NCBI GenBank assembly: GCA_016219375.1
Contig: JACRNC010000020.1
Location: 124,001-188,000, forward strand
DNA from: Burkholderiales bacterium
GTDB lineage: Bacteria; Pseudomonadota; Gammaproteobacteria; Burkholderiales; Burkholderiaceae_C
Direction: 5' to 3'
DNA length: 64,000 nt
Positions 1 to 64,000 of the stretch are shown here, piece after piece; the first letter of the stretch is position 1, and every line of letters begins with the position of its first letter. The notes under the pieces were generated by a model. That model made no database searches and was not told the DNA's origin. It was given only the letters and a program-made list of their open reading frames with translations. Both the position numbers and the translations under genes were made by a program.

Positions 1-252
1 TTGCAGCACCACCGGGCGGCGGAACTGCCACCCGCGCCCGCAACGTGGCGGGACAACGGGCGACGCCCTCGTGAGGCGGAATCAGGGCCTGCGCGGTCAA
101 ATTGAAGAAGCCGCCGCATGAGCGGCCCCTCTGACCAGATCGGGAACTGGCGATTATCGCATTCCCGCAGTCGGGTGGCGCGCTGACATAATCCCCCGCG
201 ACTTCATCCCGGCAGCACCCGCTGCGGCCTTGGCCGCGGCCCCGATCCGTCC

Positions 253-819
253 TTGGCCTCCGACTCCGAACTCAACGCGTTCCTCAAGAGCGTCGAAGCC
301 CGGGCTTTCAAGCGTGCGGTGTATGCGGTGCGCGACCAGGATGCCGCGCTCGACATCGTGCAGGACACGATGATCCGCCTGGCGCAGAGCTATGGGCACC
401 ATGCCCCGGCCGAGTGGCCGATGCTGTTTCAGCGCATCCTCTCCAACGCGATCATGGACTGGTTCCGCCGCCAGAAAGTGCGGCGGTCGGTGATGCTCAA
501 CTTCACCGACCTGGAAGCCCCTGGCGAGGAAGACGGCTCCACCGCTGACCTGCTGGAAACCCTGATGACGGGCGGCGCCGAGGGCGAAAGCGCCGCCGAG
601 GCGTTTTCTCGCACCGAGACGCTGGAGGCGATCGAGGAGGAACTGGGGCGGCTGCCCCACCGTCAACGCGAGGCGTTTCTGCTGCGTTACTGGGAGGAAC
701 TGGACCTGGCCGAAACCGCGGAGGCGATGGGCTGCTCGGAGGGCAGCGTCAAGACCCATTGCTGGCGGGCCGTGCAGGCCCTAGCCAAGGCCCTGAAGCT
801 TCGAGGAGTGAGCCCATGA
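253..819 (+). CDS. RNA polymerase ECF-type sigma factor
   Basis: An alternative sigma factor of 188 residues that would direct RNA polymerase to a small regulon. A region-2-like segment lies around residues 12-80 (DIVQDTMIRLAQSY), and a region-4 helix-turn-helix around 125-180 (LPHRQREAFLLRYW, then GCSEGSVKTHCWRA). The only reasonable upstream start is TTG with no clear ribosome binding site, so the N-terminus is uncertain. Its stop overlaps the next start by ATGA, and DUF3619 and DUF3106 genes follow in the same tight operon. A transmembrane protein directly behind an ECF gene is the usual place for an anti-sigma factor, so this may be a signal-controlled sigma factor; that role is inferred. 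Confidence 0.88.
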   Translation: MASDSELNAFLKSVEARAFKRAVYAVRDQDAALDIVQDTMIRLAQSYGHHAPAEWPMLFQRILSNAIMDWFRRQKVRRSVMLNFTDLEAPGEEDGSTADLLETLMTGGAEGESAAEAFSRTETLEAIEEELGRLPHRQREAFLLRYWEELDLAETAEAMGCSEGSVKTHCWRAVQALAKALKLRGVSP

Positions 820-1292
820 ACCGCGACCCAGCCGACCGCACCGCGGCCCTGAGCGGCGCCGAGCGCGAGGCACTGGCCGCGCGCTTTGCGCTGCGGCTGT
901 GCGCCCGCCTGCCCGACGGCGCGGCCGGCCTGCCGCACGGTGTGGCCGATCGCCTGGCCGCTGCGCGCGCCCGCGCGTTGCAGGCCGTGCCGCAGGCTGC
1001 CGCGGTGCGTCAGCCGCAATGGCACACCGCGCTGGCCGGCGCCGGGATGTCGGGCACACGGGCGGGCCGGGGCGGCGGAAATGACGGCGGCGCCTGGTGG
1101 AAGCTTGCCTCTGCCCTGCCGCTGCTCGTGCTGGTGGCCGGCTTGGGCGCAATCGCGTGGTGGGAGCAGGCCGAGCGGGCCGACGCGGCAGCCGAGGTGG
1201 ATGCCGCCCTGCTGGCCGACTACGTGCCGCCGGACGCCTATGCCGACCCCGGCTTTGCGGAATTCCTGCGCGCGGAGCGGCTGCAGCCGTGA
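816..1292 (+). CDS. DUF3619 family membrane protein, possible anti-sigma factor
   Basis: A 158-residue protein of the DUF3619 type. It has about 90 soluble residues, then a Gly-rich stretch, one hydrophobic helix near residues 93-112 (ASALPLLVLVAGLGAIAWW) and a short acidic tail. This single-span layout, with start codon overlapping the stop of the ECF sigma gene (ATGA), is what a membrane-bound anti-sigma factor would look like. No function is established for the family as far as I know, so the anti-sigma role is inference. The start at ATG 816 is well supported by the 4-base overlap. Confidence 0.8.
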   Translation: MNRDPADRTAALSGAEREALAARFALRLCARLPDGAAGLPHGVADRLAAARARALQAVPQAAAVRQPQWHTALAGAGMSGTRAGRGGGNDGGAWWKLASALPLLVLVAGLGAIAWWEQAERADAAAEVDAALLADYVPPDAYADPGFAEFLRAERLQP

Positions 1293-2077
1293 CACGCCGG
1301 ACGGACTGGGCAGTGCGACGGCGGCCGGCCGGCCTGCTGCTGGCCGGCGTGCTTGCGGCACTGGTGGCGGCAGCCGCCACGGCTGCGGGCGGCCATGCGC
1401 CTGCGCCTGCAGTGGCGCTGAGCGGGGACCCGACCTGGCGTGAGCTGAGCCCCGCGCAGCGCCAGGCCTTGGCCCCCCTGGCCCGCGAATGGGAGCGCCT
1501 GCCTGCCGACAGCAAGAGCAAGTGGGTGGCGCTGGCCAACCGCTTCCCGTCGATGAGTGCAGAGGAGCGCCAGCGCGTGCAGGCGCGCATGGCCGACTGG
1601 GCGCGCACGTCGCCGCGCCAGCGGGGCGAAGCCCGGCTGCGCTTTCAGGAAGCGCGCACCCTGAGCCCGGCTGAGCGCCAGGCCCGCTGGGAGGCTTATC
1701 GCAACCTGCCGCCGGAGCAGCGACAGCAGCTCGCGGAGACGGCGTCCAAGCGCCGCCAGCAGGCTGGACGTGCAACCGCGGCCGACACGTCCGCCGGCAA
1801 GGCGGCCGTGCCCGCCCGCCCGCAGCGCGACGACGCAGACGGGCTGCGCAAATCCAACATCGTCCCGCCCCCGCAGCCGGCCGCCCGCAAGTCCATCGCC
1901 CCCTCTGTGGTGCAGACGCGGCCGGGCGCCACGACCTCGCTGATCAACCGCCGGCCCGAGCCGGCGCCCTACATCAAGCCCGGGCAGCCCAAGGTCGCGC
2001 CCGGGCCTGCCGCGGCCTCGGCTGCGGTTCAGGCCGCTACGCCGGCACGGGCCGCCTCGGCGCCGCACAAGCGCTGA
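1289..2077 (+). CDS. DUF3106 domain protein, exported
   Basis: A 262-residue protein starting at a GTG that overlaps the preceding stop (GTGA). The N-terminus has arginines followed by a hydrophobic stretch ending near AAAATAAGG, which looks like a signal peptide. The middle (about residues 45-150) is helical and repetitive, with recurring LSPAQRQ / MSAEERQR / LSPAERQ / LPPEQRQQ units, typical of DUF3106. The last 100 residues are Pro/Ala-rich and probably disordered. Translational coupling to the sigma factor and DUF3619 genes suggests a periplasmic partner or sensor for that pair, which is inference. Confidence 0.8.
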   Translation: MTRRTDWAVRRRPAGLLLAGVLAALVAAAATAAGGHAPAPAVALSGDPTWRELSPAQRQALAPLAREWERLPADSKSKWVALANRFPSMSAEERQRVQARMADWARTSPRQRGEARLRFQEARTLSPAERQARWEAYRNLPPEQRQQLAETASKRRQQAGRATAADTSAGKAAVPARPQRDDADGLRKSNIVPPPQPAARKSIAPSVVQTRPGATTSLINRRPEPAPYIKPGQPKVAPGPAAASAAVQAATPARAASAPHKR

Positions 2078-2092
2078 CGCGATCGGGCGCTC

Positions 2093-2160
2093 CGCCCGCC
2101 CGCCCGCCCGCCCAGCCCAGCCCAGCCCAGCCCAGCCCAGCCCAGCCCAGCCCAGCCCAG
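2093..2160. repeat. Pentanucleotide tandem repeat, (CCCAG)10
   Basis: Ten perfect copies of CCCAG occupy 2111-2160, preceded at 2093-2112 by a run of GCCC tetranucleotide repeats. The tract lies 16 bases after the DUF3106 stop and about 155 bases before the RDD-family start. I see no gene across it; the Gly/Trp/Ala-rich translation on the minus strand is just the repeat read in frame. Such tracts change length by slipped-strand pairing. Confidence 0.95.
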
Positions 2161-2316
2161 CCCCGCTCGCTCGCCGCGACGCTGACGCCGACGCTGTGCA
2201 GCACGCCGGTGGCGATGGCATGCAGACCCGCAGCCTTGCAGCCAGGATGCGCCTGCCGGCGTAGCCCGCGTCGGGCGCCTACACTGCCGGCCCGCCGCCC
2301 TGCCCTTGTCCGACTC

Positions 2317-2811
2317 ATGCCCCTGACCGCTCCCAGCCTGCGCCGCCGCATGGCCGCCTTTCTGTATGAAGGCGTGCTGCTCTTCGGCGTGACCTTCTTT
2401 GCCGGCTATGTGTATGCCACGCTGACGCAGCAGCGGCATGCGCTGCAGGGCCATGCCGGGCTGCAGGCCTTTGTGTTCCTGGTGCTGGGCCTCTACTTCA
2501 CCTGGTTCTGGTCGCATGGCGGGCAGACGCTGGCGATGAAGACCTGGCGCATCCGGCTGGTGTCTGACGCCGGCGGCCCGGTGGCTCCGATGCGCGCGTT
2601 GTGCCGCTATCTGGCGAGCTGGGTGTGGCTGCTGCCGCCGCTGGGGCTGGCCTTTGCGCTGCACGGCGGTCGCAGCGGCGGGCTGGTGACGCTGGCCCTG
2701 CTGCTGTGGATCGGCGCTTATGCGCTGTCGTCCTTCCTGCAGCCGCAGCGCCAGTTCTGGCACGACGTGCTGTGCGGCACGCGGCTGGTGAGCGCGGAGG
2801 GCAAGCGATGA
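2317..2811 (+). CDS. RDD family membrane protein
   Basis: A 164-residue integral membrane protein of the RDD family, named for Arg-Asp-Asp residues in the first helix region, here degenerate. Hydrophobic helices are seen at about residues 18-38 (FLYEGVLLFGVTFFAGYV), 52-68 and 100-140, with the family-like KTWRIRLVSDAGG and RQFWHDVLCGTRLV segments. Members are small inner-membrane proteins; some act in ion exchange, but no substrate can be named here. The stop overlaps the next start (ATGA), tying it to the LOG-family gene. ATG 2317 was chosen because upstream in-frame codons are low-complexity. Confidence 0.82.
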   Translation: MPLTAPSLRRRMAAFLYEGVLLFGVTFFAGYVYATLTQQRHALQGHAGLQAFVFLVLGLYFTWFWSHGGQTLAMKTWRIRLVSDAGGPVAPMRALCRYLASWVWLLPPLGLAFALHGGRSGGLVTLALLLWIGAYALSSFLQPQRQFWHDVLCGTRLVSAEGKR

Positions 2812-3392
2812 GCGGCCCGCGCTTCAGCGTGTGCGTCTACTGTGGCTCGCGGCCGGGGGCGCTGCCGGCCTATGCGGATGCTGCGGCCGAGGTCGGCCGG
2901 CTGATCGGCGCAGCCGGCGGCCGGCTGGTCTACGGCGGCGGGCGCAGCGGGCTGATGGGTGTGGTGGCCGATGCCACGCTGGCCGCCGGTGGCGAGGTGG
3001 TCGGCATCATTCCGCGCAGCCTGATGGACCGCGAGCACGGCCACACCGGGCTGACCGAGCTGCATGTCGTGGAGACCATGCACGAGCGCAAGCAGATGAT
3101 GGCCGAGCGGGCCGATGCCTTCCTGACCCTGCCCGGCGGCATCGGAACGTTTGAGGAGCTGTTCGAGACCTGGACCTGGCTGCAGCTGGGCTACCACGCC
3201 AAGCCGGTGGGGCTGCTGGACGTGGCGGGCTACTACGGCCCGCTGCGGCAGATGCTGGCGCATACGGTGCAGCAGGGTTTCTTCAGCCCGCAGCAGCACG
3301 ACACGCTGCTGGTGGATGAGTCGGCCGAGCGGCTGCTGCAGCGGCTGCGGGCGGCCTGCAGAGGCAACGGCGAGGACTACTCGCGGATCTGA
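2808..3392 (+). CDS. TIGR00730 / LOG family Rossmann-fold protein
   Basis: A 194-residue cytoplasmic protein of the lysine-decarboxylase-like LOG family. Members cleave nucleoside monophosphates to base plus ribose 5-phosphate (cytokinin riboside 5'-monophosphate phosphoribohydrolases). The diagnostic PGGIGTFEE motif sits near residue 108 and an YGGGRSGLMG nucleotide-binding loop near residue 43. The length is normal. It overlaps the RDD gene by 4 bases. In bacteria that do not live on plants the physiological substrate is often unclear, so general AMP-type nucleotidase activity is as likely as cytokinin activation. Confidence 0.88.
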   Translation: MSGPRFSVCVYCGSRPGALPAYADAAAEVGRLIGAAGGRLVYGGGRSGLMGVVADATLAAGGEVVGIIPRSLMDREHGHTGLTELHVVETMHERKQMMAERADAFLTLPGGIGTFEELFETWTWLQLGYHAKPVGLLDVAGYYGPLRQMLAHTVQQGFFSPQQHDTLLVDESAERLLQRLRAACRGNGEDYSRI

Positions 3393-3505
3393 GCGGGCTG
3401 GGGCCGAGCACCGGCCCCGGCACGCGGCCCGAGCCGTCCATGCGAGGGGGGTTGCCGGCCCCACGAGCCTTGCGTGGCGGGCCGGCCTGCCGGCCTAAGA
3501 CTGCC

Positions 3506-5560
<2,055 letters not shown>

Positions 5561-5562
<2 letters not shown>

Positions 5563-6811
5563 GAGCGCAAGCCTGGGCGGAGAGGGAAGAGGCAAAGCCT
5601 CGGTCGATGAAGCGGCGGGCGATGGTAGCGGCGCCTCGTGGCGCATCCTGGTGCATGACGACCCGAGCGAGCTGGACGCCGCGGCCTGGTGCGAGCTGCT
5701 CGATGCCAGCCCCGTGCCGACGCCCTTCCTGCACCCCGGCTGGCTGGCCGCCCTGCACGACAGCGGCAGCGCCACCGCCGACACCGGCTGGACGCCCGTC
5801 TTCCTGACGGTGGTCGATGCGCAGGGCAGCTTGCAAGCGGCTTGCCCGCTCTACCTGAAGGCCCACTCCTACGGCGAATACGTCTTCGACTGGGCCTGGG
5901 CGCGGGCGCTGGAAGAAGCCGGCCAGCCCTACTACCCCAAGCTGCTGTGCGCCGTGCCCTTCACGCCGGTGCCGGGCTCGCGGCTGCTGGCGCGCAGCCA
6001 GGAGGCGCGGGCGGTGCTGCTGGCCGCCATGCAGCAGCTGGCGCGGCAGCACGGGCTGTCATCCGCCCACCTGCTCTTCATGGACGAGGCCGACCGCGCC
6101 GCGGCCCTGGCTGCCGGCTGGCAGCTGCGCGAGACGGTGCAGTTCCACTGGGAGAACCGCGCGCCGCAGCCTTACGCCGATTTCGCCGGCTTCCTCGCCA
6201 GCCTGCAGCGTGAGAAGCGCAAGAAGATCCAGCAGGAGCGCCGCCGCGTGGCCGAAGCGGGCGTGACGGTCAGCGTGCGCCACGGCGCGGCGATCACGCC
6301 GCAGGACTGGGATTTCTTCTACGCCTGCTATGCGGCGACCTACCGGGCGCACCACTCCAACCCCTACCTGACGCGCGATTTCTTCAGCCGCTGGGCGCAG
6401 GCGCTGCCGCAGACGCCGCTGCTCTTCATCGCCGAGCGCAACGGCCAGCGCATTGCCAGCTCGCTGCTGGTTGTCGATGCGACGCGCGGCGTGGCCTGGG
6501 GCCGCTACTGGGGCAGCCTGGAGTGGGTGCCCTGCCTGCACTTCGAGCTGTGCTACTACGCGCCGATCGCCTGGTGCATCGAGCAGGGACTGCAGCGCTT
6601 CGAGGGCGGCGCACAGGGCGAGCACAAGATGGCACGCGGCCTGCTGCCGGTGCGCACGTGGTCCGCCCACTGGCTGGCGCATCCGGGATTGGCCGAGGCG
6701 GTGGAGCGCTTCCTGGCCCGCGAGCGGCAGGCCATCGGTGCCTATGTGAGCGAGCTCGATGACCGCAATCCGTTCAAGCCCCCAGCGGGCGGCGCGACGG
6801 ATGCGGAATGA
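5561..6811 (+). CDS. GNAT-like acyltransferase, DUF482 / peptidoglycan bridge-type
   Basis: A 416-residue protein of the DUF482 (FemAB-like GNAT) family. Recognisable conserved segments are PTPFLHPGWL near the start, EKRKKIQQERR in the middle, and FEGGAQGEHKMARGLLPV near the end. The family is annotated as an acyltransferase related to peptidoglycan bridge formation; the substrate is unknown. The first 25 residues from ATG 5561 are Gly/Ser-rich and not typical of the family, and this ATG overlaps the nadE start on the other strand, so a start further inside (for example a GTG just before the WRILVHDD region) is possible. Confidence 0.85.
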
Positions 6812-6981
6812 TCTTTGCTCCGCCGTGAAGCGCCGGCCTGGGCAACGGCTCTGACGGTCGCTTCACCCCGCTGCGGGGCCGGTTGGCCTCCCCGCCCGCC
6901 ACCCAACGACCCAGCGGCCCAGGCCGCCACCAGGCCTCGCTCACCGCCATCCGTGCGGGCCCCTGAACCGGATTGACCGCC

Positions 6982-7530
6982 ATGCCCAGCTCAGCCGCCT
7001 CCCTGCCCCAGCCCGCCGATTGGCGGGCGGCTGTCGCGCCGCCGTGGCCCCCCGCGGTGCTGGACATCGAGGCCTCCGGCTTCGGCCGCGACAGCTATCC
7101 CATCGAGGTGGGCCTGATCCTGCCCGACGGCCGCGCCTGGTGCAGCCTGATCCGGCCCGAGCCGGGCTGGGAGCACTGGGACGAGGCGGCCGAGGCCATC
7201 CACGGCATCACGCGCGACACCGCCGTGCGCCACGGCCGCCCGGCGCTCGAGGTGGCGCGCACGCTCAACGACTGGCTGCGCGGCATGGTGGCCTACTCCG
7301 ACGCCTGGGCCCACGACTACCCCTGGCTGGCCTTGCTCTACGAGGTGGCCGACATGATGCCGGCCTTCCGCCTGGACAACCTGCGCGCCCTGCTGACCGA
7401 GCAGGAGGCCGCCCGCTGGCACGCGCTGAAGGCGCAGGTCGAGCAGAGCGAGCAGCTGGTGCGCCACCGCGCCAGCACCGATGCGCGGTTGCTGCAGTAC
7501 ACGCTGCAGCGCTTGCGGCCGCTGGGCTAG
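6982..7530 (+). CDS. 3'-5' exonuclease of the DnaQ (DEDD) superfamily
   Basis: A 182-residue exonuclease-like protein. The first metal-binding motif VLDIEASGFG is present with its Asp and Glu, and AWAHDYPWL and HRASTDARLL carry the later Asp residues, with His before the final Asp as in DEDDh enzymes. It has only a nuclease domain and no polymerase or other fusion, so a role in trimming DNA or RNA ends is all that can be said. ATG 6982 is preferred to an in-frame TTG at 6973. It converges on the kinase gene downstream with 25 bases between the stops. Confidence 0.8.
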   Translation: MPSSAASLPQPADWRAAVAPPWPPAVLDIEASGFGRDSYPIEVGLILPDGRAWCSLIRPEPGWEHWDEAAEAIHGITRDTAVRHGRPALEVARTLNDWLRGMVAYSDAWAHDYPWLALLYEVADMMPAFRLDNLRALLTEQEAARWHALKAQVEQSEQLVRHRASTDARLLQYTLQRLRPLG

Positions 7531-7555
7531 CCATCAGCGGCCGGCCCTGGCCGGA

Positions 7556-9475
7556 TCAGGGAAAGAGCTGCCGGTTGGCTTCTTCCTGCGCGCGCATGCG
7601 GGCGCATTCCGGGTGTCGGGTGTATTCCGGCCGGCTGCAGTAGCGCTTCATGCACAGGGCCAGGGCGATGAAGACGCGGTCGCCGCAGGCGGCGCGCGGG
7701 TTCAGCGGGCTGGCGGCCGCTTCACGGCGCGGCGCGGGCGGCTCGGCCGGCGTGCGGCCGGCATGAGCCGGGATGGCGCGCGAGCTGCCCTCGCCCTGGG
7801 CGGCAGGCGCGGGCCGGTCGGCAGCGGGCTGGGATGTGCCGCCGGTCGCCGAGCGGGCGACGTCACGCGCGGCCTCGCGGCCCGCCAAGGCGCGCTCCGG
7901 CGCGGCGGCATCGGCAGACAAGGTCGATCGGCCGCGCGCTGCGCCTTGCCCGGCGGTGGACGGCCCGGTGCCGGCTAGCGGCGCGGCTGCGGTGGCCGAG
8001 GCGCGGCTCGAATCACCGTTGGCAGCCCCTGTTGAGGCGCCGTTGGAGGCACCTGCTGAGGAACCGGTCGAGCCGCCCGGCAGCGCCCCGGTGGCCGTGC
8101 CGACCGCGGACGGCGCCTGCGGGGCGGCGCCGCGCTTGAGCATGCTGTTGAGGCCCCAGGCCGCGGCCAGGCCGAGCACGGCGACCACGCCGACGGCCGC
8201 CAGCAGCCTGCGCGGGCTGGTCGGCTCGGCGGCGGCGGACGCGGGCACCGGCTGCGTGGGTATCCAGGTGGCCGCTGAGGCGGGCCGCGGCGATCCGGCC
8301 ACCGGCTGGCCCGAAGCCGGATCGCGCGGCGCGACCGGCCCCGGGTCGGGCGCGGTGACGTCGATCACGGCCGCCTCACCCGACATTTCTTCGGCCATCT
8401 CCCCGGACAGCATCTGGCGCAGCGGGCTGGCCGCGGGCACCGTGGTCGCGTAGGCCTGCGGATCCTGGCGGCCGTGCACGCTGCCGACGAAGACCGTGCG
8501 CTCCAGCGCGGGCGGCACGTGCGCCGGCTCGGCAGGGGCTGCGGTCTGGCCATCCATGCCGGCGCGCCACAGGCCAACGCTGGGCGGGCGCTCGTCGGGC
8601 CGCACCGCCAGGGCATGGTCGATGGCCGCCAGGAAGGCGGCCGAGTAGGGTCGGCCGAAGTCGCGCGCCAGCGCCGGCGCCATGCCCGCCAGGGGCGGCA
8701 GCTCGTCGTGCACCGCGCGGGCGGTGGCCGGCATGGGCGGGCGGCCGGTGATGCAGTAGTGCACCACCGCGGCCAGCGCGTAGATGTCGGTCCACGGGCC
8801 CTGGCGCAGGTGGGGCGACTCGGCGTACTGCTCGATGGGCGCGAAGCTGGGCTTGACGATGGCCGTGAGCGTCTGCGTGTTGTCGCCGATGACGCGGCGG
8901 GCGGCGCCGAAGTCCAGCAGCACCGGCAGCGCGTGGCCCTGCTCCCCGCTGGCGTCGCCCAGCAGCAGGATGTTGTCCGGCGCGATGTCGCGATGGAAGA
9001 CCTGCGCCTTGTGCAGCACGTCCAGCGCGCCCAGCAGCGGGTCCAGCAGGCTGCGCAGCCAGGCCTGCGTGGGCGGTTGGCCCATCGCGCGGCGGGCCTC
9101 CAGCAGCGTCGCGCCCTCGTACCAGGGCATGACCATGTAGGCGGTGTCGTTGGCCTCCCAGAAGCGGTAGACCTTGACCAGTGCGGGATGGTCGAAGCGG
9201 GCCAGCAGCCGCGCCTCGTTGATGAAGGAGCGCAGGCCCAGCTGGAAGGTCTCGGCATGGCCGGCGCTGCGCAGCGCGACGCGGTGCTCGGCGCCGCGCG
9301 TGGCCAGCGCCGCCGGCATGTACTCCTTGACCGCGACCCGGCGCTCCAGCGCGTGATCGAAGGCGCGGTAGACGATGCCGAAGCCGCCGACGCCCAGCAC
9401 GCATTCGATCTCGAACTCGCCGAGCCGGCTGCCGGCGGGCAGGGCATCGTGTTCGGAAACGGTGGGCGGCGACAT
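7556..9475 (-). CDS. Membrane-anchored serine/threonine protein kinase
   Basis: A 639-residue Hanks-type kinase. The catalytic domain fills about residues 15-290: glycine loop LGVGGFGIVY near 30, Lys in VAVKEY near 47, HRDIAPDN near 158 and DFGAAR near 187, so all key residues are present and it should be active. After a Pro-rich linker a single transmembrane helix lies near 423-445. The remaining 190 residues would be periplasmic: a Ser/Gly/Ala-rich linker and a C-terminal patch with four or five cysteines (RAACGD, CMKRYC, PECARM). No phosphatase or FHA partner gene is adjacent. It may sense an envelope signal; this is inferred from topology. Confidence 0.9.
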   Translation of the reverse strand: MSPPTVSEHDALPAGSRLGEFEIECVLGVGGFGIVYRAFDHALERRVAVKEYMPAALATRGAEHRVALRSAGHAETFQLGLRSFINEARLLARFDHPALVKVYRFWEANDTAYMVMPWYEGATLLEARRAMGQPPTQAWLRSLLDPLLGALDVLHKAQVFHRDIAPDNILLLGDASGEQGHALPVLLDFGAARRVIGDNTQTLTAIVKPSFAPIEQYAESPHLRQGPWTDIYALAAVVHYCITGRPPMPATARAVHDELPPLAGMAPALARDFGRPYSAAFLAAIDHALAVRPDERPPSVGLWRAGMDGQTAAPAEPAHVPPALERTVFVGSVHGRQDPQAYATTVPAASPLRQMLSGEMAEEMSGEAAVIDVTAPDPGPVAPRDPASGQPVAGSPRPASAATWIPTQPVPASAAAEPTSPRRLLAAVGVVAVLGLAAAWGLNSMLKRGAAPQAPSAVGTATGALPGGSTGSSAGASNGASTGAANGDSSRASATAAAPLAGTGPSTAGQGAARGRSTLSADAAAPERALAGREAARDVARSATGGTSQPAADRPAPAAQGEGSSRAIPAHAGRTPAEPPAPRREAAASPLNPRAACGDRVFIALALCMKRYCSRPEYTRHPECARMRAQEEANRQLFP

Positions 9476-10073
9476 GGAGAAAAGAAGGACGGCAGACGGC
9501 CCGCAGAGCAAGGGCGGCAGCTTAACCGAGGGGGATGCGCCGCCCTCTGCTGGTATGCACGCCTGAGGGCCTGCGGGGACACACCTTCTCACGCTTGCGC
9601 CACCCGCATGCCGCCTGCGGCGCCGCGATGGGCAGGGCTTTCCGGGGGCAGCAAGCTTTACCGGCGCTTTGGCTGCGAGGGCGGTGGGTCGATCGGCGTG
9701 GCAAAAGCGGAGGGCAAGCAGGACCCAGCCGCCCGCGGAGCAGGCCCCCGCGATGCAGTGGCAGCCTCGGCTCGCATGCGGTTTGCCTGGTTGGTATAAA
9801 CGCCAATACCCCGAGCACCTGCCGCGCGCCTTGCCAGATCTGGCCCGGTTGCGCGGCCCGGCTGTGCCGCCTGCCCACCCGGCAGCGCCCGCCGGACCAG
9901 ACCCACCCTTTCTTCGTCGGCCCGCAGCCCCGCGCTGCCCGCCCGACGTCCGTCGCGGGCCTTGCGGGGCCGTGAGCACCGGCCGCCTTGCGCCGCCCGT
10001 GCCACGGGGCCGTCGCCCGTTGCGGCGGCGGTGCCAGCAGCGTGCGGCTCATCCGTCCAACACGGTCAGTCGC
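9476..10073. other. Divergent intergenic region without recognisable gene
   Basis: About 600 bases lie between the divergent kinase and NADH dehydrogenase genes. Open frames run through it on both strands, but their translations are Arg/Pro/Ala-rich and match nothing I recognise, as expected in GC-rich non-coding DNA. A TATAAA at 9795-9800 resembles a -10 box for the plus strand, but no -35 box fits at the right distance. Promoters for both flanking genes must be here; I cannot place them. Confidence 0.5.
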
Positions 10074-11576
10074 ATGTCCTCGAACAGAACAAACCCACGC
10101 AAGCCCCACGTCGTCATCGTGGGCTGCGGCTTCGGTGGGATCGAAGCCGCCAAGGCGCTGTCGCGCGCACCGGTGGAGATCACGGTCATCGACCGCACCA
10201 ACCACCATCTCTTCCAGCCGCTGCTCTATCAGGTGGCCACGGCCGGGCTGTCGGCTCCGGCCATCTCCGGCCCCATCCGCCACATCCTGCGCGACGAGAT
10301 CGCGCGCGGCAACCTCACGGTGCTGATGGGCGAGGTCACGGCCATCGACGCCGCCGCCAACTGCGTGGTGATGGATGGCGGCGAGCACGTCTGCTATGAC
10401 CACCTGATCGTTGCCGCCGGTGCCACGCACAGCTACTTCGGCCGCGACGACTGGGCCCGCTATGCGCCGGGGCTCAAGACCCTGGGCGATGCCTTCACCA
10501 TCCGCCGCCGGGTGCTGACCGCCTTCGAGCGCGCCGAGCGCGAGAGCGACCCGGCCGCACGCGAGCCGTGGCTGACCTTTGCCGTCGTCGGCGCCGGGCC
10601 CACCGGCGTGGAGATGGCCGGCACGCTGGCCGAGATTGCGCAGACCACGCTGAGCGCCGAGTTCCGCCGCATCGACTCGCGCCATGCGCGGGTGGTGCTG
10701 ATCGAAGGCGCCCCCCGGGTGCTGGGCACCTTCCCGGAGGATCTGTCGCAGCGCGCGCGCAAGCAGCTGGAGGAGCTGGGCGCTGAGGTGCTGACCAGCG
10801 CCAAGGTGACCGACATCAACGCCTTCGGCATCCAGTACGAGACGGTGGAAGGCGGCCAGCCCGTGCGGCACTTCCTGCCGGCGCGCACGGTGATCTGGGG
10901 CGCCGGCGTGGCCGCTTCTCCGCTGGGCCGCGCGCTGGCCAAGGCCACCGGCTGCACGCTGGACCGCGCCGGCCGCGTGGTGGTGGAGCCGGACCTGACC
11001 GTGCCCGGGCATGCAGAGATCGCCGTGGTCGGCGACCTGGCCTCGGCCAAGAGCTTTCTGCGCGCGGACAAGCCCACGCCCGTGCCCGGCGTCAGCCCGG
11101 CGGCCAAGCAGATGGGGCGCAAGGCGGCGCTCAACATCATCCGACGGCTGAAGGGCCAGCCGACGCAGGCCTTCCGCTACTACGACTACGGGTCGCTGGC
11201 CACCATCGGCAAGCGCGCCGCGGTGGCCGACGTGGAGCTGCCGCTGATCGGCCGCATCAAGTTCAGCGGCCTGTCGGCCTGGCTGTTCTGGCTGTTCGTG
11301 CACATCTACTTCCTGATCGGCTTTCGCAACCGGCTGGTGGTGTTCATGGACTGGGCCTGGGCCTACTTCACCTCGCAGCGCCACGCCCGTGTCTTCCCCG
11401 ACCCGCATGCGCTGGAGCCGCATGCGATGGTGGTGCGCGTGACGCCGCCGCCGGTAGGGGCGTCCATCGGCGCCGCCGCCCCGGGGAGTGCAGCGGTGCA
11501 TGCCGCGCTGGGTGCGGCAGACAGTGCAACGGCCGCGCCCGGGCCGGCCGGCGGCGCGGCGGTGGCGGCGTCCTGA
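10074..11576 (+). CDS. Type II NADH:quinone oxidoreductase (NDH-2), FAD-dependent
   Basis: A 500-residue single-subunit NADH dehydrogenase that passes electrons from NADH to quinone without pumping protons. The first dinucleotide fold VGCGFGGIEAAKAL is at about residue 15 (FAD), and the second VVGAGPTGVEMAGTL near 172 (NADH). A GVSPAAKQMG segment and a hydrophobic amphipathic C-terminal part (LSAWLFWLFVHIYFLIGF, near 400-420) support membrane attachment. The last 50 residues are an Ala/Pro-rich tail not normal for the family. The start ATG 10074 gives the usual N-terminus; no strong ribosome binding site is seen. Confidence 0.93.
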   Translation: MSSNRTNPRKPHVVIVGCGFGGIEAAKALSRAPVEITVIDRTNHHLFQPLLYQVATAGLSAPAISGPIRHILRDEIARGNLTVLMGEVTAIDAAANCVVMDGGEHVCYDHLIVAAGATHSYFGRDDWARYAPGLKTLGDAFTIRRRVLTAFERAERESDPAAREPWLTFAVVGAGPTGVEMAGTLAEIAQTTLSAEFRRIDSRHARVVLIEGAPRVLGTFPEDLSQRARKQLEELGAEVLTSAKVTDINAFGIQYETVEGGQPVRHFLPARTVIWGAGVAASPLGRALAKATGCTLDRAGRVVVEPDLTVPGHAEIAVVGDLASAKSFLRADKPTPVPGVSPAAKQMGRKAALNIIRRLKGQPTQAFRYYDYGSLATIGKRAAVADVELPLIGRIKFSGLSAWLFWLFVHIYFLIGFRNRLVVFMDWAWAYFTSQRHARVFPDPHALEPHAMVVRVTPPPVGASIGAAAPGSAAVHAALGAADSATAAPGPAGGAAVAAS

Positions 11577-11675
11577 GGCCGCCAGCCAGGGGGCGGATCG
11601 CCACCGTGGGCAAGGGCGCCGGGGCGGCGGCACACTAGATGCGAGTTGCCGCATAGCCCGCCCTGCCTTGCATCC

Positions 11676-13598
11676 ATGAGCGCCCAGCCGTCCCCCGACC
11701 TGCCCTCTTCCTGCCCGCCTCCTTCCGACGAGCCGGTGCCCGCGCGCCTGGCGCGGCTGCGCCATGAGATGGCCGCCGTCGGCGTGCACGCCCTGCTGCT
11801 GCCCAGCAGCGACCCGCATCTGTCCGAATACCTGCCGGTGCATTGGCAGGCACGGGCCTGGTTCAGCGGCTTTCATGGCTCGGCCGGGACGCTGCTGGTG
11901 ACGAGCGAGCGGGCGGCCCTGTTTACCGACAGTCGCTACTGGGAGCAGGCCGAGCGCGAGCTGGCCGGCAGCGGCGTCGAGCTGGTGCGGCTGGCCGGCG
12001 CGCTGCCGGCGGCCGTGGCTGCGTGGCTGGGCCGTGCAGATCGAGCCGGTGACGGAGCGGGTGACGGAGCCGCCCACGCGCCGCGCATCCTGGCCGTCGA
12101 TGGCGCGGTGCTGGCCGCCGCCCAGGCCGAGGCGCTGCGCACGGCCCTGGCCGCCCAGGGCTGGACGCTGGAGACCGGCCGCGACCTGTGCGCCGCCGCG
12201 TGGCCCGGTCGCCCCGCGTTGCCGGCCCAGCCGGTCTATGCCCACCGCGCGCCGCATGCGCCCACGCCGCGTGCCGACAAGCTGGCCGCATTGCGCCGCG
12301 CCATGCAGGACGCCGGCGCCACGCATCACTTCATCGCCACGCTGGACGACATCGCCTGGCTGCTCAACCTGCGCGGCGCGGACGTGGAGCACAACCCGGT
12401 CTTCCTGGGCCATGTGCTGCTGGATGCCGAGCAGGCCACGCTCTTCGTCGGCGAGGGCAAGGTGGACGCCGCCCTCGCCGACGAGCTGGCCGCCGACGGC
12501 GTGCACCTGGCGCCCTATGCCGATGCGATGCGCGCGCTGCAGGCGCTGCCCGCCGACGCGGTGGTGCTGCTCGACCCACGCCGCACCACCATCGGCCAGC
12601 GCCAGGCCTTGCCGGCCGGCGTGCGCATGGTGGAGGCAGTCAACCCCAGCACGCTGGCCAAGTCGCGCAAGACGGCCGCCGAGGCCGCCTTCGTGCGCGA
12701 GACGATGGAGCGTGATGCCGCGGCCATGTGCGCCTTCTATGCCTGGCTGGAAGGCGCGCTGGGCCGCGAGCAGATCACCGAGCTGACCCTCGACGAGCGG
12801 CTGAGCGCCGAGCGCGCTCGCCAGCCGGGGTTCGTGACGACCAGCTTTGCCACCATCGCCGGCTTCAATGCCAACGGCGCCCTGCCGCATTACCGCGCCA
12901 CGGCCGAGCACCATGCCGTGCTGTCCACCCCGCAGGGCCTGGCGGCGCAAGGGCTGCTGCTGATCGACTCCGGCGGGCAGTACCTGGGCGGCACCACCGA
13001 CATCACCCGCATGTGGGCCATCGGCCGCGTCAGCGCGGCGCAGCGGCGCGACTGCACGCTGGTGCTCAAGGGCCTGATCGCGCTGAGCCGCGCGCGCTTC
13101 CCGCTGGGCACGCCCTCACCCATGCTGGATGCGATCGCCCGGGCGCCGCTGTGGGCCGAGCAGCTCGACTACGGCCACGGCACCGGGCATGGCGTGGGCT
13201 ACTTCCTGAATGTGCACGAGGGGCCGCAGTCCATCTCCAAGGCGGTCCCCGAGCCGGCGATGGCGATGCAGCCGGGGATGATCACGTCCATCGAGCCGGC
13301 GCTGTACCGCCCCGGCCACTGGGGCGTGCGCATCGAGAACCTGGTGCTCAACACCGAGCTGCCACGCGCCGCCGACGAGCCCGGCGTGAGCCGCCCCAGC
13401 GGCACGGCGGAGGCCTTCCTGCAGTTCGAGACGCTGACCCTGTGCCCCATCGACACGCGCTGCCTGGATGTGGGGCTGCTGACGGCCGAGGAACGCGCTT
13501 GGCTCCACGCCTATCACGACGAGGTGCGCCGCCGCGTGGAGCCGCATGTGAGCGGCGCGGCGCGCGACTGGCTGCGCTCGCGCACGGCAGCCTGCTGA
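11676..13598 (+). CDS. pepP: Xaa-Pro aminopeptidase (aminopeptidase P, M24B)
   Basis: A 640-residue three-domain aminopeptidase P that removes the N-terminal residue before proline. Two creatinase-like N-terminal domains are followed by a pita-bread catalytic domain. The dinuclear metal ligands are visible: two Asp in IDSGGQYLGGTTDITR (near 429 and 440), His in GHGTGHGVGYF (near 505), Glu in SIEPALY (near 538) and Glu in LQFETLTL (near 584). The length and the C-terminal segment fit the long, eukaryote-like form rather than the 440-residue E. coli type. Cytoplasmic, with no signal peptide. Confidence 0.93.
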   Translation: MSAQPSPDLPSSCPPPSDEPVPARLARLRHEMAAVGVHALLLPSSDPHLSEYLPVHWQARAWFSGFHGSAGTLLVTSERAALFTDSRYWEQAERELAGSGVELVRLAGALPAAVAAWLGRADRAGDGAGDGAAHAPRILAVDGAVLAAAQAEALRTALAAQGWTLETGRDLCAAAWPGRPALPAQPVYAHRAPHAPTPRADKLAALRRAMQDAGATHHFIATLDDIAWLLNLRGADVEHNPVFLGHVLLDAEQATLFVGEGKVDAALADELAADGVHLAPYADAMRALQALPADAVVLLDPRRTTIGQRQALPAGVRMVEAVNPSTLAKSRKTAAEAAFVRETMERDAAAMCAFYAWLEGALGREQITELTLDERLSAERARQPGFVTTSFATIAGFNANGALPHYRATAEHHAVLSTPQGLAAQGLLLIDSGGQYLGGTTDITRMWAIGRVSAAQRRDCTLVLKGLIALSRARFPLGTPSPMLDAIARAPLWAEQLDYGHGTGHGVGYFLNVHEGPQSISKAVPEPAMAMQPGMITSIEPALYRPGHWGVRIENLVLNTELPRAADEPGVSRPSGTAEAFLQFETLTLCPIDTRCLDVGLLTAEERAWLHAYHDEVRRRVEPHVSGAARDWLRSRTAAC

Positions 13599-13612
13599 AC
13601 GCGGCGCCCACC

Positions 13613-14059
13613 TTGCCTCGCCGACCACCCGCCTTCCTGCTGCTCGCCGCCCTCCTGTGCGGCTGGCTGATGGCGGCCGGCGCGCGGGCCGAGCCGGCCA
13701 CGCTCTACCAGCAGCTGGGCGGGCGGCAAGGCATCCAGGCGGTGACCGCGCGGATGATCGAGCGCAGCGCGCATGACCCGCGCACCGCTGCCGCGCTGCG
13801 CGGCGCGCGGCTGGGGCCGCTGGCGCGGCAGGTGGCCGACTATGTCTGCGAGCTGGCCGACGGCCCCTGCGTGTTCCGCGACGGCGGGCCCGCCCTCTAT
13901 GGCCGGCTGGCGGTCACCGAGCCGGCGTTCGCGGTGATGATGGCCACGCTGCGCGAGGAGCTGCAGGCCGCCGGCGTGCCGCTGGCCGCGCAGGCCGAGC
14001 TGCTGCGCCGGCTGTCGCCGCCGGCCTCGGCGGTGATCCTGGCGGACATGCCGCCCTAG
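13613..14059 (+). CDS. Exported truncated-globin-like protein lacking the proximal histidine
   Basis: A 148-residue protein of the group 1 truncated hemoglobin fold: LYQQLGGRQGIQAVTARMIE at the start, then an E/F-helix region VADYVCELADGPCVF and LREELQAAGVPLAAQAELLRRL. A TTG at 13613 yields a good signal peptide ending at GARA before EPATL, so the product is probably periplasmic. Where truncated globins and the paralogue at 15339 carry the heme-binding His (SHADLGIT), this protein has LYGRLAVT, so heme binding is doubtful. A C-x6-C pair is shared with the paralogue and could form a disulfide. The start is uncertain because the gene begins 14 bases after pepP. Confidence 0.65.
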   Translation: MPRRPPAFLLLAALLCGWLMAAGARAEPATLYQQLGGRQGIQAVTARMIERSAHDPRTAAALRGARLGPLARQVADYVCELADGPCVFRDGGPALYGRLAVTEPAFAVMMATLREELQAAGVPLAAQAELLRRLSPPASAVILADMPP

Positions 14060-14181
14060 GCGGGGCGCGGCGGGTGCAAGCTCTGCTGCGGCTGCGGGCA
14101 GGCTCGCAACCCTGATGCACGACCAGCTGGCTCAGCCGCTATGGGCGGCGCGGCCCGCTGCAGGCCTGGCTCAGGACGGCC

Positions 14182-15123
14182 TCAGAACGACACCTGCCCC
14201 GACAGGTACCAGCCCTGCTGGTCGGGCTTGTCGGCGATGTTGCCCAGGTCTACCCAGGCGGCCGTCAGGCTCAGGTGGCGGCTGGGGAACCAGGCGATGA
14301 AGAGGTCGCGCGCCGACTCTTCCTTGAAGCTGCGCAGGTTGTCCGGCTTGGCCCGCCACTCCGCGCCCAGCACCAGGTCGTCGCGCAGCATCAGGCCCAG
14401 GCTGAGCTCGGGCATGAGCTGGTGGCGGTCGTTGCCGTCGCCGCCGAAGCCCAGGATGCCGAACTGGTTGGCCCGGGTGGCGCGCAGCGTGGCGCTGGTC
14501 AGCAGGTTATGGCCGGCCACCGCGCCCAGCCACAGCTTGGTGGCGCTGAGGTAGACGTCGAAGTCGTCACTGCGCCGCGCGCCCAGCAGGCGGGGCACCA
14601 GGGCGTAGTCGGCGTTGCGCTTGTACTGCAGGCCCACGGCGATCTGCGGCAGCCAGCGGTCCTGGTCGTAGACCGCGTCGCCGGCCACGCGCAGCTTGGC
14701 GCCCAGCACGTCCACCCGCGCCGACTCGCCGGGCACGGTGTCGCTGAAGCGGAAGCTCCAGCGCGCCATGCTCAGCTCCACGCGGTCCCGGATGCCGACT
14801 GCCGCGCCGACGATCTGCAGGTCGAAGTCGCCGCGGGTGCGGATGGCGGTGACATAGGCCGAGCCGCCCGCCTGGTCGCTGCTGCCCGGCCCGGCGATGA
14901 CCGCCCACGGCGTCAGCCCGCCGCCAGCCGCGCCTTCGACCTGGCTCACGCCCCAGGTGCCCAGCAGGCGGTCGCCGGCGTGCGCTGGCAGGGCCAGCCC
15001 GGTGACGGCGGCCAGCGCCAGAAGTGGCCACCACAACGCCCGGCCTGCCGCCCGCCGCGGCACGGCGGGCAAGCGGCAGGGCAGCGGTGCGGCGGGTCGG
15101 CGGGAAGCGGGGTATCGGGTCAT
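14182..15123 (-). CDS. DUF3034 family protein, probable outer-membrane beta-barrel
   Basis: A 313-residue exported protein. From ATG 15123, an Arg-rich start and the hydrophobic stretch LWWPLLALAAVTGLALPAHA form a signal peptide. The mature part begins with the family-like LLGTWGVSQVEGAAGGGLTPWAVIAG and continues with alternating beta-strand patterns, ending in a terminal Phe (GWYLSGQVSF) as outer-membrane barrels do. The function of DUF3034 is not known to me. It sits between two exported globin-like genes and diverges from the cupredoxin and c-di-GMP genes, suggesting a shared process. Confidence 0.82.
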   Translation of the reverse strand: MTRYPASRRPAAPLPCRLPAVPRRAAGRALWWPLLALAAVTGLALPAHAGDRLLGTWGVSQVEGAAGGGLTPWAVIAGPGSSDQAGGSAYVTAIRTRGDFDLQIVGAAVGIRDRVELSMARWSFRFSDTVPGESARVDVLGAKLRVAGDAVYDQDRWLPQIAVGLQYKRNADYALVPRLLGARRSDDFDVYLSATKLWLGAVAGHNLLTSATLRATRANQFGILGFGGDGNDRHQLMPELSLGLMLRDDLVLGAEWRAKPDNLRSFKEESARDLFIAWFPSRHLSLTAAWVDLGNIADKPDQQGWYLSGQVSF

Positions 15124-15295
15124 GGTTCTACTGACGGGATCAGGCGGGGGCACGCCAGCAGGCGGGCCGGGGCGGCAGGCCTGCGGTGGCGCGGTGGCGT
15201 GGTGGCGACGTGCTGGGCTGGGCATCGGGCGGTTGACCCGGCCTCGTGCCCGGGCGGTGCCCCGGCGGCACGCCGGGGGCATGCGCCCGCATTCA

Positions 15296-15329
15296 GTTGC
15301 CCAGCCTATCGGCCGATAAGCCGGGCAAC
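15296..15329. promoter_or_regulatory. Nested palindrome, candidate operator or 5' hairpin
   Basis: A perfect 12-base palindrome TATCGGCCGATA (15307-15318) is framed by the inverted repeat GTTGCCC (15296-15302) and GGGCAAC (15323-15329). It lies between the divergent DUF3034 and lipoprotein-globin genes, 10 bases upstream of the latter's assigned start. It could be a binding site for a dimeric regulator or an RNA stem-loop over the start. No known consensus is recognised. Confidence 0.4.
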
Positions 15330-15338
15330 TTGATCCTC

Positions 15339-16007
15339 ATGCGCGCCGCGCGAGTGGGCGGCGCCTGCCTGGCCGCGTCGCCATTCGCGTCGCGGTTCGC
15401 CATTGCCCCCTCCATCGTGAACTACGCCCTGCTCCCCACACCGCTGCCGCCCTCCGACCCGCGCCCCTGCCCGCTTGTCGAAGACCTGGCCGAGGCCGGC
15501 CCGCCCTGGAGCGCCTCCACCGCCCTGCTGGCCGCTGCCCTGACGCTGCTGGGCTGGCTGCTGGTGGGCTGTGCCAACGTAGCCCCGCCGCCCGGCCCGG
15601 AACTGCCCACGCTGGCGCTGCCGCAGCCGCAGCCGCAACCGAAGCCCCAACCGCAGCCGCTTTTCCAACGCCTGGGCGGCGTGGAGGCCATCCAGCGCCT
15701 GAGCACCCGCGTGCTGGACCGCACCGCCGGCGATGCGCGCACCGGCGCCAGCTTCAAGGGCGTCAACCGCCGGGTGCTCGACCGCAGCGTTGCCGACTAC
15801 CTGTGCCGCGTGGCCGACGGCCCCTGCGTCTACGAGGGCGAGACCATGCGCAATTCGCACGCCGACCTGGGCATCACCGGCTCGCAGTTCGACCTGATGG
15901 TGCAGTTCCTGCGCGAGGAGCTGGACGCCGCCGGCGTGCCGCAGTCGGCCAAGAACGAGCTGCTGCGCCGCGTGGCGCCGACGCGGCGGGACATCGTGCA
16001 GCGGTGA
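15339..16007 (+). CDS. Truncated-globin-like lipoprotein
   Basis: A protein of up to 222 residues whose C-terminal 115 residues are a group 1 truncated globin: LFQRLGGVEAIQRL, ADYLCRVADGPCVYEG and SHADLGITGSQFDLMVQFL, in which the His fits the proximal heme ligand. The Tyr usual in the B helix is not evident. A hydrophobic helix ending in LLVGC looks like a lipobox, followed by a Gln/Pro linker (PQPQPQPKPQPQP) that would hold the globin off the membrane. The start is uncertain: ATG 15339 and GTG 15417 both place the lipobox unusually far from the N-terminus. Confidence 0.7.
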   Translation: MRAARVGGACLAASPFASRFAIAPSIVNYALLPTPLPPSDPRPCPLVEDLAEAGPPWSASTALLAAALTLLGWLLVGCANVAPPPGPELPTLALPQPQPQPKPQPQPLFQRLGGVEAIQRLSTRVLDRTAGDARTGASFKGVNRRVLDRSVADYLCRVADGPCVYEGETMRNSHADLGITGSQFDLMVQFLREELDAAGVPQSAKNELLRRVAPTRRDIVQR

Positions 16008-16012
16008 GCAGG

Positions 16013-16693
16013 ATGAAACCCATGCCGAGCCTTGCAGCGCTCCCCACCCGCGCCCGCGCCGCAGCCGCTGCCCTCCCTCTGCCGACCAAGCTGGCGACCA
16101 CGCTGCCAACCACGCTGGTGATCGCCCTGGCAATCACCCTGACGGCAGCCGGCCCGGCCGCTGCCGTGCCGGTCAGCGTGCGCGTGCTCGGCCCGCAGGA
16201 CGCGCCGCTGGCCGACGCGGTGGTCGCCATCGAGGTAGCCGGCGAGCCTCGCACCGCACCGCCCGGCACCCATGCCGAGATGGGCCAGCGCCAGCGCCGC
16301 TTCATGCCCAGCGTGCTGGCGGTGCAGGCGGGTACCGCGGTGGCCTTTCCCAACTTCGACACGGTGCGCCACCACGTCTATTCCTTCTCACCGATCAAGC
16401 CGTTCGAGATCAAGCTCTATGCCGGCACGCCGGCGGCGCCGGTAGTCTTCGACAAGCCCGGCACCGCGGTGCTGGGCTGCAACATCCACGACACGATGGC
16501 CGCTTTCATCCACGTCGTGGCCACCCCCCACTTCGCCAAGACCGACGCCACCGGCCAGGCCAGCCTCGACGTGCCCGCCGGCAGCCACCGGCTGCTCGTG
16601 TGGCACCCCGGGCTGGGCGCCGATGCCGCGCCCCAGGCCCAGGCCGTCAGGCTGCCCGGCCCGCCGGTGACCGTGAAACTGGCCCTGCCCTGA
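16013..16693 (+). CDS. Cupredoxin-like protein, annotated family 'methylamine utilization protein'
   Basis: A 226-residue exported protein. The N-terminus ends in a hydrophobic stretch and AAGPAAA before VPVSVRV, a likely signal peptide. The mature part resembles cupredoxin-like proteins often labelled methylamine utilization protein: VAFPNFDTVRHHVYSF supplies a His, and VLGCNIHDTMAAFI supplies Cys, His and Met close together, in the order of type 1 copper ligands. It starts 6 bases after the globin lipoprotein stop; ATG 16022 is an alternative with better ribosome-binding spacing. No methylamine dehydrogenase genes are near, so the family name probably misleads. Confidence 0.75.
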   Translation: MKPMPSLAALPTRARAAAAALPLPTKLATTLPTTLVIALAITLTAAGPAAAVPVSVRVLGPQDAPLADAVVAIEVAGEPRTAPPGTHAEMGQRQRRFMPSVLAVQAGTAVAFPNFDTVRHHVYSFSPIKPFEIKLYAGTPAAPVVFDKPGTAVLGCNIHDTMAAFIHVVATPHFAKTDATGQASLDVPAGSHRLLVWHPGLGADAAPQAQAVRLPGPPVTVKLALP

Positions 16694-16700
16694 CGCCCCG

Positions 16701-19178
16701 ATGACCGTCGCCGCCCCCGCCCGCCGCCCGCGGCTGGCCCTGCGCATCGCCGGGCTGTCGCTGGCCCTGCTGCTGGTGATCCAGGCCGTCAGCCTGGTGC
16801 TCATCCGCCGCAGCATCGAGGCCAATGCCCGCCAGTCGCTGCGCCAGTCCCTGGCCCAGGGCGAAGGCGTGCTGCGCAGCCTGCTGGCGCGCAATGCCGA
16901 CCACCTGCTGCAGGCCACGCACGTGCTGGCGGCCGACTACGGCTTCCGCTCGGCCATCGCCAGCGACGACCGCGACACCATCGCCTCGGCCCTGGCCAAT
17001 CACGGCGAGCGCCTGGGCGCCAGCGTCATGCTGCTGACCGATGCGCGCTTCGAGGTCAAGGCCAGCGCCGGGCCGGTGTCGGCGGCCATGCTGCAGCAGC
17101 GGCTGCTGCCGCAGGTGCGGCGCAGCGCGGTGTCGCCCACTGCCGTGCAGGCCGAGGACGCCCACATCGCCCTGCTGGACGGCGAACCCTTCCAGGTGGT
17201 CGCCGTGCCGGTGCGCGCGCCGCTGGTGGTGGGCTACGTGCTGATGGGCTTTCCGCTGCAGGACAGCCTGCTGCAGGAGATGCGCCGCCTGACCGCTCTG
17301 GACGTGGTCGTGCTCACCCGCGACAGCAGTAGCGGTAGCGGCCCCGGCAACGGCAACGGCAACGACCCCGGCGCCTGGCGCAGCCCGCACGCCACGCTGG
17401 CCGCCGACGATGTGCAGGCCGTGCGCGCGCTGTGGGGCGACGCCAGCCGGCGCCCGGCCGCAGGCGATCTGCGCGCCGAGCTGTCTGCCGGCAGCAGCCT
17501 GGCCCGCGGCGTGGTGCTGCGCGCCGGTGACGGCGCCGCGCCGGCAGCGGTGGCGGTGTTGCTGGGCTCGGTGGACGAAGCCATCGCCCCCTACCGGCCG
17601 CTGCAGTGGGCCGTGCTGCTGCTCACGGGAGTGGGCGTGGCTGTGTTCGCCGTGGGCAGCCTGATCACCGCGCGGCGCATCACCACGCCGCTGTCCACCC
17701 TGGGCACCCTGGCCCGGCGCCTGGCCGCGGGCGACTATGACGCGCCCCTGCCCGCCGCACGGCCCGATGAGATCGGAGAGCTCGCCGCTTCCTTCGAGGC
17801 CATGCGCCAGGCCGTGCGCCAGCGCGAGCAGGCCATCCGCGACCAGGCCTACACCGACCCGCTGACCGGCCTGCCCAACCGCGCGCAGTTCAGCGCCGAG
17901 CTGCGCGATGCCGTGGCCCGGCAGCAGCCGGGCGGCCCGGACTGCGCCGTGCTGCTGCTGGACCTGGACCGCTTCAAGCAGGTCAACGACGTGCTGGGCC
18001 ATGAGTTCGGCGACCTGCTGCTGCAGCAGGTGGCGCGGCGGCTGCGCAACCTGCTGCCCGCCGGCACCTGCCGCCTGGCCCGGCTGGGCGGCGACGAGTT
18101 CGCCGTGCTGCTGCAGCCCGGCGGCACGGCCCAGGCCATCGAGCTGGCCGGGCGCATCGCCCTGGCCCTGGAGCAGCCGCTGGTGCTGGGCGGCCAGCCG
18201 GTGGACCTGGGCGCCGGCATGGGCGTGGCCGCCTGCCCCGATCACGCCGGTGACGCCGCCACGCTGCTGCGCCGCGCCGAGATGGCGCTCTACCAGGCCA
18301 AGCAGACGCAGGCCGGCGTGGTCGTCTTCCAGCCCGAGCTGGACGCCACCACGGCCGAGTCCCTGTCGCTGCTGGGCGAGCTGCGCCAGGCGGTGGATGG
18401 CGACCAGCTGCGCGTCTACCTGCAGCCCAAGGTGGCGCTGGACGGCCGCATCGTCGGCGCCGAGGCCCTGGTGCGCTGGCAGCACCCCGAACGCGGCCTG
18501 GTGCCGCCCATGCGCTTCATCCCGTTTGCCGAGCAGACCGGCTTCATCCGCACGCTCACCGCCTGGCTGATCGAGCAGTGCGCGGCCATCGGCCGCCAGT
18601 GGCAGGACGCCGGGCTGGACCTGGCACTGGCACTGAACCTGTCCACCCGCGACCTGATCGACCCCGAGCTGCCCGCCCGGCTGGACGACGTGCTGCGCCG
18701 CCACGGCCTGCCGCCGCGGGCCTTCGGCCTGGAGATCACCGAGAGCGCCATCATGGACGACCCCCAGCGCGCGCTGCAGACGCTGGAGCGGCTGCACGGC
18801 ATGGGCATGAGGCTGTCCATCGACGACTTCGGCACCGGGTATTCGTCGCTGGCCTACCTCAAGCGGCTGCCGGTGGATGAGCTCAAGATCGACAAGTCCT
18901 TCGTCATGAACATGGAGCGCGACGCGCAGGACGCCAAGATCGTGCGCTCCACCATCGACCTGGCCCACAACCTGGGCCTGAAGGTGGTGGCCGAAGGCAT
19001 CGAGAACGAGACCGCCTGGCGGCTGCTGGCCGCGCTGCAGTGCGACCAGGCCCAGGGCTACTGGATCGCCCGCCCCATGCCGGCCGACCAGTTCATCGAC
19101 TGGGTGCGCAGCTGGCAACCCCCGGCCTCCGACCATCTAGCCGGGATGGCGACCTTCACGCCCAGCGAGCTGGGCTGA
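16701..19178 (+). CDS. Bifunctional diguanylate cyclase/phosphodiesterase with periplasmic sensor
   Basis: An 825-residue inner-membrane c-di-GMP protein. Order: transmembrane helix near 17-34, extracytoplasmic sensor to about 300 (probably Cache-like), second helix near 302-325, HAMP, GGDEF domain with an intact GGDEF at about 462, then EAL domain with EALVRW near 586 and DDFGTGYSS near 706. Both catalytic motifs look complete; the RxxD product-inhibition site before GGDEF is not seen. It follows the cupredoxin gene by 7 bases, so a periplasmic redox, gas or metal signal read by the neighbouring exported proteins could feed into it. That link is inferred. Confidence 0.92.
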   Translation: MTVAAPARRPRLALRIAGLSLALLLVIQAVSLVLIRRSIEANARQSLRQSLAQGEGVLRSLLARNADHLLQATHVLAADYGFRSAIASDDRDTIASALANHGERLGASVMLLTDARFEVKASAGPVSAAMLQQRLLPQVRRSAVSPTAVQAEDAHIALLDGEPFQVVAVPVRAPLVVGYVLMGFPLQDSLLQEMRRLTALDVVVLTRDSSSGSGPGNGNGNDPGAWRSPHATLAADDVQAVRALWGDASRRPAAGDLRAELSAGSSLARGVVLRAGDGAAPAAVAVLLGSVDEAIAPYRPLQWAVLLLTGVGVAVFAVGSLITARRITTPLSTLGTLARRLAAGDYDAPLPAARPDEIGELAASFEAMRQAVRQREQAIRDQAYTDPLTGLPNRAQFSAELRDAVARQQPGGPDCAVLLLDLDRFKQVNDVLGHEFGDLLLQQVARRLRNLLPAGTCRLARLGGDEFAVLLQPGGTAQAIELAGRIALALEQPLVLGGQPVDLGAGMGVAACPDHAGDAATLLRRAEMALYQAKQTQAGVVVFQPELDATTAESLSLLGELRQAVDGDQLRVYLQPKVALDGRIVGAEALVRWQHPERGLVPPMRFIPFAEQTGFIRTLTAWLIEQCAAIGRQWQDAGLDLALALNLSTRDLIDPELPARLDDVLRRHGLPPRAFGLEITESAIMDDPQRALQTLERLHGMGMRLSIDDFGTGYSSLAYLKRLPVDELKIDKSFVMNMERDAQDAKIVRSTIDLAHNLGLKVVAEGIENETAWRLLAALQCDQAQGYWIARPMPADQFIDWVRSWQPPASDHLAGMATFTPSELG

Positions 19179-19331
19179 AGCGGCGCCGGGCCGCGGAGGC
19201 ACCGGGCCGCCGGACGGCACGGCACGGCAACAAGGGCGGTGCTCTGCGTCCTCCTCCCGTTCACCCGGCGGCTGCCGGCCGGGAATGTCTCTTGCCGCCA
19301 GGGTCGCAGTGCCTTTTGCAGGAGCTGCGCC

Positions 19332-19625
19332 ATGCCGGCCTCCCCCACCCCAGCACCGTCTTCCGCGCCGTCCTCCGCGCCGCCCTCCGCATCTTCTGCC
19401 CCGTCGCCTGCCCCGGCTGCGCACGAGCCCGCCGCCGGTACGCCGGCCCCCCGCACAGGCGCGCCGCCCGCGCCGATGGCCCCCGGCGACGAAGCGCCGC
19501 CCGGCACGCCGGGCACCGGCGAGGGCCTGTGCCGCCGCTGCGGCGGCAGCGGCCAGCTGAGCGGCCAACCCTGCCCGGAATGCGCCGGCACCGGCCGCGT
19601 CACCGTGGGGATCGGCGGGGCGTGA
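19332..19625 (+). CDS. Small protein with DnaJ-type CxxCxGxG zinc finger
   Basis: A 97-residue protein of unknown function. The first 65 residues are Ser/Pro/Ala-rich and likely disordered. The end holds two CxxCxGxG motifs (CRRCGGSG and CPECAGTG), the zinc-binding repeat of the DnaJ cysteine-rich domain. No J-domain is present. It lies on the same strand as, and 53 bases before, a thioredoxin-reductase-like gene, which may indicate thiol or metal chemistry. The ATG at 19332 is chosen because codons upstream do not look like protein. Confidence 0.65.
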   Translation: MPASPTPAPSSAPSSAPPSASSAPSPAPAAHEPAAGTPAPRTGAPPAPMAPGDEAPPGTPGTGEGLCRRCGGSGQLSGQPCPECAGTGRVTVGIGGA

Positions 19626-19678
19626 GCCGGCGGTCCTCCACACGGCCCCTGCTCCACCTCCCTGCCCCACCTGACACC

Positions 19679-20602
19679 ATGCACGACGCCACGCCCGACG
19701 TGATCGTCATCGGCGGCGGCCCCGCCGGGCTGACCGCTGCGCTCTACCTGGCGCGTTTTCGCCGCCGGCCGCTGCTGCTGGATGGCGGCAACAGCCGGGC
19801 CAGCCACATCCCGCGCTCGCGCAACTACCCGGGCTTCTCGGCCGGCATACCCGGCGCCGAGCTGGTGGCCCACATGCGCCAGCAGGCCGATGCCCACGGC
19901 GTGAGCCCTATCCCGGCCACGGTGGACCGGCTGGAGCGGCTGCCCGACGGCAGCCTGCGCGCCAGCTGGGGGCCGGCGGATGCGCGGCAGTCGGCGCAGG
20001 CGCGCTTCGTCCTGCTGGCCACCGGCGCCAGCGACCACCCGCCGCCGCTGCCCCATCTGGAGCAGGCGCTGCAGGAAGGCGCGCTGCGCTACTGCCCGGT
20101 GTGCGACGGCTTCGAGACCGTGGGCAAATCGGTGGGCATCCTCACCGACCACCACGGCGGCGTGGGCGAGGCACTCTACCTGCGCCACTACACCGACCGC
20201 GTCACCCTGCTTCGCACCAGCGACGCCTGGGCGCCCACCGACGAAGACCGCGCCCGCTTGGCCGCCGCCGGCGTGCGCTGGGTGGACGAGGTGGTGGACA
20301 GCCTGCGCCTGTGGGACAACCGGGTCACCGCCCGCCACGGCGGCGGCGAGACGAGCTGCGACACCGTCTATGGTGCCTTCGGCATGACGGTGCACACCGA
20401 GCTGGCCACGGCCCTGGGCGCCGAGTGCGACCGGCACGGCTATCTGGTGACCGACCCGCACGGCCAGACCACCGTGCCGGGGCTCTATGCCGCCGGCGAC
20501 GTCTGCCAGGGTCTCAACCAGATCGCGGTGGCCACCGGCAACGCGGCGGTGGCCGCATCGGCCATCCACCGCGCGCTGGGGCTGCCGGGGGCGCGAGCCT
20601 GA
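19679..20602 (+). CDS. Thioredoxin-reductase-like NAD(P)/FAD oxidoreductase
   Basis: A 307-residue flavoprotein of the thioredoxin reductase superfamily. It shows the FAD fold VIVIGGGPAGLTAALYLARF at residue 8, a redox CPVC (RYCPVCDGF) at the place of the TrxR CATC motif, and the C-terminal FAD motif TVPGLYAAGDVCQGLNQIAVATG. The usual GxGxxA NADPH fold is altered (SVGILTDHHGGVGEA), so it may not use NADPH like TrxR. It is probably not the housekeeping trxB; a disulfide reductase for an unknown partner is likely. Confidence 0.85.
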   Translation: MHDATPDVIVIGGGPAGLTAALYLARFRRRPLLLDGGNSRASHIPRSRNYPGFSAGIPGAELVAHMRQQADAHGVSPIPATVDRLERLPDGSLRASWGPADARQSAQARFVLLATGASDHPPPLPHLEQALQEGALRYCPVCDGFETVGKSVGILTDHHGGVGEALYLRHYTDRVTLLRTSDAWAPTDEDRARLAAAGVRWVDEVVDSLRLWDNRVTARHGGGETSCDTVYGAFGMTVHTELATALGAECDRHGYLVTDPHGQTTVPGLYAAGDVCQGLNQIAVATGNAAVAASAIHRALGLPGARA

Positions 20603-20615
20603 GCCGGCAACCCGC

Positions 20616-21665
20616 TCAGGGCAGCTTGGCCAGCGCCTGCAAGTAGGCCGGCTGGCGCATCAGCTCGTCCCAGGGCAGCGGGGCCGACTGCGGCAGCAGG
20701 TCCAGGCGGCGGGCTTCGCTGGCCTCGCTGGGCTGCCAGCGGCCCGCATCGCGCGCGGCCGTCAGGCCGTCCAGCAGCTCGTCCACCGGCGCCCCGCCGT
20801 TGAGCGACTGGTTGCACAGCAGCACCAGGTCGCAGCCGGCATTGAGCGCGGCGATGGCGCCTTCGGTGTGCGAGCCGGCGACGCTGGCGCCTTCCATGCT
20901 CAGGTCGTCGCTGAAGATGGCGCCGGCAAAGCCCAGCCGCCCGCGCAGGATGGCCTTGAGCCAGCGGGCCGAGAAGCCCGCCGGCGCCGCATCCACCTTG
21001 GGATAGATCACGTGCGCTGGCATCACGCTGGACAGCGCGCCGCCCAGCCAGCCATAGGGCTGCGCATCGTCGGCCAGGATGGCCTTGAGGCTGCGCTTGT
21101 CCACCGGCACGTCCACATGCGAGTCGGCGGCCACGAAGCCGTGGCCGGGGAAGTGCTTGCCGCAGTTGTGCATGCCGGCCAGCAGCAGGCCGTGCATCAG
21201 GCTCTTGGCCAGCATCGTCACCACGCGGGCGTCGGCATGGAAGGCCCGGTCGCCGATCACGCCGCTGGGCCCCCAGTCCAGGTCCAGCACCGGCGTGAAG
21301 CTGAAGTCCACGCCGCAGGCGCGCAGCTCGGACGCCAGCACATAGCCGCAGGCCGTGGCCGCATCGGTGGCGGCCAGGGCATCCTTCATCCACAGCTCGC
21401 CCAGCTCGCGCATCGGCGGCAGGTGCGTGAAGCCGTCGGTGCGGAAACGCTGCACGCGCCCGCCCTCGTGGTCCACGCAGATCAGCAGGTCCGGGCGCAG
21501 GGACTTGATCTCACCGCACAGCTCGGTGAGCTGCTGGCGGCTCACCCAGTTGCGGGCAAAGAAGATCACGCCGCCGGTCAGCGGGTGATCCAGGCGGCGG
21601 CGGTCGTCATCGCCCAGCGTGGTGCCGGCGATGTCGAGGACGACGGGGGCGTGGGGTGTGGTCAT
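20616..21665 (-). CDS. nagZ: Beta-N-acetylhexosaminidase
   Basis: A 349-residue family 3 glycoside hydrolase that removes N-acetylglucosamine from muropeptides during cell-wall recycling in the cytoplasm. The hallmark KHFPGHGFVAADSHVDVP is present, with the His of the catalytic dyad and the substrate-binding part, and CVDHEGGRVQRF near the start is typical. The nucleophile Asp lies in FSDDLSMEGA. It is the last gene of the long minus-strand block and follows pdxJ after 142 bases in which acpS, usual here, is missing. Confidence 0.95.
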   Translation of the reverse strand: MTTPHAPVVLDIAGTTLGDDDRRRLDHPLTGGVIFFARNWVSRQQLTELCGEIKSLRPDLLICVDHEGGRVQRFRTDGFTHLPPMRELGELWMKDALAATDAATACGYVLASELRACGVDFSFTPVLDLDWGPSGVIGDRAFHADARVVTMLAKSLMHGLLLAGMHNCGKHFPGHGFVAADSHVDVPVDKRSLKAILADDAQPYGWLGGALSSVMPAHVIYPKVDAAPAGFSARWLKAILRGRLGFAGAIFSDDLSMEGASVAGSHTEGAIAALNAGCDLVLLCNQSLNGGAPVDELLDGLTAARDAGRWQPSEASEARRLDLLPQSAPLPWDELMRQPAYLQALAKLP

Positions 21666-21807
21666 GGTGGCAGCGGACGGATGGCGCGCCCGGGTGGCTG
21701 TGATGGGACGCGTCGCGGATCGACGCGGTCGGTGGGTCGTGGGGGCGGCGGCGATGGGCCGCCGGCCTGCGCAGCGCAGTCAGGCCGGTCGAGTCCGGCC
21801 GGTCGTG

Positions 21808-22596
21808 TCAGGCCGGCATGAAGGCCCGCTGGATCGCGCGCTGGTAGTCGCGCACGGTCTCGGTGTAGCCCAGCTCCAGCGCATCGGCGATCAGCGCATG
21901 GCCGATGGAGACCTCCAGCACGCCGGGCACCGCGCGCAGGAAGCCGGTGAGGTTGGCGCGGTTGAGGTCGTGCCCGGCATTGACGCCCAGGCCCACGGCC
22001 AGCGCGGCCCGCGCGGCTTGCACGTACTGCGCCAGCACGGCGTCCTGGCGCGGCGTGCCGTGGGCGCAGGCATAGCCCTCGGTGTAGAGCTCCACGCGGT
22101 CGGCACCGGCCTCGCGCGCCCAGTGCATCGCCTCGGGCAGCGGGTCCATGAACAGGCTCACGCGCACGCCGAGGTCGCGCGCCTCGGCGATCAGCGGGCG
22201 CAGCCGCTCCAGGTCGTCGGGCAGGCTCCAGCCGTGGTCGGACGTGAACTGCCCCACGCTGTCGGGCACGAAGGTGGCCTGGTGCGGCCGCACCTCGCGC
22301 ACGAAGTCCATCAGGTTGTGGAAGGGATTGCCCTCGATGTTGAACTCGATGTGCGGGCGCTCGCGCAGCCAGGCGTCCAGCTCGCGCACGTCGGATGCGC
22401 GGATGTGGCGCTCGTCGGGGCGCGGGTGCACGGTCAGGCCTTGCGCCCCCGCGGCCACCACCTGCTCGGCGGCGCGCAGCACGCTGGGGATGCCCAGGTG
22501 GCGGGTGTTGCGCAGCAGCGCCACCTTGTTGAGGTTGACCGACAGCGCGGTACGGCCGTCGGCGGCGCGGGAGTCGGGGGCCACAAGGGGATTCAT
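21808..22596 (-). CDS. pdxJ: Pyridoxine 5'-phosphate synthase
   Basis: A 262-residue enzyme of vitamin B6 synthesis that condenses 3-amino-2-oxopropyl phosphate with 1-deoxyxylulose 5-phosphate. Typical segments are LSVNLNKVALLRNTR, GLTVHPRPDERHIR with the conserved His/Arg, VSLFMDP and GLGVNAGHDLN. The length is close to the family's. Its ATG at 22596 lies 7 bases after the recO stop, so the two are surely co-transcribed. Confidence 0.96.
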   Translation of the reverse strand: MNPLVAPDSRAADGRTALSVNLNKVALLRNTRHLGIPSVLRAAEQVVAAGAQGLTVHPRPDERHIRASDVRELDAWLRERPHIEFNIEGNPFHNLMDFVREVRPHQATFVPDSVGQFTSDHGWSLPDDLERLRPLIAEARDLGVRVSLFMDPLPEAMHWAREAGADRVELYTEGYACAHGTPRQDAVLAQYVQAARAALAVGLGVNAGHDLNRANLTGFLRAVPGVLEVSIGHALIADALELGYTETVRDYQRAIQRAFMPA

Positions 22597-22603
22597 GGGC
22601 AGG

Positions 22604-23422
22604 TCAGGCCCTCGGCAGATCGATCATCAACTGCCGGGTGCGCAGCGGTGAGGGGCCCAGATGATAGTGAAGCAGCCCCCTGAGCTGAGCCTTCAGCTCG
22701 GTCAAGGCCAGGGCGCACAGCGACTGCAGGCGCGGCAGGTCGCCGGCGTCCAGCGCCGCCTGGGCCGATCGCCACCACGGCCCGGGCACGCCGGACGCAG
22801 CATCGGGCGTCAGGCCGATCTCGGGGCGCAGTGCATAGCTGCCCTCGCCCACCGGCTGCTGGGTCTGCGTCACCACGTCCAGCGCCGGCAGCACGCCGTG
22901 CTCGCGCAGCAGCACCAGCTCGAACGCGCGCAGCGCCGCCTGCGCGGGCGTGCCGTCGGGCTGGGCCAGCACCGGCAGCGTGGCCGCATAGGCATCGAAG
23001 AGCAGCGGGTGCGCGTCCTGCCGCGGCAGCAGGCGGATCAGCAGCTCGTTCAGGTAGAAGCCGGCCAGGAGCGCCGCGCCGGGCAGCAGCCCGCCGCCGG
23101 CCCACTCGGCCGTGCGCAGGGTGTGGATCTCGGCGTTCTCCGCGCGCTTGGCGCTCCAGGCCACGTTCAGCCGCTGGAAGGGCACGAGCACGCTGCGCAG
23201 CTGGGAGTACGGCCGCTTGGCCCCCTTGGCGGCCACGGCCACGCGGCCGTGCTCGCGGGTGAACAGGTCCAGGATCAGGCTGGACTCGCTCCAGTCATGG
23301 TGGTGCAGCACATAGGCCACGTCCACGCCGGGCCGCGTGGTGCGGCGCGCGGCACGGCCTCCACCGGCACGCGCGGGTCGGCCCCCGGGTGCCGTGTCGT
23401 CCCCGCCCCCGCCCTCTTGCAT
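22604..23422 (-). CDS. recO: DNA repair protein RecO
   Basis: A 272-residue recombination mediator that helps load RecA at gaps together with RecR. The OB-fold start [30 protein letters not shown]-like segment and [16 protein letters not shown] are diagnostic. The first 30 residues are Gly/Arg-rich and not conserved, so the true start may be further in; GTG 23434 is a longer alternative. The gene begins about 20 bases after era. Confidence 0.9.
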   Translation of the reverse strand: [272 protein letters not shown]

Positions 23423-23444
23423 CACCGCCGGCACGCCGCTGCGT

Positions 23445-24476
23445 TCACTCGTAGCCGTAGGAGCGCAGGTGCGCCTCGTCGTCGGCCCAGCCCGAGCGCA
23501 CCTTGACCCACAGCTCCAGGAAGACCTTGGCGTCCATCAGCCGCTCCAGCTCCACGCGCGCCTCCGATCCGATGCGCTTGAGCCGCTCGCCGCCGTCGCC
23601 GATCACCATGCCCTTGTGCGCGTCGCGCTCCACCACGATGGAGGCGCTGATGCGGCGCAGGTTGCCCTGCGGCCGCGCCCGGCCGCCCGAAGCGGCCGCA
23701 TCCCCCCCGGGGGGCGGCCGGCGCCCACGGGCGTCGGCCTGGGGGTCGTCAATCTCTTCGAATTGGTCGATGACCACGGTGGAGCTGTAGGGCAGCTCGT
23801 CGCCGGTCAGGCGGAACAGCTTCTCGCGGATGATCTCCGCGGCCAGGAAGCGCTCGTTGCGGTCGGTCAGCGCATCTTCCTCGTACCACCAGGCCTGCTC
23901 GGGCAGGTAGGGCCGCACGATGCCCAGCAGGCGCTGCACGTCGTCATCGCGCTGGGCGCTCAGCGGCACGAACTCGGCAAAGGCATGGCGCTGCTGCATC
24001 TGCAGCAGCCAGGGCGCCAGATCCGCACGGCGGGTCACCTTGTCGAGCTTGTTGGCCACCAGGATCACCGGCTTGGCGTCCGGAGCCGGCCCGGCGATCA
24101 GCTTGAGCACCTTCTCGTCGTCCGGCCCGAAGCGCCCGGCCTCGACCACGAACAGCACCACATCCACGTCGGCCAGCGTGCCCTGCACCGTGCGGTTGAG
24201 CGCGCGGTTGAGCGGGTTGCTGTGCCGCGTCTGGAAGCCCGGCGTATCGACGAAGACGAACTGCGCATCGCCCTCGGTGCGGATGCCGGTGATGCGGTGG
24301 CGCGTGGTCTGCGCCTTGCGCGAGGTGATGGACACCTTCTGTCCCACCAGCGCGTTGAGCAGCGTGGATTTGCCCACATTGGGCCGGCCGACGATGGCCA
24401 CCAGGCCGCAGCGCTGGTTGGCGGGATCGCCGCCCGGGCCGTCAGCTGTGGGCGTCGGAATGGAAGGGGTGCTCAT
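23445..24476 (-). CDS. era: GTPase Era, with an unusual insertion
   Basis: A 343-residue GTPase that binds 16S rRNA and helps 30S assembly. G1 [10 protein letters not shown]3 DTPGF and G4 NKLD are present, and the C-terminal KH domain has [13 protein letters not shown]. At about residues 245-270, between the GTPase and KH parts, is an Arg/Gly/Pro-rich insert ([13 protein letters not shown]... to PQGN) absent from most Era proteins, which are near 300 residues. The matching DNA, about 23662-23745, is made of GC-only inverted repeats. The reading frame stays open. Confidence 0.95.
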
Positions 24477-24769
24477 GGCTGGGTTCAGCGGGCGCGGCCC
24501 GCTCGTGCAAGTAGAAGAAAGGATGACCGCCGGTGCGGCGGCAAGGCCATGCGCCGGCAGAGCTCCGCGGCTGATCCGGGCAGGGAGCAGGACTCAAGCG
24601 GCTCGTACGGCCAGCGCTGCCCGCGGCGCAGCGCCCGCAGCCACAGCCCCCGCAGCCGCAGCCCCAACCGCACGATTGCGGAACAGGGTGCGCCCGGGCT
24701 GCACATCATCGCCAGCATAGACCGGGCAGCCGGCGCGCCGTGCGAGCCGCGCGCCCGCCCGTGGCGGCT

Positions 24770-25468
24770 TCACGGCTTGTCGGGCGCGGCTTTCAGGCGT
24801 TGCAGCATGCGCCGCGCCGCCTCCTGCTCGGCCGCACGGCGCGAGCGCCCTTCGCCCGCCTCCTGCAGCTTGTAGCCGGGCACGCTGCACTCGACGACGA
24901 AGACCTGGTCATGCGCCCGCCCGCGCGTGGCGGCAATGCGGTAGCCGGGCACCGGCTGCTTGCGCGCCTGCAGCCACTCCTGCAGCTCGGTCTTCGGATC
25001 CTTGGCCCAGCCCTCCAGGTCGGTCTGCGCCAGCACGGGCCCGTAGAGGCGCTCCACCAGTTGCCGCGCCGGCTCGAAGCCGCCGTCCAGGTAGACCGCG
25101 CCGATGATGGCCTCCAGCGCATCGGCCAGGATGGACGGCCGCTGCGCGCCGCCGCCTCGGCTCTCGCCCTCGCTCATGCGCATGTCATCCGGCAGCTGCA
25201 GCGACACGGCCAGCCGGTGCAGCATGTCCTGGCGCACCAGGTGCGTGCGCACGCGGGTCAGCGCGCCTTCGTCGCTGCGGTCGAAACGGCCGAAGAGCAT
25301 GCCCGACACCGCCAGCGCCAGCACCGCGTCGCCCAGAAACTCCAACCGCTCGTTGTTGTCCGCGCCGAAGCTCTTGTGCGTCAGCGCCCGCGACAGCAGG
25401 CCCCCATCGGCAAAGCGATAGCCCAGGCGCTGCTGCAGGCCGTCCAGGGCCGGGGCAGCCCTGTTCAC
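24770..25468 (-). CDS. rnc: Ribonuclease III
   Basis: A 232-residue double-strand-specific endoribonuclease acting on rRNA precursors and some mRNAs. The signature NERLEFLGDAVL is near residue 40 and the second acidic site is in DALEAIIGAVYLDGG. A C-terminal dsRNA-binding domain begins near DPKTELQEWLQARKQ and ends RRAAEQEAARRML. It lies between DUF4845 and era as in many betaproteobacteria; a 293-base gap to era has no visible gene. Confidence 0.97.
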   Translation of the reverse strand: MNRAAPALDGLQQRLGYRFADGGLLSRALTHKSFGADNNERLEFLGDAVLALAVSGMLFGRFDRSDEGALTRVRTHLVRQDMLHRLAVSLQLPDDMRMSEGESRGGGAQRPSILADALEAIIGAVYLDGGFEPARQLVERLYGPVLAQTDLEGWAKDPKTELQEWLQARKQPVPGYRIAATRGRAHDQVFVVECSVPGYKLQEAGEGRSRRAAEQEAARRMLQRLKAAPDKP

Positions 25469-25507
25469 CAGCCGGCTCCACGGCTGGAGCGCCGCATCAG
25501 GGGCCGC

Positions 25508-25882
25508 TCAGTTCGACCGGCCACGGTACTTGATCAGCAGGTACACCGGGTCGAACAGCTCGACCTCCTTGTTATAGGCGAACGAGATCACCACCTTGTC
25601 GCCGTTGTCCTTGGTCACGTCCAGATCGGACGAAGACACCGAGGTGATGCCGTACTCCACTGCCCGCGCCCGGTCGAAGGCCGCACGGATCTCGACCACC
25701 GTGGTGCCGCCTTCCTTGGCGATCTTGTTGACCACGCGCTGGATGGTGAAGTACTCGATCACCGTCGGGCTCACCCGCATGCCGACCAGCGCGACGAACG
25801 CGATCAGCACGGCCCAGAACAGCAGACCGAACAGGGTGATCCCGCGCTGGGCACCCACGCCACGGGCCATCGAACGACTCAT
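25508..25882 (-). CDS. DUF4845 domain membrane protein
   Basis: A 124-residue protein with a type-IV-pilin-like N-terminus: a short basic head, then GITLFGLLFWAVLIAFVALVGMRV as a single membrane helix, and a soluble domain with TIQRVVNKIAKEGG and YNKEVELFDPVYLLIKY. DUF4845 proteins occupy this place between lepB and rnc in many betaproteobacteria; the function is unknown. ATG 25882 gives the right N-terminus. Confidence 0.88.
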   Translation of the reverse strand: MSRSMARGVGAQRGITLFGLLFWAVLIAFVALVGMRVSPTVIEYFTIQRVVNKIAKEGGTTVVEIRAAFDRARAVEYGITSVSSSDLDVTKDNGDKVVISFAYNKEVELFDPVYLLIKYRGRSN

Positions 25883-25935
25883 TGCACTCCTCCTCGACGG
25901 TTGGCAAACAGCAGGAAAAGACTGGTTCGACCCGC

Positions 25936-26904
25936 TCAATTGAACCGCCCGATGCGGTCCAGCGGCGCCGAGAAATTCATCCAGATGAAGAAGGCCCGGC
26001 CAACGATGTTCTCGTCCGGCACGAAGCCCCAGAAGCGCGAGTCCTGCGAGTTGTCGCGGTTGTCGCCGACGACGAAGTAATGCCCCGCCGGCACCGTGCA
26101 CTCCACGCCATCCATCGTGTAGCTGCAGTTGTCTCGGTAAGGGTAGTCATAGATGGGCATCACGCCGGGGCCGCGTCGCTCATCGAGCAGGATGCGGTGC
26201 TCCACCTCGCCGAGCTTCTCGCTGTATTGCTTGAGGTAGCGCAGCTCGCTGTCGTCGTAGTAGTCGGGCAGCGGCGAGGTCGTGATCTGCTGGCCGTTGA
26301 TGTAGAGCTGCTTGTCCTTGTAGGCCACCTTGTCGCCCGGCAGGCCGGCCACGCGCTTGATGTAGTCCACGGCCGGATCCTGCGGATAGCGGAAGACCAT
26401 CACGTCGCCGCGCTGCGGCTCGTGGTTGGCAATGATCTTCTTGTTGATCACCGGCAGCCGGATGCCGTAGTGGTACTTGTTGACGAGGATGAGGTCGCCC
26501 ACCAGCAGCGTCGGGATCATCGAGCCCGAAGGGATCTTGAACGGCTCGAAGAGGAAGGAGCGCAGCAGGAACACGGCCAGGATCACCGGGAACAGCCCGG
26601 CGGTCCAGTCCAGCCACCAGGGCTGGGCCAGCAGGCGCTGGCGCGTCACGTCGGCGTCACCATCGACACGCTCGATGCCCTTGCGGGCCAGCTCCGCACG
26701 GCGCGCGGCATCACCGGCGATGAAGGCCTCGGCCGCGCGCTCGCGGCGCGGCTTGAAGATCAGGCGCTCGGCCAGCCAGTAGGCGAAGGTCACCAGCGTC
26801 AGGATGAACAGCAGCAGGGCGAAATTGCCCGTCCAGCGTCCCAGGAACCAGCCCGCCAGATAGATGGCCAGGGCGGTGTAGAGCAGTCCAGTGAGGGCTT
26901 TCAT
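25936..26904 (-). CDS. lepB: Signal peptidase I
   Basis: A 322-residue inner-membrane serine protease that cleaves signal peptides of exported proteins. Two N-terminal membrane regions are followed by PSGSMIPTLLVGD with the catalytic Ser, RGDVMVFRYP and YIKRVAGLPGD with the catalytic Lys, and GDNRDNSQDSRFWGFV near the end. The length and order match the proteobacterial enzyme. It lies 144 bases after lepA, the common lepA-lepB pair. Confidence 0.97.
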   Translation of the reverse strand: MKALTGLLYTALAIYLAGWFLGRWTGNFALLLFILTLVTFAYWLAERLIFKPRRERAAEAFIAGDAARRAELARKGIERVDGDADVTRQRLLAQPWWLDWTAGLFPVILAVFLLRSFLFEPFKIPSGSMIPTLLVGDLILVNKYHYGIRLPVINKKIIANHEPQRGDVMVFRYPQDPAVDYIKRVAGLPGDKVAYKDKQLYINGQQITTSPLPDYYDDSELRYLKQYSEKLGEVEHRILLDERRGPGVMPIYDYPYRDNCSYTMDGVECTVPAGHYFVVGDNRDNSQDSRFWGFVPDENIVGRAFFIWMNFSAPLDRIGRFN

Positions 26905-26997
26905 CGAAGCGGAATCAGGATTGATCGGTCGCTGCCGCGGCAGCACGGAGCGGCCGGCGCGGTGCGCGCGGAAAGCGCACGTTCAACATGCACGAAA

Positions 26998-27022
26998 GCC
27001 CGGCCGCCTCGCGGCGCCGGGC
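26998..27022 (-). terminator. Hairpin between lepA and lepB
   Basis: GCCCGGC and GCCGGGC form a 7-base-pair stem around an 11-base loop, and on the minus strand it is followed by TTTCGTG. This resembles a weak terminator or processing site between lepA and lepB. The U-tract is short, so read-through is likely. Confidence 0.3.
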
Positions 27023-27048
27023 CATGTCAGCATCCAGGGCCAGCCCGC

Positions 27049-28857
<1,809 letters not shown>

Positions 28858-28943
28858 GCAGCGGGCAGGCCCATGCGACGAGGCGGGGGACGGCATGGCG
28901 CCGAAGGGAGCGGCCAAGGCTGCGAACGAGCCGGCCGGCGGAT

Positions 28944-29010
28944 AAAAAAAAGGCACGTCCAAGGGGGTGACGCGCCTTCCAACAAAAAGGTTTGGCAACT
29001 GCTTTGTTGG
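28944..29010 (-). ncRNA. Predicted short structured RNA or attenuator leader upstream of lepA
   Basis: On the minus strand a -10 box TACAAT (29017-29022) with a TTCTCA -35 box (29039-29044, 16-base spacer) would start RNA near 29010. The RNA would fold into a first hairpin (CCAACAAA, 29003-29010, with TTTGTTGG, 28979-28986) and a second one (GGCGCGTC, 28969-28976, with GACGTGCC, 28952-28959, one G-U pair), followed by eight U residues (28944-28951). The second is a classic intrinsic terminator with a C-rich loop. The product is either a free RNA of about 66 bases or a leader that attenuates lepA. No known family is recognised. Confidence 0.4.
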
Positions 29011-29016
29011 GCCTTC

Positions 29017-29044
29017 ATTGTAGCCAAAAGCATCGCCCTGAGAA
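29017..29044 (-). promoter_or_regulatory. Predicted sigma-70 promoter before the lepA block
   Basis: Reading the minus strand, TTCTCA (29039-29044), a 16-base spacer and TACAAT (29017-29022) resemble TTGACA/TATAAT. It is the best match in the 436-base gap between mucD and lepA and points towards lepA-lepB-rnc-era. It would produce the structured RNA described at 28944-29010. Confidence 0.4.
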
Positions 29045-29091
29045 CCCGGCCGCCGGGCGCAAGGGCTTGTTGCCGCTCGCCAACATGGGCT

Positions 29092-29112
29092 GATATCAAC
29101 AGGATATCAACA
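29092..29112. repeat. Two direct copies of GATATCAACA, 11 bases apart
   Basis: Perfect copies of GATATCAACA lie at 29092-29101 and 29103-29112, one helical turn apart, in an AT-rich island (about 29085-29200) that stands out in this GC-rich DNA. They sit upstream of the predicted lepA-side promoter, where an activator or DNA-bending protein such as IHF could bind. The rest of 28858-29293 holds no gene that I can see. Confidence 0.45.
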
Positions 29113-29248
29113 AGATTTCCTCAGATCTTGGCGGATTTATTCTCTTTGCTGACAATGACTTAAGCACGGTACTTGAAGCTTTTTAAGAGCTTTGACCTAT
29201 CCGAGCGGCCAGCCGGGTCAGATACAGTTTCGGTTCTGCACTGCAAAA

Positions 29249-29274
29249 CAAACGGCGGCCGCGGCCGCCGTTTG
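29249..29274 (-). terminator. Intrinsic terminator after mucD
   Basis: A perfect 26-base palindrome, CAAACGGCGGCCG followed by its complement, lies 20 bases after the protease stop. On the minus strand it is followed by TTTTGCAG, giving a U-rich end. It should end the rpoE-rseA-rseB-mucD transcript. Confidence 0.75.
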
Positions 29275-29293
29275 CAATCGATCGCTTGGCCGC

Positions 29294-30787
29294 TCAGCGG
29301 CTGGGCCGGATGAGGACGTACTGGGCCCATTCGCCGCGCCGGATCAGCAGGCTCGCCGTCTTGCTGCGGTCGAGCTTGTCGATCAGTGACTTGAACTGCC
29401 GCGCATCGCTGACCTCGGCATTGCCCACGGCCAGGATGATGTCGCCCTCTCGCAGGCCGGCGCGTGCCGCGGCACCTTCGGCGGCCTCGACCCGCACGCC
29501 GCCGCGCACCTTGAGCTCACGCTTTTGCGCCTCGCTCAGGTCGGACACCGCCAAGCCCAGGGCGTTGGCCAGCGTCGGCTGCGCCGAACGGGCGCCCGGC
29601 TGCGAGGCACGGGCCGAGCGATCGGCCGACAGCTCGGCCACGGTCAGCGTCAGCTCGCGCGTGCCGCCTCGGCGGAAGACCTGCACCGCCACGCGCGTGC
29701 CCGGCTTGGTGTTGCCCACGGCGCGCGGCAGGTCAGTCGCCTTGTCCACCGGCTTGCCGTCGAACTTCAGAATGATGTCGCCCGCCTCCATGCCGGCCTT
29801 CTCGGCTGGCGAGCCGGGTTCCACCGCGCTGACCAGCGCCCCCGCGGCACGGCCCAGGCCGATGGAGTCGGCCACCTCCTTGGTCACGGGTGCGATCTGC
29901 ACGCCGATGCGGCCGCGGCTGACCTGGCCGCTGGTGCGCAGCTGCTCGGCCACGCGCATCGCCTCATCGATGGGGATCGAAAACGAGATGCCCATGAAGC
30001 CGCCGGAGCGGCTGAGGATCTGCGAGTTGATGCCCACCACCTCGCCGCGCATGTTGATCAGCGGGCCGCCCGAGTTGCCGGGGTTGATGGCCACATCGGT
30101 CTGGATGAAGGGCAGGAAGTCGCCCGTGTCGCGCGCCTTGGCGCTGACGATGCCGGCGGTCACGGTGTTGTCCAGGCCGAAGGGCGAGCCGATTGCCATC
30201 ACCCACTCGCCTACGCGCAGACGATTGACGTCGCCGATGCGCACGGCCGGCAGACCGGTGGCGTCGATGCGCACCACGGCAACATCCGTGCGGCTGTCCG
30301 AGCCGATCACCCGCGCCTTGAACTCGCGCTTGTCGGCCAGCGTGACGATGACTTCGTCCGCGCCTTCGATGACATGGGCATTGGTCATCACGAAGCCGTC
30401 TGCACTGAGGATGAAGCCCGAGCCGACGCCGCGCGGACGCTGCTGCTCGTCATCGCCGCCGTTGCGCGGCGTCTGGCCGCGCGGCATGCCGGGCATGGGC
30501 ACGCCGAAGAAGCGGCGGAAGAACTCCTGCATTTCCTCGTCCATGCCGTCGGGCGCGCGGCCGGCACGCGCCTTCTGCGTGGTGCGGATGTTGACCACCG
30601 ACGGCCCCACCTGATCGACCAGGTCGGTGAAGTCAGGCAGGCCGCGGGCGACGGCCGAAGGCTGGGCATGCGCCGCATGGGGCAGCGTGAGCATCGCCCC
30701 TGCCCCGGTCATCGCCACGGCCAGGGCCATCGCCGACCACAGCCGCGCCGGGCGGCTGGCAGGGCATCTTGGGCTTTGCATCGACAT
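29294..30787 (-). CDS. mucD: Do-family periplasmic serine protease (DegP/MucD type)
   Basis: A 497-residue envelope protease and chaperone for misfolded periplasmic proteins. A signal peptide ends at HAAHAQ. The trypsin-like domain has the triad His in TNAHVIEGAD, Asp in RTDVAVVRI and Ser in NPGNSGGPL; two PDZ domains follow (around VVSAVEPGSPAEKAGM and AARAGLREGDIILAVG). GAGG precedes ATG 30787. It is the last gene of the sigma-E operon, where MucD-type proteases limit the stress response. Confidence 0.95.
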   Translation of the reverse strand: MSMQSPRCPASRPARLWSAMALAVAMTGAGAMLTLPHAAHAQPSAVARGLPDFTDLVDQVGPSVVNIRTTQKARAGRAPDGMDEEMQEFFRRFFGVPMPGMPRGQTPRNGGDDEQQRPRGVGSGFILSADGFVMTNAHVIEGADEVIVTLADKREFKARVIGSDSRTDVAVVRIDATGLPAVRIGDVNRLRVGEWVMAIGSPFGLDNTVTAGIVSAKARDTGDFLPFIQTDVAINPGNSGGPLINMRGEVVGINSQILSRSGGFMGISFSIPIDEAMRVAEQLRTSGQVSRGRIGVQIAPVTKEVADSIGLGRAAGALVSAVEPGSPAEKAGMEAGDIILKFDGKPVDKATDLPRAVGNTKPGTRVAVQVFRRGGTRELTLTVAELSADRSARASQPGARSAQPTLANALGLAVSDLSEAQKRELKVRGGVRVEAAEGAAARAGLREGDIILAVGNAEVSDARQFKSLIDKLDRSKTASLLIRRGEWAQYVLIRPSR

Positions 30788-30879
30788 CGTTGTCACCTCG
30801 ACAAGTTGGTTCGGCAGGAAATGGGGAGCGCGCGCAGTGTGGCGAGAAGGCGGCGGCCAGGCGCCACCAAGGCCGGCCT

Positions 30880-32010
30880 TCAGCGCTCGCGCCGCAGCGC
30901 AGCCGACAGGGTCTGCAGCGTCGGCGCCGGCACGTCCCCGACGGCGGTCAGCCACCAGGGCCCCGCACGGCGCGTCAGCGTCTGCGTGGCGCCGGCGGCG
31001 GAGAGGCCCTCGCGCCGGTGGGCCCGGGCATCGAAGGCCTCGATGAAGACCGAGACATGGGCCAGACCATCGGAGAAGACCACCTGCAGCATCGCCGGCG
31101 CGTCTGCAACGCCGACCGCCGCGGGCCGGTTGACGGCGCCCAGCAGCCGAAAGCCCGGCGGCAACGCACCGAGTGCCCAGCCCTCGCGCCGCAGATCGGC
31201 CCGCTGCGCCTGCTGCTGCCGCACCGACAGGCCGTCGTCGCGGCGCATGTCGTCCAGCACCCGGGCCGACTGCGCCGGCACGCCGATCTCCACGCTGGAC
31301 AGCGCCGACCACTCCAGCACCCGGCCATCTGCGGCCAGCACCTCGGCACGCAGCAGCAGGCCGGTGGCCTCGTCGGCCCACAGCCGGTGGCCCAGCCGCC
31401 ATTCATCCCGCGGCCGCAGCAGCAGCACGCGTGCGCCGCGGCCGGCGATGCGGTCGTGGCCCGGCACGGAGAGCTCATAGTGGCGCAGCAGGCCGTCGTC
31501 GGCCGCGCGCAGGGCGCCGCTCAGGGTGGCCAGGCTGTCCTGCGGGCCGGTCACGGCATGGTGAAGCTCCGGCCAGACGGTCTTCACCTGCGCGTTGTGG
31601 CGGAAGATGATGCGCGGCGGCCCGTCCAGTGCCTCGATGCGCTCCACCACGTTGCGGCCGTCGCCGTAGTGCGCGATGCGCGCGCTGGTGCTGCGCCCTC
31701 CGGCAGACATCGTCAGCACGCCTTCGAAGCTGACGCGCTGCGCGACATCGCCGATGCGGCCGAGCCAGGCCACCGCGTCCTGCGCCGGCGGGGACGGCGC
31801 GTCATGCGCCGCGGGGGCCGCGGGCGGGATGGCAGAAACGGCAGGAGTGGCGAAAGCGGCTGAAGCCGCGAAAGCTGCGCAAGCACCCAGCAGCATGCCG
31901 GCCAGGGGCGCACAGGCACTGGTGAAGCCAGCTGCGGCGCGCACCGGCCTGCACCGCTGCAAGCGGAGAGGCGATTCGTTACGAAGGCGGGCCAGCGACC
32001 GTATCAGCAT
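30880..32010 (-). CDS. rseB: Sigma-E regulatory protein RseB/MucB
   Basis: A 376-residue periplasmic protein that binds RseA and protects it from proteolysis until misfolded lipids or proteins are sensed. The N-terminus carries a hydrophobic export signal in an Ala-rich stretch. The lipid-binding domain appears from AVAWLGRIGDVAQRVSFEGVL, with VVERIEALDGPPRIIFR typical of MucB/RseB, and the C-terminal domain has EGWALGALPPGFRLLG. It follows rseA by 31 bases. Confidence 0.92.
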   Translation of the reverse strand: MLIRSLARLRNESPLRLQRCRPVRAAAGFTSACAPLAGMLLGACAAFAASAAFATPAVSAIPPAAPAAHDAPSPPAQDAVAWLGRIGDVAQRVSFEGVLTMSAGGRSTSARIAHYGDGRNVVERIEALDGPPRIIFRHNAQVKTVWPELHHAVTGPQDSLATLSGALRAADDGLLRHYELSVPGHDRIAGRGARVLLLRPRDEWRLGHRLWADEATGLLLRAEVLAADGRVLEWSALSSVEIGVPAQSARVLDDMRRDDGLSVRQQQAQRADLRREGWALGALPPGFRLLGAVNRPAAVGVADAPAMLQVVFSDGLAHVSVFIEAFDARAHRREGLSAAGATQTLTRRAGPWWLTAVGDVPAPTLQTLSAALRRER

Positions 32011-32041
32011 GCTCCGCGGTGCGGCTTTAAGGCCAGTGCAG

Positions 32042-32731
32042 TCAGCGACCCATCGGCACGTAAGTGGCCGAGCGCAGGAAGCCTGCCGGCTGCGTCAGCG
32101 CAGCATCGCCCCCGAACTGGTGATGCGCCTGCAGATAGCGGTCGAGCTCGGCATCGCGCAGCAGCGTGCCGTCCACCGTCAGCGCCGGCTCGGAGGAGTC
32201 GGCGGTCAGCGCCTGGGTCAGACCCGGCTCGGCCGCGCGCTGCGGCGTCATCCAGGCCAGGATGGAACCGTCGCTTTCACCGGCCGGCGAGCCGGCCGGG
32301 TTGTGCAGCGTGCCGACCCACAGGGCCGTGACGGCCACGAAGCCGGCGGCCATCGTCAGCGGCGCAGCCCAGAGACGCCGCCGCGTCGCTGTGCCGTCGG
32401 CGCGAACCGGCGCACCGTTGGCCACGGCGCGCCAGCCCTCGGCTGCGACTTGCGGCGCGCGCTCGGCTGGCGGTGCCAGCACCACCGGCTCCTGCTCCAG
32501 CCGCTCGCGCAGCCGGGCCAGGAAGGCGGCGTCGCGGCCGGCGGTGGAGGCCAGGTCGTCCGAGCGCAGCACGTCGCCGATCAGCTGGTAGGCATGCCAG
32601 CGCGCACGCGCATCGGCATCCTGGCGCCACGCGGCGCAGGCAGCGGCCACCTCGTCGGCGCGGCACTCGCCGTCCGACAGCGCGGACAGCAGCTCATGGG
32701 TCTCGGGGGCGACGGGGCGGTTGTGTGACAT
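32042..32731 (-). CDS. rseA: Anti-sigma-E factor RseA/MucA
   Basis: A 229-residue inner-membrane protein that holds sigma-E inactive. The cytoplasmic RseA_N-like part ETHELLSALSDGECRADEV and RARWHAYQLIGDVLRSDDL is clear; a membrane helix follows near residues 128-148 (LWAAPLTMAAGFVAVTALWV). The periplasmic tail would bind RseB. ATG 32731 lies 96 bases after the rpoE stop. Confidence 0.92.
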   Translation of the reverse strand: MSHNRPVAPETHELLSALSDGECRADEVAAACAAWRQDADARARWHAYQLIGDVLRSDDLASTAGRDAAFLARLRERLEQEPVVLAPPAERAPQVAAEGWRAVANGAPVRADGTATRRRLWAAPLTMAAGFVAVTALWVGTLHNPAGSPAGESDGSILAWMTPQRAAEPGLTQALTADSSEPALTVDGTLLRDAELDRYLQAHHQFGGDAALTQPAGFLRSATYVPMGR

Positions 32732-32827
32732 GGTGCACTCCGGGCAGGCGGGACGGTGCGGCAAAAGAAACGAAGCGCGGCGAGCGGGCGGGCTGGAGCA
32801 GGGACGGCGTGACCGTCGGCGGCGCCG

Positions 32828-33439
32828 CTACCAGCGCTCGCCCTCGCGGGTGTCGAGCAAGGGGCGCAGGCGGGCGGCGATGGCTTCGCGGGCGCGGAAG
32901 ATCCGCGACCGCACGGTGCCGATCGGGCAGTTCATCGCCACAGCGATCTCCTCATAGCTGAGCCCTTCGATCTCGCGCAGGGTGATCGCCTGGCGCAGGT
33001 CCTCGGACAGCGCCTCGATCGCAGCGTTCACCGTGCGGGCGATCTCCCGGCTGGCCAACACGGCCTCCGGGGTCTCGCCGTCGGTCAGTTCGTTCTCGAC
33101 ACGCGAAGAAGGTTCCTCGTCCTCATCCCGCGAACCGAGGGCGGACTCGGTCAGGACCGGATCACGGCGCAGGTCCACCAGCGCCTTCTTGGCGGTGTTG
33201 ACCGCAATCCGGTAGAGCCAGGTGTAGAAGGCACTCTCGCCGCGGAACTGCGGCAGCGCCCGGTAGGCGCGGATGAAGGTCTCCTGCGCCAGGTCCTGCA
33301 CCAGATCGGTGTCGCGCACCATGCGGCCGATCAGCCGCTCGATGCGCCGCTGGTACTTGACGACGATCAGGTCGAAGGCGCGCGCATCGCCCATCTTGAC
33401 CCGCTCCACGAGCGGGGCATCGGCATCAGGGGCGTTCAT
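32828..33439 (-). CDS. rpoE: RNA polymerase sigma factor RpoE (AlgU)
   Basis: A 203-residue extracytoplasmic-function sigma factor for envelope stress. Region 2 DLVQDLAQETFIRAYRALPQFRGESAFYTWLYRIAVNTAKK and region 4 LREIEGLSYEEIAVAMNCPIGTVRSRIFRAREA match AlgU/RpoE very closely. Its context, rseA-rseB-mucD behind it, confirms the identity. ATG 33439 is the conserved start. I did not find a self-recognised GAACTT-type promoter upstream. Confidence 0.96.
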   Translation of the reverse strand: MNAPDADAPLVERVKMGDARAFDLIVVKYQRRIERLIGRMVRDTDLVQDLAQETFIRAYRALPQFRGESAFYTWLYRIAVNTAKKALVDLRRDPVLTESALGSRDEDEEPSSRVENELTDGETPEAVLASREIARTVNAAIEALSEDLRQAITLREIEGLSYEEIAVAMNCPIGTVRSRIFRAREAIAARLRPLLDTREGERW

Positions 33440-33592
33440 GCGGTGCGGTGGGGGCGGGCAGTCTGTCGAGGCCGCGGCGGGCGGGGCCGGCACGGTGCCG
33501 GCGGCGGGGCACGCCCGTGGGGCGGCCGGTTGCGGCAAGTCGGCCGCAGCAGCAGAAAGAGTGGGCCGGCGTCGGCTGGCTTCGGGCTAGGG

Positions 33593-34045
33593 TCAACCCG
33601 CTGGCCGACGGCGCGCGCAATATAGCGCACAAAGCAGGGCATGAGCCTTTGCGCCCAGGGCGCGCGCATCGACGGTCAGCCACGCGACGGCGCCCTCGCC
33701 GTGCCCGCGCAACACCCAGCAGGAGCCCAGCCGCCACACCAGGCGCAGCTCGCCCCGCCAGTGCGGCGAATCCCGCCCGGCCGCGGGATGCGCCAGCCAC
33801 CATTGCTGGCCGTCCCAGCCCAGCAGCAGGGCCGGCTGGCGCTGCCGCAGCGCGACGACAGCCAGGACTGCTGTCAAGCCGACGGCGCCGCCAGCCACCG
33901 CCTGCCCGGCAGGACCGTCGAAGGGCGCCGACGCAGCCCAGGCGAGGACGCAGGCGACGGCCACCGCACACAGGCCGCCCAGCAGGGCAGCCACCGCACG
34001 GGACGGCCGGACCTCGACGGTCAGCGGCTGATCAGCGGCAGCCAT
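33593..34045 (-). CDS. Small membrane protein, YgfX/CptA-like
   Basis: A 150-residue protein with two hydrophobic helices at about residues 16-38 and 45-65, followed by a soluble domain rich in Trp (LLGWDGQQWWLAH, WRLGSCWVLRG). This layout resembles YgfX (CptA), but the match is only by shape. It occupies the usual betaproteobacterial spot between fabF and rpoE. Function not known. Confidence 0.7.
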   Translation of the reverse strand: MAAADQPLTVEVRPSRAVAALLGGLCAVAVACVLAWAASAPFDGPAGQAVAGGAVGLTAVLAVVALRQRQPALLLGWDGQQWWLAHPAAGRDSPHWRGELRLVWRLGSCWVLRGHGEGAVAWLTVDARALGAKAHALLCALYCARRRPAG

Positions 34046-34093
34046 GCCGACTGCGGGGCAGCCGCAAAGCCGGACGACCGGATAGGGCCCGCC

Positions 34094-35338
34094 TCAGACC
34101 CGGCGCAGCACCAGGCTGCCGTTGGTGCCGCCGAAGCCAAAGTTGTTCTTCACGGCGGCGTCGATCTTCAAGTCCCGCGCCGTGTTGGCGCAGTAGTCCA
34201 GGTCGCACTCCGGATCCTGGTTGAAGATGTTGATGGTGGGCGGCGAGACCTGGTGGTGGATGGCCAGCGCAGTGACCACCGACTCCATGCCGCCGGCGCC
34301 ACCCAGCAGGTGGCCGGTCATGGACTTCGTGGAGTTGACCACCAGCTTGCGCGCAGCGTCGCCGAAGGCCGCCTTGACGGCATTGGTCTCGTTGACGTCG
34401 CCCAGCGGCGTGGAGGTGCCGTGGGCGTTGAGGTATTGCACCTGGTCGGGGTTGAGCCCGGCCGTGCGCAGCGCCGCCACCATCGCGCGGCGCGGGCCGT
34501 CCACGTCGGGGGCGGTCATGTGGTAGGCGTCGGCACTCATGCCGAAGCCTGCGATCTCGGCATAGATGGTGGCGCCGCGAGCCTTGGCGTGCTCGTATTC
34601 CTCAAGCACCATGACGCCGGCGCCCTCGCCCAGCACGAAGCCGTCGCGGTCCTTGTCCCAGGGACGGGACGCGGTGGCCGGATCATCGTTGCGGGTCGAC
34701 AGCGCACGCGCGGCCGCGAAGCCGCCGATGCCCAGCGGCGACACCGTGGATTCAGCCCCGCCGGCGATCATCACGTCGGCATCGCCGTACTCGATCATGC
34801 GCGCGGCCATGCCGATGCAGTGCAGCCCGGTGGTGCAGGCGGTCACGATCGCCAGGTTGGGGCCCTTGAAGCCGCAATGGATGGAGACCTGGCCGGAGAT
34901 CATGTTGATGATCGAGGCCGGGACGAAGAAGGGGGAAATGCGGCGCGGGCCGCGCTCCGTCAGCTCGCCATGCGTGGCCTCGATCATCGGCAGGCCGCCG
35001 ATGCCCGAGCCCACCAGGCAGCCAATGCGCAGGGCAAGTTCCTCGGGGAGGGACTCGCCCGTGGGCAGGCCGGCGTCGCGCACGGCCTGGATGGACGCCG
35101 CCATCCCGTAGTGGATGAAGGTGTCCATGTGGCGGGCTTCCTTGGCGGGGATGTAATCCTCGACATTGAAGCCCTTGACCTCGCCCGCGATGCGGCAGGC
35201 GAAGGCGGAGGCATCGAACTTGGTGATGGTGTCGATGCCGCTGCGGCCCGCGACCAGGTTGGACCAGGACTCGGCCACCGTGTTGCCCACGGGCGTGACG
35301 AGGCCCAGGCCGGTGACGACGACGCGACGACGGGTCAT
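34094..35338 (-). CDS. fabF: Beta-ketoacyl-ACP synthase II
   Basis: A 414-residue condensing enzyme that elongates acyl-ACP with malonyl-ACP. The nucleophile lies in VTACTTGLHCIG, and the two catalytic His in NAHGTSTPLGD and SMTGHLLGGAG. Length and motifs fit FabF rather than FabB. It follows acpP by 49 bases, the usual acpP-fabF order. Confidence 0.97.
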   Translation of the reverse strand: MTRRRVVVTGLGLVTPVGNTVAESWSNLVAGRSGIDTITKFDASAFACRIAGEVKGFNVEDYIPAKEARHMDTFIHYGMAASIQAVRDAGLPTGESLPEELALRIGCLVGSGIGGLPMIEATHGELTERGPRRISPFFVPASIINMISGQVSIHCGFKGPNLAIVTACTTGLHCIGMAARMIEYGDADVMIAGGAESTVSPLGIGGFAAARALSTRNDDPATASRPWDKDRDGFVLGEGAGVMVLEEYEHAKARGATIYAEIAGFGMSADAYHMTAPDVDGPRRAMVAALRTAGLNPDQVQYLNAHGTSTPLGDVNETNAVKAAFGDAARKLVVNSTKSMTGHLLGGAGGMESVVTALAIHHQVSPPTINIFNQDPECDLDYCANTARDLKIDAAVKNNFGFGGTNGSLVLRRV

Positions 35339-35387
35339 GCGTTCAAGGCAATCGTTGCAGGGATCGTGGCAAGAGGCAGCGAAGGCC

Positions 35388-35627
35388 TCAGGCCTTCATG
35401 TGCGACTTGGCGTAGTCGATGGCCAGCTGCACGGTGGTGATCTTCTCGGCTTCTTCATCGGGGATCTCGATGCCGAATTCATCTTCCAGTGCCATCACCA
35501 GCTCGACGGTGTCCAGCGAGTCCGCGCCCAGGTCGGCGACGAAAGCCTTCTCGTTGGTCACTTCGCTTTCGGGCACGCCCAGTTGTTCGGCAATGATTTT
35601 CTTGACGCGGGCTTCGATATCGCTCAT
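35388..35627 (-). CDS. acpP: Acyl carrier protein
   Basis: A 79-residue acidic protein that carries growing acyl chains on a phosphopantetheine arm attached to Ser37 in [10 protein letters not shown]. Start ATG 35627 follows an ideal ribosome binding site (TGGAGGAGCC). It lies in the normal place between fabG and fabF. The AcpS needed to load its arm is not in its common spot near pdxJ in this window. Confidence 0.98.
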
Positions 35628-35733
35628 GGCTCCTCCAGGAGGGTGATGCAAAAAACAAAAGGGGATTTTACGAGGTGCGGGGTGTCAGCCCCGCGACGGG
35701 TGACCCAGTGCGCTGCCGGGTCGATGATCAGGA

Positions 35734-36483
35734 TCAGGACATGTACATGCCACCGTTGACATGCAGTTCCACGCCGGTGATGTAGCCCGCCTGCGGCGAG
35801 GCGAGAAAAGCCACCGCCTCGGCCACGTCGCCGGGCTGGCCCAGCTGGCCCAGCGGGATCTGCGCCAGCAGCGCATCCTTCTGCGCCTGGCTGAGCTCAT
35901 CGGTCATGTCGGTTGCGATGAAGCCGGGGGCCACGCAGTTGACGGTGATGCCGCGGCTGCCCAGCTCGCGAGCCAGCGAGCGGCTCATGCCGGCCACGCC
36001 GGCCTTGGCCGCGGCGTAGTTGGCCTGGCCGGCGTTGCCGCTGGCGCCCACCACGGAGGTGATGCTGACGATGCGGCCGTAGCGCTGCTTCATCATCGGC
36101 CGCACCACCGCGCGGCTCAGGCGGAACACGGCCTTGAGGTTGGTGTCGAGCACGGCGTCCCAGTCGTCATCCTTCATGCGCATGGACAGTGTGTCGCGGG
36201 TGATGCCGGCGTTGTTGACGAGCACATGCAGCGCGCCGTGGCGCTTGAGGATGTCGTCGATGGCGGCATCGACGCCGGCTGCATCGTTGACGTTCAGGAC
36301 GATGCCGGTGCAGCCCTCATGGGCCGACAGGGCCTGGGCAATGGAGGCGGCGCCGGCCTCGGTGGTGGCCGTGCCGATGACCTTCAGGCCGCGCTCGGCC
36401 AGCGTCTGCGCGATGGCGCGGCCGATGCCGCGGCTGGCGCCGGTGACCAGGGCGACCTGGCCGGCAAAGGTGATGTCGCTCAT
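35734..36483 (-). CDS. fabG: 3-oxoacyl-ACP reductase
   Basis: A 249-residue short-chain dehydrogenase that reduces beta-ketoacyl-ACP with NADPH. The cofactor loop TGASRGIGRAIA is at residue 13, NNAG near 90, and the Ser-Tyr-Lys triad is seen in ITSVVGASG and YAAAKAG. The start overlaps the fabD stop by ATGA. Confidence 0.96.
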   Translation of the reverse strand: MSDITFAGQVALVTGASRGIGRAIAQTLAERGLKVIGTATTEAGAASIAQALSAHEGCTGIVLNVNDAAGVDAAIDDILKRHGALHVLVNNAGITRDTLSMRMKDDDWDAVLDTNLKAVFRLSRAVVRPMMKQRYGRIVSITSVVGASGNAGQANYAAAKAGVAGMSRSLARELGSRGITVNCVAPGFIATDMTDELSQAQKDALLAQIPLGQLGQPGDVAEAVAFLASPQAGYITGVELHVNGGMYMS

Positions 36484-37415
36484 GCCAGGGCTCCGCGGGT
36501 GTCGGCCAGGCTGGCCGGGTCGAAGACGCTGTAGGCGGCCAGCTCGGCATCGATGCGCTTGGCCATGCCGGCCAGTACCTTGCCGGGGCCGCATTCGACG
36601 ATGGCCTGCGCGCCGCGCGCCTTGAGCGCCTGCACGCACTCCACCCAGCGCACCGGGCCGAAGGCCTGGCGATAGAGGGCGTCACGGATGCGGCCGGCGT
36701 CGGTCTCGGCGGCCACGTCGATGTTGTTGATCACCGGCAGCGCAGGGCTGTACAGCGCCACGGCGGCCAGCTTGTCCTTGAGCCGGTCGGCCGCGGGCTT
36801 CATGAGGCTGGAATGAAAAGGCGCGGACACCGGCAGCGGCAGCGCGCGCTTGGCGCCGGCGGCCTTGAGCGCCTCGCAGGCCTGCTCGACGCCGGCTTTG
36901 GTGCCGGCGATCACCGTCTGCTTGGGATCGTTGAAGTTGACGGCCTCGACCACCTCGCCGCGCGCGGCCACCTGGGCGCAGCCCTCGCGCACGGCCTGGG
37001 CATCCAGGCCCAGGATGGCGGCCATGCCGCCGGCGCCCACCGGCACCGCGTCCTGCATGGCCTGCGCGCGAAAGCGCACCAGCGGCAGCGCATCGGCCAG
37101 CGACAACGCACCAGCTGCCACCAGCGCGGCGTACTCGCCCAGCGAGTGGCCGGCCACGGCCACCGGCGCCCGGCCCGTCTCGGCCTGCCAGGCGCGCCAG
37201 CAGGCGATGTCGGCGGCCAGCATGACCGGCTGGGTGTTCGTCGTGAGATCCAGTTGCTCCTTGGGGCCCTGGGCGATCAGGCGGGCGATGTCCTCGCCCA
37301 GCGCATCGCTGGCCTCCTGCAGGGTCTGGCGCACGGCGGGGTGGTCGCCCCAGGCGTCGAGCATGCCGACGGACTGCGAGCCCTGGCCGGGGAAGACGAT
37401 GGCAAAGGGGGTCAT
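36480..37415 (-). CDS. fabD: Malonyl-CoA:ACP transacylase
   Basis: A 311-residue enzyme that moves malonyl from CoA to ACP. FPGQGSQSVGM opens the protein and the nucleophile Ser is in AGHSLGEYAAL; the later SAPFHSSLM holds the His. The length is normal. It overlaps fabG by 4 bases and lies 44 bases after fabH. Confidence 0.97.
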   Translation of the reverse strand: MTPFAIVFPGQGSQSVGMLDAWGDHPAVRQTLQEASDALGEDIARLIAQGPKEQLDLTTNTQPVMLAADIACWRAWQAETGRAPVAVAGHSLGEYAALVAAGALSLADALPLVRFRAQAMQDAVPVGAGGMAAILGLDAQAVREGCAQVAARGEVVEAVNFNDPKQTVIAGTKAGVEQACEALKAAGAKRALPLPVSAPFHSSLMKPAADRLKDKLAAVALYSPALPVINNIDVAAETDAGRIRDALYRQAFGPVRWVECVQALKARGAQAIVECGPGKVLAGMAKRIDAELAAYSVFDPASLADTRGALA

Positions 37416-37459
37416 GGAGATGATCCTCTCGTGTCGCGGGTGATCGGGACGGCGGCGGC

Positions 37460-38479
37460 TCAGAAGTCGAGCAGCACCGCGCCCCAGGTGAAGCCGCCGC
37501 CCACGCCTTCGAGCAGCAGCGTGTCGCCCGGGCGGATCCTGCCTTGGCGCACGCCGTGGTCCAGCGCCAGAGGGATGGAGGCGGCCGAGGTGTTGCCGTG
37601 CTCGTCCACGGTGACGATGACGCGCTCGGCCGGCACGCCGAGCTTGCGCGCGGTGCTGGCCATGATGCGCAGGTTGGCCTGGTGCGGGATGAACCAGTCG
37701 ACGTCGGCCGCCGTGCGGCCGGCGCGGTCCAGCACGGCCTGTGCAACCTGGTCGAGCACGCCCACGGCCAGCTTGAACACCGCCTGCCCGTCCATGTGCA
37801 GCAGCGGGCGGCCGACGACCTGCCCACCGGCAATGCTGCCCGGCGTGCACAGGATGTCGGCATGGCGGCCGTCGGCATGCAGCTCGCAGGCCAGGATGCC
37901 GGGGGCGTCGCTCGCCTCCAGCACCACGGCGCCGGCGCCGTCGCCGAAGAGCACGCAGGTGGTGCGGTCGGAGAAGTCGAGCAGGTGCGAGAAGACCTCC
38001 GCGCCGATCACCAGAGCGCAGCGCGCGGCACCCGCGCGGACCATGCTGTCGGCCACCGTCAGGGCATAGACGAAGCCCGAGCACACGGCCTGCAGGTCGA
38101 AGGCCGGGCAGCCGGCAGCACCCAGCTTGCGCTGCACGATGCAGGCGGTGGACGGGAACACCATGTCCGGCGTGGACGTGGCGACGATGATCAGGTCCAG
38201 GTCCTCGGCGCGGCGGCCGGCGGCGGTCAGCGCAGCCTGCGCGGCCGGCACGGCCAGGTCGCTGGCGCCCACGCCAGGATCGGCGAAGTGGCGGGCACGG
38301 ATGCCGGTGCGCTCGGTGATCCAGGCGTCCGAGGTCTCGATGCCGTCGGCCGCCAGCCGCGCGGCGAGCTCATCGTTGGTGAGGCGCCGGGCGGGCAGAT
38401 GGCTGCCGGTGCCGGTGATGCGCGCATGCGCGCCGGAAACGGCGCGGGCGGGGAAAGCGGCGGAGGAAGCGAGAGTCAC
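37460..38479 (-). CDS. fabH: Beta-ketoacyl-ACP synthase III
   Basis: A 339-residue enzyme that starts fatty-acid synthesis from acetyl-CoA and malonyl-ACP. The catalytic Cys lies in [11 protein letters not shown] (near 133), His in [10 protein letters not shown] and Asn in EHGNTSAAS. It begins with GTG 15 bases after the plsX stop. Confidence 0.96.
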
Positions 38480-38494
38480 TAACGGGGAAAGCGT

Positions 38495-39616
38495 TCAGGC
38501 GGCCGCCGACGGGGCTTGCTGCGAGGAGCCGGACGGGGGCGCGGCGCTCTGCGCGGCGGCATCGGCGGGCAGGGCCTGCAGCGTGGCGACGATGCGGTCG
38601 TGCACGCGGTCGAGCAGGCGGTTGGCGGCCGCATCATAGGCCCGGGCCAGCGCCTGCTCGAAGGCGAAGGCATCGGCCGAGCCGTGGCTCTTGAACACCA
38701 GGCCGCGCAGGCCCAGCAGCGCCGCGCCGTTGTAGCGGCGATGATCCACCCGGTGCTTGAAGTGCTTGAGCACCGGCAGCGCCACCAGGGCAGCGAGCTT
38801 GGTGAAGGCGTTGCGCGTGAACTCCTGCTTGATGAAGCTGGAGAGCATGGCCGCCAGGCCCTCGGCCGTCTTGAGCGCCACGTTGCCGACGAAGCCGTCG
38901 CAGACGATCAGGTCGGTGGCGCCGGTGAAGATGTCGTTGCCCTCGACGTTGCCGCGGAAGTTGATCAGGCCGCGCGCACCGGCTTGGCGCAGCAGCTCGC
39001 CGGCCTGCTTGATGGTGTCGTTGCCCTTGATGACTTCTTCGCCGATGTTGAGCAGGCCCACCGTGGGGTTCTCGTTGCCCTGCACGGCTGCCACCAGGGC
39101 GCTGCCCATGACGGCGAACTGCAGCAGGTGCTCGGCAGTGCAATCGACGTTGGCGCCCAGGTCCAGCACCGTCGTGTAGCCGTCGCGCTGGTTGGGCATG
39201 ACGGTGGCGATGGCCGGACGGTCGATGCCGTCCATCGTCTTGAGCAGGTAGCGCGCAACGGCCATCAGGGCGCCGGTGTTGCCGGCGGAGACGCAGGCAT
39301 CGGCCGCCGCGGCGCCGGACTCGCCCGGCTTGAGCTGGCTGAGGGCCACGCGCAGGGACGAATCCTTCTTGCGGCGCAGGGCCACCTCGACCGGGTCGTC
39401 CATTTCGACGACCTCGCTGGCCTCGACCAGGGTGCAGCGCGGCCACTGGGCGGCGGGCTGCAGGGCCTGCGGCCGGCCGACGAGGATGAGCTCAGCCGCG
39501 GGATGGCTGTCGAGGAAGGCGCGGCAGGCCGGCAGCGTGACGGCCGGGCCGTGGTCGCCACCCATGCAATCGACGGCTAGGCGCACCGGCTTGCCGGGCG
39601 GGGCCACGCGGGTCAT
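38495..39616 (-). CDS. plsX: Phosphate acyltransferase PlsX
   Basis: A 373-residue enzyme making acyl-phosphate from acyl-ACP for phospholipid synthesis. The family start [19 protein letters not shown] is clear, as are [22 protein letters not shown] and [13 protein letters not shown] 39616 is taken as the start; GTG 39637 would add 7 residues. The last 30 residues are Ala/Ser/Pro-rich. It sits between rpmF and fabH. Confidence 0.95.
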
Positions 39617-39728
39617 GGAGCGCAGATCTGTGGTCACGAAGGACGCGCGGATGCGCAGACGGCCGTGAGCGGGCCGGGCGCAATGCGGCCGGGCACGGGA
39701 CAGGCCCCCACCCGAGCCGCCGGGCCGA

Positions 39729-39911
39729 TCAGGCGTCGGCCTTGGTCTTGAGCACCTTGCGGCCGCGGTAGTGGCCGGTGGGGCTGATGTGGTGGCGCAG
39801 GTGCACTTCGCCGGTGGTCGGCTCGATGCCGGTACCCGGCTGGGTCAGGGCGTTGTGCGAACGGTGCATGCCGCGCTTGGACGGCGACTTCTTGTTTTGC
39901 TGGACGGCCAT
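39729..39911 (-). CDS. rpmF: Ribosomal protein L32
   Basis: A 60-residue large-subunit protein beginning [21 protein letters not shown]. The central Cys residues found in some L32 proteins are absent, so this is the zinc-independent form. An AGGAG ribosome binding site precedes ATG 39911. It heads the rpmF-plsX-fab operon. Confidence 0.97.
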
Positions 39912-40003
39912 GTCGGGCTCCTAGGATTGGGCAGCGCCGCAGCGCCGCTGCTTGCGCAAAAACGAGTTAGGCGAGCAAGCCATGCCGCTCGCCAAAACCT
40001 GCC

Positions 40004-40012
40004 ATTCTAGCA
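40004..40012 (-). promoter_or_regulatory. Extended -10 promoter for rpmF operon
   Basis: On the minus strand TGCTAGAAT gives an extended -10 element (TG, one base, TAGAAT at 40004-40009). It lies 93 bases before rpmF, just after the yceD stop. No good -35 box is seen, which suits an extended -10 promoter. It would give the rpmF-plsX-fab genes a start independent of yceD. Confidence 0.35.
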
Positions 40013-40026
40013 TGGCCGAAGTGGCT

Positions 40027-40590
40027 TCAGGAAGCCCGGTCAGAGCGCTTCTTCAACGCGGCCAGGGCTGCGAAAGGATGTGGCCGTTCGTCCTCGGCGG
40101 CGGCCGGTTCGGCGGCCTGCCCCAGCGGCACGGCGGGCCGGCAACTCTGATGCAGAGGCATCAGCGGCAGCTCCAGGATCAGCTCGTCTTCCAGCCACCA
40201 GCGCAGGTCGAAGCTGCGGCTGAGCACGAGCACGTCGTCTTCGAGCACGGCGTCCAGCTCGGCGGCAGTCGCCTCGTCGGCGACGAAGCGCGCCTGCCGC
40301 TCGATGGCCAGGTGTTGGACCACCGGCTGCAGGCAGCGCTGACAGGTCAGAGGCACCTCCGCCTGGGCACGCAGGTGCAGCCAGACTTCAGGCTCGCTTC
40401 CGACCACGGGGCGCTGCAGACCGGTCACCGACCAGGACAGCGGGCGCACCAGGTCGGCGCGGGCTTCGTCCGGCACGCTCTCCATCAGGCGAGGCAGATC
40501 CGCCAGCGGCCACTGGCCGGACAGGCTGGCGCCGGCCTTGGCAAAGGCAGCCACGTCGAGCTTGTGCGGGTTGAAGTCGGCGGCTTTCAT
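40027..40590 (-). CDS. yceD: YceD family protein (DUF177), 23S rRNA accumulation protein
   Basis: A 187-residue cytoplasmic protein of the YceD/DUF177 family, linked to 23S rRNA accumulation and often next to rpmF. LTCQRCLQPVVQHL carries the conserved Cys pair and DLRWWLEDELILELPLMPLH the acidic conserved segment. ATG 40590 is a good start. Located directly upstream of rpmF, as in E. coli. Confidence 0.92.
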   Translation of the reverse strand: MKAADFNPHKLDVAAFAKAGASLSGQWPLADLPRLMESVPDEARADLVRPLSWSVTGLQRPVVGSEPEVWLHLRAQAEVPLTCQRCLQPVVQHLAIERQARFVADEATAAELDAVLEDDVLVLSRSFDLRWWLEDELILELPLMPLHQSCRPAVPLGQAAEPAAAEDERPHPFAALAALKKRSDRAS

Positions 40591-40738
40591 GCCGGGCAGT
40601 GTAGGCGGCGGCGGGGCGGCTGGGCCGCGCAGCCGGGCGGGCCGGAGTGTCTTGCTGCGGCCTGATCGCCCGGGGCCTGATCCATCGGCAAGGGCCGCCG
40701 CGCCCGGCTTTGCGAAGAGCGGGCCGCCCGGTGGGAGT

Positions 40739-40774
40739 TGGACGTGGGGCTGGACGTGGGGCTTCACGTGGGGG
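40739..40774. repeat. Three 12-base tandem units upstream of maf
   Basis: TGGACGTGGGGC occurs twice without change (40739-40762) and once with changes (TTCACGTGGGGG, 40763-40774), ending 15 bases before the maf start. It lies in the divergent yceD/maf promoter region. No function is evident; a regulator site cluster or slippage product are both possible. Confidence 0.6.
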
Positions 40775-40789
40775 TGGACAATCCCCGCC

Positions 40790-41437
40790 ATGCCTGCTCC
40801 CCATGATCCCGCTGCCCCGCCGGCGGCCGAGCCCGCCGTCATCCTGGCTTCGACCTCGCGCTACCGGCGCGAGCTGCTGCAGCGGCTGAGGCTGCCGTTC
40901 TCCGTGGTCTCGCCCGAGGTGGACGAGACGCCGCAGCCTGGCGAGACGCCGCTGCAGCTGGCGCTGCGGCTGGCGCGGGCCAAGGCGCAGGCCGTGGCGC
41001 GCAGCCACCCGGGCGCCATCGTGATCGGGTCGGACCAGGTGGCTGACCTGGACGGCCAGGCGATCGGCAAGCCGCACACGCACGAGCGCGCCGTGGCGCA
41101 ACTGCAGGCGATGAGCGGGCGCACGCTGGTCTTCCAGACCGCCGTGGCGGTGGTGCGCGGCGACACCGGCTTCGAGCAGGTGGAATGCGTGCCCTCGCGC
41201 GTGCGGGTGCGGCCGCTGCAGCTCGTGGAGATCGAGGCCTACCTGCAGGCGGAGCAGCCCTATGACTGCGCCGGCAGCGCCAAATCCGAGGGCCTGGGCA
41301 TCGCCCTGCTGGAGGCGATCGAGAGCGACGACCCCACCGCGCTCATCGGCCTGCCGCTGATCCGCACCGCCGCGCTGCTGCGCGCAGCCGGCTGCGACCC
41401 GCTGCGGCGGCTGGCGGCCGGGGCGGCCTGCGCATGA
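40790..41437 (+). CDS. maf: Maf/YceF family nucleotide pyrophosphatase
   Basis: A 215-residue house-cleaning enzyme. The start ILASTSRYRRELLQRL is of the YceF subtype, which in E. coli cleaves 7-methyl-GTP. GSDQVADLDG and DCAGSAKSEGLG are the further conserved parts. It diverges from yceD-rpmF, the same neighbourhood as yceF in E. coli. The stop overlaps the next start (ATGA). Confidence 0.92.
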   Translation: MPAPHDPAAPPAAEPAVILASTSRYRRELLQRLRLPFSVVSPEVDETPQPGETPLQLALRLARAKAQAVARSHPGAIVIGSDQVADLDGQAIGKPHTHERAVAQLQAMSGRTLVFQTAVAVVRGDTGFEQVECVPSRVRVRPLQLVEIEAYLQAEQPYDCAGSAKSEGLGIALLEAIESDDPTALIGLPLIRTAALLRAAGCDPLRRLAAGAACA

Positions 41438-42327
41438 GCGCCGCTGCCGACCCGGCTGCGCGCCGCACCGGCACCGGCGCCAGCGCCGAAGGCGCCCGCC
41501 CGGGCCAGGACGCCGCCCTGCCCGCCCCCCGCACCGCCGGCCGCCTCATCCTGATGCCCAACACGCTGGATCTGGGCACCACGCGCGATCAGCCGCCCGC
41601 CCCGCTGGGGCAGGTGCTGCCGGCGCTGGCAATCACGACGGCGGCCGCCCTGCGTCACTGGGTGGTGGAGAACGCCAAGTCGGCGCGTGCCTTCCTCAAG
41701 CGCGTGGAGGCGGAGGTGGCGCTGGCCGTCCCGCTGCAGCAAATGGACATCCGCGAGCTGCCGCGCCCGCCCAAGGGGGGCCACCCGGCAGGCGGCAAGC
41801 CGGCGGCCCTGTCGCCGGATGCGCTGCGCCCGCTGCTGCAGCCGGCGCTGGACGGCCACGACATCGGGCTGCTGTCCGAAGCCGGCCTGCCGGCCGTGGC
41901 CGACCCCGGTGCACCGCTGGTGCGCGCAGCGCACGCGGCCGGCGTCGAGGTGCTGCCGCTCAGCGGCCCCAGCTCATTGATGCTGGCGCTGGCGGCCAGC
42001 GGGCTCAACGGACAGAGCTTCGCCTTCATCGGCTACCTGCCGCAGGACAAGGGCGAGCGCGCCCAGCGGCTGCGCGAGCTGGAGGCGGCCTCGCGTCGCG
42101 CCGCACAGACCCAGCTCGTCATCGAGACGCCCTACCGCAACGCCGCGCTGCTCGATGCGCTGATCGGCACGCTGGCGCCGTCCACCCAGCTCAGCGTTAG
42201 CGTGGGCCTGACGCTGCCGGGCGGCTTCACGCGTACCGACACCGTGGCCGCCTGGCGCCGCCGGCTTGCAGAATCGCTGGCCGACATGCCGGCCGACGTG
42301 CCGGCGGTGTTCGCCTTCCTGGCCTGA
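41434..42327 (+). CDS. RsmI-like SAM-dependent methyltransferase
   Basis: A 297-residue protein of the tetrapyrrole-methylase fold. It resembles RsmI (16S rRNA C1402 2'-O-methyltransferase), with LLSEAGLPAVADPGAPLV in place of the classical RsmI GTPGISDPG, and GPSSLMLALAASGLNGQSFAFIGYLP. This is a known divergent paralogue; the target is uncertain. The first 35 residues are low-complexity. It overlaps maf by 4 bases. Confidence 0.85.
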   Translation: MSAAADPAARRTGTGASAEGARPGQDAALPAPRTAGRLILMPNTLDLGTTRDQPPAPLGQVLPALAITTAAALRHWVVENAKSARAFLKRVEAEVALAVPLQQMDIRELPRPPKGGHPAGGKPAALSPDALRPLLQPALDGHDIGLLSEAGLPAVADPGAPLVRAAHAAGVEVLPLSGPSSLMLALAASGLNGQSFAFIGYLPQDKGERAQRLRELEAASRRAAQTQLVIETPYRNAALLDALIGTLAPSTQLSVSVGLTLPGGFTRTDTVAAWRRRLAESLADMPADVPAVFAFLA

Positions 42328-42387
42328 AGCCTGCAAGGCGCCTGCTCCCCTCCCCCCTTCCTTCCAACTCCACCACCGCAGTTCCTC

Positions 42388-42861
42388 GTGGCCTCCGTCA
42401 ACCCGCCTCCGATCACCGTCTCCACCCATCCCACGCCGCATGCGATGCGCCTGGGCTACCTGGGCCTCGTTCCTTTCGTGCTGGGCGCGCTGCTGGTCTG
42501 GCTGCTGCAGTCCGAAGCGCATGCCGAGGCGCACTTCTATGTCGTCGATGCGCTGGCCAAGTACGCAGCGGTGATCGGGTCCTTCCTGGCCGGCATCCAT
42601 TGGGGCCTGGCCATGCGCGGCGGCGCGGCCAAGATGGACAAGCGCTTCTCCTGGGGCGTGGTGCCCTCGCTGGTGGCCTGGGTGGGCGTGGTGATGCCGG
42701 CCTATGCCGGGCTGGTGGTGCAGGGCGTGACGCTGATCGTGTGCTATCTGATCGACCGCCGGCACTACCCGGCCTGGGGCGCGGCGGCCTGGTTGACGCT
42801 GCGCTTTCGCCTGACGGCCGTGGCGGCGCTGAGCTGCTTCATCGCCGCGGCGGGCACCTGA
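42388..42861 (+). CDS. DUF3429 family membrane protein
   Basis: A 157-residue integral membrane protein with about four or five helices, starting near residue 22 (LGYLGLVPFVLGALLVWLL), and the conserved GSFLAGIHWGLAM and CYLIDRRHYP. DUF3429 proteins have no known function. GTG 42388 is assigned; ATG 42445 is an alternative that keeps all helices. The stop is 10 bases before the M61 peptidase. Confidence 0.82.
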   Translation: MASVNPPPITVSTHPTPHAMRLGYLGLVPFVLGALLVWLLQSEAHAEAHFYVVDALAKYAAVIGSFLAGIHWGLAMRGGAAKMDKRFSWGVVPSLVAWVGVVMPAYAGLVVQGVTLIVCYLIDRRHYPAWGAAAWLTLRFRLTAVAALSCFIAAAGT

Positions 42862-42871
42862 GGCTGCAGCC

Positions 42872-44596
42872 ATGATCAGCTACCGCGTCCGGCCCGTCGA
42901 CCTGCATGCGCACCAGTTCGAGGTGACGCTGACCGTGCCGGCGCCGGCCGCCGAGCAGGTGCTGAGCCTGCCGGTGTGGATCCCGGGCAGCTACATGGTG
43001 CGCGAGTTCGCCCGCCACCTGTCGCAGCTCACCGCGCGCCAGGGCGGGCAGCCGGTGGCGCTGGAGCAGATCGACAAGACGACCTGGCTGGCGCGCTGCA
43101 GCGGGCGCTCGCCGCTCGTCGTGAGCTGCCGCGTCTATGCCTTCGACAACTCGGTGCGCACCGCCTGGCTGGATGCGCAGCGCGGCTTCTTCAACGGCAC
43201 CAGCCTGTGCCTGCGCGTGCACGGCCGCGAAGAGCAGCCGCACCGGCTGCAGCTCGCCGGCCTGCCGCGCGGCTGGGCCGTGGCCACCGCCATGGCGCCC
43301 GCGGACGGCAAGGCGCTGACCTTCGACTGCGCCGACTACGACGAGCTGATCGACCACCCGGTGGAGCTGGGCACCTTCTGGCGCGGCGACTTCACCGTGC
43401 GCGGCGTGCCGCATGCGTTCGTCGTGGCCGGGGCCTGGCCGGGCCTGGACGGCGAGCGGCTGCTGTCTGACGCACGCAAGATCTGCGAGGCGCAGATGGC
43501 CTTCTGGCATGGCCGCGGCAAGCCGCCGTTCGAGCGCTATGTCTTCATGCTCAACGCGGTGGACGAGGGCTACGGCGGGCTGGAGCACCGCGCCAGCACG
43601 GCGCTGATCGCCTCGCGCCGCGACCTGCCGCGCACAACGCCCGGCTGGCAGCCGGGCGACGGCTACATCACCCTGCTGGGGCTGATCAGCCATGAGTACT
43701 TCCACACCTGGAACGTCAAGCGCCTGAAGCCCAGCGAGTTCGCGCCCTACGACCTCACGCGCGAGAACCCCACCCGGCTGCTGTGGTTCTTCGAGGGCTT
43801 CACTTCCTACTACGACGACCTGCTGCTGCGCCGCGCCGGGCTGATCGACGACGCCCGCTATCTGCAGCTGCTGGGCAAGACCGCCAGCCAGGTCTGGGCC
43901 ACGCCGGGACGGCGCGTGCAGAGCGTGGCCGAGGCCAGCTTCGACGCCTGGACCAAGTACTACCGGCCCGACGAGAACACCGCCAACGCCACGGTCAGCT
44001 ACTACACCAAGGGCGCCCTGGTGGGCCTGTGCTTCGACCTGACGCTGCGCGCGGCCGGGGGCTCGCTGGACGGCGCGATGCGGCGGCTGTGGGCGCTGAG
44101 GCGCCCGATCACCGAGGCCGACATCCGCGCAGCCTTCGCCGCCGAGGCCGGCCGGCCGCTGGACGGCGAGTTCGCCGCCTGGGTGCACGGCCGCGACGAG
44201 CTGCCGCTGGAGCAGCTGCTGGCCGGTGTCGGCGTGAGCTGGCAGGTGCAGAAGGCCACCCCCGGCCAGGCGCTGGGTGCGCGCGTGGGCGAATCGGGCG
44301 GCGCGCTCAAGGTGCAGGCGGTGATGCACGCCAGCGTGGCCGAGCGCACCGGCCTGGCTGCCGGCGACGAGCTGATCGCCATCGACGGCTGGCGGCTGCG
44401 CAAGGCCGACGACCTGGGGGTGCTGTGGCAGGCGGGCCGGGCCTGCACCTGGCTGGTGGCGCGCGACCAGCGGCTGCTGACGCTGCACAGCCCGGCCGAT
44501 GCACCGGCCGGCAGCGGCGCCATCAACCTGGGCTGGCAGGCCGACGCTGCCGACGGCCGCCGCGCGGCCGCCCGCGCCTGGCTGGACGGCCGATGA
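42872..44596 (+). CDS. M61 family metallopeptidase (glycyl aminopeptidase type) with PDZ domain
   Basis: A 574-residue zinc peptidase. The HExxH motif is HEYFHTWN at about residue 273 and the third ligand Glu is in FFEGFTSYYDD near 307. A C-terminal PDZ domain (about 465-540) has RTGLAAGDELIAIDGWRL. No signal peptide is seen. Family members remove N-terminal Gly or Ala; the natural substrate is unknown. GAGG precedes ATG 42872, and the stop overlaps the DUF3108 gene (ATGA). Confidence 0.94.
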   Translation: MISYRVRPVDLHAHQFEVTLTVPAPAAEQVLSLPVWIPGSYMVREFARHLSQLTARQGGQPVALEQIDKTTWLARCSGRSPLVVSCRVYAFDNSVRTAWLDAQRGFFNGTSLCLRVHGREEQPHRLQLAGLPRGWAVATAMAPADGKALTFDCADYDELIDHPVELGTFWRGDFTVRGVPHAFVVAGAWPGLDGERLLSDARKICEAQMAFWHGRGKPPFERYVFMLNAVDEGYGGLEHRASTALIASRRDLPRTTPGWQPGDGYITLLGLISHEYFHTWNVKRLKPSEFAPYDLTRENPTRLLWFFEGFTSYYDDLLLRRAGLIDDARYLQLLGKTASQVWATPGRRVQSVAEASFDAWTKYYRPDENTANATVSYYTKGALVGLCFDLTLRAAGGSLDGAMRRLWALRRPITEADIRAAFAAEAGRPLDGEFAAWVHGRDELPLEQLLAGVGVSWQVQKATPGQALGARVGESGGALKVQAVMHASVAERTGLAAGDELIAIDGWRLRKADDLGVLWQAGRACTWLVARDQRLLTLHSPADAPAGSGAINLGWQADAADGRRAAARAWLDGR

Positions 44597-45912
44597 CCCG
44601 GCCGGCCCGGCGCCACGGCTGGGCACTGGCCGCCGTGGTGGGGGCCGTGACGCTGATGCACGCCTGGCTGGGCGGCACGCTGCTGGCCGAGATGGCCGAC
44701 CTGCGCCCGCAGCAGGCGCCCGAGCGGCTGCGCGCCGACTTCGTCGCCGAGGTGCGCCTGCAGCAGCCCGCCGCGCCGGCGTTCACGCTGCCGGCTGCCC
44801 AGGCGGCGCCCGTGGCCCGGGCCGTGCCCCGGCGCAGGCCGCGGCCGCTGCCACCGCCCCCTGCCGCATCGGCGCCGCAGCCTGAAGCCAGCGCAGTCGC
44901 CCAGGCGGATCAGGCCGCCAGCGCCCCGCAGCCGCCGGCCTCGGGCGCCGAGTCCTCATCCGACCTGCTGGCCCGGGCGATGCAGCCGGCGAGCGCCGCG
45001 TCTGGAGCAGCACCCGGGGCGGACACCGCCTCCGCCGTGGCCGGGGCGCCCCCTCTTGCTTCATCGCCTGCTGCATCGCCGACCGCGGTGGCCGCCGGCG
45101 CGAGCGCCGCGGGCGCGCCCGCGGCGGCCTCTTCCGCTGTTTCTTCGGCCGCGTCCGACGAACTGCTCTTCGGCTTCCCCTGGCCGCGCTCCACGCGCAT
45201 CCGCTACGCCCTGACCGGCCAGTACCGCGGCGAGGTGCGCGGCAGCGCCGAGGTGCTGTGGCTGCGCGAGGGCACGCGCTACCAGGTGCACGTGGACACG
45301 CTGGTCGGCCCGCGCTTTGCGCCGCTCTTCCAACGCAACATCAGCAGCGACGGCCAGATCACGGCCGAGGGCCTGGCGCCGCGGCGCTATGACGAGGAGT
45401 CCAAGGTCGCCTTCAGCCGGCGCCACCGGCACGTGACGCTGGCCGAGGCCGAGGTGGTCTTCACCAACGGCGAGCGCGAGGCCCGCTGGCCTGGCGTGCA
45501 GGACCTGGCCAGCCAGTTCGTGCAGCTCACCTGGCGCTTCCTGCGCGACCCCGCCCTGCTGGCCGCCGGGCGCACCATCGAGCTGCCGGTGGCCATGTCC
45601 AAGCAGCAGCGCATGCTGGTCTTCGACGTGATGGGCCAGGAGCGGCTGGCCACCAAGCTGGGCGAGATCCCGGCCATCCATCTGCGCCCGCGCATGCCGC
45701 CGGGCTCGGCCGGCAAGCTGGGCGGCGACCTGCTGGTGGAGCTGTGGTTTGCGCCGCAGCTGGAGTACCTGCCCGTGCGGCTGAGGATCGCCAAGGACGA
45801 GGCGGCCTATGTGGACCTGCTGATCGACCGGCTGCCCGAGCGCGCGGCGCCCGCATCACCGGCCGGCGCGGCTGCGGCCGGCGCCTCGGCGCCCTCGCCC
45901 GCCTTGCGCTGA
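44593..45912 (+). CDS. DUF3108 domain protein
   Basis: A 439-residue membrane-anchored or exported protein. A hydrophobic N-terminal helix (WALAAVVGAVTLMHAWLGG) is followed by a long Ala/Pro/Ser-rich region (about 60-185) and then the DUF3108 domain (FGFPWPRSTRIRYALTGQYRGEVRG through VELWFAPQLEYLPVRLRI). The layout is TonB-like in its anchor and Pro-rich spacer. Function unknown; periplasmic. The tail is again Ala-rich. Confidence 0.85.
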   Translation: MTRPARRHGWALAAVVGAVTLMHAWLGGTLLAEMADLRPQQAPERLRADFVAEVRLQQPAAPAFTLPAAQAAPVARAVPRRRPRPLPPPPAASAPQPEASAVAQADQAASAPQPPASGAESSSDLLARAMQPASAASGAAPGADTASAVAGAPPLASSPAASPTAVAAGASAAGAPAAASSAVSSAASDELLFGFPWPRSTRIRYALTGQYRGEVRGSAEVLWLREGTRYQVHVDTLVGPRFAPLFQRNISSDGQITAEGLAPRRYDEESKVAFSRRHRHVTLAEAEVVFTNGEREARWPGVQDLASQFVQLTWRFLRDPALLAAGRTIELPVAMSKQQRMLVFDVMGQERLATKLGEIPAIHLRPRMPPGSAGKLGGDLLVELWFAPQLEYLPVRLRIAKDEAAYVDLLIDRLPERAAPASPAGAAAAGASAPSPALR

Positions 45913-46030
45913 AGTTGGCCGAGCCGAGCCGAGCCGAGCGGAGCCGGATCGGGCCGCGCGCATGCACGGGGCCCACAGCGCGCCGCGTTCGCCTCGTCCC
46001 TGCGCATGCCAGGCGCCGCAGGCGGCCGAC

Positions 46031-46747
46031 TCAGCCGCGCTTGCGCGACAGCCTCTTGTCGATCTCTGCCGCCGGCATGGCGCCGGATGAGCGGGTGCCG
46101 TCCTCGAAGATCATCGTCGGCGTGGCGCGGATGCGGAACTGCTGGGCCAGCGCCAGGTTGCGCTCCAGCGGCGTGTTGCAGGCCATGCCCATGAAGCGCG
46201 GCGGCGGCGTGTTGGCCAGCATCCAGTTGCGCCAGGTGGCGGTGCGGTCCTTGGCGCACCAGATGTTGCGCGCCTTGGTGGTCGAGTCTGCGCCCAGGAT
46301 GGGGATGAGGAAGGTGTAGACCGTCACGTCCTGCAGGCCTTGAAGGTCGCGCTCCAGCTGGTGGCAATAGGTGCAGTTGGGGTCGGCGAAGACGGCCACG
46401 CGGCGCTTGCCGCTGCCGCTCTTCCAGATGATGGCGTCGGCCAGCGGCAGCTTGTCGAAGGGCACGGCCGACAGGCGCTCGACGCGCTCTTCGGTCAGGT
46501 TGCGCGCCGCACGGGTGTCGATCAGGTCGCCGCGCAGCAGGTAGTCGCCGTCAGCGTCGGTGTAGAACACCTGCGTGCCCACGCGCACCTCGAACAGGCC
46601 CTTCATCGGCGCCGGCCGCACTTCGTCGATGGCGCCCAGCTCGGGCAGGCGGGCGGGAAGGTTGCGGCGGATCTCGGCTTCGCCGGCCTGGGCGGCGATG
46701 AGCGGCGCGGCGGCCAGCGCCAGCGTGATCAGTGAACGGGGGGTCAA
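46031..46747 (-). CDS. dsbC: DsbC-family thiol:disulfide isomerase
   Basis: A 238-residue periplasmic protein that reshuffles wrong disulfides. A TTG start at 46747 is chosen because AAGGAG sits 7 bases before it and it gives a clean signal peptide (SLITLALAAAPLIAAQAG). The N-terminal dimer domain is followed by a thioredoxin domain with active site CTYC (near 126) and a cis-Pro segment RATPTMIFEDG. It lies 85 bases downstream of the UbiH-family gene, a common pairing. Confidence 0.93.
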   Translation of the reverse strand: MTPRSLITLALAAAPLIAAQAGEAEIRRNLPARLPELGAIDEVRPAPMKGLFEVRVGTQVFYTDADGDYLLRGDLIDTRAARNLTEERVERLSAVPFDKLPLADAIIWKSGSGKRRVAVFADPNCTYCHQLERDLQGLQDVTVYTFLIPILGADSTTKARNIWCAKDRTATWRNWMLANTPPPRFMGMACNTPLERNLALAQQFRIRATPTMIFEDGTRSSGAMPAAEIDKRLSRKRG

Positions 46748-46832
46748 GTCACTCTCCTTGAGAGAAGGGGCAGACGGCCGCAGCGGCGCGCGCGGCATGG
46801 CGGCAATGGCTCAGGGCGGCCTGCCTGGTGTT

Positions 46833-47963
46833 TCAGTCCAGCGCGCGGCCGACCAGCCAGCGCTTGACGGGCGGCAGCGCACCCAGCGCGGTCATGCCGC
46901 GGTTGCGCAGCTCGCGCAGCGGCGCGGCCGGGTTGGCAAACAGATGCAGCAGGCCGTCGGTCAGGCCGGCCATGGCAGCGGTGGGCGCGGCGCGCTCGCG
47001 CACGTAGCGGCGCAGCAGGCGCTCATCGCCCGGCGAGCGCCAGGGCTCGTGGCGGCGGGCTTCGCCCAGCACGCGGGCCAGGGTGTCCACGTCGGCCAGC
47101 CCCAGGTTGAGCCCCTGCCCGGCCAGCGGATGGACCTGGTGCGCGGCATCGCCCACCACCACCCAGCCCGGGCCGCACCAGCGCTCCACCTTGACCAACG
47201 ACAGCGGCCAGCCGGCGCGGGCCGAGCCCAGGCGCAGCGCGCCGGCCGCGCCGCCGGTGGCGGCATTGAGCTCGGCCTCGAAGGCCGCATCGTCCAGCGC
47301 CAGCAGGCGCTGGGCCTGGGCATGCGGCTGCGACCACACCAGGCCGTAGGAGCGGCCGGGCTCCGGCCGGTCGAAAGGCAGCAGAGCCAGGATGTCGGGC
47401 GAGCGGAACCACTGCCGCGCCACGCCGGCATGCGGCCGGTCGGCCACCAGGCGCGCGGCCAACGCGGTGTGGCCGTACTCCTGCCGGCGCACGCCCGCGT
47501 CCAGCGCCGCGCGGGTGGCCGAGCGGGCGCCTTCGCAGATGGCCACAAGGGGCGCGGCGGCGGCTGCCGGGTCATCCTCGGGCACCACGGCCACGTGGGC
47601 CGCATAGCGCAGCGCCTGTGCCAGCGCCTCGTCCAACGCCTGGGCATCCACGATCCAGGCCAGCTCGGTCTCGCACTGCTCCCAGGCCGAGAAGGCGATG
47701 TGCCCGCCGTCGTCGCCGCAGACCTGCATGTCGAGCACACGGGTGGCAGCGTCGCCGGCATGCAGCAGCGCATCCCACACCTTGATGCGCGACAGCAGCT
47801 TCACCGCGCGGGCATTGAGCGCATAGGTGCGCAGATCGCCGGGCCGCGCGGTGCGAGCCGCATCGCCGGTCAGCGCGACGCGCCAGCCCTGGGCCGACAG
47901 CGCCAGCGCCAGCGCGCGGCCCGCCGGGCCCTGGCCGCGCACGCAGATGTCATGTGCATTCAT
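46833..47963 (-). CDS. UbiH/UbiF family FAD-dependent hydroxylase
   Basis: A 376-residue flavin monooxygenase of ubiquinone synthesis. The FAD fold CVRGQGPAGRALALALSAQGW is at residue 7 (Arg where many have Gly/Ala), and the second FAD motif VVVGDAAHQVHPLAGQGLNLGLADV near 285. The middle DDG/DG motif is weak. Which ring position it hydroxylates cannot be told from sequence alone. ATG 47963 fits the family N-terminus. Confidence 0.88.
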   Translation of the reverse strand: MNAHDICVRGQGPAGRALALALSAQGWRVALTGDAARTARPGDLRTYALNARAVKLLSRIKVWDALLHAGDAATRVLDMQVCGDDGGHIAFSAWEQCETELAWIVDAQALDEALAQALRYAAHVAVVPEDDPAAAAAPLVAICEGARSATRAALDAGVRRQEYGHTALAARLVADRPHAGVARQWFRSPDILALLPFDRPEPGRSYGLVWSQPHAQAQRLLALDDAAFEAELNAATGGAAGALRLGSARAGWPLSLVKVERWCGPGWVVVGDAAHQVHPLAGQGLNLGLADVDTLARVLGEARRHEPWRSPGDERLLRRYVRERAAPTAAMAGLTDGLLHLFANPAAPLRELRNRGMTALGALPPVKRWLVGRALD

Positions 47964-48297
47964 AGGCCGGCCATTCTGCCCCCGTGGCCTGAGGCCAACG
48001 GCCGCATCGGCCGGCATCCCTGGCGGCAGCGTCTCTTCAGGCCGCAGACGGGCGCAGGGCAGCGCCCTCACCCGGGTTCCCACCCTCATCCAGCGCCGCG
48101 TTGCGCACCGTGTGGGCTGGTCGCAACAAGGTGGGGCGGGCTTCCACGCAGCAGCACCGGGAGAGCATCAAAGCGCGCCAATGCGTGACGCATTTCCCGC
48201 TTTGCGCCCGCTGGCCTTCCTGCCATGATGCGCCCCACCATTGCACCCAGGGCCCGGACGCATGAGCCTGCAAGGCACGCCTACCCCGGAGAACGCG
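47964..48297. other. Divergent region with nested inverted repeat
   Basis: This region between the UbiH-type gene and the hybrid kinase has no gene that I can support. At 48180-48194 is AATGCG-TGA-CGCATT, and outside it AAAGCG (48170-48175) pairs with CGCTTT (48198-48203). The two nested inverted repeats form a 34-base symmetrical element about 95 bases before the kinase start, suitable for a dimeric regulator. Confidence 0.45.
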
Positions 48298-50307
48298 ATG
48301 GCCGCCTCGATGCCATCGAGTCCCACCCCGCCCGCCCGCGAGGACCGCTTCCTCTCATTGATCGAGCGACGCAGCGCGCTCGGCATGTTCGCCATTGCCA
48401 CGCTGGCGCTGTCGCTGGTGTGGATCAGCGAATCGCTGATGGGCGTGATCGAGCCGCACGACCGCTGGGCCATGCCCCTGCTGGCCGCGCTGATGGGCGT
48501 GCTCTTCATCGTGCTGCTGCGCCGGCCGGCCAGCCTGATCGTCGTGCAGCGCCTGGGCGCGGTCGGCGTGTCGGTGTACTTCCTGGTCAGCGCCGTGGCC
48601 GTGCTGGTCATCGGCGACCGGCCGGTCAGCCCCTACTGGATCACGACGATGTTCCAGTGGCTGCCGCCGCTGTACCTGCTGCTGTTCGCCACCTGGCCGG
48701 CGCGCTGGGCGCTGCTGCTGGCCCTGGGCCTGTTCTGCGGCGTGGCCACGCCGGCGGTGTACGCGTCGCAGGTGCAGGTGGCCGAGTGGCGCAGCGCCAT
48801 GTGGCCGGTGCTGGTCAACGGCGTCATCGCGCAGGCCATGTTCCTGCTCGGGCTGATGAGCCTGGCGCGGCTGCGCCGGGGGCTGAGCAACATCGTCTTT
48901 CGCAGCACCGTGCCGCCGGCGGCCACCCACGATGCCACCGAGGCCATCGAGACCTGGGTGGCCCAGCGCACCGCCGAGCTGGCCCGGGCCAAGGACGCGG
49001 CCGAGGCCGCATCGCAGGCCAAGAGCCGCTTCCTGGCCGTGATGAGCCACGAGCTGCGCACGCCGCTGCACGCGGTGCTGGCGTCTGCCGAGCTGCTGCG
49101 GGACACCCACCCCGCGCCGCAGGACGCCGACGGCCGCGCGCGCGAGGAGGCGCTGATCGACACCATCAGCGCCAGCGGCCGCCATCTGCTGACGCTGATC
49201 GACCAGGTGCTGGAGCTCTCGCGCATCGAGGCCGGCAAGCTGGAGCTGGCCGACGGCCCGCTGGACCTGGGCGACGTGGCCCGTCAGGCCGTGCGCGCCG
49301 TGCATCCGCAGGCCGAGGCCAAGGACCTGCTGCTGGTCTGCCAGCTCGACCCGCAGCTGCATCTGCAGCGCCGCGGCGACGCCCTGCGGCTGACCCAGGT
49401 GCTGATCAACCTGATGGCCAATGCCGTCAAGTTCACCGAGCGCGGCAGCGTCTCGCTGACCGTACAGCCGGGCCCCGGCCCGCACGACGTGCGCTTCATC
49501 GTGCGCGACACCGGCCCGGGCCTCACGCCCGAGCAGCAGGCCCGCGTGTTCGACGCCTTCCACCAGGTCGATGCGCAGAGCACCCGCCAGAACGGCGGCG
49601 CCGGCCTGGGCCTGACCATCACCCGCGAGCTGGTGCAGCTCATGCGCGGCGAGGTGCAGCTCAGCAGCCGCGGCGTGGGCACCGAGGTGGCCATCCGCGT
49701 GCCGCTGCCGCTGCGCCAGAGCGGCACCGCGGCTGCTGCCGGGGCGACGCCGGCCCCTTCTGCTTCTGCTTCTTCGTCTTCATCTTCTTCCTTGGGCCGG
49801 GTGGCAACGGGCGGCACGGCGGCGGCGCTTGCGCCGCAGCACGGACCTGCCGAGCAGGCCGATCCGGCCGCCCGCCCCGCCCCGGATGCCCTGGCCGGCG
49901 TGCGCGTGCTCGTCGTCGAGGACGACCCGGTCAACAGCATGCTGGCCATCGAGATGCTGCGCAGCGCCGGCGCCGACGTGGACACGGTGGATTCCGGCCC
50001 TGCCGCACTGGCCTGGCTGCGCGCCCAGCCGGCCGACGTGGTGCTGATGGACTGGCGCATGCCCGGCATGGACGGGCTGGAGGCCACGCGCCGCATCCGC
50101 GCCGGCCAGGCCGGCCCGGCTGCGCGCCGGGTGCCGGTCATCGGCCTGACGGCCAACGCGTTTGCCGAGGACCGCCAGGCCTGCCTGGACGCCGGCATGG
50201 ACCACGTGCTGACCAAGCCCATCGAGCGCAACCGCATGCTGCACGACGTGCGTCAGTGGGCCAAGTCGGCCGAGTCGGCCCGCGCGCCGGCGCCGATCGG
50301 CGGCTGA
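48298..50307 (+). CDS. Hybrid sensor histidine kinase/response regulator
   Basis: A 669-residue inner-membrane kinase. Five or six hydrophobic helices occupy about residues 25-205 with only short loops, so the signal is probably read within or near the membrane. The dimerisation domain has MSHELRTPLH with the phospho-His, then ATPase motifs NAVKFTERG, DTGPGL and GGAGLGLTI. After a Ser/Ala linker comes a receiver with VEDDPVNSML, the acceptor Asp in VLMDWRMPGMDG, and Lys in TKPIE. No output-domain regulator is adjacent. ATG 48298 is preceded by GGAGAA; ATG 48262 is a longer option. Confidence 0.92.
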   Translation: MAASMPSSPTPPAREDRFLSLIERRSALGMFAIATLALSLVWISESLMGVIEPHDRWAMPLLAALMGVLFIVLLRRPASLIVVQRLGAVGVSVYFLVSAVAVLVIGDRPVSPYWITTMFQWLPPLYLLLFATWPARWALLLALGLFCGVATPAVYASQVQVAEWRSAMWPVLVNGVIAQAMFLLGLMSLARLRRGLSNIVFRSTVPPAATHDATEAIETWVAQRTAELARAKDAAEAASQAKSRFLAVMSHELRTPLHAVLASAELLRDTHPAPQDADGRAREEALIDTISASGRHLLTLIDQVLELSRIEAGKLELADGPLDLGDVARQAVRAVHPQAEAKDLLLVCQLDPQLHLQRRGDALRLTQVLINLMANAVKFTERGSVSLTVQPGPGPHDVRFIVRDTGPGLTPEQQARVFDAFHQVDAQSTRQNGGAGLGLTITRELVQLMRGEVQLSSRGVGTEVAIRVPLPLRQSGTAAAAGATPAPSASASSSSSSSLGRVATGGTAAALAPQHGPAEQADPAARPAPDALAGVRVLVVEDDPVNSMLAIEMLRSAGADVDTVDSGPAALAWLRAQPADVVLMDWRMPGMDGLEATRRIRAGQAGPAARRVPVIGLTANAFAEDRQACLDAGMDHVLTKPIERNRMLHDVRQWAKSAESARAPAPIGG

Positions 50308-50446
50308 GCGGCCGACGCCCGCCCGTCGCACTCGTCGCAATCGTCGCGGCCATCCCCCATCCTGCGTCCCGACCACGACTCATTGCCCGCGACTCCGCCC
50401 GCGCGGGCAAGGCATGTCAACCGGCGGCGGCCCGCGCCCCCGCGCC

Positions 50447-50452
50447 TAAAAT
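50447..50452 (+). promoter_or_regulatory. Possible -10 box for ychF
   Basis: TAAAAT at 50447-50452 is the only AT-rich hexamer in the 262-base gap before ychF, 118 bases upstream of its start. No matching -35 box is seen at 16-18 bases, so the assignment is weak. Confidence 0.25.
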
Positions 50453-50569
50453 TGCGCCCCTCGTCCCGGGCTGCGCGCCGCCGTGCCGCAGCCATCCGGC
50501 CGGCCACCGCGCGCCGGCCCGCCCTCCCCGACCCGCGCCGCCGCCCGGCGCCCCATCCGGACCGCCCCC

Positions 50570-51664
50570 ATGAGCCTCAAATGCGGCATCGTCGGCCTGC
50601 CCAACGTCGGCAAGTCGACCCTCTTCAACGCGCTGACCAAGGCCGGCATCGCCGCCGAGAACTACCCCTTCTGCACCATCGAGCCCAACGTCGGCGTGGT
50701 CGAGCTGCCCGACCCCCGGCTGCAGCAGCTGGCCGACATCGTCAAGCCTGAGCGCGTGGTGCCGGCCATCGTCGAGTTCGTCGACATCGCCGGCCTGGTG
50801 GCCGGTGCGTCCAAGGGCGAAGGCCTGGGCAACCAGTTCCTGGCCCACATCCGCGAGACGGATGCCATCGTCAACGTCGTGCGCTGCTTCGAGGACGAGA
50901 ACGTCGTGCACGTGGCCGGCAAGGTGGACCCGATCGCCGACATCGAGGTCATCCAGACCGAGCTCTGCCTGGCCGACCTGGCCACCGTGGAAAAGAGCCT
51001 GCAGCGCTACCAGAAGGTGGCCAAGGCCGGCGGCGACAAGGAGGCCCAGCGCCTGGTCGAGGTGCTCAAGAAGTGCGAGGCCGCGCTCAACGAAGGCCGC
51101 CCGGTGCGCGCCATCGACTTCAGCAAGGAAGAGCAGCTCGTGCTCAAGCCGCTGTGCCTGATCACCGCCAAGCCGGCGATGTTCGTCGGCAACGTGGCCG
51201 AGGACGGCTTCGAGAACAACCCCTTCCTCGACCGCCTGAAGGACTACGCGGCCAAGCAGAGCGCCCCGGTGGTCGCCATCTGCGCCAAGACCGAGGCCGA
51301 GCTGGCCGACATGAGCGACGAGGACAAGGTCATGTTCCTGCAGGAGATGGGGCAGGACGAGCCGGGTCTGAACCGCCTCATCCGCGCCGCCTTCAAGCTG
51401 CTCGGCCTGCAGACCTACTTCACCGCGGGCGTCAAGGAAGTGCGCGCCTGGACGGTGCCCATCGGCGCCACCGCGCCGCAGGCCGCGGGCGTCATCCACA
51501 CCGACTTCGAGCGCGGCTTCATCCGCTCGCAGACCATCGCCTTCGACGACTTCATCGCCTACAAGGGCGAGCAAGGCGCGAAGGACGCCGGGAAGATGCG
51601 CGCCGAAGGCAAGGACTACGTCGTCAAGGACGGCGACGTGCTGCACTTCCTCTTCAACGTCTGA
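50570..51664 (+). CDS. ychF: Redox-regulated ATPase YchF (Obg family)
   Basis: A 364-residue P-loop ATPase of the Obg family that binds ribosomes and affects the oxidative stress response. G1 [15 protein letters not shown]3 [20 protein letters not shown] and the ATP-specific base-recognition region are clear; a TGS domain ends the protein ([18 protein letters not shown]). Length and start at ATG 50570 match the family closely. Confidence 0.97.
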
Positions 51665-51689
51665 GTCGCCACCCGGTCGCCTGCACCAC

Positions 51690-51710
51690 AAGCCGCGCAT
51701 CGCGCGGCTT
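51690..51710 (+). terminator. Hairpin after ychF
   Basis: AAGCCGCGC and GCGCGGCTT make a 9-base-pair stem with a 3-base loop, 26 bases after the ychF stop, followed by TGTGCC. The stem is strong but the U-tract is short. It probably ends most ychF transcripts. Confidence 0.5.
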
Positions 51711-51779
51711 TGTGCCATCTGGGCGACTGGGAGACTGGGCGGAAGCCACAGCGCCTGGCGGCAGCACCTGCTCGCCACC

Positions 51780-52682
51780 ATGTCCGCCGTGCCACCCGTG
51801 GACAGCCGAATGATGAACAACCACGACGCTCCACTGCGGCGCTCGCACGGCTTGGCGGCCTGCTGGCTCGCCTGCCTGCTCGCCGCCATTCCGGCCTGGG
51901 GAGCAGACGCCGCTGCATCCACTGCAGACCTGCCCGCCGGCCCGGCCGCATCCACGCCGGCCGGCCCCACCCGGCTGCAGGCCGTCGAGACCCCGCAGCC
52001 CATGTACCCGCCCGCCGCCCGCGCGGCCGGGCATCAAGGCACGGTGGTGATCGGCGTGCTGGTGTCCGAGCGCGGCGAGCTGCTGCAGGCCAAGGTGCAG
52101 CGCAGCTCGCGCTCGCCCTTGCTCGACCAGGCGGCGCTGGACGCCGTGCGCCGCTGGCGCTTCAAGCCCGCCACCGACCCGCTGGGCCAGCCCATCGAGG
52201 CCGCAGCCAGCGTGCCCTTCGTCTTCCGCAAGGACAGCGCCGCCTCCCTGCCGCGCAAGCGCTGCGCCGAGCTCACCGCCGACCTCAAGCGCTGGCGCAC
52301 GCTGGAGCCCGACGCGCCGCTGCAGCAGGCCGATGTCTACCCGCTGGCTCAGCAGCTGGCCCTGGGCGGGCTCAGCACCGCCGCCTCCCTCAAGCAGACG
52401 CTGGAGCACTTCCCGCAGGCCTTCGAGCAGGCCGCGCAGCGCTGCGCACAGCAGCCCAAGGCACGGGTGATGGACGAAATCCGGCTGCGGCTGCGGGCCC
52501 TGGCGCAGGTGCCGCCTGCCGAGCCGGCGGCATCAAGCACCCCGTCAGCCGGGCCGGCGTCTGGAACACAGTCCGGAACACAGCCGCAGACCGCGGCCGC
52601 TGCGGCCTCCAGCACGAGCGCCGCCCCTGCGGCTTCCGCCACTCCTGCGGCTTCAGGCGCAAGCGCCGACCGCATTCGCTGA
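51780..52682 (+). CDS. Secreted protein with a TonB C-terminal-type domain
   Basis: A 300-residue protein. A hydrophobic stretch LAACWLACLLAAIPAWGADA near residues 25-44 looks like a cleavable signal. Residues about 68-145 form a TonB_C-like domain: PQPMYPPAARAAGHQGTVVIGVLVSERG and ALDAVRRWRFKPATD. After it comes a helical segment with two Cys and an Ala/Ser/Pro-rich tail. Unlike true TonB, the domain is central and no permanent anchor or long Pro spacer precedes it. ATG 51810 is an alternative start. Confidence 0.78.
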   Translation: MSAVPPVDSRMMNNHDAPLRRSHGLAACWLACLLAAIPAWGADAAASTADLPAGPAASTPAGPTRLQAVETPQPMYPPAARAAGHQGTVVIGVLVSERGELLQAKVQRSSRSPLLDQAALDAVRRWRFKPATDPLGQPIEAAASVPFVFRKDSAASLPRKRCAELTADLKRWRTLEPDAPLQQADVYPLAQQLALGGLSTAASLKQTLEHFPQAFEQAAQRCAQQPKARVMDEIRLRLRALAQVPPAEPAASSTPSAGPASGTQSGTQPQTAAAAASSTSAAPAASATPAASGASADRIR

Positions 52683-52701
52683 AGCACTCCAGCCGGCCAA
52701 G

Positions 52702-52735
52702 AAAAAAGCCCCAAGTGAGGCGATCACTTGGGGCT
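52702..52735 (-). terminator. Intrinsic terminator of tRNA-Ser
   Basis: AGCCCCAAGTGA pairs with TCACTTGGGGCT (12 base pairs, 5-base loop) and on the minus strand is followed by TTTTT. It lies 7 bases after the tRNA end. Read on the plus strand it could also stop transcription coming from the TonB-domain gene. Confidence 0.85.
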
Positions 52736-52740
52736 CTTGT

Positions 52741-52832
<92 letters not shown>

Positions 52833-52845
52833 GGAAAAGCCGGCG

Positions 52846-52851
52846 ATTGTA
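52846..52851 (-). promoter_or_regulatory. -10 box for tRNA-Ser
   Basis: TACAAT on the minus strand lies 14 bases before the mature tRNA 5' end, the right place for a sigma-70 -10 element of a tRNA gene. The -35 region at 17-18 bases (CACGGC) is poor. Confidence 0.4.
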
Positions 52852-52947
52852 GCGCGTCTTCTGTGTCCGCCGTGACGGGGCGGGGCGCAAGTGTCGCATC
52901 GGCGGGGCCAGCAGGCTTGTCTGCCCCACCGTGCGCGGTGCGCCTGT

Positions 52948-54147
52948 TCAGTTGATCGCCACGCGCTGGCCGTCGCGGTAGACGTAGAGCGTGAGGGCCG
53001 GGTTCTTCAGCTCGCCATTGGGCTCGAACTGGATGCGGGCCGCGGACACGCCCTTGGTGTAGTCGGTCTCGAAGATCTTGGGGCCGTAGACCTTGGGGTC
53101 GATGGACTCGGCGCGCTTCATGGCATCGGCCAGCACCATCGCGGCGTCGTAGGCGTAGGCGGCGTAGAGCTGGAAGTGGCCGAAGCGCTGCTCGAAGCGC
53201 TGGCGCCAAGCGCGGCCTTCCGGGCGCTTCTCGAGGGATGCGCCGCCGACCGCGCAGACCACGTTGGCCAGCGTGCGGGCGTTGGAGGCGAGCTGCGGCA
53301 GCTCGGCCGTGCATACGCCGTCGCCGCCGAACAGCGTCACCTTGCTCATGCCCAGCTGCTGCATCTGGCGCAGCATGGGGCCGGCCTGCGGGCCCATGCC
53401 GCCGAAGAAGATGGCCTCCGGCTTGCGCGCCTTGATGGCGGTGAGGATGGCCATGAAGTCGGTGGCCTTGTCGTTGGTGTACTGCTCGGCCACCACCTCC
53501 ATGCCGCTGGCCAGCGCCGTCTTCTTGAACACGCCGGCCACGCCTTTGCCGTAGGCGGTGCGATCGTCGATGATGGCCACGCGCTTGAGCTTCATCGTCT
53601 GCGCGGCATGGCGGGCCAGCGCGGCGCCCAGCGCATCGTCGTTGGCCAGCATGCGGAAGGTGCCGCGGTAGCCGGCCTGGGTGAGCGCCGGGTTGGTGGC
53701 CGAGGGCGTGATCTGCGGGATGCCGCAGGCGTTGTAGATCTTGGCCGCCGGGATGGTGGTGCCCGAGTTGAGGTGGCCGATGACGCCGGCGACCTTGGCA
53801 TCGCAGAGCTTCTGCGCCGCGGCGGTGCCCTGCTTGGGCTCGGCCGCGTCGTCCTCGGGCACCAGCTGGAAGCGCACCTTCTTGCCGCCGATGGTCAGGT
53901 TCTGCGCGTTGAGGTCGTCCAGCGCCAGGCGGACGCCGTTCTCGTTGTCCTTGCCGAAGTTGGCCTGCGGGCCCGACAGCGGCGCGACGTGGCCGATGCG
54001 CACGGTGACGACGTTCTGCTGCGCCTGGGCTGTGCCGGCGGCCAGCAGCGTGGCGGCAAGCAGCGCCAGGGTTCGAGGCACCGTCCGAGACAGCGGCGGG
54101 GACAGCGGATGAAGCAGCGGATAAAGGCGGGTTGCGGCCGGGATCAT
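52948..54147 (-). CDS. Branched-chain amino acid ABC transporter substrate-binding protein (LivJ type)
   Basis: A 399-residue periplasmic binding protein. A signal peptide ends at AGTAQA before QQNVVTVRIGHVAPLSGPQANFG, the typical LivJ-family start; GVIGHLNSGTTIPAAKIY and IDDRTAYGKGVAGVFKK follow. The ligand could be a branched-chain amino acid or a related compound. AGGAG precedes ATG 54147. No permease or ATPase gene is next to it in this window, so it works with a transporter encoded elsewhere. Confidence 0.93.
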   Translation of the reverse strand: MIPAATRLYPLLHPLSPPLSRTVPRTLALLAATLLAAGTAQAQQNVVTVRIGHVAPLSGPQANFGKDNENGVRLALDDLNAQNLTIGGKKVRFQLVPEDDAAEPKQGTAAAQKLCDAKVAGVIGHLNSGTTIPAAKIYNACGIPQITPSATNPALTQAGYRGTFRMLANDDALGAALARHAAQTMKLKRVAIIDDRTAYGKGVAGVFKKTALASGMEVVAEQYTNDKATDFMAILTAIKARKPEAIFFGGMGPQAGPMLRQMQQLGMSKVTLFGGDGVCTAELPQLASNARTLANVVCAVGGASLEKRPEGRAWRQRFEQRFGHFQLYAAYAYDAAMVLADAMKRAESIDPKVYGPKIFETDYTKGVSAARIQFEPNGELKNPALTLYVYRDGQRVAIN

Positions 54148-54276
54148 GGAGCTCTCCTTTCGGTGTGCGTTCGATCGGATCGGTGGGGCCGGGCGGCGTT
54201 CAGCGGTCCGGCCGTGTGCGCGGCGTGCGGATGCTGACTGGAAGCAGGCCGCCCGGAGATGACCGTGGCGCGCCGC

Positions 54277-55410
54277 TCACCGGCTGCGCTGGCGGGCCAG
54301 CTCCTGGGCGACGGCGCGGGCGACGATGTCACGCAGCGTGGCGGCCATCTCCTGGCGGGCGCCGCGGACCAGCTCGTCGGTGACGCGGGCCAGCACCGGG
54401 CCCAGGGCCTCGCGCAGGCGGAATTCGAGCATGGCGTCGGCGTGGCGCTGCACGTCGGCCAGCACCTGCTGCACGAGCTGCTCCTCGCGCCAGGTCTCGG
54501 GCAAGGCGGCGCTGGCCGGCGCGGGTGGGGGCTCGGCCGGGGCGCCGGCCTGATCCGCGGGCGCTGCCGTGACCGTAGCCATGACGCCCGGTGCCGGAGG
54601 CTGGGGCAGCGCGGACGGGGCCGCCGGGGGCCAGTCGTCCAGCGCCTGCGACAGCACGGGCAGCGCGGCGGTCGGCGTGGCGGCGGTCGGCGAGGACGTG
54701 AGGGGCGGCAGGCCCGGTGGCAGACCGGACGGCACCGCGGTCGGCACGGCGGACGACATCGCGGACGGGGCGGACGCGTCGAGGGCGGCATGGGCCGGCC
54801 CCGGACCCGGCTCACCCGGCACGGCAGCCGCCCGGCCGGCCAGCAGGAAGGCCGGCAGGTCCGGGTCGGCGCGCCAGGTGGCCGGCGGGGCGGCAAACAC
54901 GGGCGAGACGGGCGCGGGCTCGGTGGCGGGCGCAGGCTCGGTGACTGGCGCGGCCCCGGTAACGGGCGGCTGTGCGTCGAGCGGTGCGTGCGCGGGGGCA
55001 GCCTCGGGCTGGCCCGGGCCGGTCGCCGCATGGGGTGCGCGCTCATCGGGCAAGGGCAACGGCGAGGCTGCGACGGCGGGCGCCGCATGCGGCTCGGCAG
55101 GGCCCGGCGGCGTCCCGGACGCGGGCTGCTCAAGGGCCGGCGGGGCCGCAGCGGAGAGGGGGTCGCGGAGGGGGTCGGAGAGGTCGGGATAGCGGCCCGC
55201 GTCGTCGGGCGCGGCTGCGCCGGGGGCAGCCGCCTGCTCCAGCGCGGCCGGCTGGGTCGCGGTCCAGGGCTCGACCGGCGCGGGCGCGTCCTCCAGCGAC
55301 AGGCCGCCCGCCTCGTCGGGGCCCAGCTCGATGACCTCGGTCAGCGTGGGCACGTGGCTGGGCGGCACGCGCGGGCCCTGGCCCAAGGGTGGCGGCGGAG
55401 GCGGCGTCAC
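54277..55410 (-). CDS. Ala/Pro-rich protein with a helical C-terminal domain, DUF2486-like position
   Basis: A 377-residue protein of unknown function. From GTG 55410, overlapping the holC stop (GTGA), residues 1-290 are Pro/Ala-rich and probably disordered. The last 70 residues (LPETWREEQLVQQVLADVQRH through ARAVAQELARQRSR) are a clean amphipathic helix region. A protein of this kind (DUF2486) follows holC in Burkholderia, so this may be its counterpart; the assignment rests on position and composition. Confidence 0.6.
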   Translation of the reverse strand: MTPPPPPPLGQGPRVPPSHVPTLTEVIELGPDEAGGLSLEDAPAPVEPWTATQPAALEQAAAPGAAAPDDAGRYPDLSDPLRDPLSAAAPPALEQPASGTPPGPAEPHAAPAVAASPLPLPDERAPHAATGPGQPEAAPAHAPLDAQPPVTGAAPVTEPAPATEPAPVSPVFAAPPATWRADPDLPAFLLAGRAAAVPGEPGPGPAHAALDASAPSAMSSAVPTAVPSGLPPGLPPLTSSPTAATPTAALPVLSQALDDWPPAAPSALPQPPAPGVMATVTAAPADQAGAPAEPPPAPASAALPETWREEQLVQQVLADVQRHADAMLEFRLREALGPVLARVTDELVRGARQEMAATLRDIVARAVAQELARQRSR

Positions 55411-55847
55411 CCGTGCACCTCGATGTTCTGCGGCGTGCAGCCCAGGGCCAGGTAATGCTTCCAGCGCTGGCGGCCGCTCTGGCGGTCGGCCGGGTCGGTG
55501 GAGACCAGCTCGATGACGCGGCTGACCTGCCCCGGCAGCGCGGGCGGCTCGGCGCCCGGCTGGCCGAGATTGATCAGCACCAGGCAGGACGCGGGCGCCT
55601 GCTGCGGCTCGTCGGCCAGCCACAGCGGCGTGTCGGCCAGGTGCGCGGGCACCGGCTGGCGGCCGGCGCGCACGTGAGGGATGAAGTCATCCTCCAGCTC
55701 CCACAGCCGGCGGTCGAGCTGGTCCAGATCACGCGGCGCGCCGGTCACCACCGCCCGTGCGCCGCTGCGCCAGACCTTGCGCAGCAGCCGGCACGCGTAG
55801 CCGAGCTTGTCGGCCATGCCGTGGTGGAAGGCAACGTCGAGGGTCAC
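55407..55847 (-). CDS. holC: DNA polymerase III subunit chi
   Basis: A 146-residue clamp-loader accessory that links DNA polymerase III to SSB. DVAFHHGMADKLGYACRLLRK and LWELEDDFIPH match HolC well, with PLWLADEP and RWKHYLALGC further on. GTG 55847 gives the usual N-terminus; TTG 55856 is three residues earlier. It follows pepA by 51 bases, the common pepA-holC order. Confidence 0.93.
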   Translation of the reverse strand: MTLDVAFHHGMADKLGYACRLLRKVWRSGARAVVTGAPRDLDQLDRRLWELEDDFIPHVRAGRQPVPAHLADTPLWLADEPQQAPASCLVLINLGQPGAEPPALPGQVSRVIELVSTDPADRQSGRQRWKHYLALGCTPQNIEVHG

Positions 55848-55898
55848 GGCCGGCAACGCAGACGAAGGACGCGCAGACGCAAAAGGGATCAGGCCGGA

Positions 55899-57515
55899 TC
55901 AGGCGCGGGCGCGGCGGGTGGACGCACGCTTGGCAGCGGCCGGCGCCTCCGGCTGGGCCGCGGCACGGCGACGGCCGGCCGGGGCCGCCGCGGGCGTAGC
56001 CGGAGCATCGGCTGGGGCAGCCCGGCGGCCGCCTGCGCGCGTGGCGCTGCGGCTGTCGGCCTGGGCCAGCACGAAGGACGTCAGCAGCGGCACGGGCCGG
56101 CCAGTGCCGCCCTTGGCCGCGCCGGACTTCCATGCCGTGCCGGCGATGTCCAGGTGCGCCCAGCGGTAGGCCTTGGTGAAGCGCTTGAGGAACATCGCCG
56201 CCGTCACCGAGCCGGCCGCGCGGCCGCCGATGTTGGCCATGTCGGCGAAGTTGCTCTTGAGCTGCTCGTCGTACTCCTCGTCCAGCGGCATGCGCCAGGC
56301 CGGGTCCAGGGCCTCGCGGCCGGCGTCCAGCAGCGACTGCGCCAGCTCGTCGTCGGGGCTGAACAGGCCGGAGTTGTGATGGCCCAGCGCGATGACGCAG
56401 GCACCCGTCAGCGTGGCGATGTCGACCACGCAGGCGGGCTTGAAGCGCTCGGCATAGGTCAGCGCATCGCACAGGATGAGCCGGCCCTCGGCATCGGTGT
56501 TGAGGATCTCGATGGTCTGACCCGACAGGCTGGTGACCACGTCGCCCGGCTTGGTGGCGCGGCCGCTGGGCATGTTCTCGGTAGCCGGGATCAGGCCCAC
56601 CAGGTTGATGCGCGGCTTGAGCTCGGCCACGGCGCGGAAGGTGCCCAGCACGCTGGCTGCGCCGCCCATGTCGAACTTCATCTCGTCCATCTCGGCACCG
56701 GGCTTGAGCGAGATGCCGCCGGTGTCGAAGGTGACGCCCTTGCCCACCAGCACGATGGGTGCCTCGGACTTGGCCGCGCCGTCGTAGCGCAGCACGATGA
56801 AGCGCGGCGGCTCTTCCGAGCCGCGGGCCACCGACAGGAAGGAGCCCATGCCGATCTTCTCGATGCCGGCGCGGTCGAACACCTGGATGCCCAGGCCGTG
56901 CTGCTTGGCCAGCGCCTTGGCCGCGTCGGCCAGCAGCGTGGGCGTGCAGAAGTTGCCCGGGCGGTTGGCCTGCTCGCGGGCGAAGGTCATGCCGGCGGCA
57001 ATCGCCTGGCCACGGCGCAGGCCCTCGCGTGCCTCGGCGGCATCCTCGGCGGGCGTGAGCAGCGTCACGCGCTTCCAGGCCGGGGGCTTGGGCGCGGTGG
57101 ACTTGGTGTGGCCATAGACATAGCTCGCCTCGCCCACGGCCACGGCCACGGCCAGGGCCTGAGCGCGCGTCCACGCGCCGCAGCCGGCCGAGGCCACGGC
57201 GATCTGCTTGACGCCGCCCAGCTCCTTGACCGCGGCCAGCGCACGCGCGAGCGCAGCACGCACGGCCTTGGGCGCCGCGCCCGCGCAGGCGGCCACCACC
57301 ACGCGCTTTGCCCGCATGCCGGCGGGCTGGTGCAGGTAGAGCGCGCGGCCGGGCTTGATCGCGAAGTCACCGGCGGCAAACGCGTCCTGGATCAGCTGCT
57401 GCAGCGGCCCGGGCAGAGCCAGGCCCTTGGGTTCGGCACCGATGATCAGCAGCAGCGCATCGGCATCAGCCGAGGCAAGGTCCTGCAGCGCGAGGGTCTG
57501 GTGGCGGAAGTCCAT
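55899..57515 (-). CDS. pepA: Leucyl aminopeptidase with basic C-terminal tail
   Basis: A 538-residue M17 metallopeptidase; its relatives also bind DNA at recombination sites. The signature [14 protein letters not shown] is intact, and [16 protein letters not shown] carries metal ligands. Normal members end near 500 residues at [10 protein letters not shown]; here about 50 extra residues rich in Arg, Ala and Pro follow. ATG 57515 is chosen. It diverges from lptF. Confidence 0.95.
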
Positions 57516-57636
57516 AATCCGGCGGTTTCTCCGAAGGGCCGCAAGGCTGCCGGCCGGCAGCTTTTCAGGCCATAAAAAAGCAACACCGCGCGCACGTGAC
57601 AGCCATGCAGCATCGTGGCGCGGGGTGGTCGCGTTG

Positions 57637-58749
57637 ATGTTATTCGATTCCTCCATACGCAAAGAGCTGGCCCGGGCCTTCGGCGCGACGCTGGTGGTGA
57701 TGCTCACCATCGTGCTGACGATGGTGCTGATCCGCATGCTGGGCCAGGCGGCCAAGGGCTCGGTGGCGCCGGCCGATGTGTCGCTGGCGCTGGGCTACAC
57801 GGTGATCGCGCAGCTGCCCATGCTGCTCAACCTGTCGCTCTTCGTGGCCGTGGTCTCGGGCCTGAGCCGCATGTACCGCGACAGCGAGATGGTGGTGTGG
57901 CTGGCCAGCGGCCAGCGGCTGGCCGGCTTCATCCGGCCGGTGCTGCGCATGAGCTGGCCGGTGATCGCCGCGATGGTGCTGCTGGTGGGCCTGGTGCGGC
58001 CTTGGGCGCAGGAGCAGAGCGCCGAGCTGCGCGACCGCTTCGAGCGCCGCTCGGACCTGGCGCGCGTGACGGCCGGCGAGTTCCAGAGCTCGCGCGACGG
58101 CCGCCGCGTGTTCTTCATCGACCGCGACAGCGACCAGGCACAGATCGGCCGCAACGTGTTCATCCTGTCGCGCTCGGCCGGGCAGGAGTCGGTCACCACG
58201 GCGCGCGAGGGCCGCATCGTCTTCGACGACGGCTCGCGGCTGCTGCAGCTGCAGCAGGGCCAGCGCGTGATCCTGGACGAGGCTCGCGGCCAGCACAGCG
58301 TGGCCCGCTTTGAAGAAGCCCGCGTGCTGATCGGCGAGGCCGCCGGCACGGACAGCGGCCGCCGGCCGGTGATCGGCCAGCCGACGCTGGAGCTGCTGCA
58401 GGACCCGAGCGCCGCGGCCCGCGGCGAGCTGGTCTGGCGCGCCGGCCAGGTGCTGACGATGGTCAACCTGCTGCTGCTGGGCATCGGCCTGGCCAGCGGC
58501 GGCCCGCGCCAGGCCAGCAACTGGAACCTGCTGTTCGCGCTGCTGACCTACGTCGTCTACTTCAACCTGCTCAACCTGAGCCAGGCCTGGGTGGCCACCG
58601 GGCGCTTCACCGCCGCCGGCACGCTGCTGGGCGTGCACGGCGGCGTGATGCTGCTGGCGCTGGCCCGGCTGTGGTGGCGCGACGGCGGTGCCGCGCGCTG
58701 GGCCGGGCTGCGCGCGGCCCGCGCGGCAAGGATGGCCCCGGCACCATGA
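57637..58749 (+). CDS. lptF: LPS export ABC transporter permease LptF
   Basis: A 370-residue inner-membrane permease of the LptB2FG complex that pulls lipopolysaccharide out of the membrane. N- and C-terminal helix groups flank a periplasmic jellyroll domain (about 130-250). The opening [30 protein letters not shown] is typical. It overlaps lptG by ATGA and diverges from pepA, a classical arrangement. Confidence 0.95.
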
Positions 58750-59861
58750 CCATGCGCACCGTCCGCCGGCTGCTGTGGGGCGAGATCGCCCGCTCGGTGG
58801 CCTTCGTCGCCGCGGCCTTCCTGGCGCTCTTTTATTTCATCGACCTGGTCGATGAGCTGCAGAACGTCGGCAAGGGCGGCTGGCAGGTCAAGCACGCCGT
58901 TGCCGCCAGCCTGCTTGCCCTGCCCGGGCACCTGTACGACCTGCTGCCGATCGCGCTTCTGATCGGCGCCACCTATGCGATGGCGCGCTTCGCGCAGTCG
59001 TCGGAGTTCACCATCCTGCGCACCGGCGGCCTGGGCCCCGGGCGGGCGCTGGGCCTGCTGATGGGCCTGGGCGCGCTGGCGGGCATCGTCACCTTCATCC
59101 TGGGCGACACGCTGGTGCCCTGGGCCGAGTCGCGCATCAGCCTGGTCGAGGCCGCCACGCGCGACGTCGGCGCCCGCCGCGGCCCCGGCGCCTGGCTGCG
59201 CGACAGCGGCGCGGGCAACGGCGCGCCGAGCTATGTCATCCACGTGGGCCAGGCCGGCGGCGATGGCGACTTCGCCCAGGTGACGCGCTATGAGTTCGAC
59301 GCCAGCGGCCTGCTGCTGTCGCGCGTCGTGGCCGACAAAGTCAACATCGACGACGACGGCCGCTGGCGCATGAGCGGCGTCACGCGCATCCGCTTGACCG
59401 GCGACCTGGCCGACGAGGCCACGCGCCTGTCCACCGAGCGGCTGCCCCAGCTGCAGTGGGACAGCCGGCTGAGCGCCAACGTGGTGGCCGCAGCCGTGCT
59501 GCCGCTGCGCACCATGTCCACGCCGGCGCTCTACACCTACATGAACCACCTGGCCGACAACGCGCAGGCGGCGCAGCTCTACGAGATCCAGTTCTGGAAG
59601 CGGGCGCTGTACCCGCTGGCCTGCCTGGTGATGATGAGCCTGGCCTTGCCGTTTGCCTACCTGCACGCCCGCAGCGAGGGCATCAGCCTGAAGGTCTTCG
59701 GCGGCATCATGCTGGGCATCAGCTTCGTGCTGGTCAACAACATCACCAGCCACCTGGGCCTGCTGCAGAACTGGTCGCCGCTACTGGCCGCCGCCCTGCC
59801 CAGCCTGGCCTACATGCCGCTGGCGCTGGGCGCCTTCGTCTGGCTGGTGCGCTACCGCTGA
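58746..59861 (+). CDS. lptG: LPS export ABC transporter permease LptG
   Basis: A 371-residue partner of LptF. VRRLLWGEIARSVAFVAAAFLALFYFIDLVDEL starts the protein, and the C-terminal helices include LVMMSLALPFAYLHARSEGISLKVFGGI and NNITSHLGLL. The middle is the periplasmic domain. It follows lptF with a 4-base overlap. Confidence 0.96.
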   Translation: MTMRTVRRLLWGEIARSVAFVAAAFLALFYFIDLVDELQNVGKGGWQVKHAVAASLLALPGHLYDLLPIALLIGATYAMARFAQSSEFTILRTGGLGPGRALGLLMGLGALAGIVTFILGDTLVPWAESRISLVEAATRDVGARRGPGAWLRDSGAGNGAPSYVIHVGQAGGDGDFAQVTRYEFDASGLLLSRVVADKVNIDDDGRWRMSGVTRIRLTGDLADEATRLSTERLPQLQWDSRLSANVVAAAVLPLRTMSTPALYTYMNHLADNAQAAQLYEIQFWKRALYPLACLVMMSLALPFAYLHARSEGISLKVFGGIMLGISFVLVNNITSHLGLLQNWSPLLAAALPSLAYMPLALGAFVWLVRYR

Positions 59862-59999
59862 AGGCGATGGGGCGCGGCCCGGGCCGGGGCACCGCTTGCG
59901 CGCCCTGCCCTTGAAGGCCGCCCCGGCCGCCCGGGCCCGCTCGGCTCACGCTCGTCTCATGCCCGCTTGATCGTTCGACCCCGGCACCAAGGATCCGCC

Positions 60000-60461
60000 A
60001 TGACCACCACGCCCGCACCCGAGCAGCCCGACGCAGCCGCCGGCGTCATCCTCTTCGCCCACGGCGCCCGCGACCCGGCCTGGGCCGGGCCCTTCCAGGC
60101 GGTGGCCGCCCAGCTGCGCGAGCAGGCGCCGGGCGTGCCGGTGCGGCTGGCCTTTCTGGAGTTCATGTCGCCCGACCTGCCGGCCGCCGGCGCGGAGCTG
60201 GCCACGGCCGGCTGCCGCAGCGTGACCATCGTGCCGCTCTTCCTGGGCGCTGGCGGCCATGTGCGCAAGGACGTGCCGGTGCTGCTGGACGGCCTGCGCC
60301 AGGCCCATCCGCAGGTGAGCTGGCAGCTGGCCCCGGCGATCGGCGAGATACCCGAGGTGGTGGCCGCGATGGCCCGCGCCAGCCTGCAGCTGGCCGGCGT
60401 CGGGCCGGGCATCCCGCGCGACACCCCACGCGACACCCCACGCGATGAGGGCCGCGCATGA
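60000..60461 (+). CDS. cbiX: Sirohydrochlorin chelatase, short CbiX type
   Basis: A 153-residue CbiX-like protein that inserts iron or cobalt into sirohydrochlorin for siroheme or cobalamin. LFAHGARDPAWAGPF holds the first metal-binding His and PLFLGAGGHVRKDVP the second. This short form works as a dimer. The C-terminus has a 12-base DNA repeat giving RDTPRDTPRDEG. Its stop overlaps the cysB start (ATGA), which ties it to sulfur assimilation, where siroheme is needed. Confidence 0.9.
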   Translation: MTTTPAPEQPDAAAGVILFAHGARDPAWAGPFQAVAAQLREQAPGVPVRLAFLEFMSPDLPAAGAELATAGCRSVTIVPLFLGAGGHVRKDVPVLLDGLRQAHPQVSWQLAPAIGEIPEVVAAMARASLQLAGVGPGIPRDTPRDTPRDEGRA

Positions 60462-61438
60462 ACCTGCACCAGTTCCGCTTCGTCCACGAGGCGACCAAGC
60501 GCAACCTCAATCTCACCGAGACGGCCAAGGCGCTGCACACCTCGCAGCCCGGCATCTCCAAGGCCATCCTGGAGCTGGAGGAAGAGCTGGGCGTGGACAT
60601 CTTCGTGCGCCACGGCAAGCGCTTCAAGCGGCTGACCGAGCCGGGGCTGCAGGTGCTGCAGTCCATCGAGATCATCCTGCGCGAGGTGGGCAACTTGAAG
60701 CGCATCGGCGAGGAGTTCTCCAAGCAGGACGCCGGCACGCTGTCGATCGCCACCACGCACAACCAGGCGCGCTATGTGCTGCCCGAGCCGGTGGCCGCGC
60801 TGCGCAAACAGTTCCCGCGCGTGGCCATCAGCCTGCACCAGGGCACGCCGCATACGGTGGCGCGCATGGTCATCGACGAGGCGGCGGAGGTGGGCTTTGC
60901 CACCGAGTCGCTGAGCCAGTATCCCGAGCTGGTCACGCTGCCTTGCTATGAATGGCAGCATGTGCTCGTGCTGCGGGCCGACCACCCGCTGGCCGCCGAG
61001 CCGCGCTTCACGCTGGAGCAGCTGGCCGCCGAGCCGCTGATCAGCTACCACCCCGCCTTTGCCGGCCGCTCGCGGCTGGACCAGGCCTTCGCCCAGCGCC
61101 ATCTGCAGCCCAACTTCGTGCTGGAGGCGTTCGACGCCGACGTCATCAAGACCTATGTGCGGCTGGGCCTGGGCGTGGGGCTGGTGGCGGAGATGGCGGT
61201 CAAGGACGACTCGCCGAACGGATCTGGATCAGGCGCGCCCAACGACCTGGTCTGGCGGCCGGCGGGGCATCTGTTCGGCAGCAACGTGGCCCGCATCGCC
61301 TTCAAGCGCGGGGCCTACCTGCGCAACTTCGTCTACACCTTTGCCCAGCTCATCTCCGACCGCCTGACGCGCGAGACCATCCAGCAGGCCATGCAGGCCT
61401 CCAGCGCGACCTCGCCCGGCACGGATTACGAACTCTGA
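60458..61438 (+). CDS. cysB: LysR-type transcriptional regulator CysB
   Basis: A 326-residue regulator of sulfate assimilation genes that senses acetylserine and related signals. The N-terminal helix-turn-helix NLTETAKALHTSQPGISKAILELEEELG and GTLSIATTHNQARYVLP at the start of the ligand domain are CysB/Cbl hallmarks. The length is normal; the segment DDSPNGSGSGAPND near 245 is a small insertion. Coupled to cbiX by a 4-base overlap. Confidence 0.95.
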   Translation: MNLHQFRFVHEATKRNLNLTETAKALHTSQPGISKAILELEEELGVDIFVRHGKRFKRLTEPGLQVLQSIEIILREVGNLKRIGEEFSKQDAGTLSIATTHNQARYVLPEPVAALRKQFPRVAISLHQGTPHTVARMVIDEAAEVGFATESLSQYPELVTLPCYEWQHVLVLRADHPLAAEPRFTLEQLAAEPLISYHPAFAGRSRLDQAFAQRHLQPNFVLEAFDADVIKTYVRLGLGVGLVAEMAVKDDSPNGSGSGAPNDLVWRPAGHLFGSNVARIAFKRGAYLRNFVYTFAQLISDRLTRETIQQAMQASSATSPGTDYEL

Positions 61439-61468
61439 TCCCTCTCCTGACAACAAAGAGCACCCACC

Positions 61469-61873
61469 ATGCGCCTCCTCCACACCATGCTGCGCGTCGG
61501 CAACCTGCAGCGCTCCATTGACTTCTATACGCAGGTGCTGGGCATGAAGCTGCTGCGCACCACCGACCGGCCCGAGCAGCAGTACACCCTGGCCTTCCTG
61601 GGCTACGGCTCCAACCCCGAGCATGCCGAGCTGGAGCTGACCTACAACTACGGCGTCGAGAAGTACGACATGGGCACGGCCTACGGCCACATCGCCATCG
61701 GCGTGGACGACATCCAGGCCACCTGCGAGGGCCTGCGTGCCAAGGCCCAGCAGCTGGGCGGCGCCATCACGCGCGAGCCCGGCCCGGTCAAGGGCGGCAA
61801 CACGGTGATCGCCTTCATCACCGACCCGGACGGCTACAAGGTGGAGCTGATCCAGGGCCGCTCGGTGGATTGA
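61469..61873 (+). CDS. gloA: Lactoylglutathione lyase (glyoxalase I)
   Basis: A 134-residue metalloenzyme that turns the methylglyoxal-glutathione adduct into lactoylglutathione. The metal ligands are visible: His5 in LLHTML, Glu in [11 protein letters not shown], His in [10 protein letters not shown] and Glu in GYKVELIQ. The length matches the E. coli nickel-type enzyme. Its stop abuts the stop of the opposite gene at TGATCA. Confidence 0.97.
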
Positions 61874-62416
61874 TCAGCCCGCCGCGCGTGCCTGCGCGCG
61901 GCGCTCGGCCATCTCGCGGCCCATGGTGGCCATGTCGGCCTCGTCCATGCGGCGGCGCGCGGCCGGGTAGATCAGCGACTCCTCCAGCGTGAGGTGGTCG
62001 TGATAGAGCTCGTTGAAGACGGACACCGCCTCGCGCAGATAGTCCACGTCCACGCCCTGGTTGCCGTCGGCGATGGACTCCAGCACCGGCGAGAGCTCCA
62101 GCCAGTCCTGCTCCAGCCAGCCGTGGTCCTGGCTCAGGCGCAGCGTGGCCTGCACCAGGTCGGCATCGGTGCTCTGCAGCAGCCGCGGGAAGACGTGGCG
62201 CTCCTCGTCCAGGTGGTGGTTGCGCGCGGTGGACGAGAAGAAGTCGTGCACCGAGCGGGCCATCTGCCGCGCCTGCTCGTCCACGCCCAGGCGCTCCACG
62301 CGCTGCACCAGGGCGCGCAGCTCGCCCAGGGCCACGGCGATGCGCTGGTGGCAGTCGTCCAGCCAGTCCATAGGGCCGACCGTGGCATCGGACAGGGAGA
62401 AGACCGGGGGATTCAT
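61874..62416 (-). CDS. Hemerythrin HHE-domain protein
   Basis: A 180-residue helical protein with the His/Glu pattern of hemerythrin-like cation-binding domains: DDCHQRI, TARNHHLDEERHVFP, SQDHGWLEQDW and ELYHDHLTLEESLIYP. These would bind a di-iron centre for oxygen or nitric oxide handling or iron storage; no specific role can be assigned. AGGAGCG precedes ATG 62416. It lies alone, tail-to-tail with gloA. Confidence 0.88.
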   Translation of the reverse strand: MNPPVFSLSDATVGPMDWLDDCHQRIAVALGELRALVQRVERLGVDEQARQMARSVHDFFSSTARNHHLDEERHVFPRLLQSTDADLVQATLRLSQDHGWLEQDWLELSPVLESIADGNQGVDVDYLREAVSVFNELYHDHLTLEESLIYPAARRRMDEADMATMGREMAERRAQARAAG

Positions 62417-62588
62417 GAGGCGCTCCTGCAAGGGTGCCGTGCGCGGGGCCGGCCGGAAGAGGTGAGCGGGTGACCGGCAAGCGCCGGCAAGGACGGGGGG
62501 ACGCCTCATTCTTCGGTGCCCGCCCGCGGCGGCGCTTGCTCCAGATCAAGCACGCCCGAAGCGCGCCGCGCCGGCGCCCGCGGGCCGT

Positions 62589-63524
62589 TCAGCGCAGGTC
62601 CAGCACGTCGATCACCGGCGGGTTGAGCAGGCGCATCGGCAGGTGGCTCTCGCCCAGCCCCGAGGTCACGTAGACCGGCACCGGCGTGACGGTGTAGAAG
62701 CCGCGGTCGAAGCCGCCGTAGGTGGCATTGCGCAGGTGCAGCCGGAACAGGCCGGGGATGCGGATCTGCCCGCCGTGGGTGTGGCCGGCCATCAGCAGGG
62801 CCACCGACTTCTTGGGCAGCGCGATGCCGGTGTCCGGGTTGTGCGTGAGCACCACGCGCGGCTGGCCGGCCGGGGCGCGCTCGACCACGCTGCGGTCGTC
62901 GCGGCCGGCATAGCGGTCCCCCAGGCCGATCAGCGTCCAGCCGCCCATGTCCTGCCAGCGGTTCTCGATGACGTGCACGCGATGCCTCTGCAGCGCACGG
63001 CGCAGCGCATCGGCCAGCGGCGGGCCGGGGCGCTGCTCGTCATGGTTGCCCAGCACGGCATAGACCGGGTGGCGGCTGGCGGCCCACGGCGCCATCAGCT
63101 CGTCCAGCGGGCGGTCGGGCAGATAGGTGTGGTCGCCGGCGATCAGCACCGCGTCCACATCCAGCTCATTGAGCCGCGCCACCACGCGCTCGACGAAGCC
63201 CGGGCCGTGGAAGAGCCCCAGGTGCAGGTCCGACACCAGTGCCACCCGCGCCGGCACGCCCAGCCCCAGGCGGGTGTGCTGCACGGTGATCAGGTTGGGC
63301 TCGATGAAGCGGCCTTCCACGAAGACCAGCAGGGCCAGCGCCAGCACCGGGCGCGAGATGCGCCACCACCAGCCATGCCGGCGCCAGCGCGTGGCCAGCC
63401 GCCAGAACACCCAGGCCAGCAGCGGCCACACCAGGTGGCTGAGCCAGACGATGGCGACAGAAGTCCACCACACGGGCCCGGCCGGCTCATAGGCCGGCAG
63501 GCCGAACACATCGGCAAGCGTCAT
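62589..63524 (-). CDS. Membrane-anchored metallophosphoesterase
   Basis: A 311-residue calcineurin-like phosphoesterase. Two hydrophobic segments (about residues 20-45 and 58-68) precede the catalytic domain, whose motifs are all seen: SDLHLG, AGDHTY, GNHDEQ, LTHNPD and GHTHGGQ. It resembles the YkuE/YaeI type, some of which hydrolyse lipid substrates such as UDP-diacylglucosamine; the substrate here is not known. Confidence 0.9.
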   Translation of the reverse strand: MTLADVFGLPAYEPAGPVWWTSVAIVWLSHLVWPLLAWVFWRLATRWRRHGWWWRISRPVLALALLVFVEGRFIEPNLITVQHTRLGLGVPARVALVSDLHLGLFHGPGFVERVVARLNELDVDAVLIAGDHTYLPDRPLDELMAPWAASRHPVYAVLGNHDEQRPGPPLADALRRALQRHRVHVIENRWQDMGGWTLIGLGDRYAGRDDRSVVERAPAGQPRVVLTHNPDTGIALPKKSVALLMAGHTHGGQIRIPGLFRLHLRNATYGGFDRGFYTVTPVPVYVTSGLGESHLPMRLLNPPVIDVLDLR

Positions 63525-63606
63525 TCAGGAACAGGCAAAGAAGAAGGCGGGATGGAAGCCCGGCCACCGCCGAAGTTCCGTCCCGCCCGGTGTCGCGGGC
63601 GACAAG

Positions 63607-64000
63607 TCAGGCCGCGTGCGCGCGAAAGACCGCGTCGAGCTGCTCGATCCAGCGATCGCGCTGCCCGGCATCGACGAAGCTGGCCTCCAGGCTGTTGCGC
63701 GCCAGGGTGTAGGCCTCGGCCGGCCCCAGCTCGGGCAAGGCATCGAAGGCAGCCTGGAAGTTGGCGTTCATGTAGCCGCCGAAGTAGGCCGGGTCATCGG
63801 AGTTGATGGTGGCCTTCAGGCCCGCGCGCAGCAGCCGCACGAGGTTGTGCTGCGCCATGTCCGGGAAGACGCACAGCTTGACGTTGGACAGCGGGCACAC
63901 GGTCAGGGCCATGCCGTCGGCGCGCAGCCGCTCGACCAGCGCCGGGTCTTCCAGGCTGCGCACGCCGTGGTCGATGCGCTCGACCTTGAGCACGTCCAGC
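63607..64000 (-). CDS. Adenosine/adenine deaminase, 3' part (cut by window end)
   Basis: The C-terminal 130 residues of an amidohydrolase-fold deaminase; the 5' part lies beyond the window. [32 protein letters not shown] and [18 protein letters not shown] carry the His and the metal-binding Asp pair of adenosine deaminases. The FGGY version is typical of the adenine deaminase subgroup, so purine-base salvage (adenine to hypoxanthine) is as likely as adenosine deamination. Confidence 0.9.

Follow-up and report, generated by a model that had tools for sequence, protein, structure and literature searches.

Many c-di-GMP enzymes have no known input. YfiR-YfiN and NspS-MbaA are pairs of a periplasmic partner and a c-di-GMP receptor in which, as in HmsC-HmsD, an exported partner is encoded next to a membrane-spanning GGDEF/EAL receptor whose sensor domain faces the periplasm. 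A review on c-di-GMP inputs (PMC8846402) tabulates HmsC-HmsD as a redox case, and c-di-GMP enzymes also receive gas or redox input through heme, flavin and disulfide sensors (PMC8846402, PMC12889525). In most of these the cofactor or disulfide lies inside the receptor itself. The main text of the former review has no term that starts with "copper" or "cupredoxin", and searches of the open-access literature gave no paper recognizable from its title or the start of its abstract as treating a cupredoxin-receptor pairing or the function of DUF3034. The locus described here likewise encodes an exported partner, as judged from the N-termini, beside a transmembrane receptor. It differs from the three pairs in having a cupredoxin with type-1 copper ligands as partner and in that the pairing serves four output types, and from the heme, flavin and disulfide sensors in that a separate cupredoxin is proposed as the redox element. 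Receptors encoded next to an exported partner are an established kind of system; to our knowledge, a copper-type partner with interchangeable outputs is new.

The window is a stretch of 64,000 nucleotides from a host genome of 3.58 Mb in 24 contigs. The initial annotation described five genes in it that look functionally linked, and all five were confirmed: the globin-like gene glb1 (13613-14059, plus strand, TTG start, 148 aa, PF01152 at E=2.1e-7), the DUF3034 gene (14182-15123, minus strand, PF11231 at E=1.2e-100), the truncated-globin gene glb2 (15339-16007, plus strand, 222 aa, predicted exported, PF01152 at E=7.6e-11), the cupredoxin gene (16013-16693, plus strand, 226 aa, predicted exported) and the gene for a transmembrane dCache_3-HAMP-GGDEF-EAL receptor (16701-19178, plus strand, 825 aa). 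The gaps between the last three, annotated as within 8 bases, are 5 bases (glb2/cupredoxin) and 7 bases (cupredoxin/receptor); glb1 and the DUF3034 gene are convergent, and the DUF3034 gene and glb2 are divergent and 215 bases apart. Homologues were sought in 250 genomes from the family to which the window belongs, in an even class sample of 274 genomes and in a GTDB set of DUF3034 loci, which consists of the 80 most similar among at least 508 and is hence biased. Plasmids were included among the collections searched, and related genomes are present among the counts, which are thus not independent. The comparison divides the cluster into two modules at the sequence level, a cupredoxin-receptor pair and a DUF3034-globin unit.

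The product of 16013-16693 had been described as a cupredoxin-like protein with Cys, His and Met close together, and this description holds, the fold coming from a model and the ligands from an alignment. No Pfam cupredoxin match was obtained for it at E<=0.1; the fold is backed by the predicted structure model and its structure matches. The cupredoxin domain is an insertion at about residues 83-169 (16259-16519, plus strand; model residues 32-118) in a carboxypeptidase-regulatory-like domain, and the latter is represented by the matches 2nsm, 3mn8 and 3e8v, which cover model residues 1 to 174-175. The putative copper ligands are His120 (16370-16372) and Cys156-xx-His159-xx-Met162 (16478-16498); these His, Cys, His and Met columns are invariant in an alignment of 44 rows, and all four type-1 ligands are present in 127/127 rows with residues at those columns (L002, whose frame is broken by a stop, was omitted from alignment A1). 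The protein is, on model and alignment, a cupredoxin with a complete predicted type-1 copper site. It resembles amicyanin and plastocyanin-type proteins in fold and in its His...Cys-xx-His-xx-Met ligands, the short Cys-xx-His-xx-Met loop being that of amicyanin, and differs from them in its insertion into a carboxypeptidase-regulatory-like domain and in its pairing with receptors. By identity (64%) its closest relative is the Aquabacterium parvum protein. Genome G306, of the same genus as the window, encodes a cupredoxin (L194) with no difference from the one in an Aquabacterium sp. record (L067), so the host is probably a species of Aquabacterium. A cupredoxin tree was built from 112 of the 128 matches plus the window, with weak and short rows left out; it contains a divergent clade of 14 rows linked to DUF3034 only.

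The pairing of this cupredoxin with the receptor is close and recurrent. Among the matches listed in the 250 family genomes, 90 strong cupredoxins (E below 1e-60) were taken, and in 88 of them the receptor gene follows directly 3' on the same strand, the aligned cupredoxin and receptor domains of these listed pairs being 24-148 bases apart. Both genomes with an unpaired strong cupredoxin still encode the receptor, about 1.5 kb off in the same cluster in one (G357) and elsewhere beside unrelated genes in the other (G430). Sixty of the 90 were read as 4-kb stretches, which extend only about 2.6 kb 5' of the cupredoxin, and both genes were found in 60/60. Receptor-sensor matches at E below 1e-20 number 106 and fall in 96/250 family genomes sampled; among the matches listed, the receptor occurs in 90/90 genomes with a strong cupredoxin against 6/160 others (Fisher 2e-61, a value overstated by kinship). 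With 37 GGDEF matches in the window's genome, the chance of a random GGDEF neighbour can be estimated as of the order of a percent. Gene pairing alone is no proof of contact between cupredoxin and receptor. Among the matches listed, 18/106 family receptors have no adjoining strong cupredoxin; 17 of these were read and have varied neighbours, one of them (L286) adjoining a DUF3034 gene. Together with six family genomes that have the receptor and no strong cupredoxin among the matches listed, these indicate that the receptor can exist without the cupredoxin.

In the class sample, 23 long cupredoxins were found at E<1e-30 in 274 genomes, with a receptor within 1.5 kb in 17, farther along the stretch in three (L264, L267, L270) and absent in three (L029, L271, L275). 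In the pooled loci sets, many of them selected for DUF3034, the rate is lower than in the family list: a receptor lies no more than 1.5 kb from 83/118 cupredoxins (E<1e-30), and of the 35 that lack a near one, 29 are linked to DUF3034-globin. Seven intermediate rows (L276-L282, E 3e-27 to 6e-24) have no adjoining receptor of the dCache-HAMP group. Short cupredoxins were considered as members of the pairing and rejected, as only 2 of the 20 fetched from the class sample have a GGDEF-EAL neighbour (directly downstream in L377, upstream in L365). No further universal neighbour gene emerged when the adjacent ORFs were clustered by single linkage, which is a weak test where the DNA is rich in GC; the clusters reflected lineage synteny and antisense frames only.

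The window receptor contains a dCache_3 sensor, a HAMP domain and intact GGDEF and EAL (EALVRW) motifs. Receptors of the class share this sensor and differ in the output domain, as read from sequence, and the output is not always c-di-GMP: among 20 class receptors, 11 carry GGDEF-EAL (in L021 divided over overlapping frames), 3 a nucleotide cyclase, 1 a histidine kinase and 5 a Ser/Thr kinase. In the cupredoxin tree, the row with a histidine kinase falls within GGDEF-EAL rows that group with support. The cyclase rows also stand among GGDEF-EAL rows, in a region of the tree that is not resolved, and the Ser/Thr-kinase rows group, with support, with those of the Lysobacterales. In three Lysobacterales loci (L094, L099, L108; Pfam run on L094 only) the sensor-like protein stops without an output domain. 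By crude patterns, the EAL motif is found in 60/69 receptors against 40/69 for GGDEF. The RxxD motif marks an inhibitory site ahead of GGDEF, and the translation of the window receptor has none at that position. Because the EAL motif is commoner than GGDEF and RxxD is absent, c-di-GMP breakdown is the likelier main activity of the window receptor. Receptor sites able to take up metal were also sought and rejected: the sensor domain has no near-invariant Cys, His or Met, so that no site for metal hand-over is indicated.

We favour, by a modest degree of confidence, a two-protein sensor core in which the periplasmic type-1 cupredoxin is an accessory partner of the dCache-HAMP receptor. Against this stand the receptors that lack a cupredoxin, the DUF3034-linked cupredoxins that lack a receptor, and the absence of near-invariant Cys, His or Met in the sensor domain. 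In this model, the periplasmic domain of the receptor would read the cupredoxin's state, copper or redox, through contact, and the signal would pass via HAMP to the output, in the window the GGDEF-EAL enzyme, whose better conserved EAL half may lead to net c-di-GMP breakdown. That c-di-GMP is governed by a gas, redox or metal signal, as initially proposed, stays an inference.

The second module consists of a channel and a globin. The window DUF3034 protein scores 336.8 bits against PF11231 (gathering score 25), and its model (pLDDT 90.0) has 12 long strands, the sequence ending in Phe; the best structure matches are the 12-strand channels FapF, KdgM, NanC and a COG4313 channel, at 6-11% identity. 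DUF3034 is therefore predicted, from the model, to be a 12-stranded outer-membrane beta-barrel. It was found in 91/250 family genomes (92 matches, from which 40 stretches were chosen, mostly from the top of the list) and in 15/274 class genomes. A globin lies beside it at 8/14 class loci, at 79/80 GTDB loci (the top 80 among at least 508) and at 46/47 family loci read (40/40 and 6/6), the exception being L286, where a divergent DUF3034 has neither globin nor cupredoxin nearby.

Both globins of the window, annotated as two exported truncated-globin-like proteins, do match PF01152, and the heme ligand is kept in glb2 only. The globin domain of glb2 spans residues 103-220, with F8 His174 and Cys156/Cys163, and is preceded by a lipobox-like LVGC at residues 75-78, as read from the sequence, and by a Pro-rich tether; it has the PF01152 match and the proximal His of a group 1 truncated hemoglobin. 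In glb1, the F8 proximal His is replaced by Tyr, and the Cys pair is retained. Three stretches from congeners (L183, L194, L195) hold one globin each; on this ground and for its Tyr at F8, glb1 was rejected as a part of the system and is probably a lineage-specific side copy. Over 131 rows of cluster globins, the proximal His is present in 128, the two Cys in 130 and 126, and the CD1 Phe in 124; a crude scan of the N-termini gave 31 lipobox-like and 37 Sec-like rows, with neither class assigned for 63. These globins resemble HbN, a group 1 truncated hemoglobin (PDB 1idr/2gl3), by sequence, proximal His and CD1 Phe, and differ from it in predicted export, in the conserved Cys pair and in apolar residues at B10 (I/V/L/M in 122/130), E11 (L/I/V/F/M in 131/131) and E7 (mostly Ile/Leu/Val/Met). 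In HbN, Tyr B10 and Gln E11 are the polar distal residues for O2 binding; by alignment the columns B10, E7 and E11 correspond to its Tyr33, Leu54 and Gln58. The cluster globins almost always lack such polar distal residues. As their distal residues are apolar, we call them group 1-like and claim no role with O2. Handling of NO or another small ligand by globin and channel would fit better than O2 storage, because the globin is apolar, exported, Cys-paired and placed beside an outer-membrane channel. Besides glb1 of the window (Tyr), only two of the 131 rows lack the proximal His, L216 (Ala) and L217 (Leu), and these are the only globins at the 74 cupredoxin-receptor family loci without DUF3034 that were read (20 and 54); a His-bearing globin is near all 14 listed strong cupredoxins linked to DUF3034, the linkage being assigned from coordinates. 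Because of this distribution the heme site seems tied to DUF3034, and its retention only while DUF3034 is present is, with two cases, suggestive only.

The functional linkage proposed for the five genes can be kept in a reduced form: the genes are associated and cluster recurrently, and each of the two modules is also found separately. Homologues are not scattered, as DUF3034, exported globin, cupredoxin and dCache receptor lie together at 7/14 class loci (window excluded), at 42/80 GTDB loci (again the top 80 among at least 508) and at 6/40 family loci chosen. At 25/80 GTDB loci, under the same selection, DUF3034 and globin occur without cupredoxin or receptor, and at 12/80 DUF3034, globin and cupredoxin occur without a dCache receptor; the latter are six Aquabacterium loci, one of the DUF3034-linked cupredoxin clade, and L058, L079, L087, L103 and L114, of which L058 and L079 end at contig ends. 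Seven loci of the Aquabacterium clade have DUF3034, globin and cupredoxin without the receptor. At 5/14 class DUF3034 loci (window excluded) no other cluster gene is seen, one of them (L034) ending at a contig end.

The DUF3034-globin pairs that stand alone are what would be expected if this unit were a heme or NO unit of the envelope unrelated to the receptor and had been joined to it in the window by neighbourhood drift, a reading compatible with the cupredoxin-receptor core. We regard it as unlikely. Joined modules occur within the window's genus, among methylotrophs and elsewhere in the proteobacteria, including the distant Methylophilus, Rhodanobacter and Thalassolituus, and joining is scattered over the cupredoxin tree, where the starred branches require no fewer than 10 changes for the joined and 5 for the unjoined GGDEF-EAL label. 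Moreover, in L103 and the alphaproteobacterial L114, the genes next to DUF3034-globin encode a short cupredoxin of a different type and a receptor without a dCache match, with a GGDEF-EAL or histidine kinase output. Since both cupredoxin and receptor are here replaced by analogues, these loci argue, at the level of sequence, for a functional link between channel, globin, copper protein and receptor. The predicted DUF3034 channel and the exported globin may form a second envelope unit; where joined, it would handle the compound on which the cupredoxin's state depends, a gas or small molecule (NO, O2 or heme-linked).

Cupredoxins are classical electron carriers, and the cupredoxin could instead be an electron carrier or a nitrogen-oxide or copper handler of an envelope redox chain, with the receptor merely co-transcribed and not in contact. 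Such a role would suit the clade with DUF3034-globin and no receptor, as well as the short cupredoxins, beside which a CxxCH protein lies in 15/20 cases from the class sample (spotted by eye from protein starts). It is rather unlikely for the long cupredoxin, which the receptor follows almost invariably in the family cases listed, beside which no recurrent redox enzyme was found (again a weak test in GC-rich DNA), and whose pairing outlasts changes of receptor output. That the dCache domain has a small ligand of its own, the cupredoxin protecting the system, loading copper or being a regulated target gene, agrees with the view of Cache domains as ligand-binding (PMC12889525, PMC11245519) and with the listed receptors that lack a cupredoxin, but is quite improbable, as it leaves the link of the cupredoxin to one receptor subfamily among so many GGDEF genes unexplained.

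The presence of a cupredoxin beside a receptor in many proteobacteria, often with globin and channel, points to an undescribed form of redox, copper or gas sensing outside the cell. A wider principle is conceivable, and we offer it tentatively: periplasmic cupredoxins would read redox state or copper as partners to Cache receptors and form a single input module for c-di-GMP, cyclic-nucleotide, His-kinase and Ser/Thr-kinase outputs, and in joined clusters the channel and heme globin would feed a four-protein NO/redox envelope sensor. For the receptor subfamily, the cupredoxin is in any case a concrete, genome-backed candidate input partner, which reduces copper or redox input to c-di-GMP control to a question of two proteins.

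DUF3034 was also reported to diverge from the plus-strand genes across a palindrome, and an imperfect palindrome of 36 bp does lie between the DUF3034 gene and glb2 (15295-15330, no strand; 18-bp arms, 2 mismatches, score 12 against 11 for the best of 300 mononucleotide shuffles). Its perfect core, TATCGGCCGATA, has a single occurrence in the genome, and no palindrome scoring at least 10 was found at the equivalent site in the 52 scanned relatives with the divergent arrangement; a role as conserved operator was rejected on these grounds.

Relatives of the window cupredoxin carry the annotation "methylamine utilization protein", a public label that is probably misleading for the long cupredoxin; roles are suggested here both for these proteins and for DUF3034. 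The label recurs on plasmids: a Comamonas aquatica plasmid is annotated with DUF4394, a methylamine utilization protein and an EAL protein, and plasmid p1 of Caballeronia grimmiae carries DUF3034, a group 1 truncated hemoglobin, a methylamine utilization protein and an EAL protein in a tight row.

Membrane Ser/Thr kinases with Cache-type sensors adjoin the cupredoxin gene in several of the relatives' DNA stretches (L272, 3088-5895; L273, 4133-6202; L274, 4051-6186; and L025, 8811-11417). The L025 receptor carries an extra stretch between its HAMP and kinase domains, which appears cyclase-like by eye and for which no Pfam match was found at E<=0.01. Three Lysobacterales receptors of the dCache-HAMP group end without an output domain (L094, 8718-9791; L099, 7375-9201; and L108, 7888-9786).

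In two loci the DUF3034-globin pair is followed by a short cupredoxin of a different type and a receptor without a dCache match, the output being GGDEF-EAL in L103 (10377-13124) and a histidine kinase in L114 (6522-8912). The gene order in L264 (2616-6671) and L267 (6377-10399) is receptor, intervening gene, cupredoxin; the intervening gene of L267 has a sub-threshold match to an outer-membrane barrel. In L286 (2165-5679), a divergent DUF3034 gene and a dCache-HAMP-group receptor gene stand back to back, and globin and cupredoxin are both absent from the 8-kb stretch that contains them.

In the window, glb1 (13613-14059) is a second copy of the globin, in which Tyr occupies the proximal heme position; the stretches from three congeners showed a single globin each. 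Immediately 5' of glb2 lies an imperfect palindrome of 36 bp (15295-15330), no counterpart of which was found in the 52 relatives scanned.

Among the 20 stretches with short cupredoxins (L363-L382), the motif is mostly C-A-I-H-P-x-M, and a CxxCH protein follows the cupredoxin in 15. On a Comamonas aquatica plasmid (L301, 3946-5534), a DUF4394 protein is encoded immediately before the cupredoxin-EAL pair.
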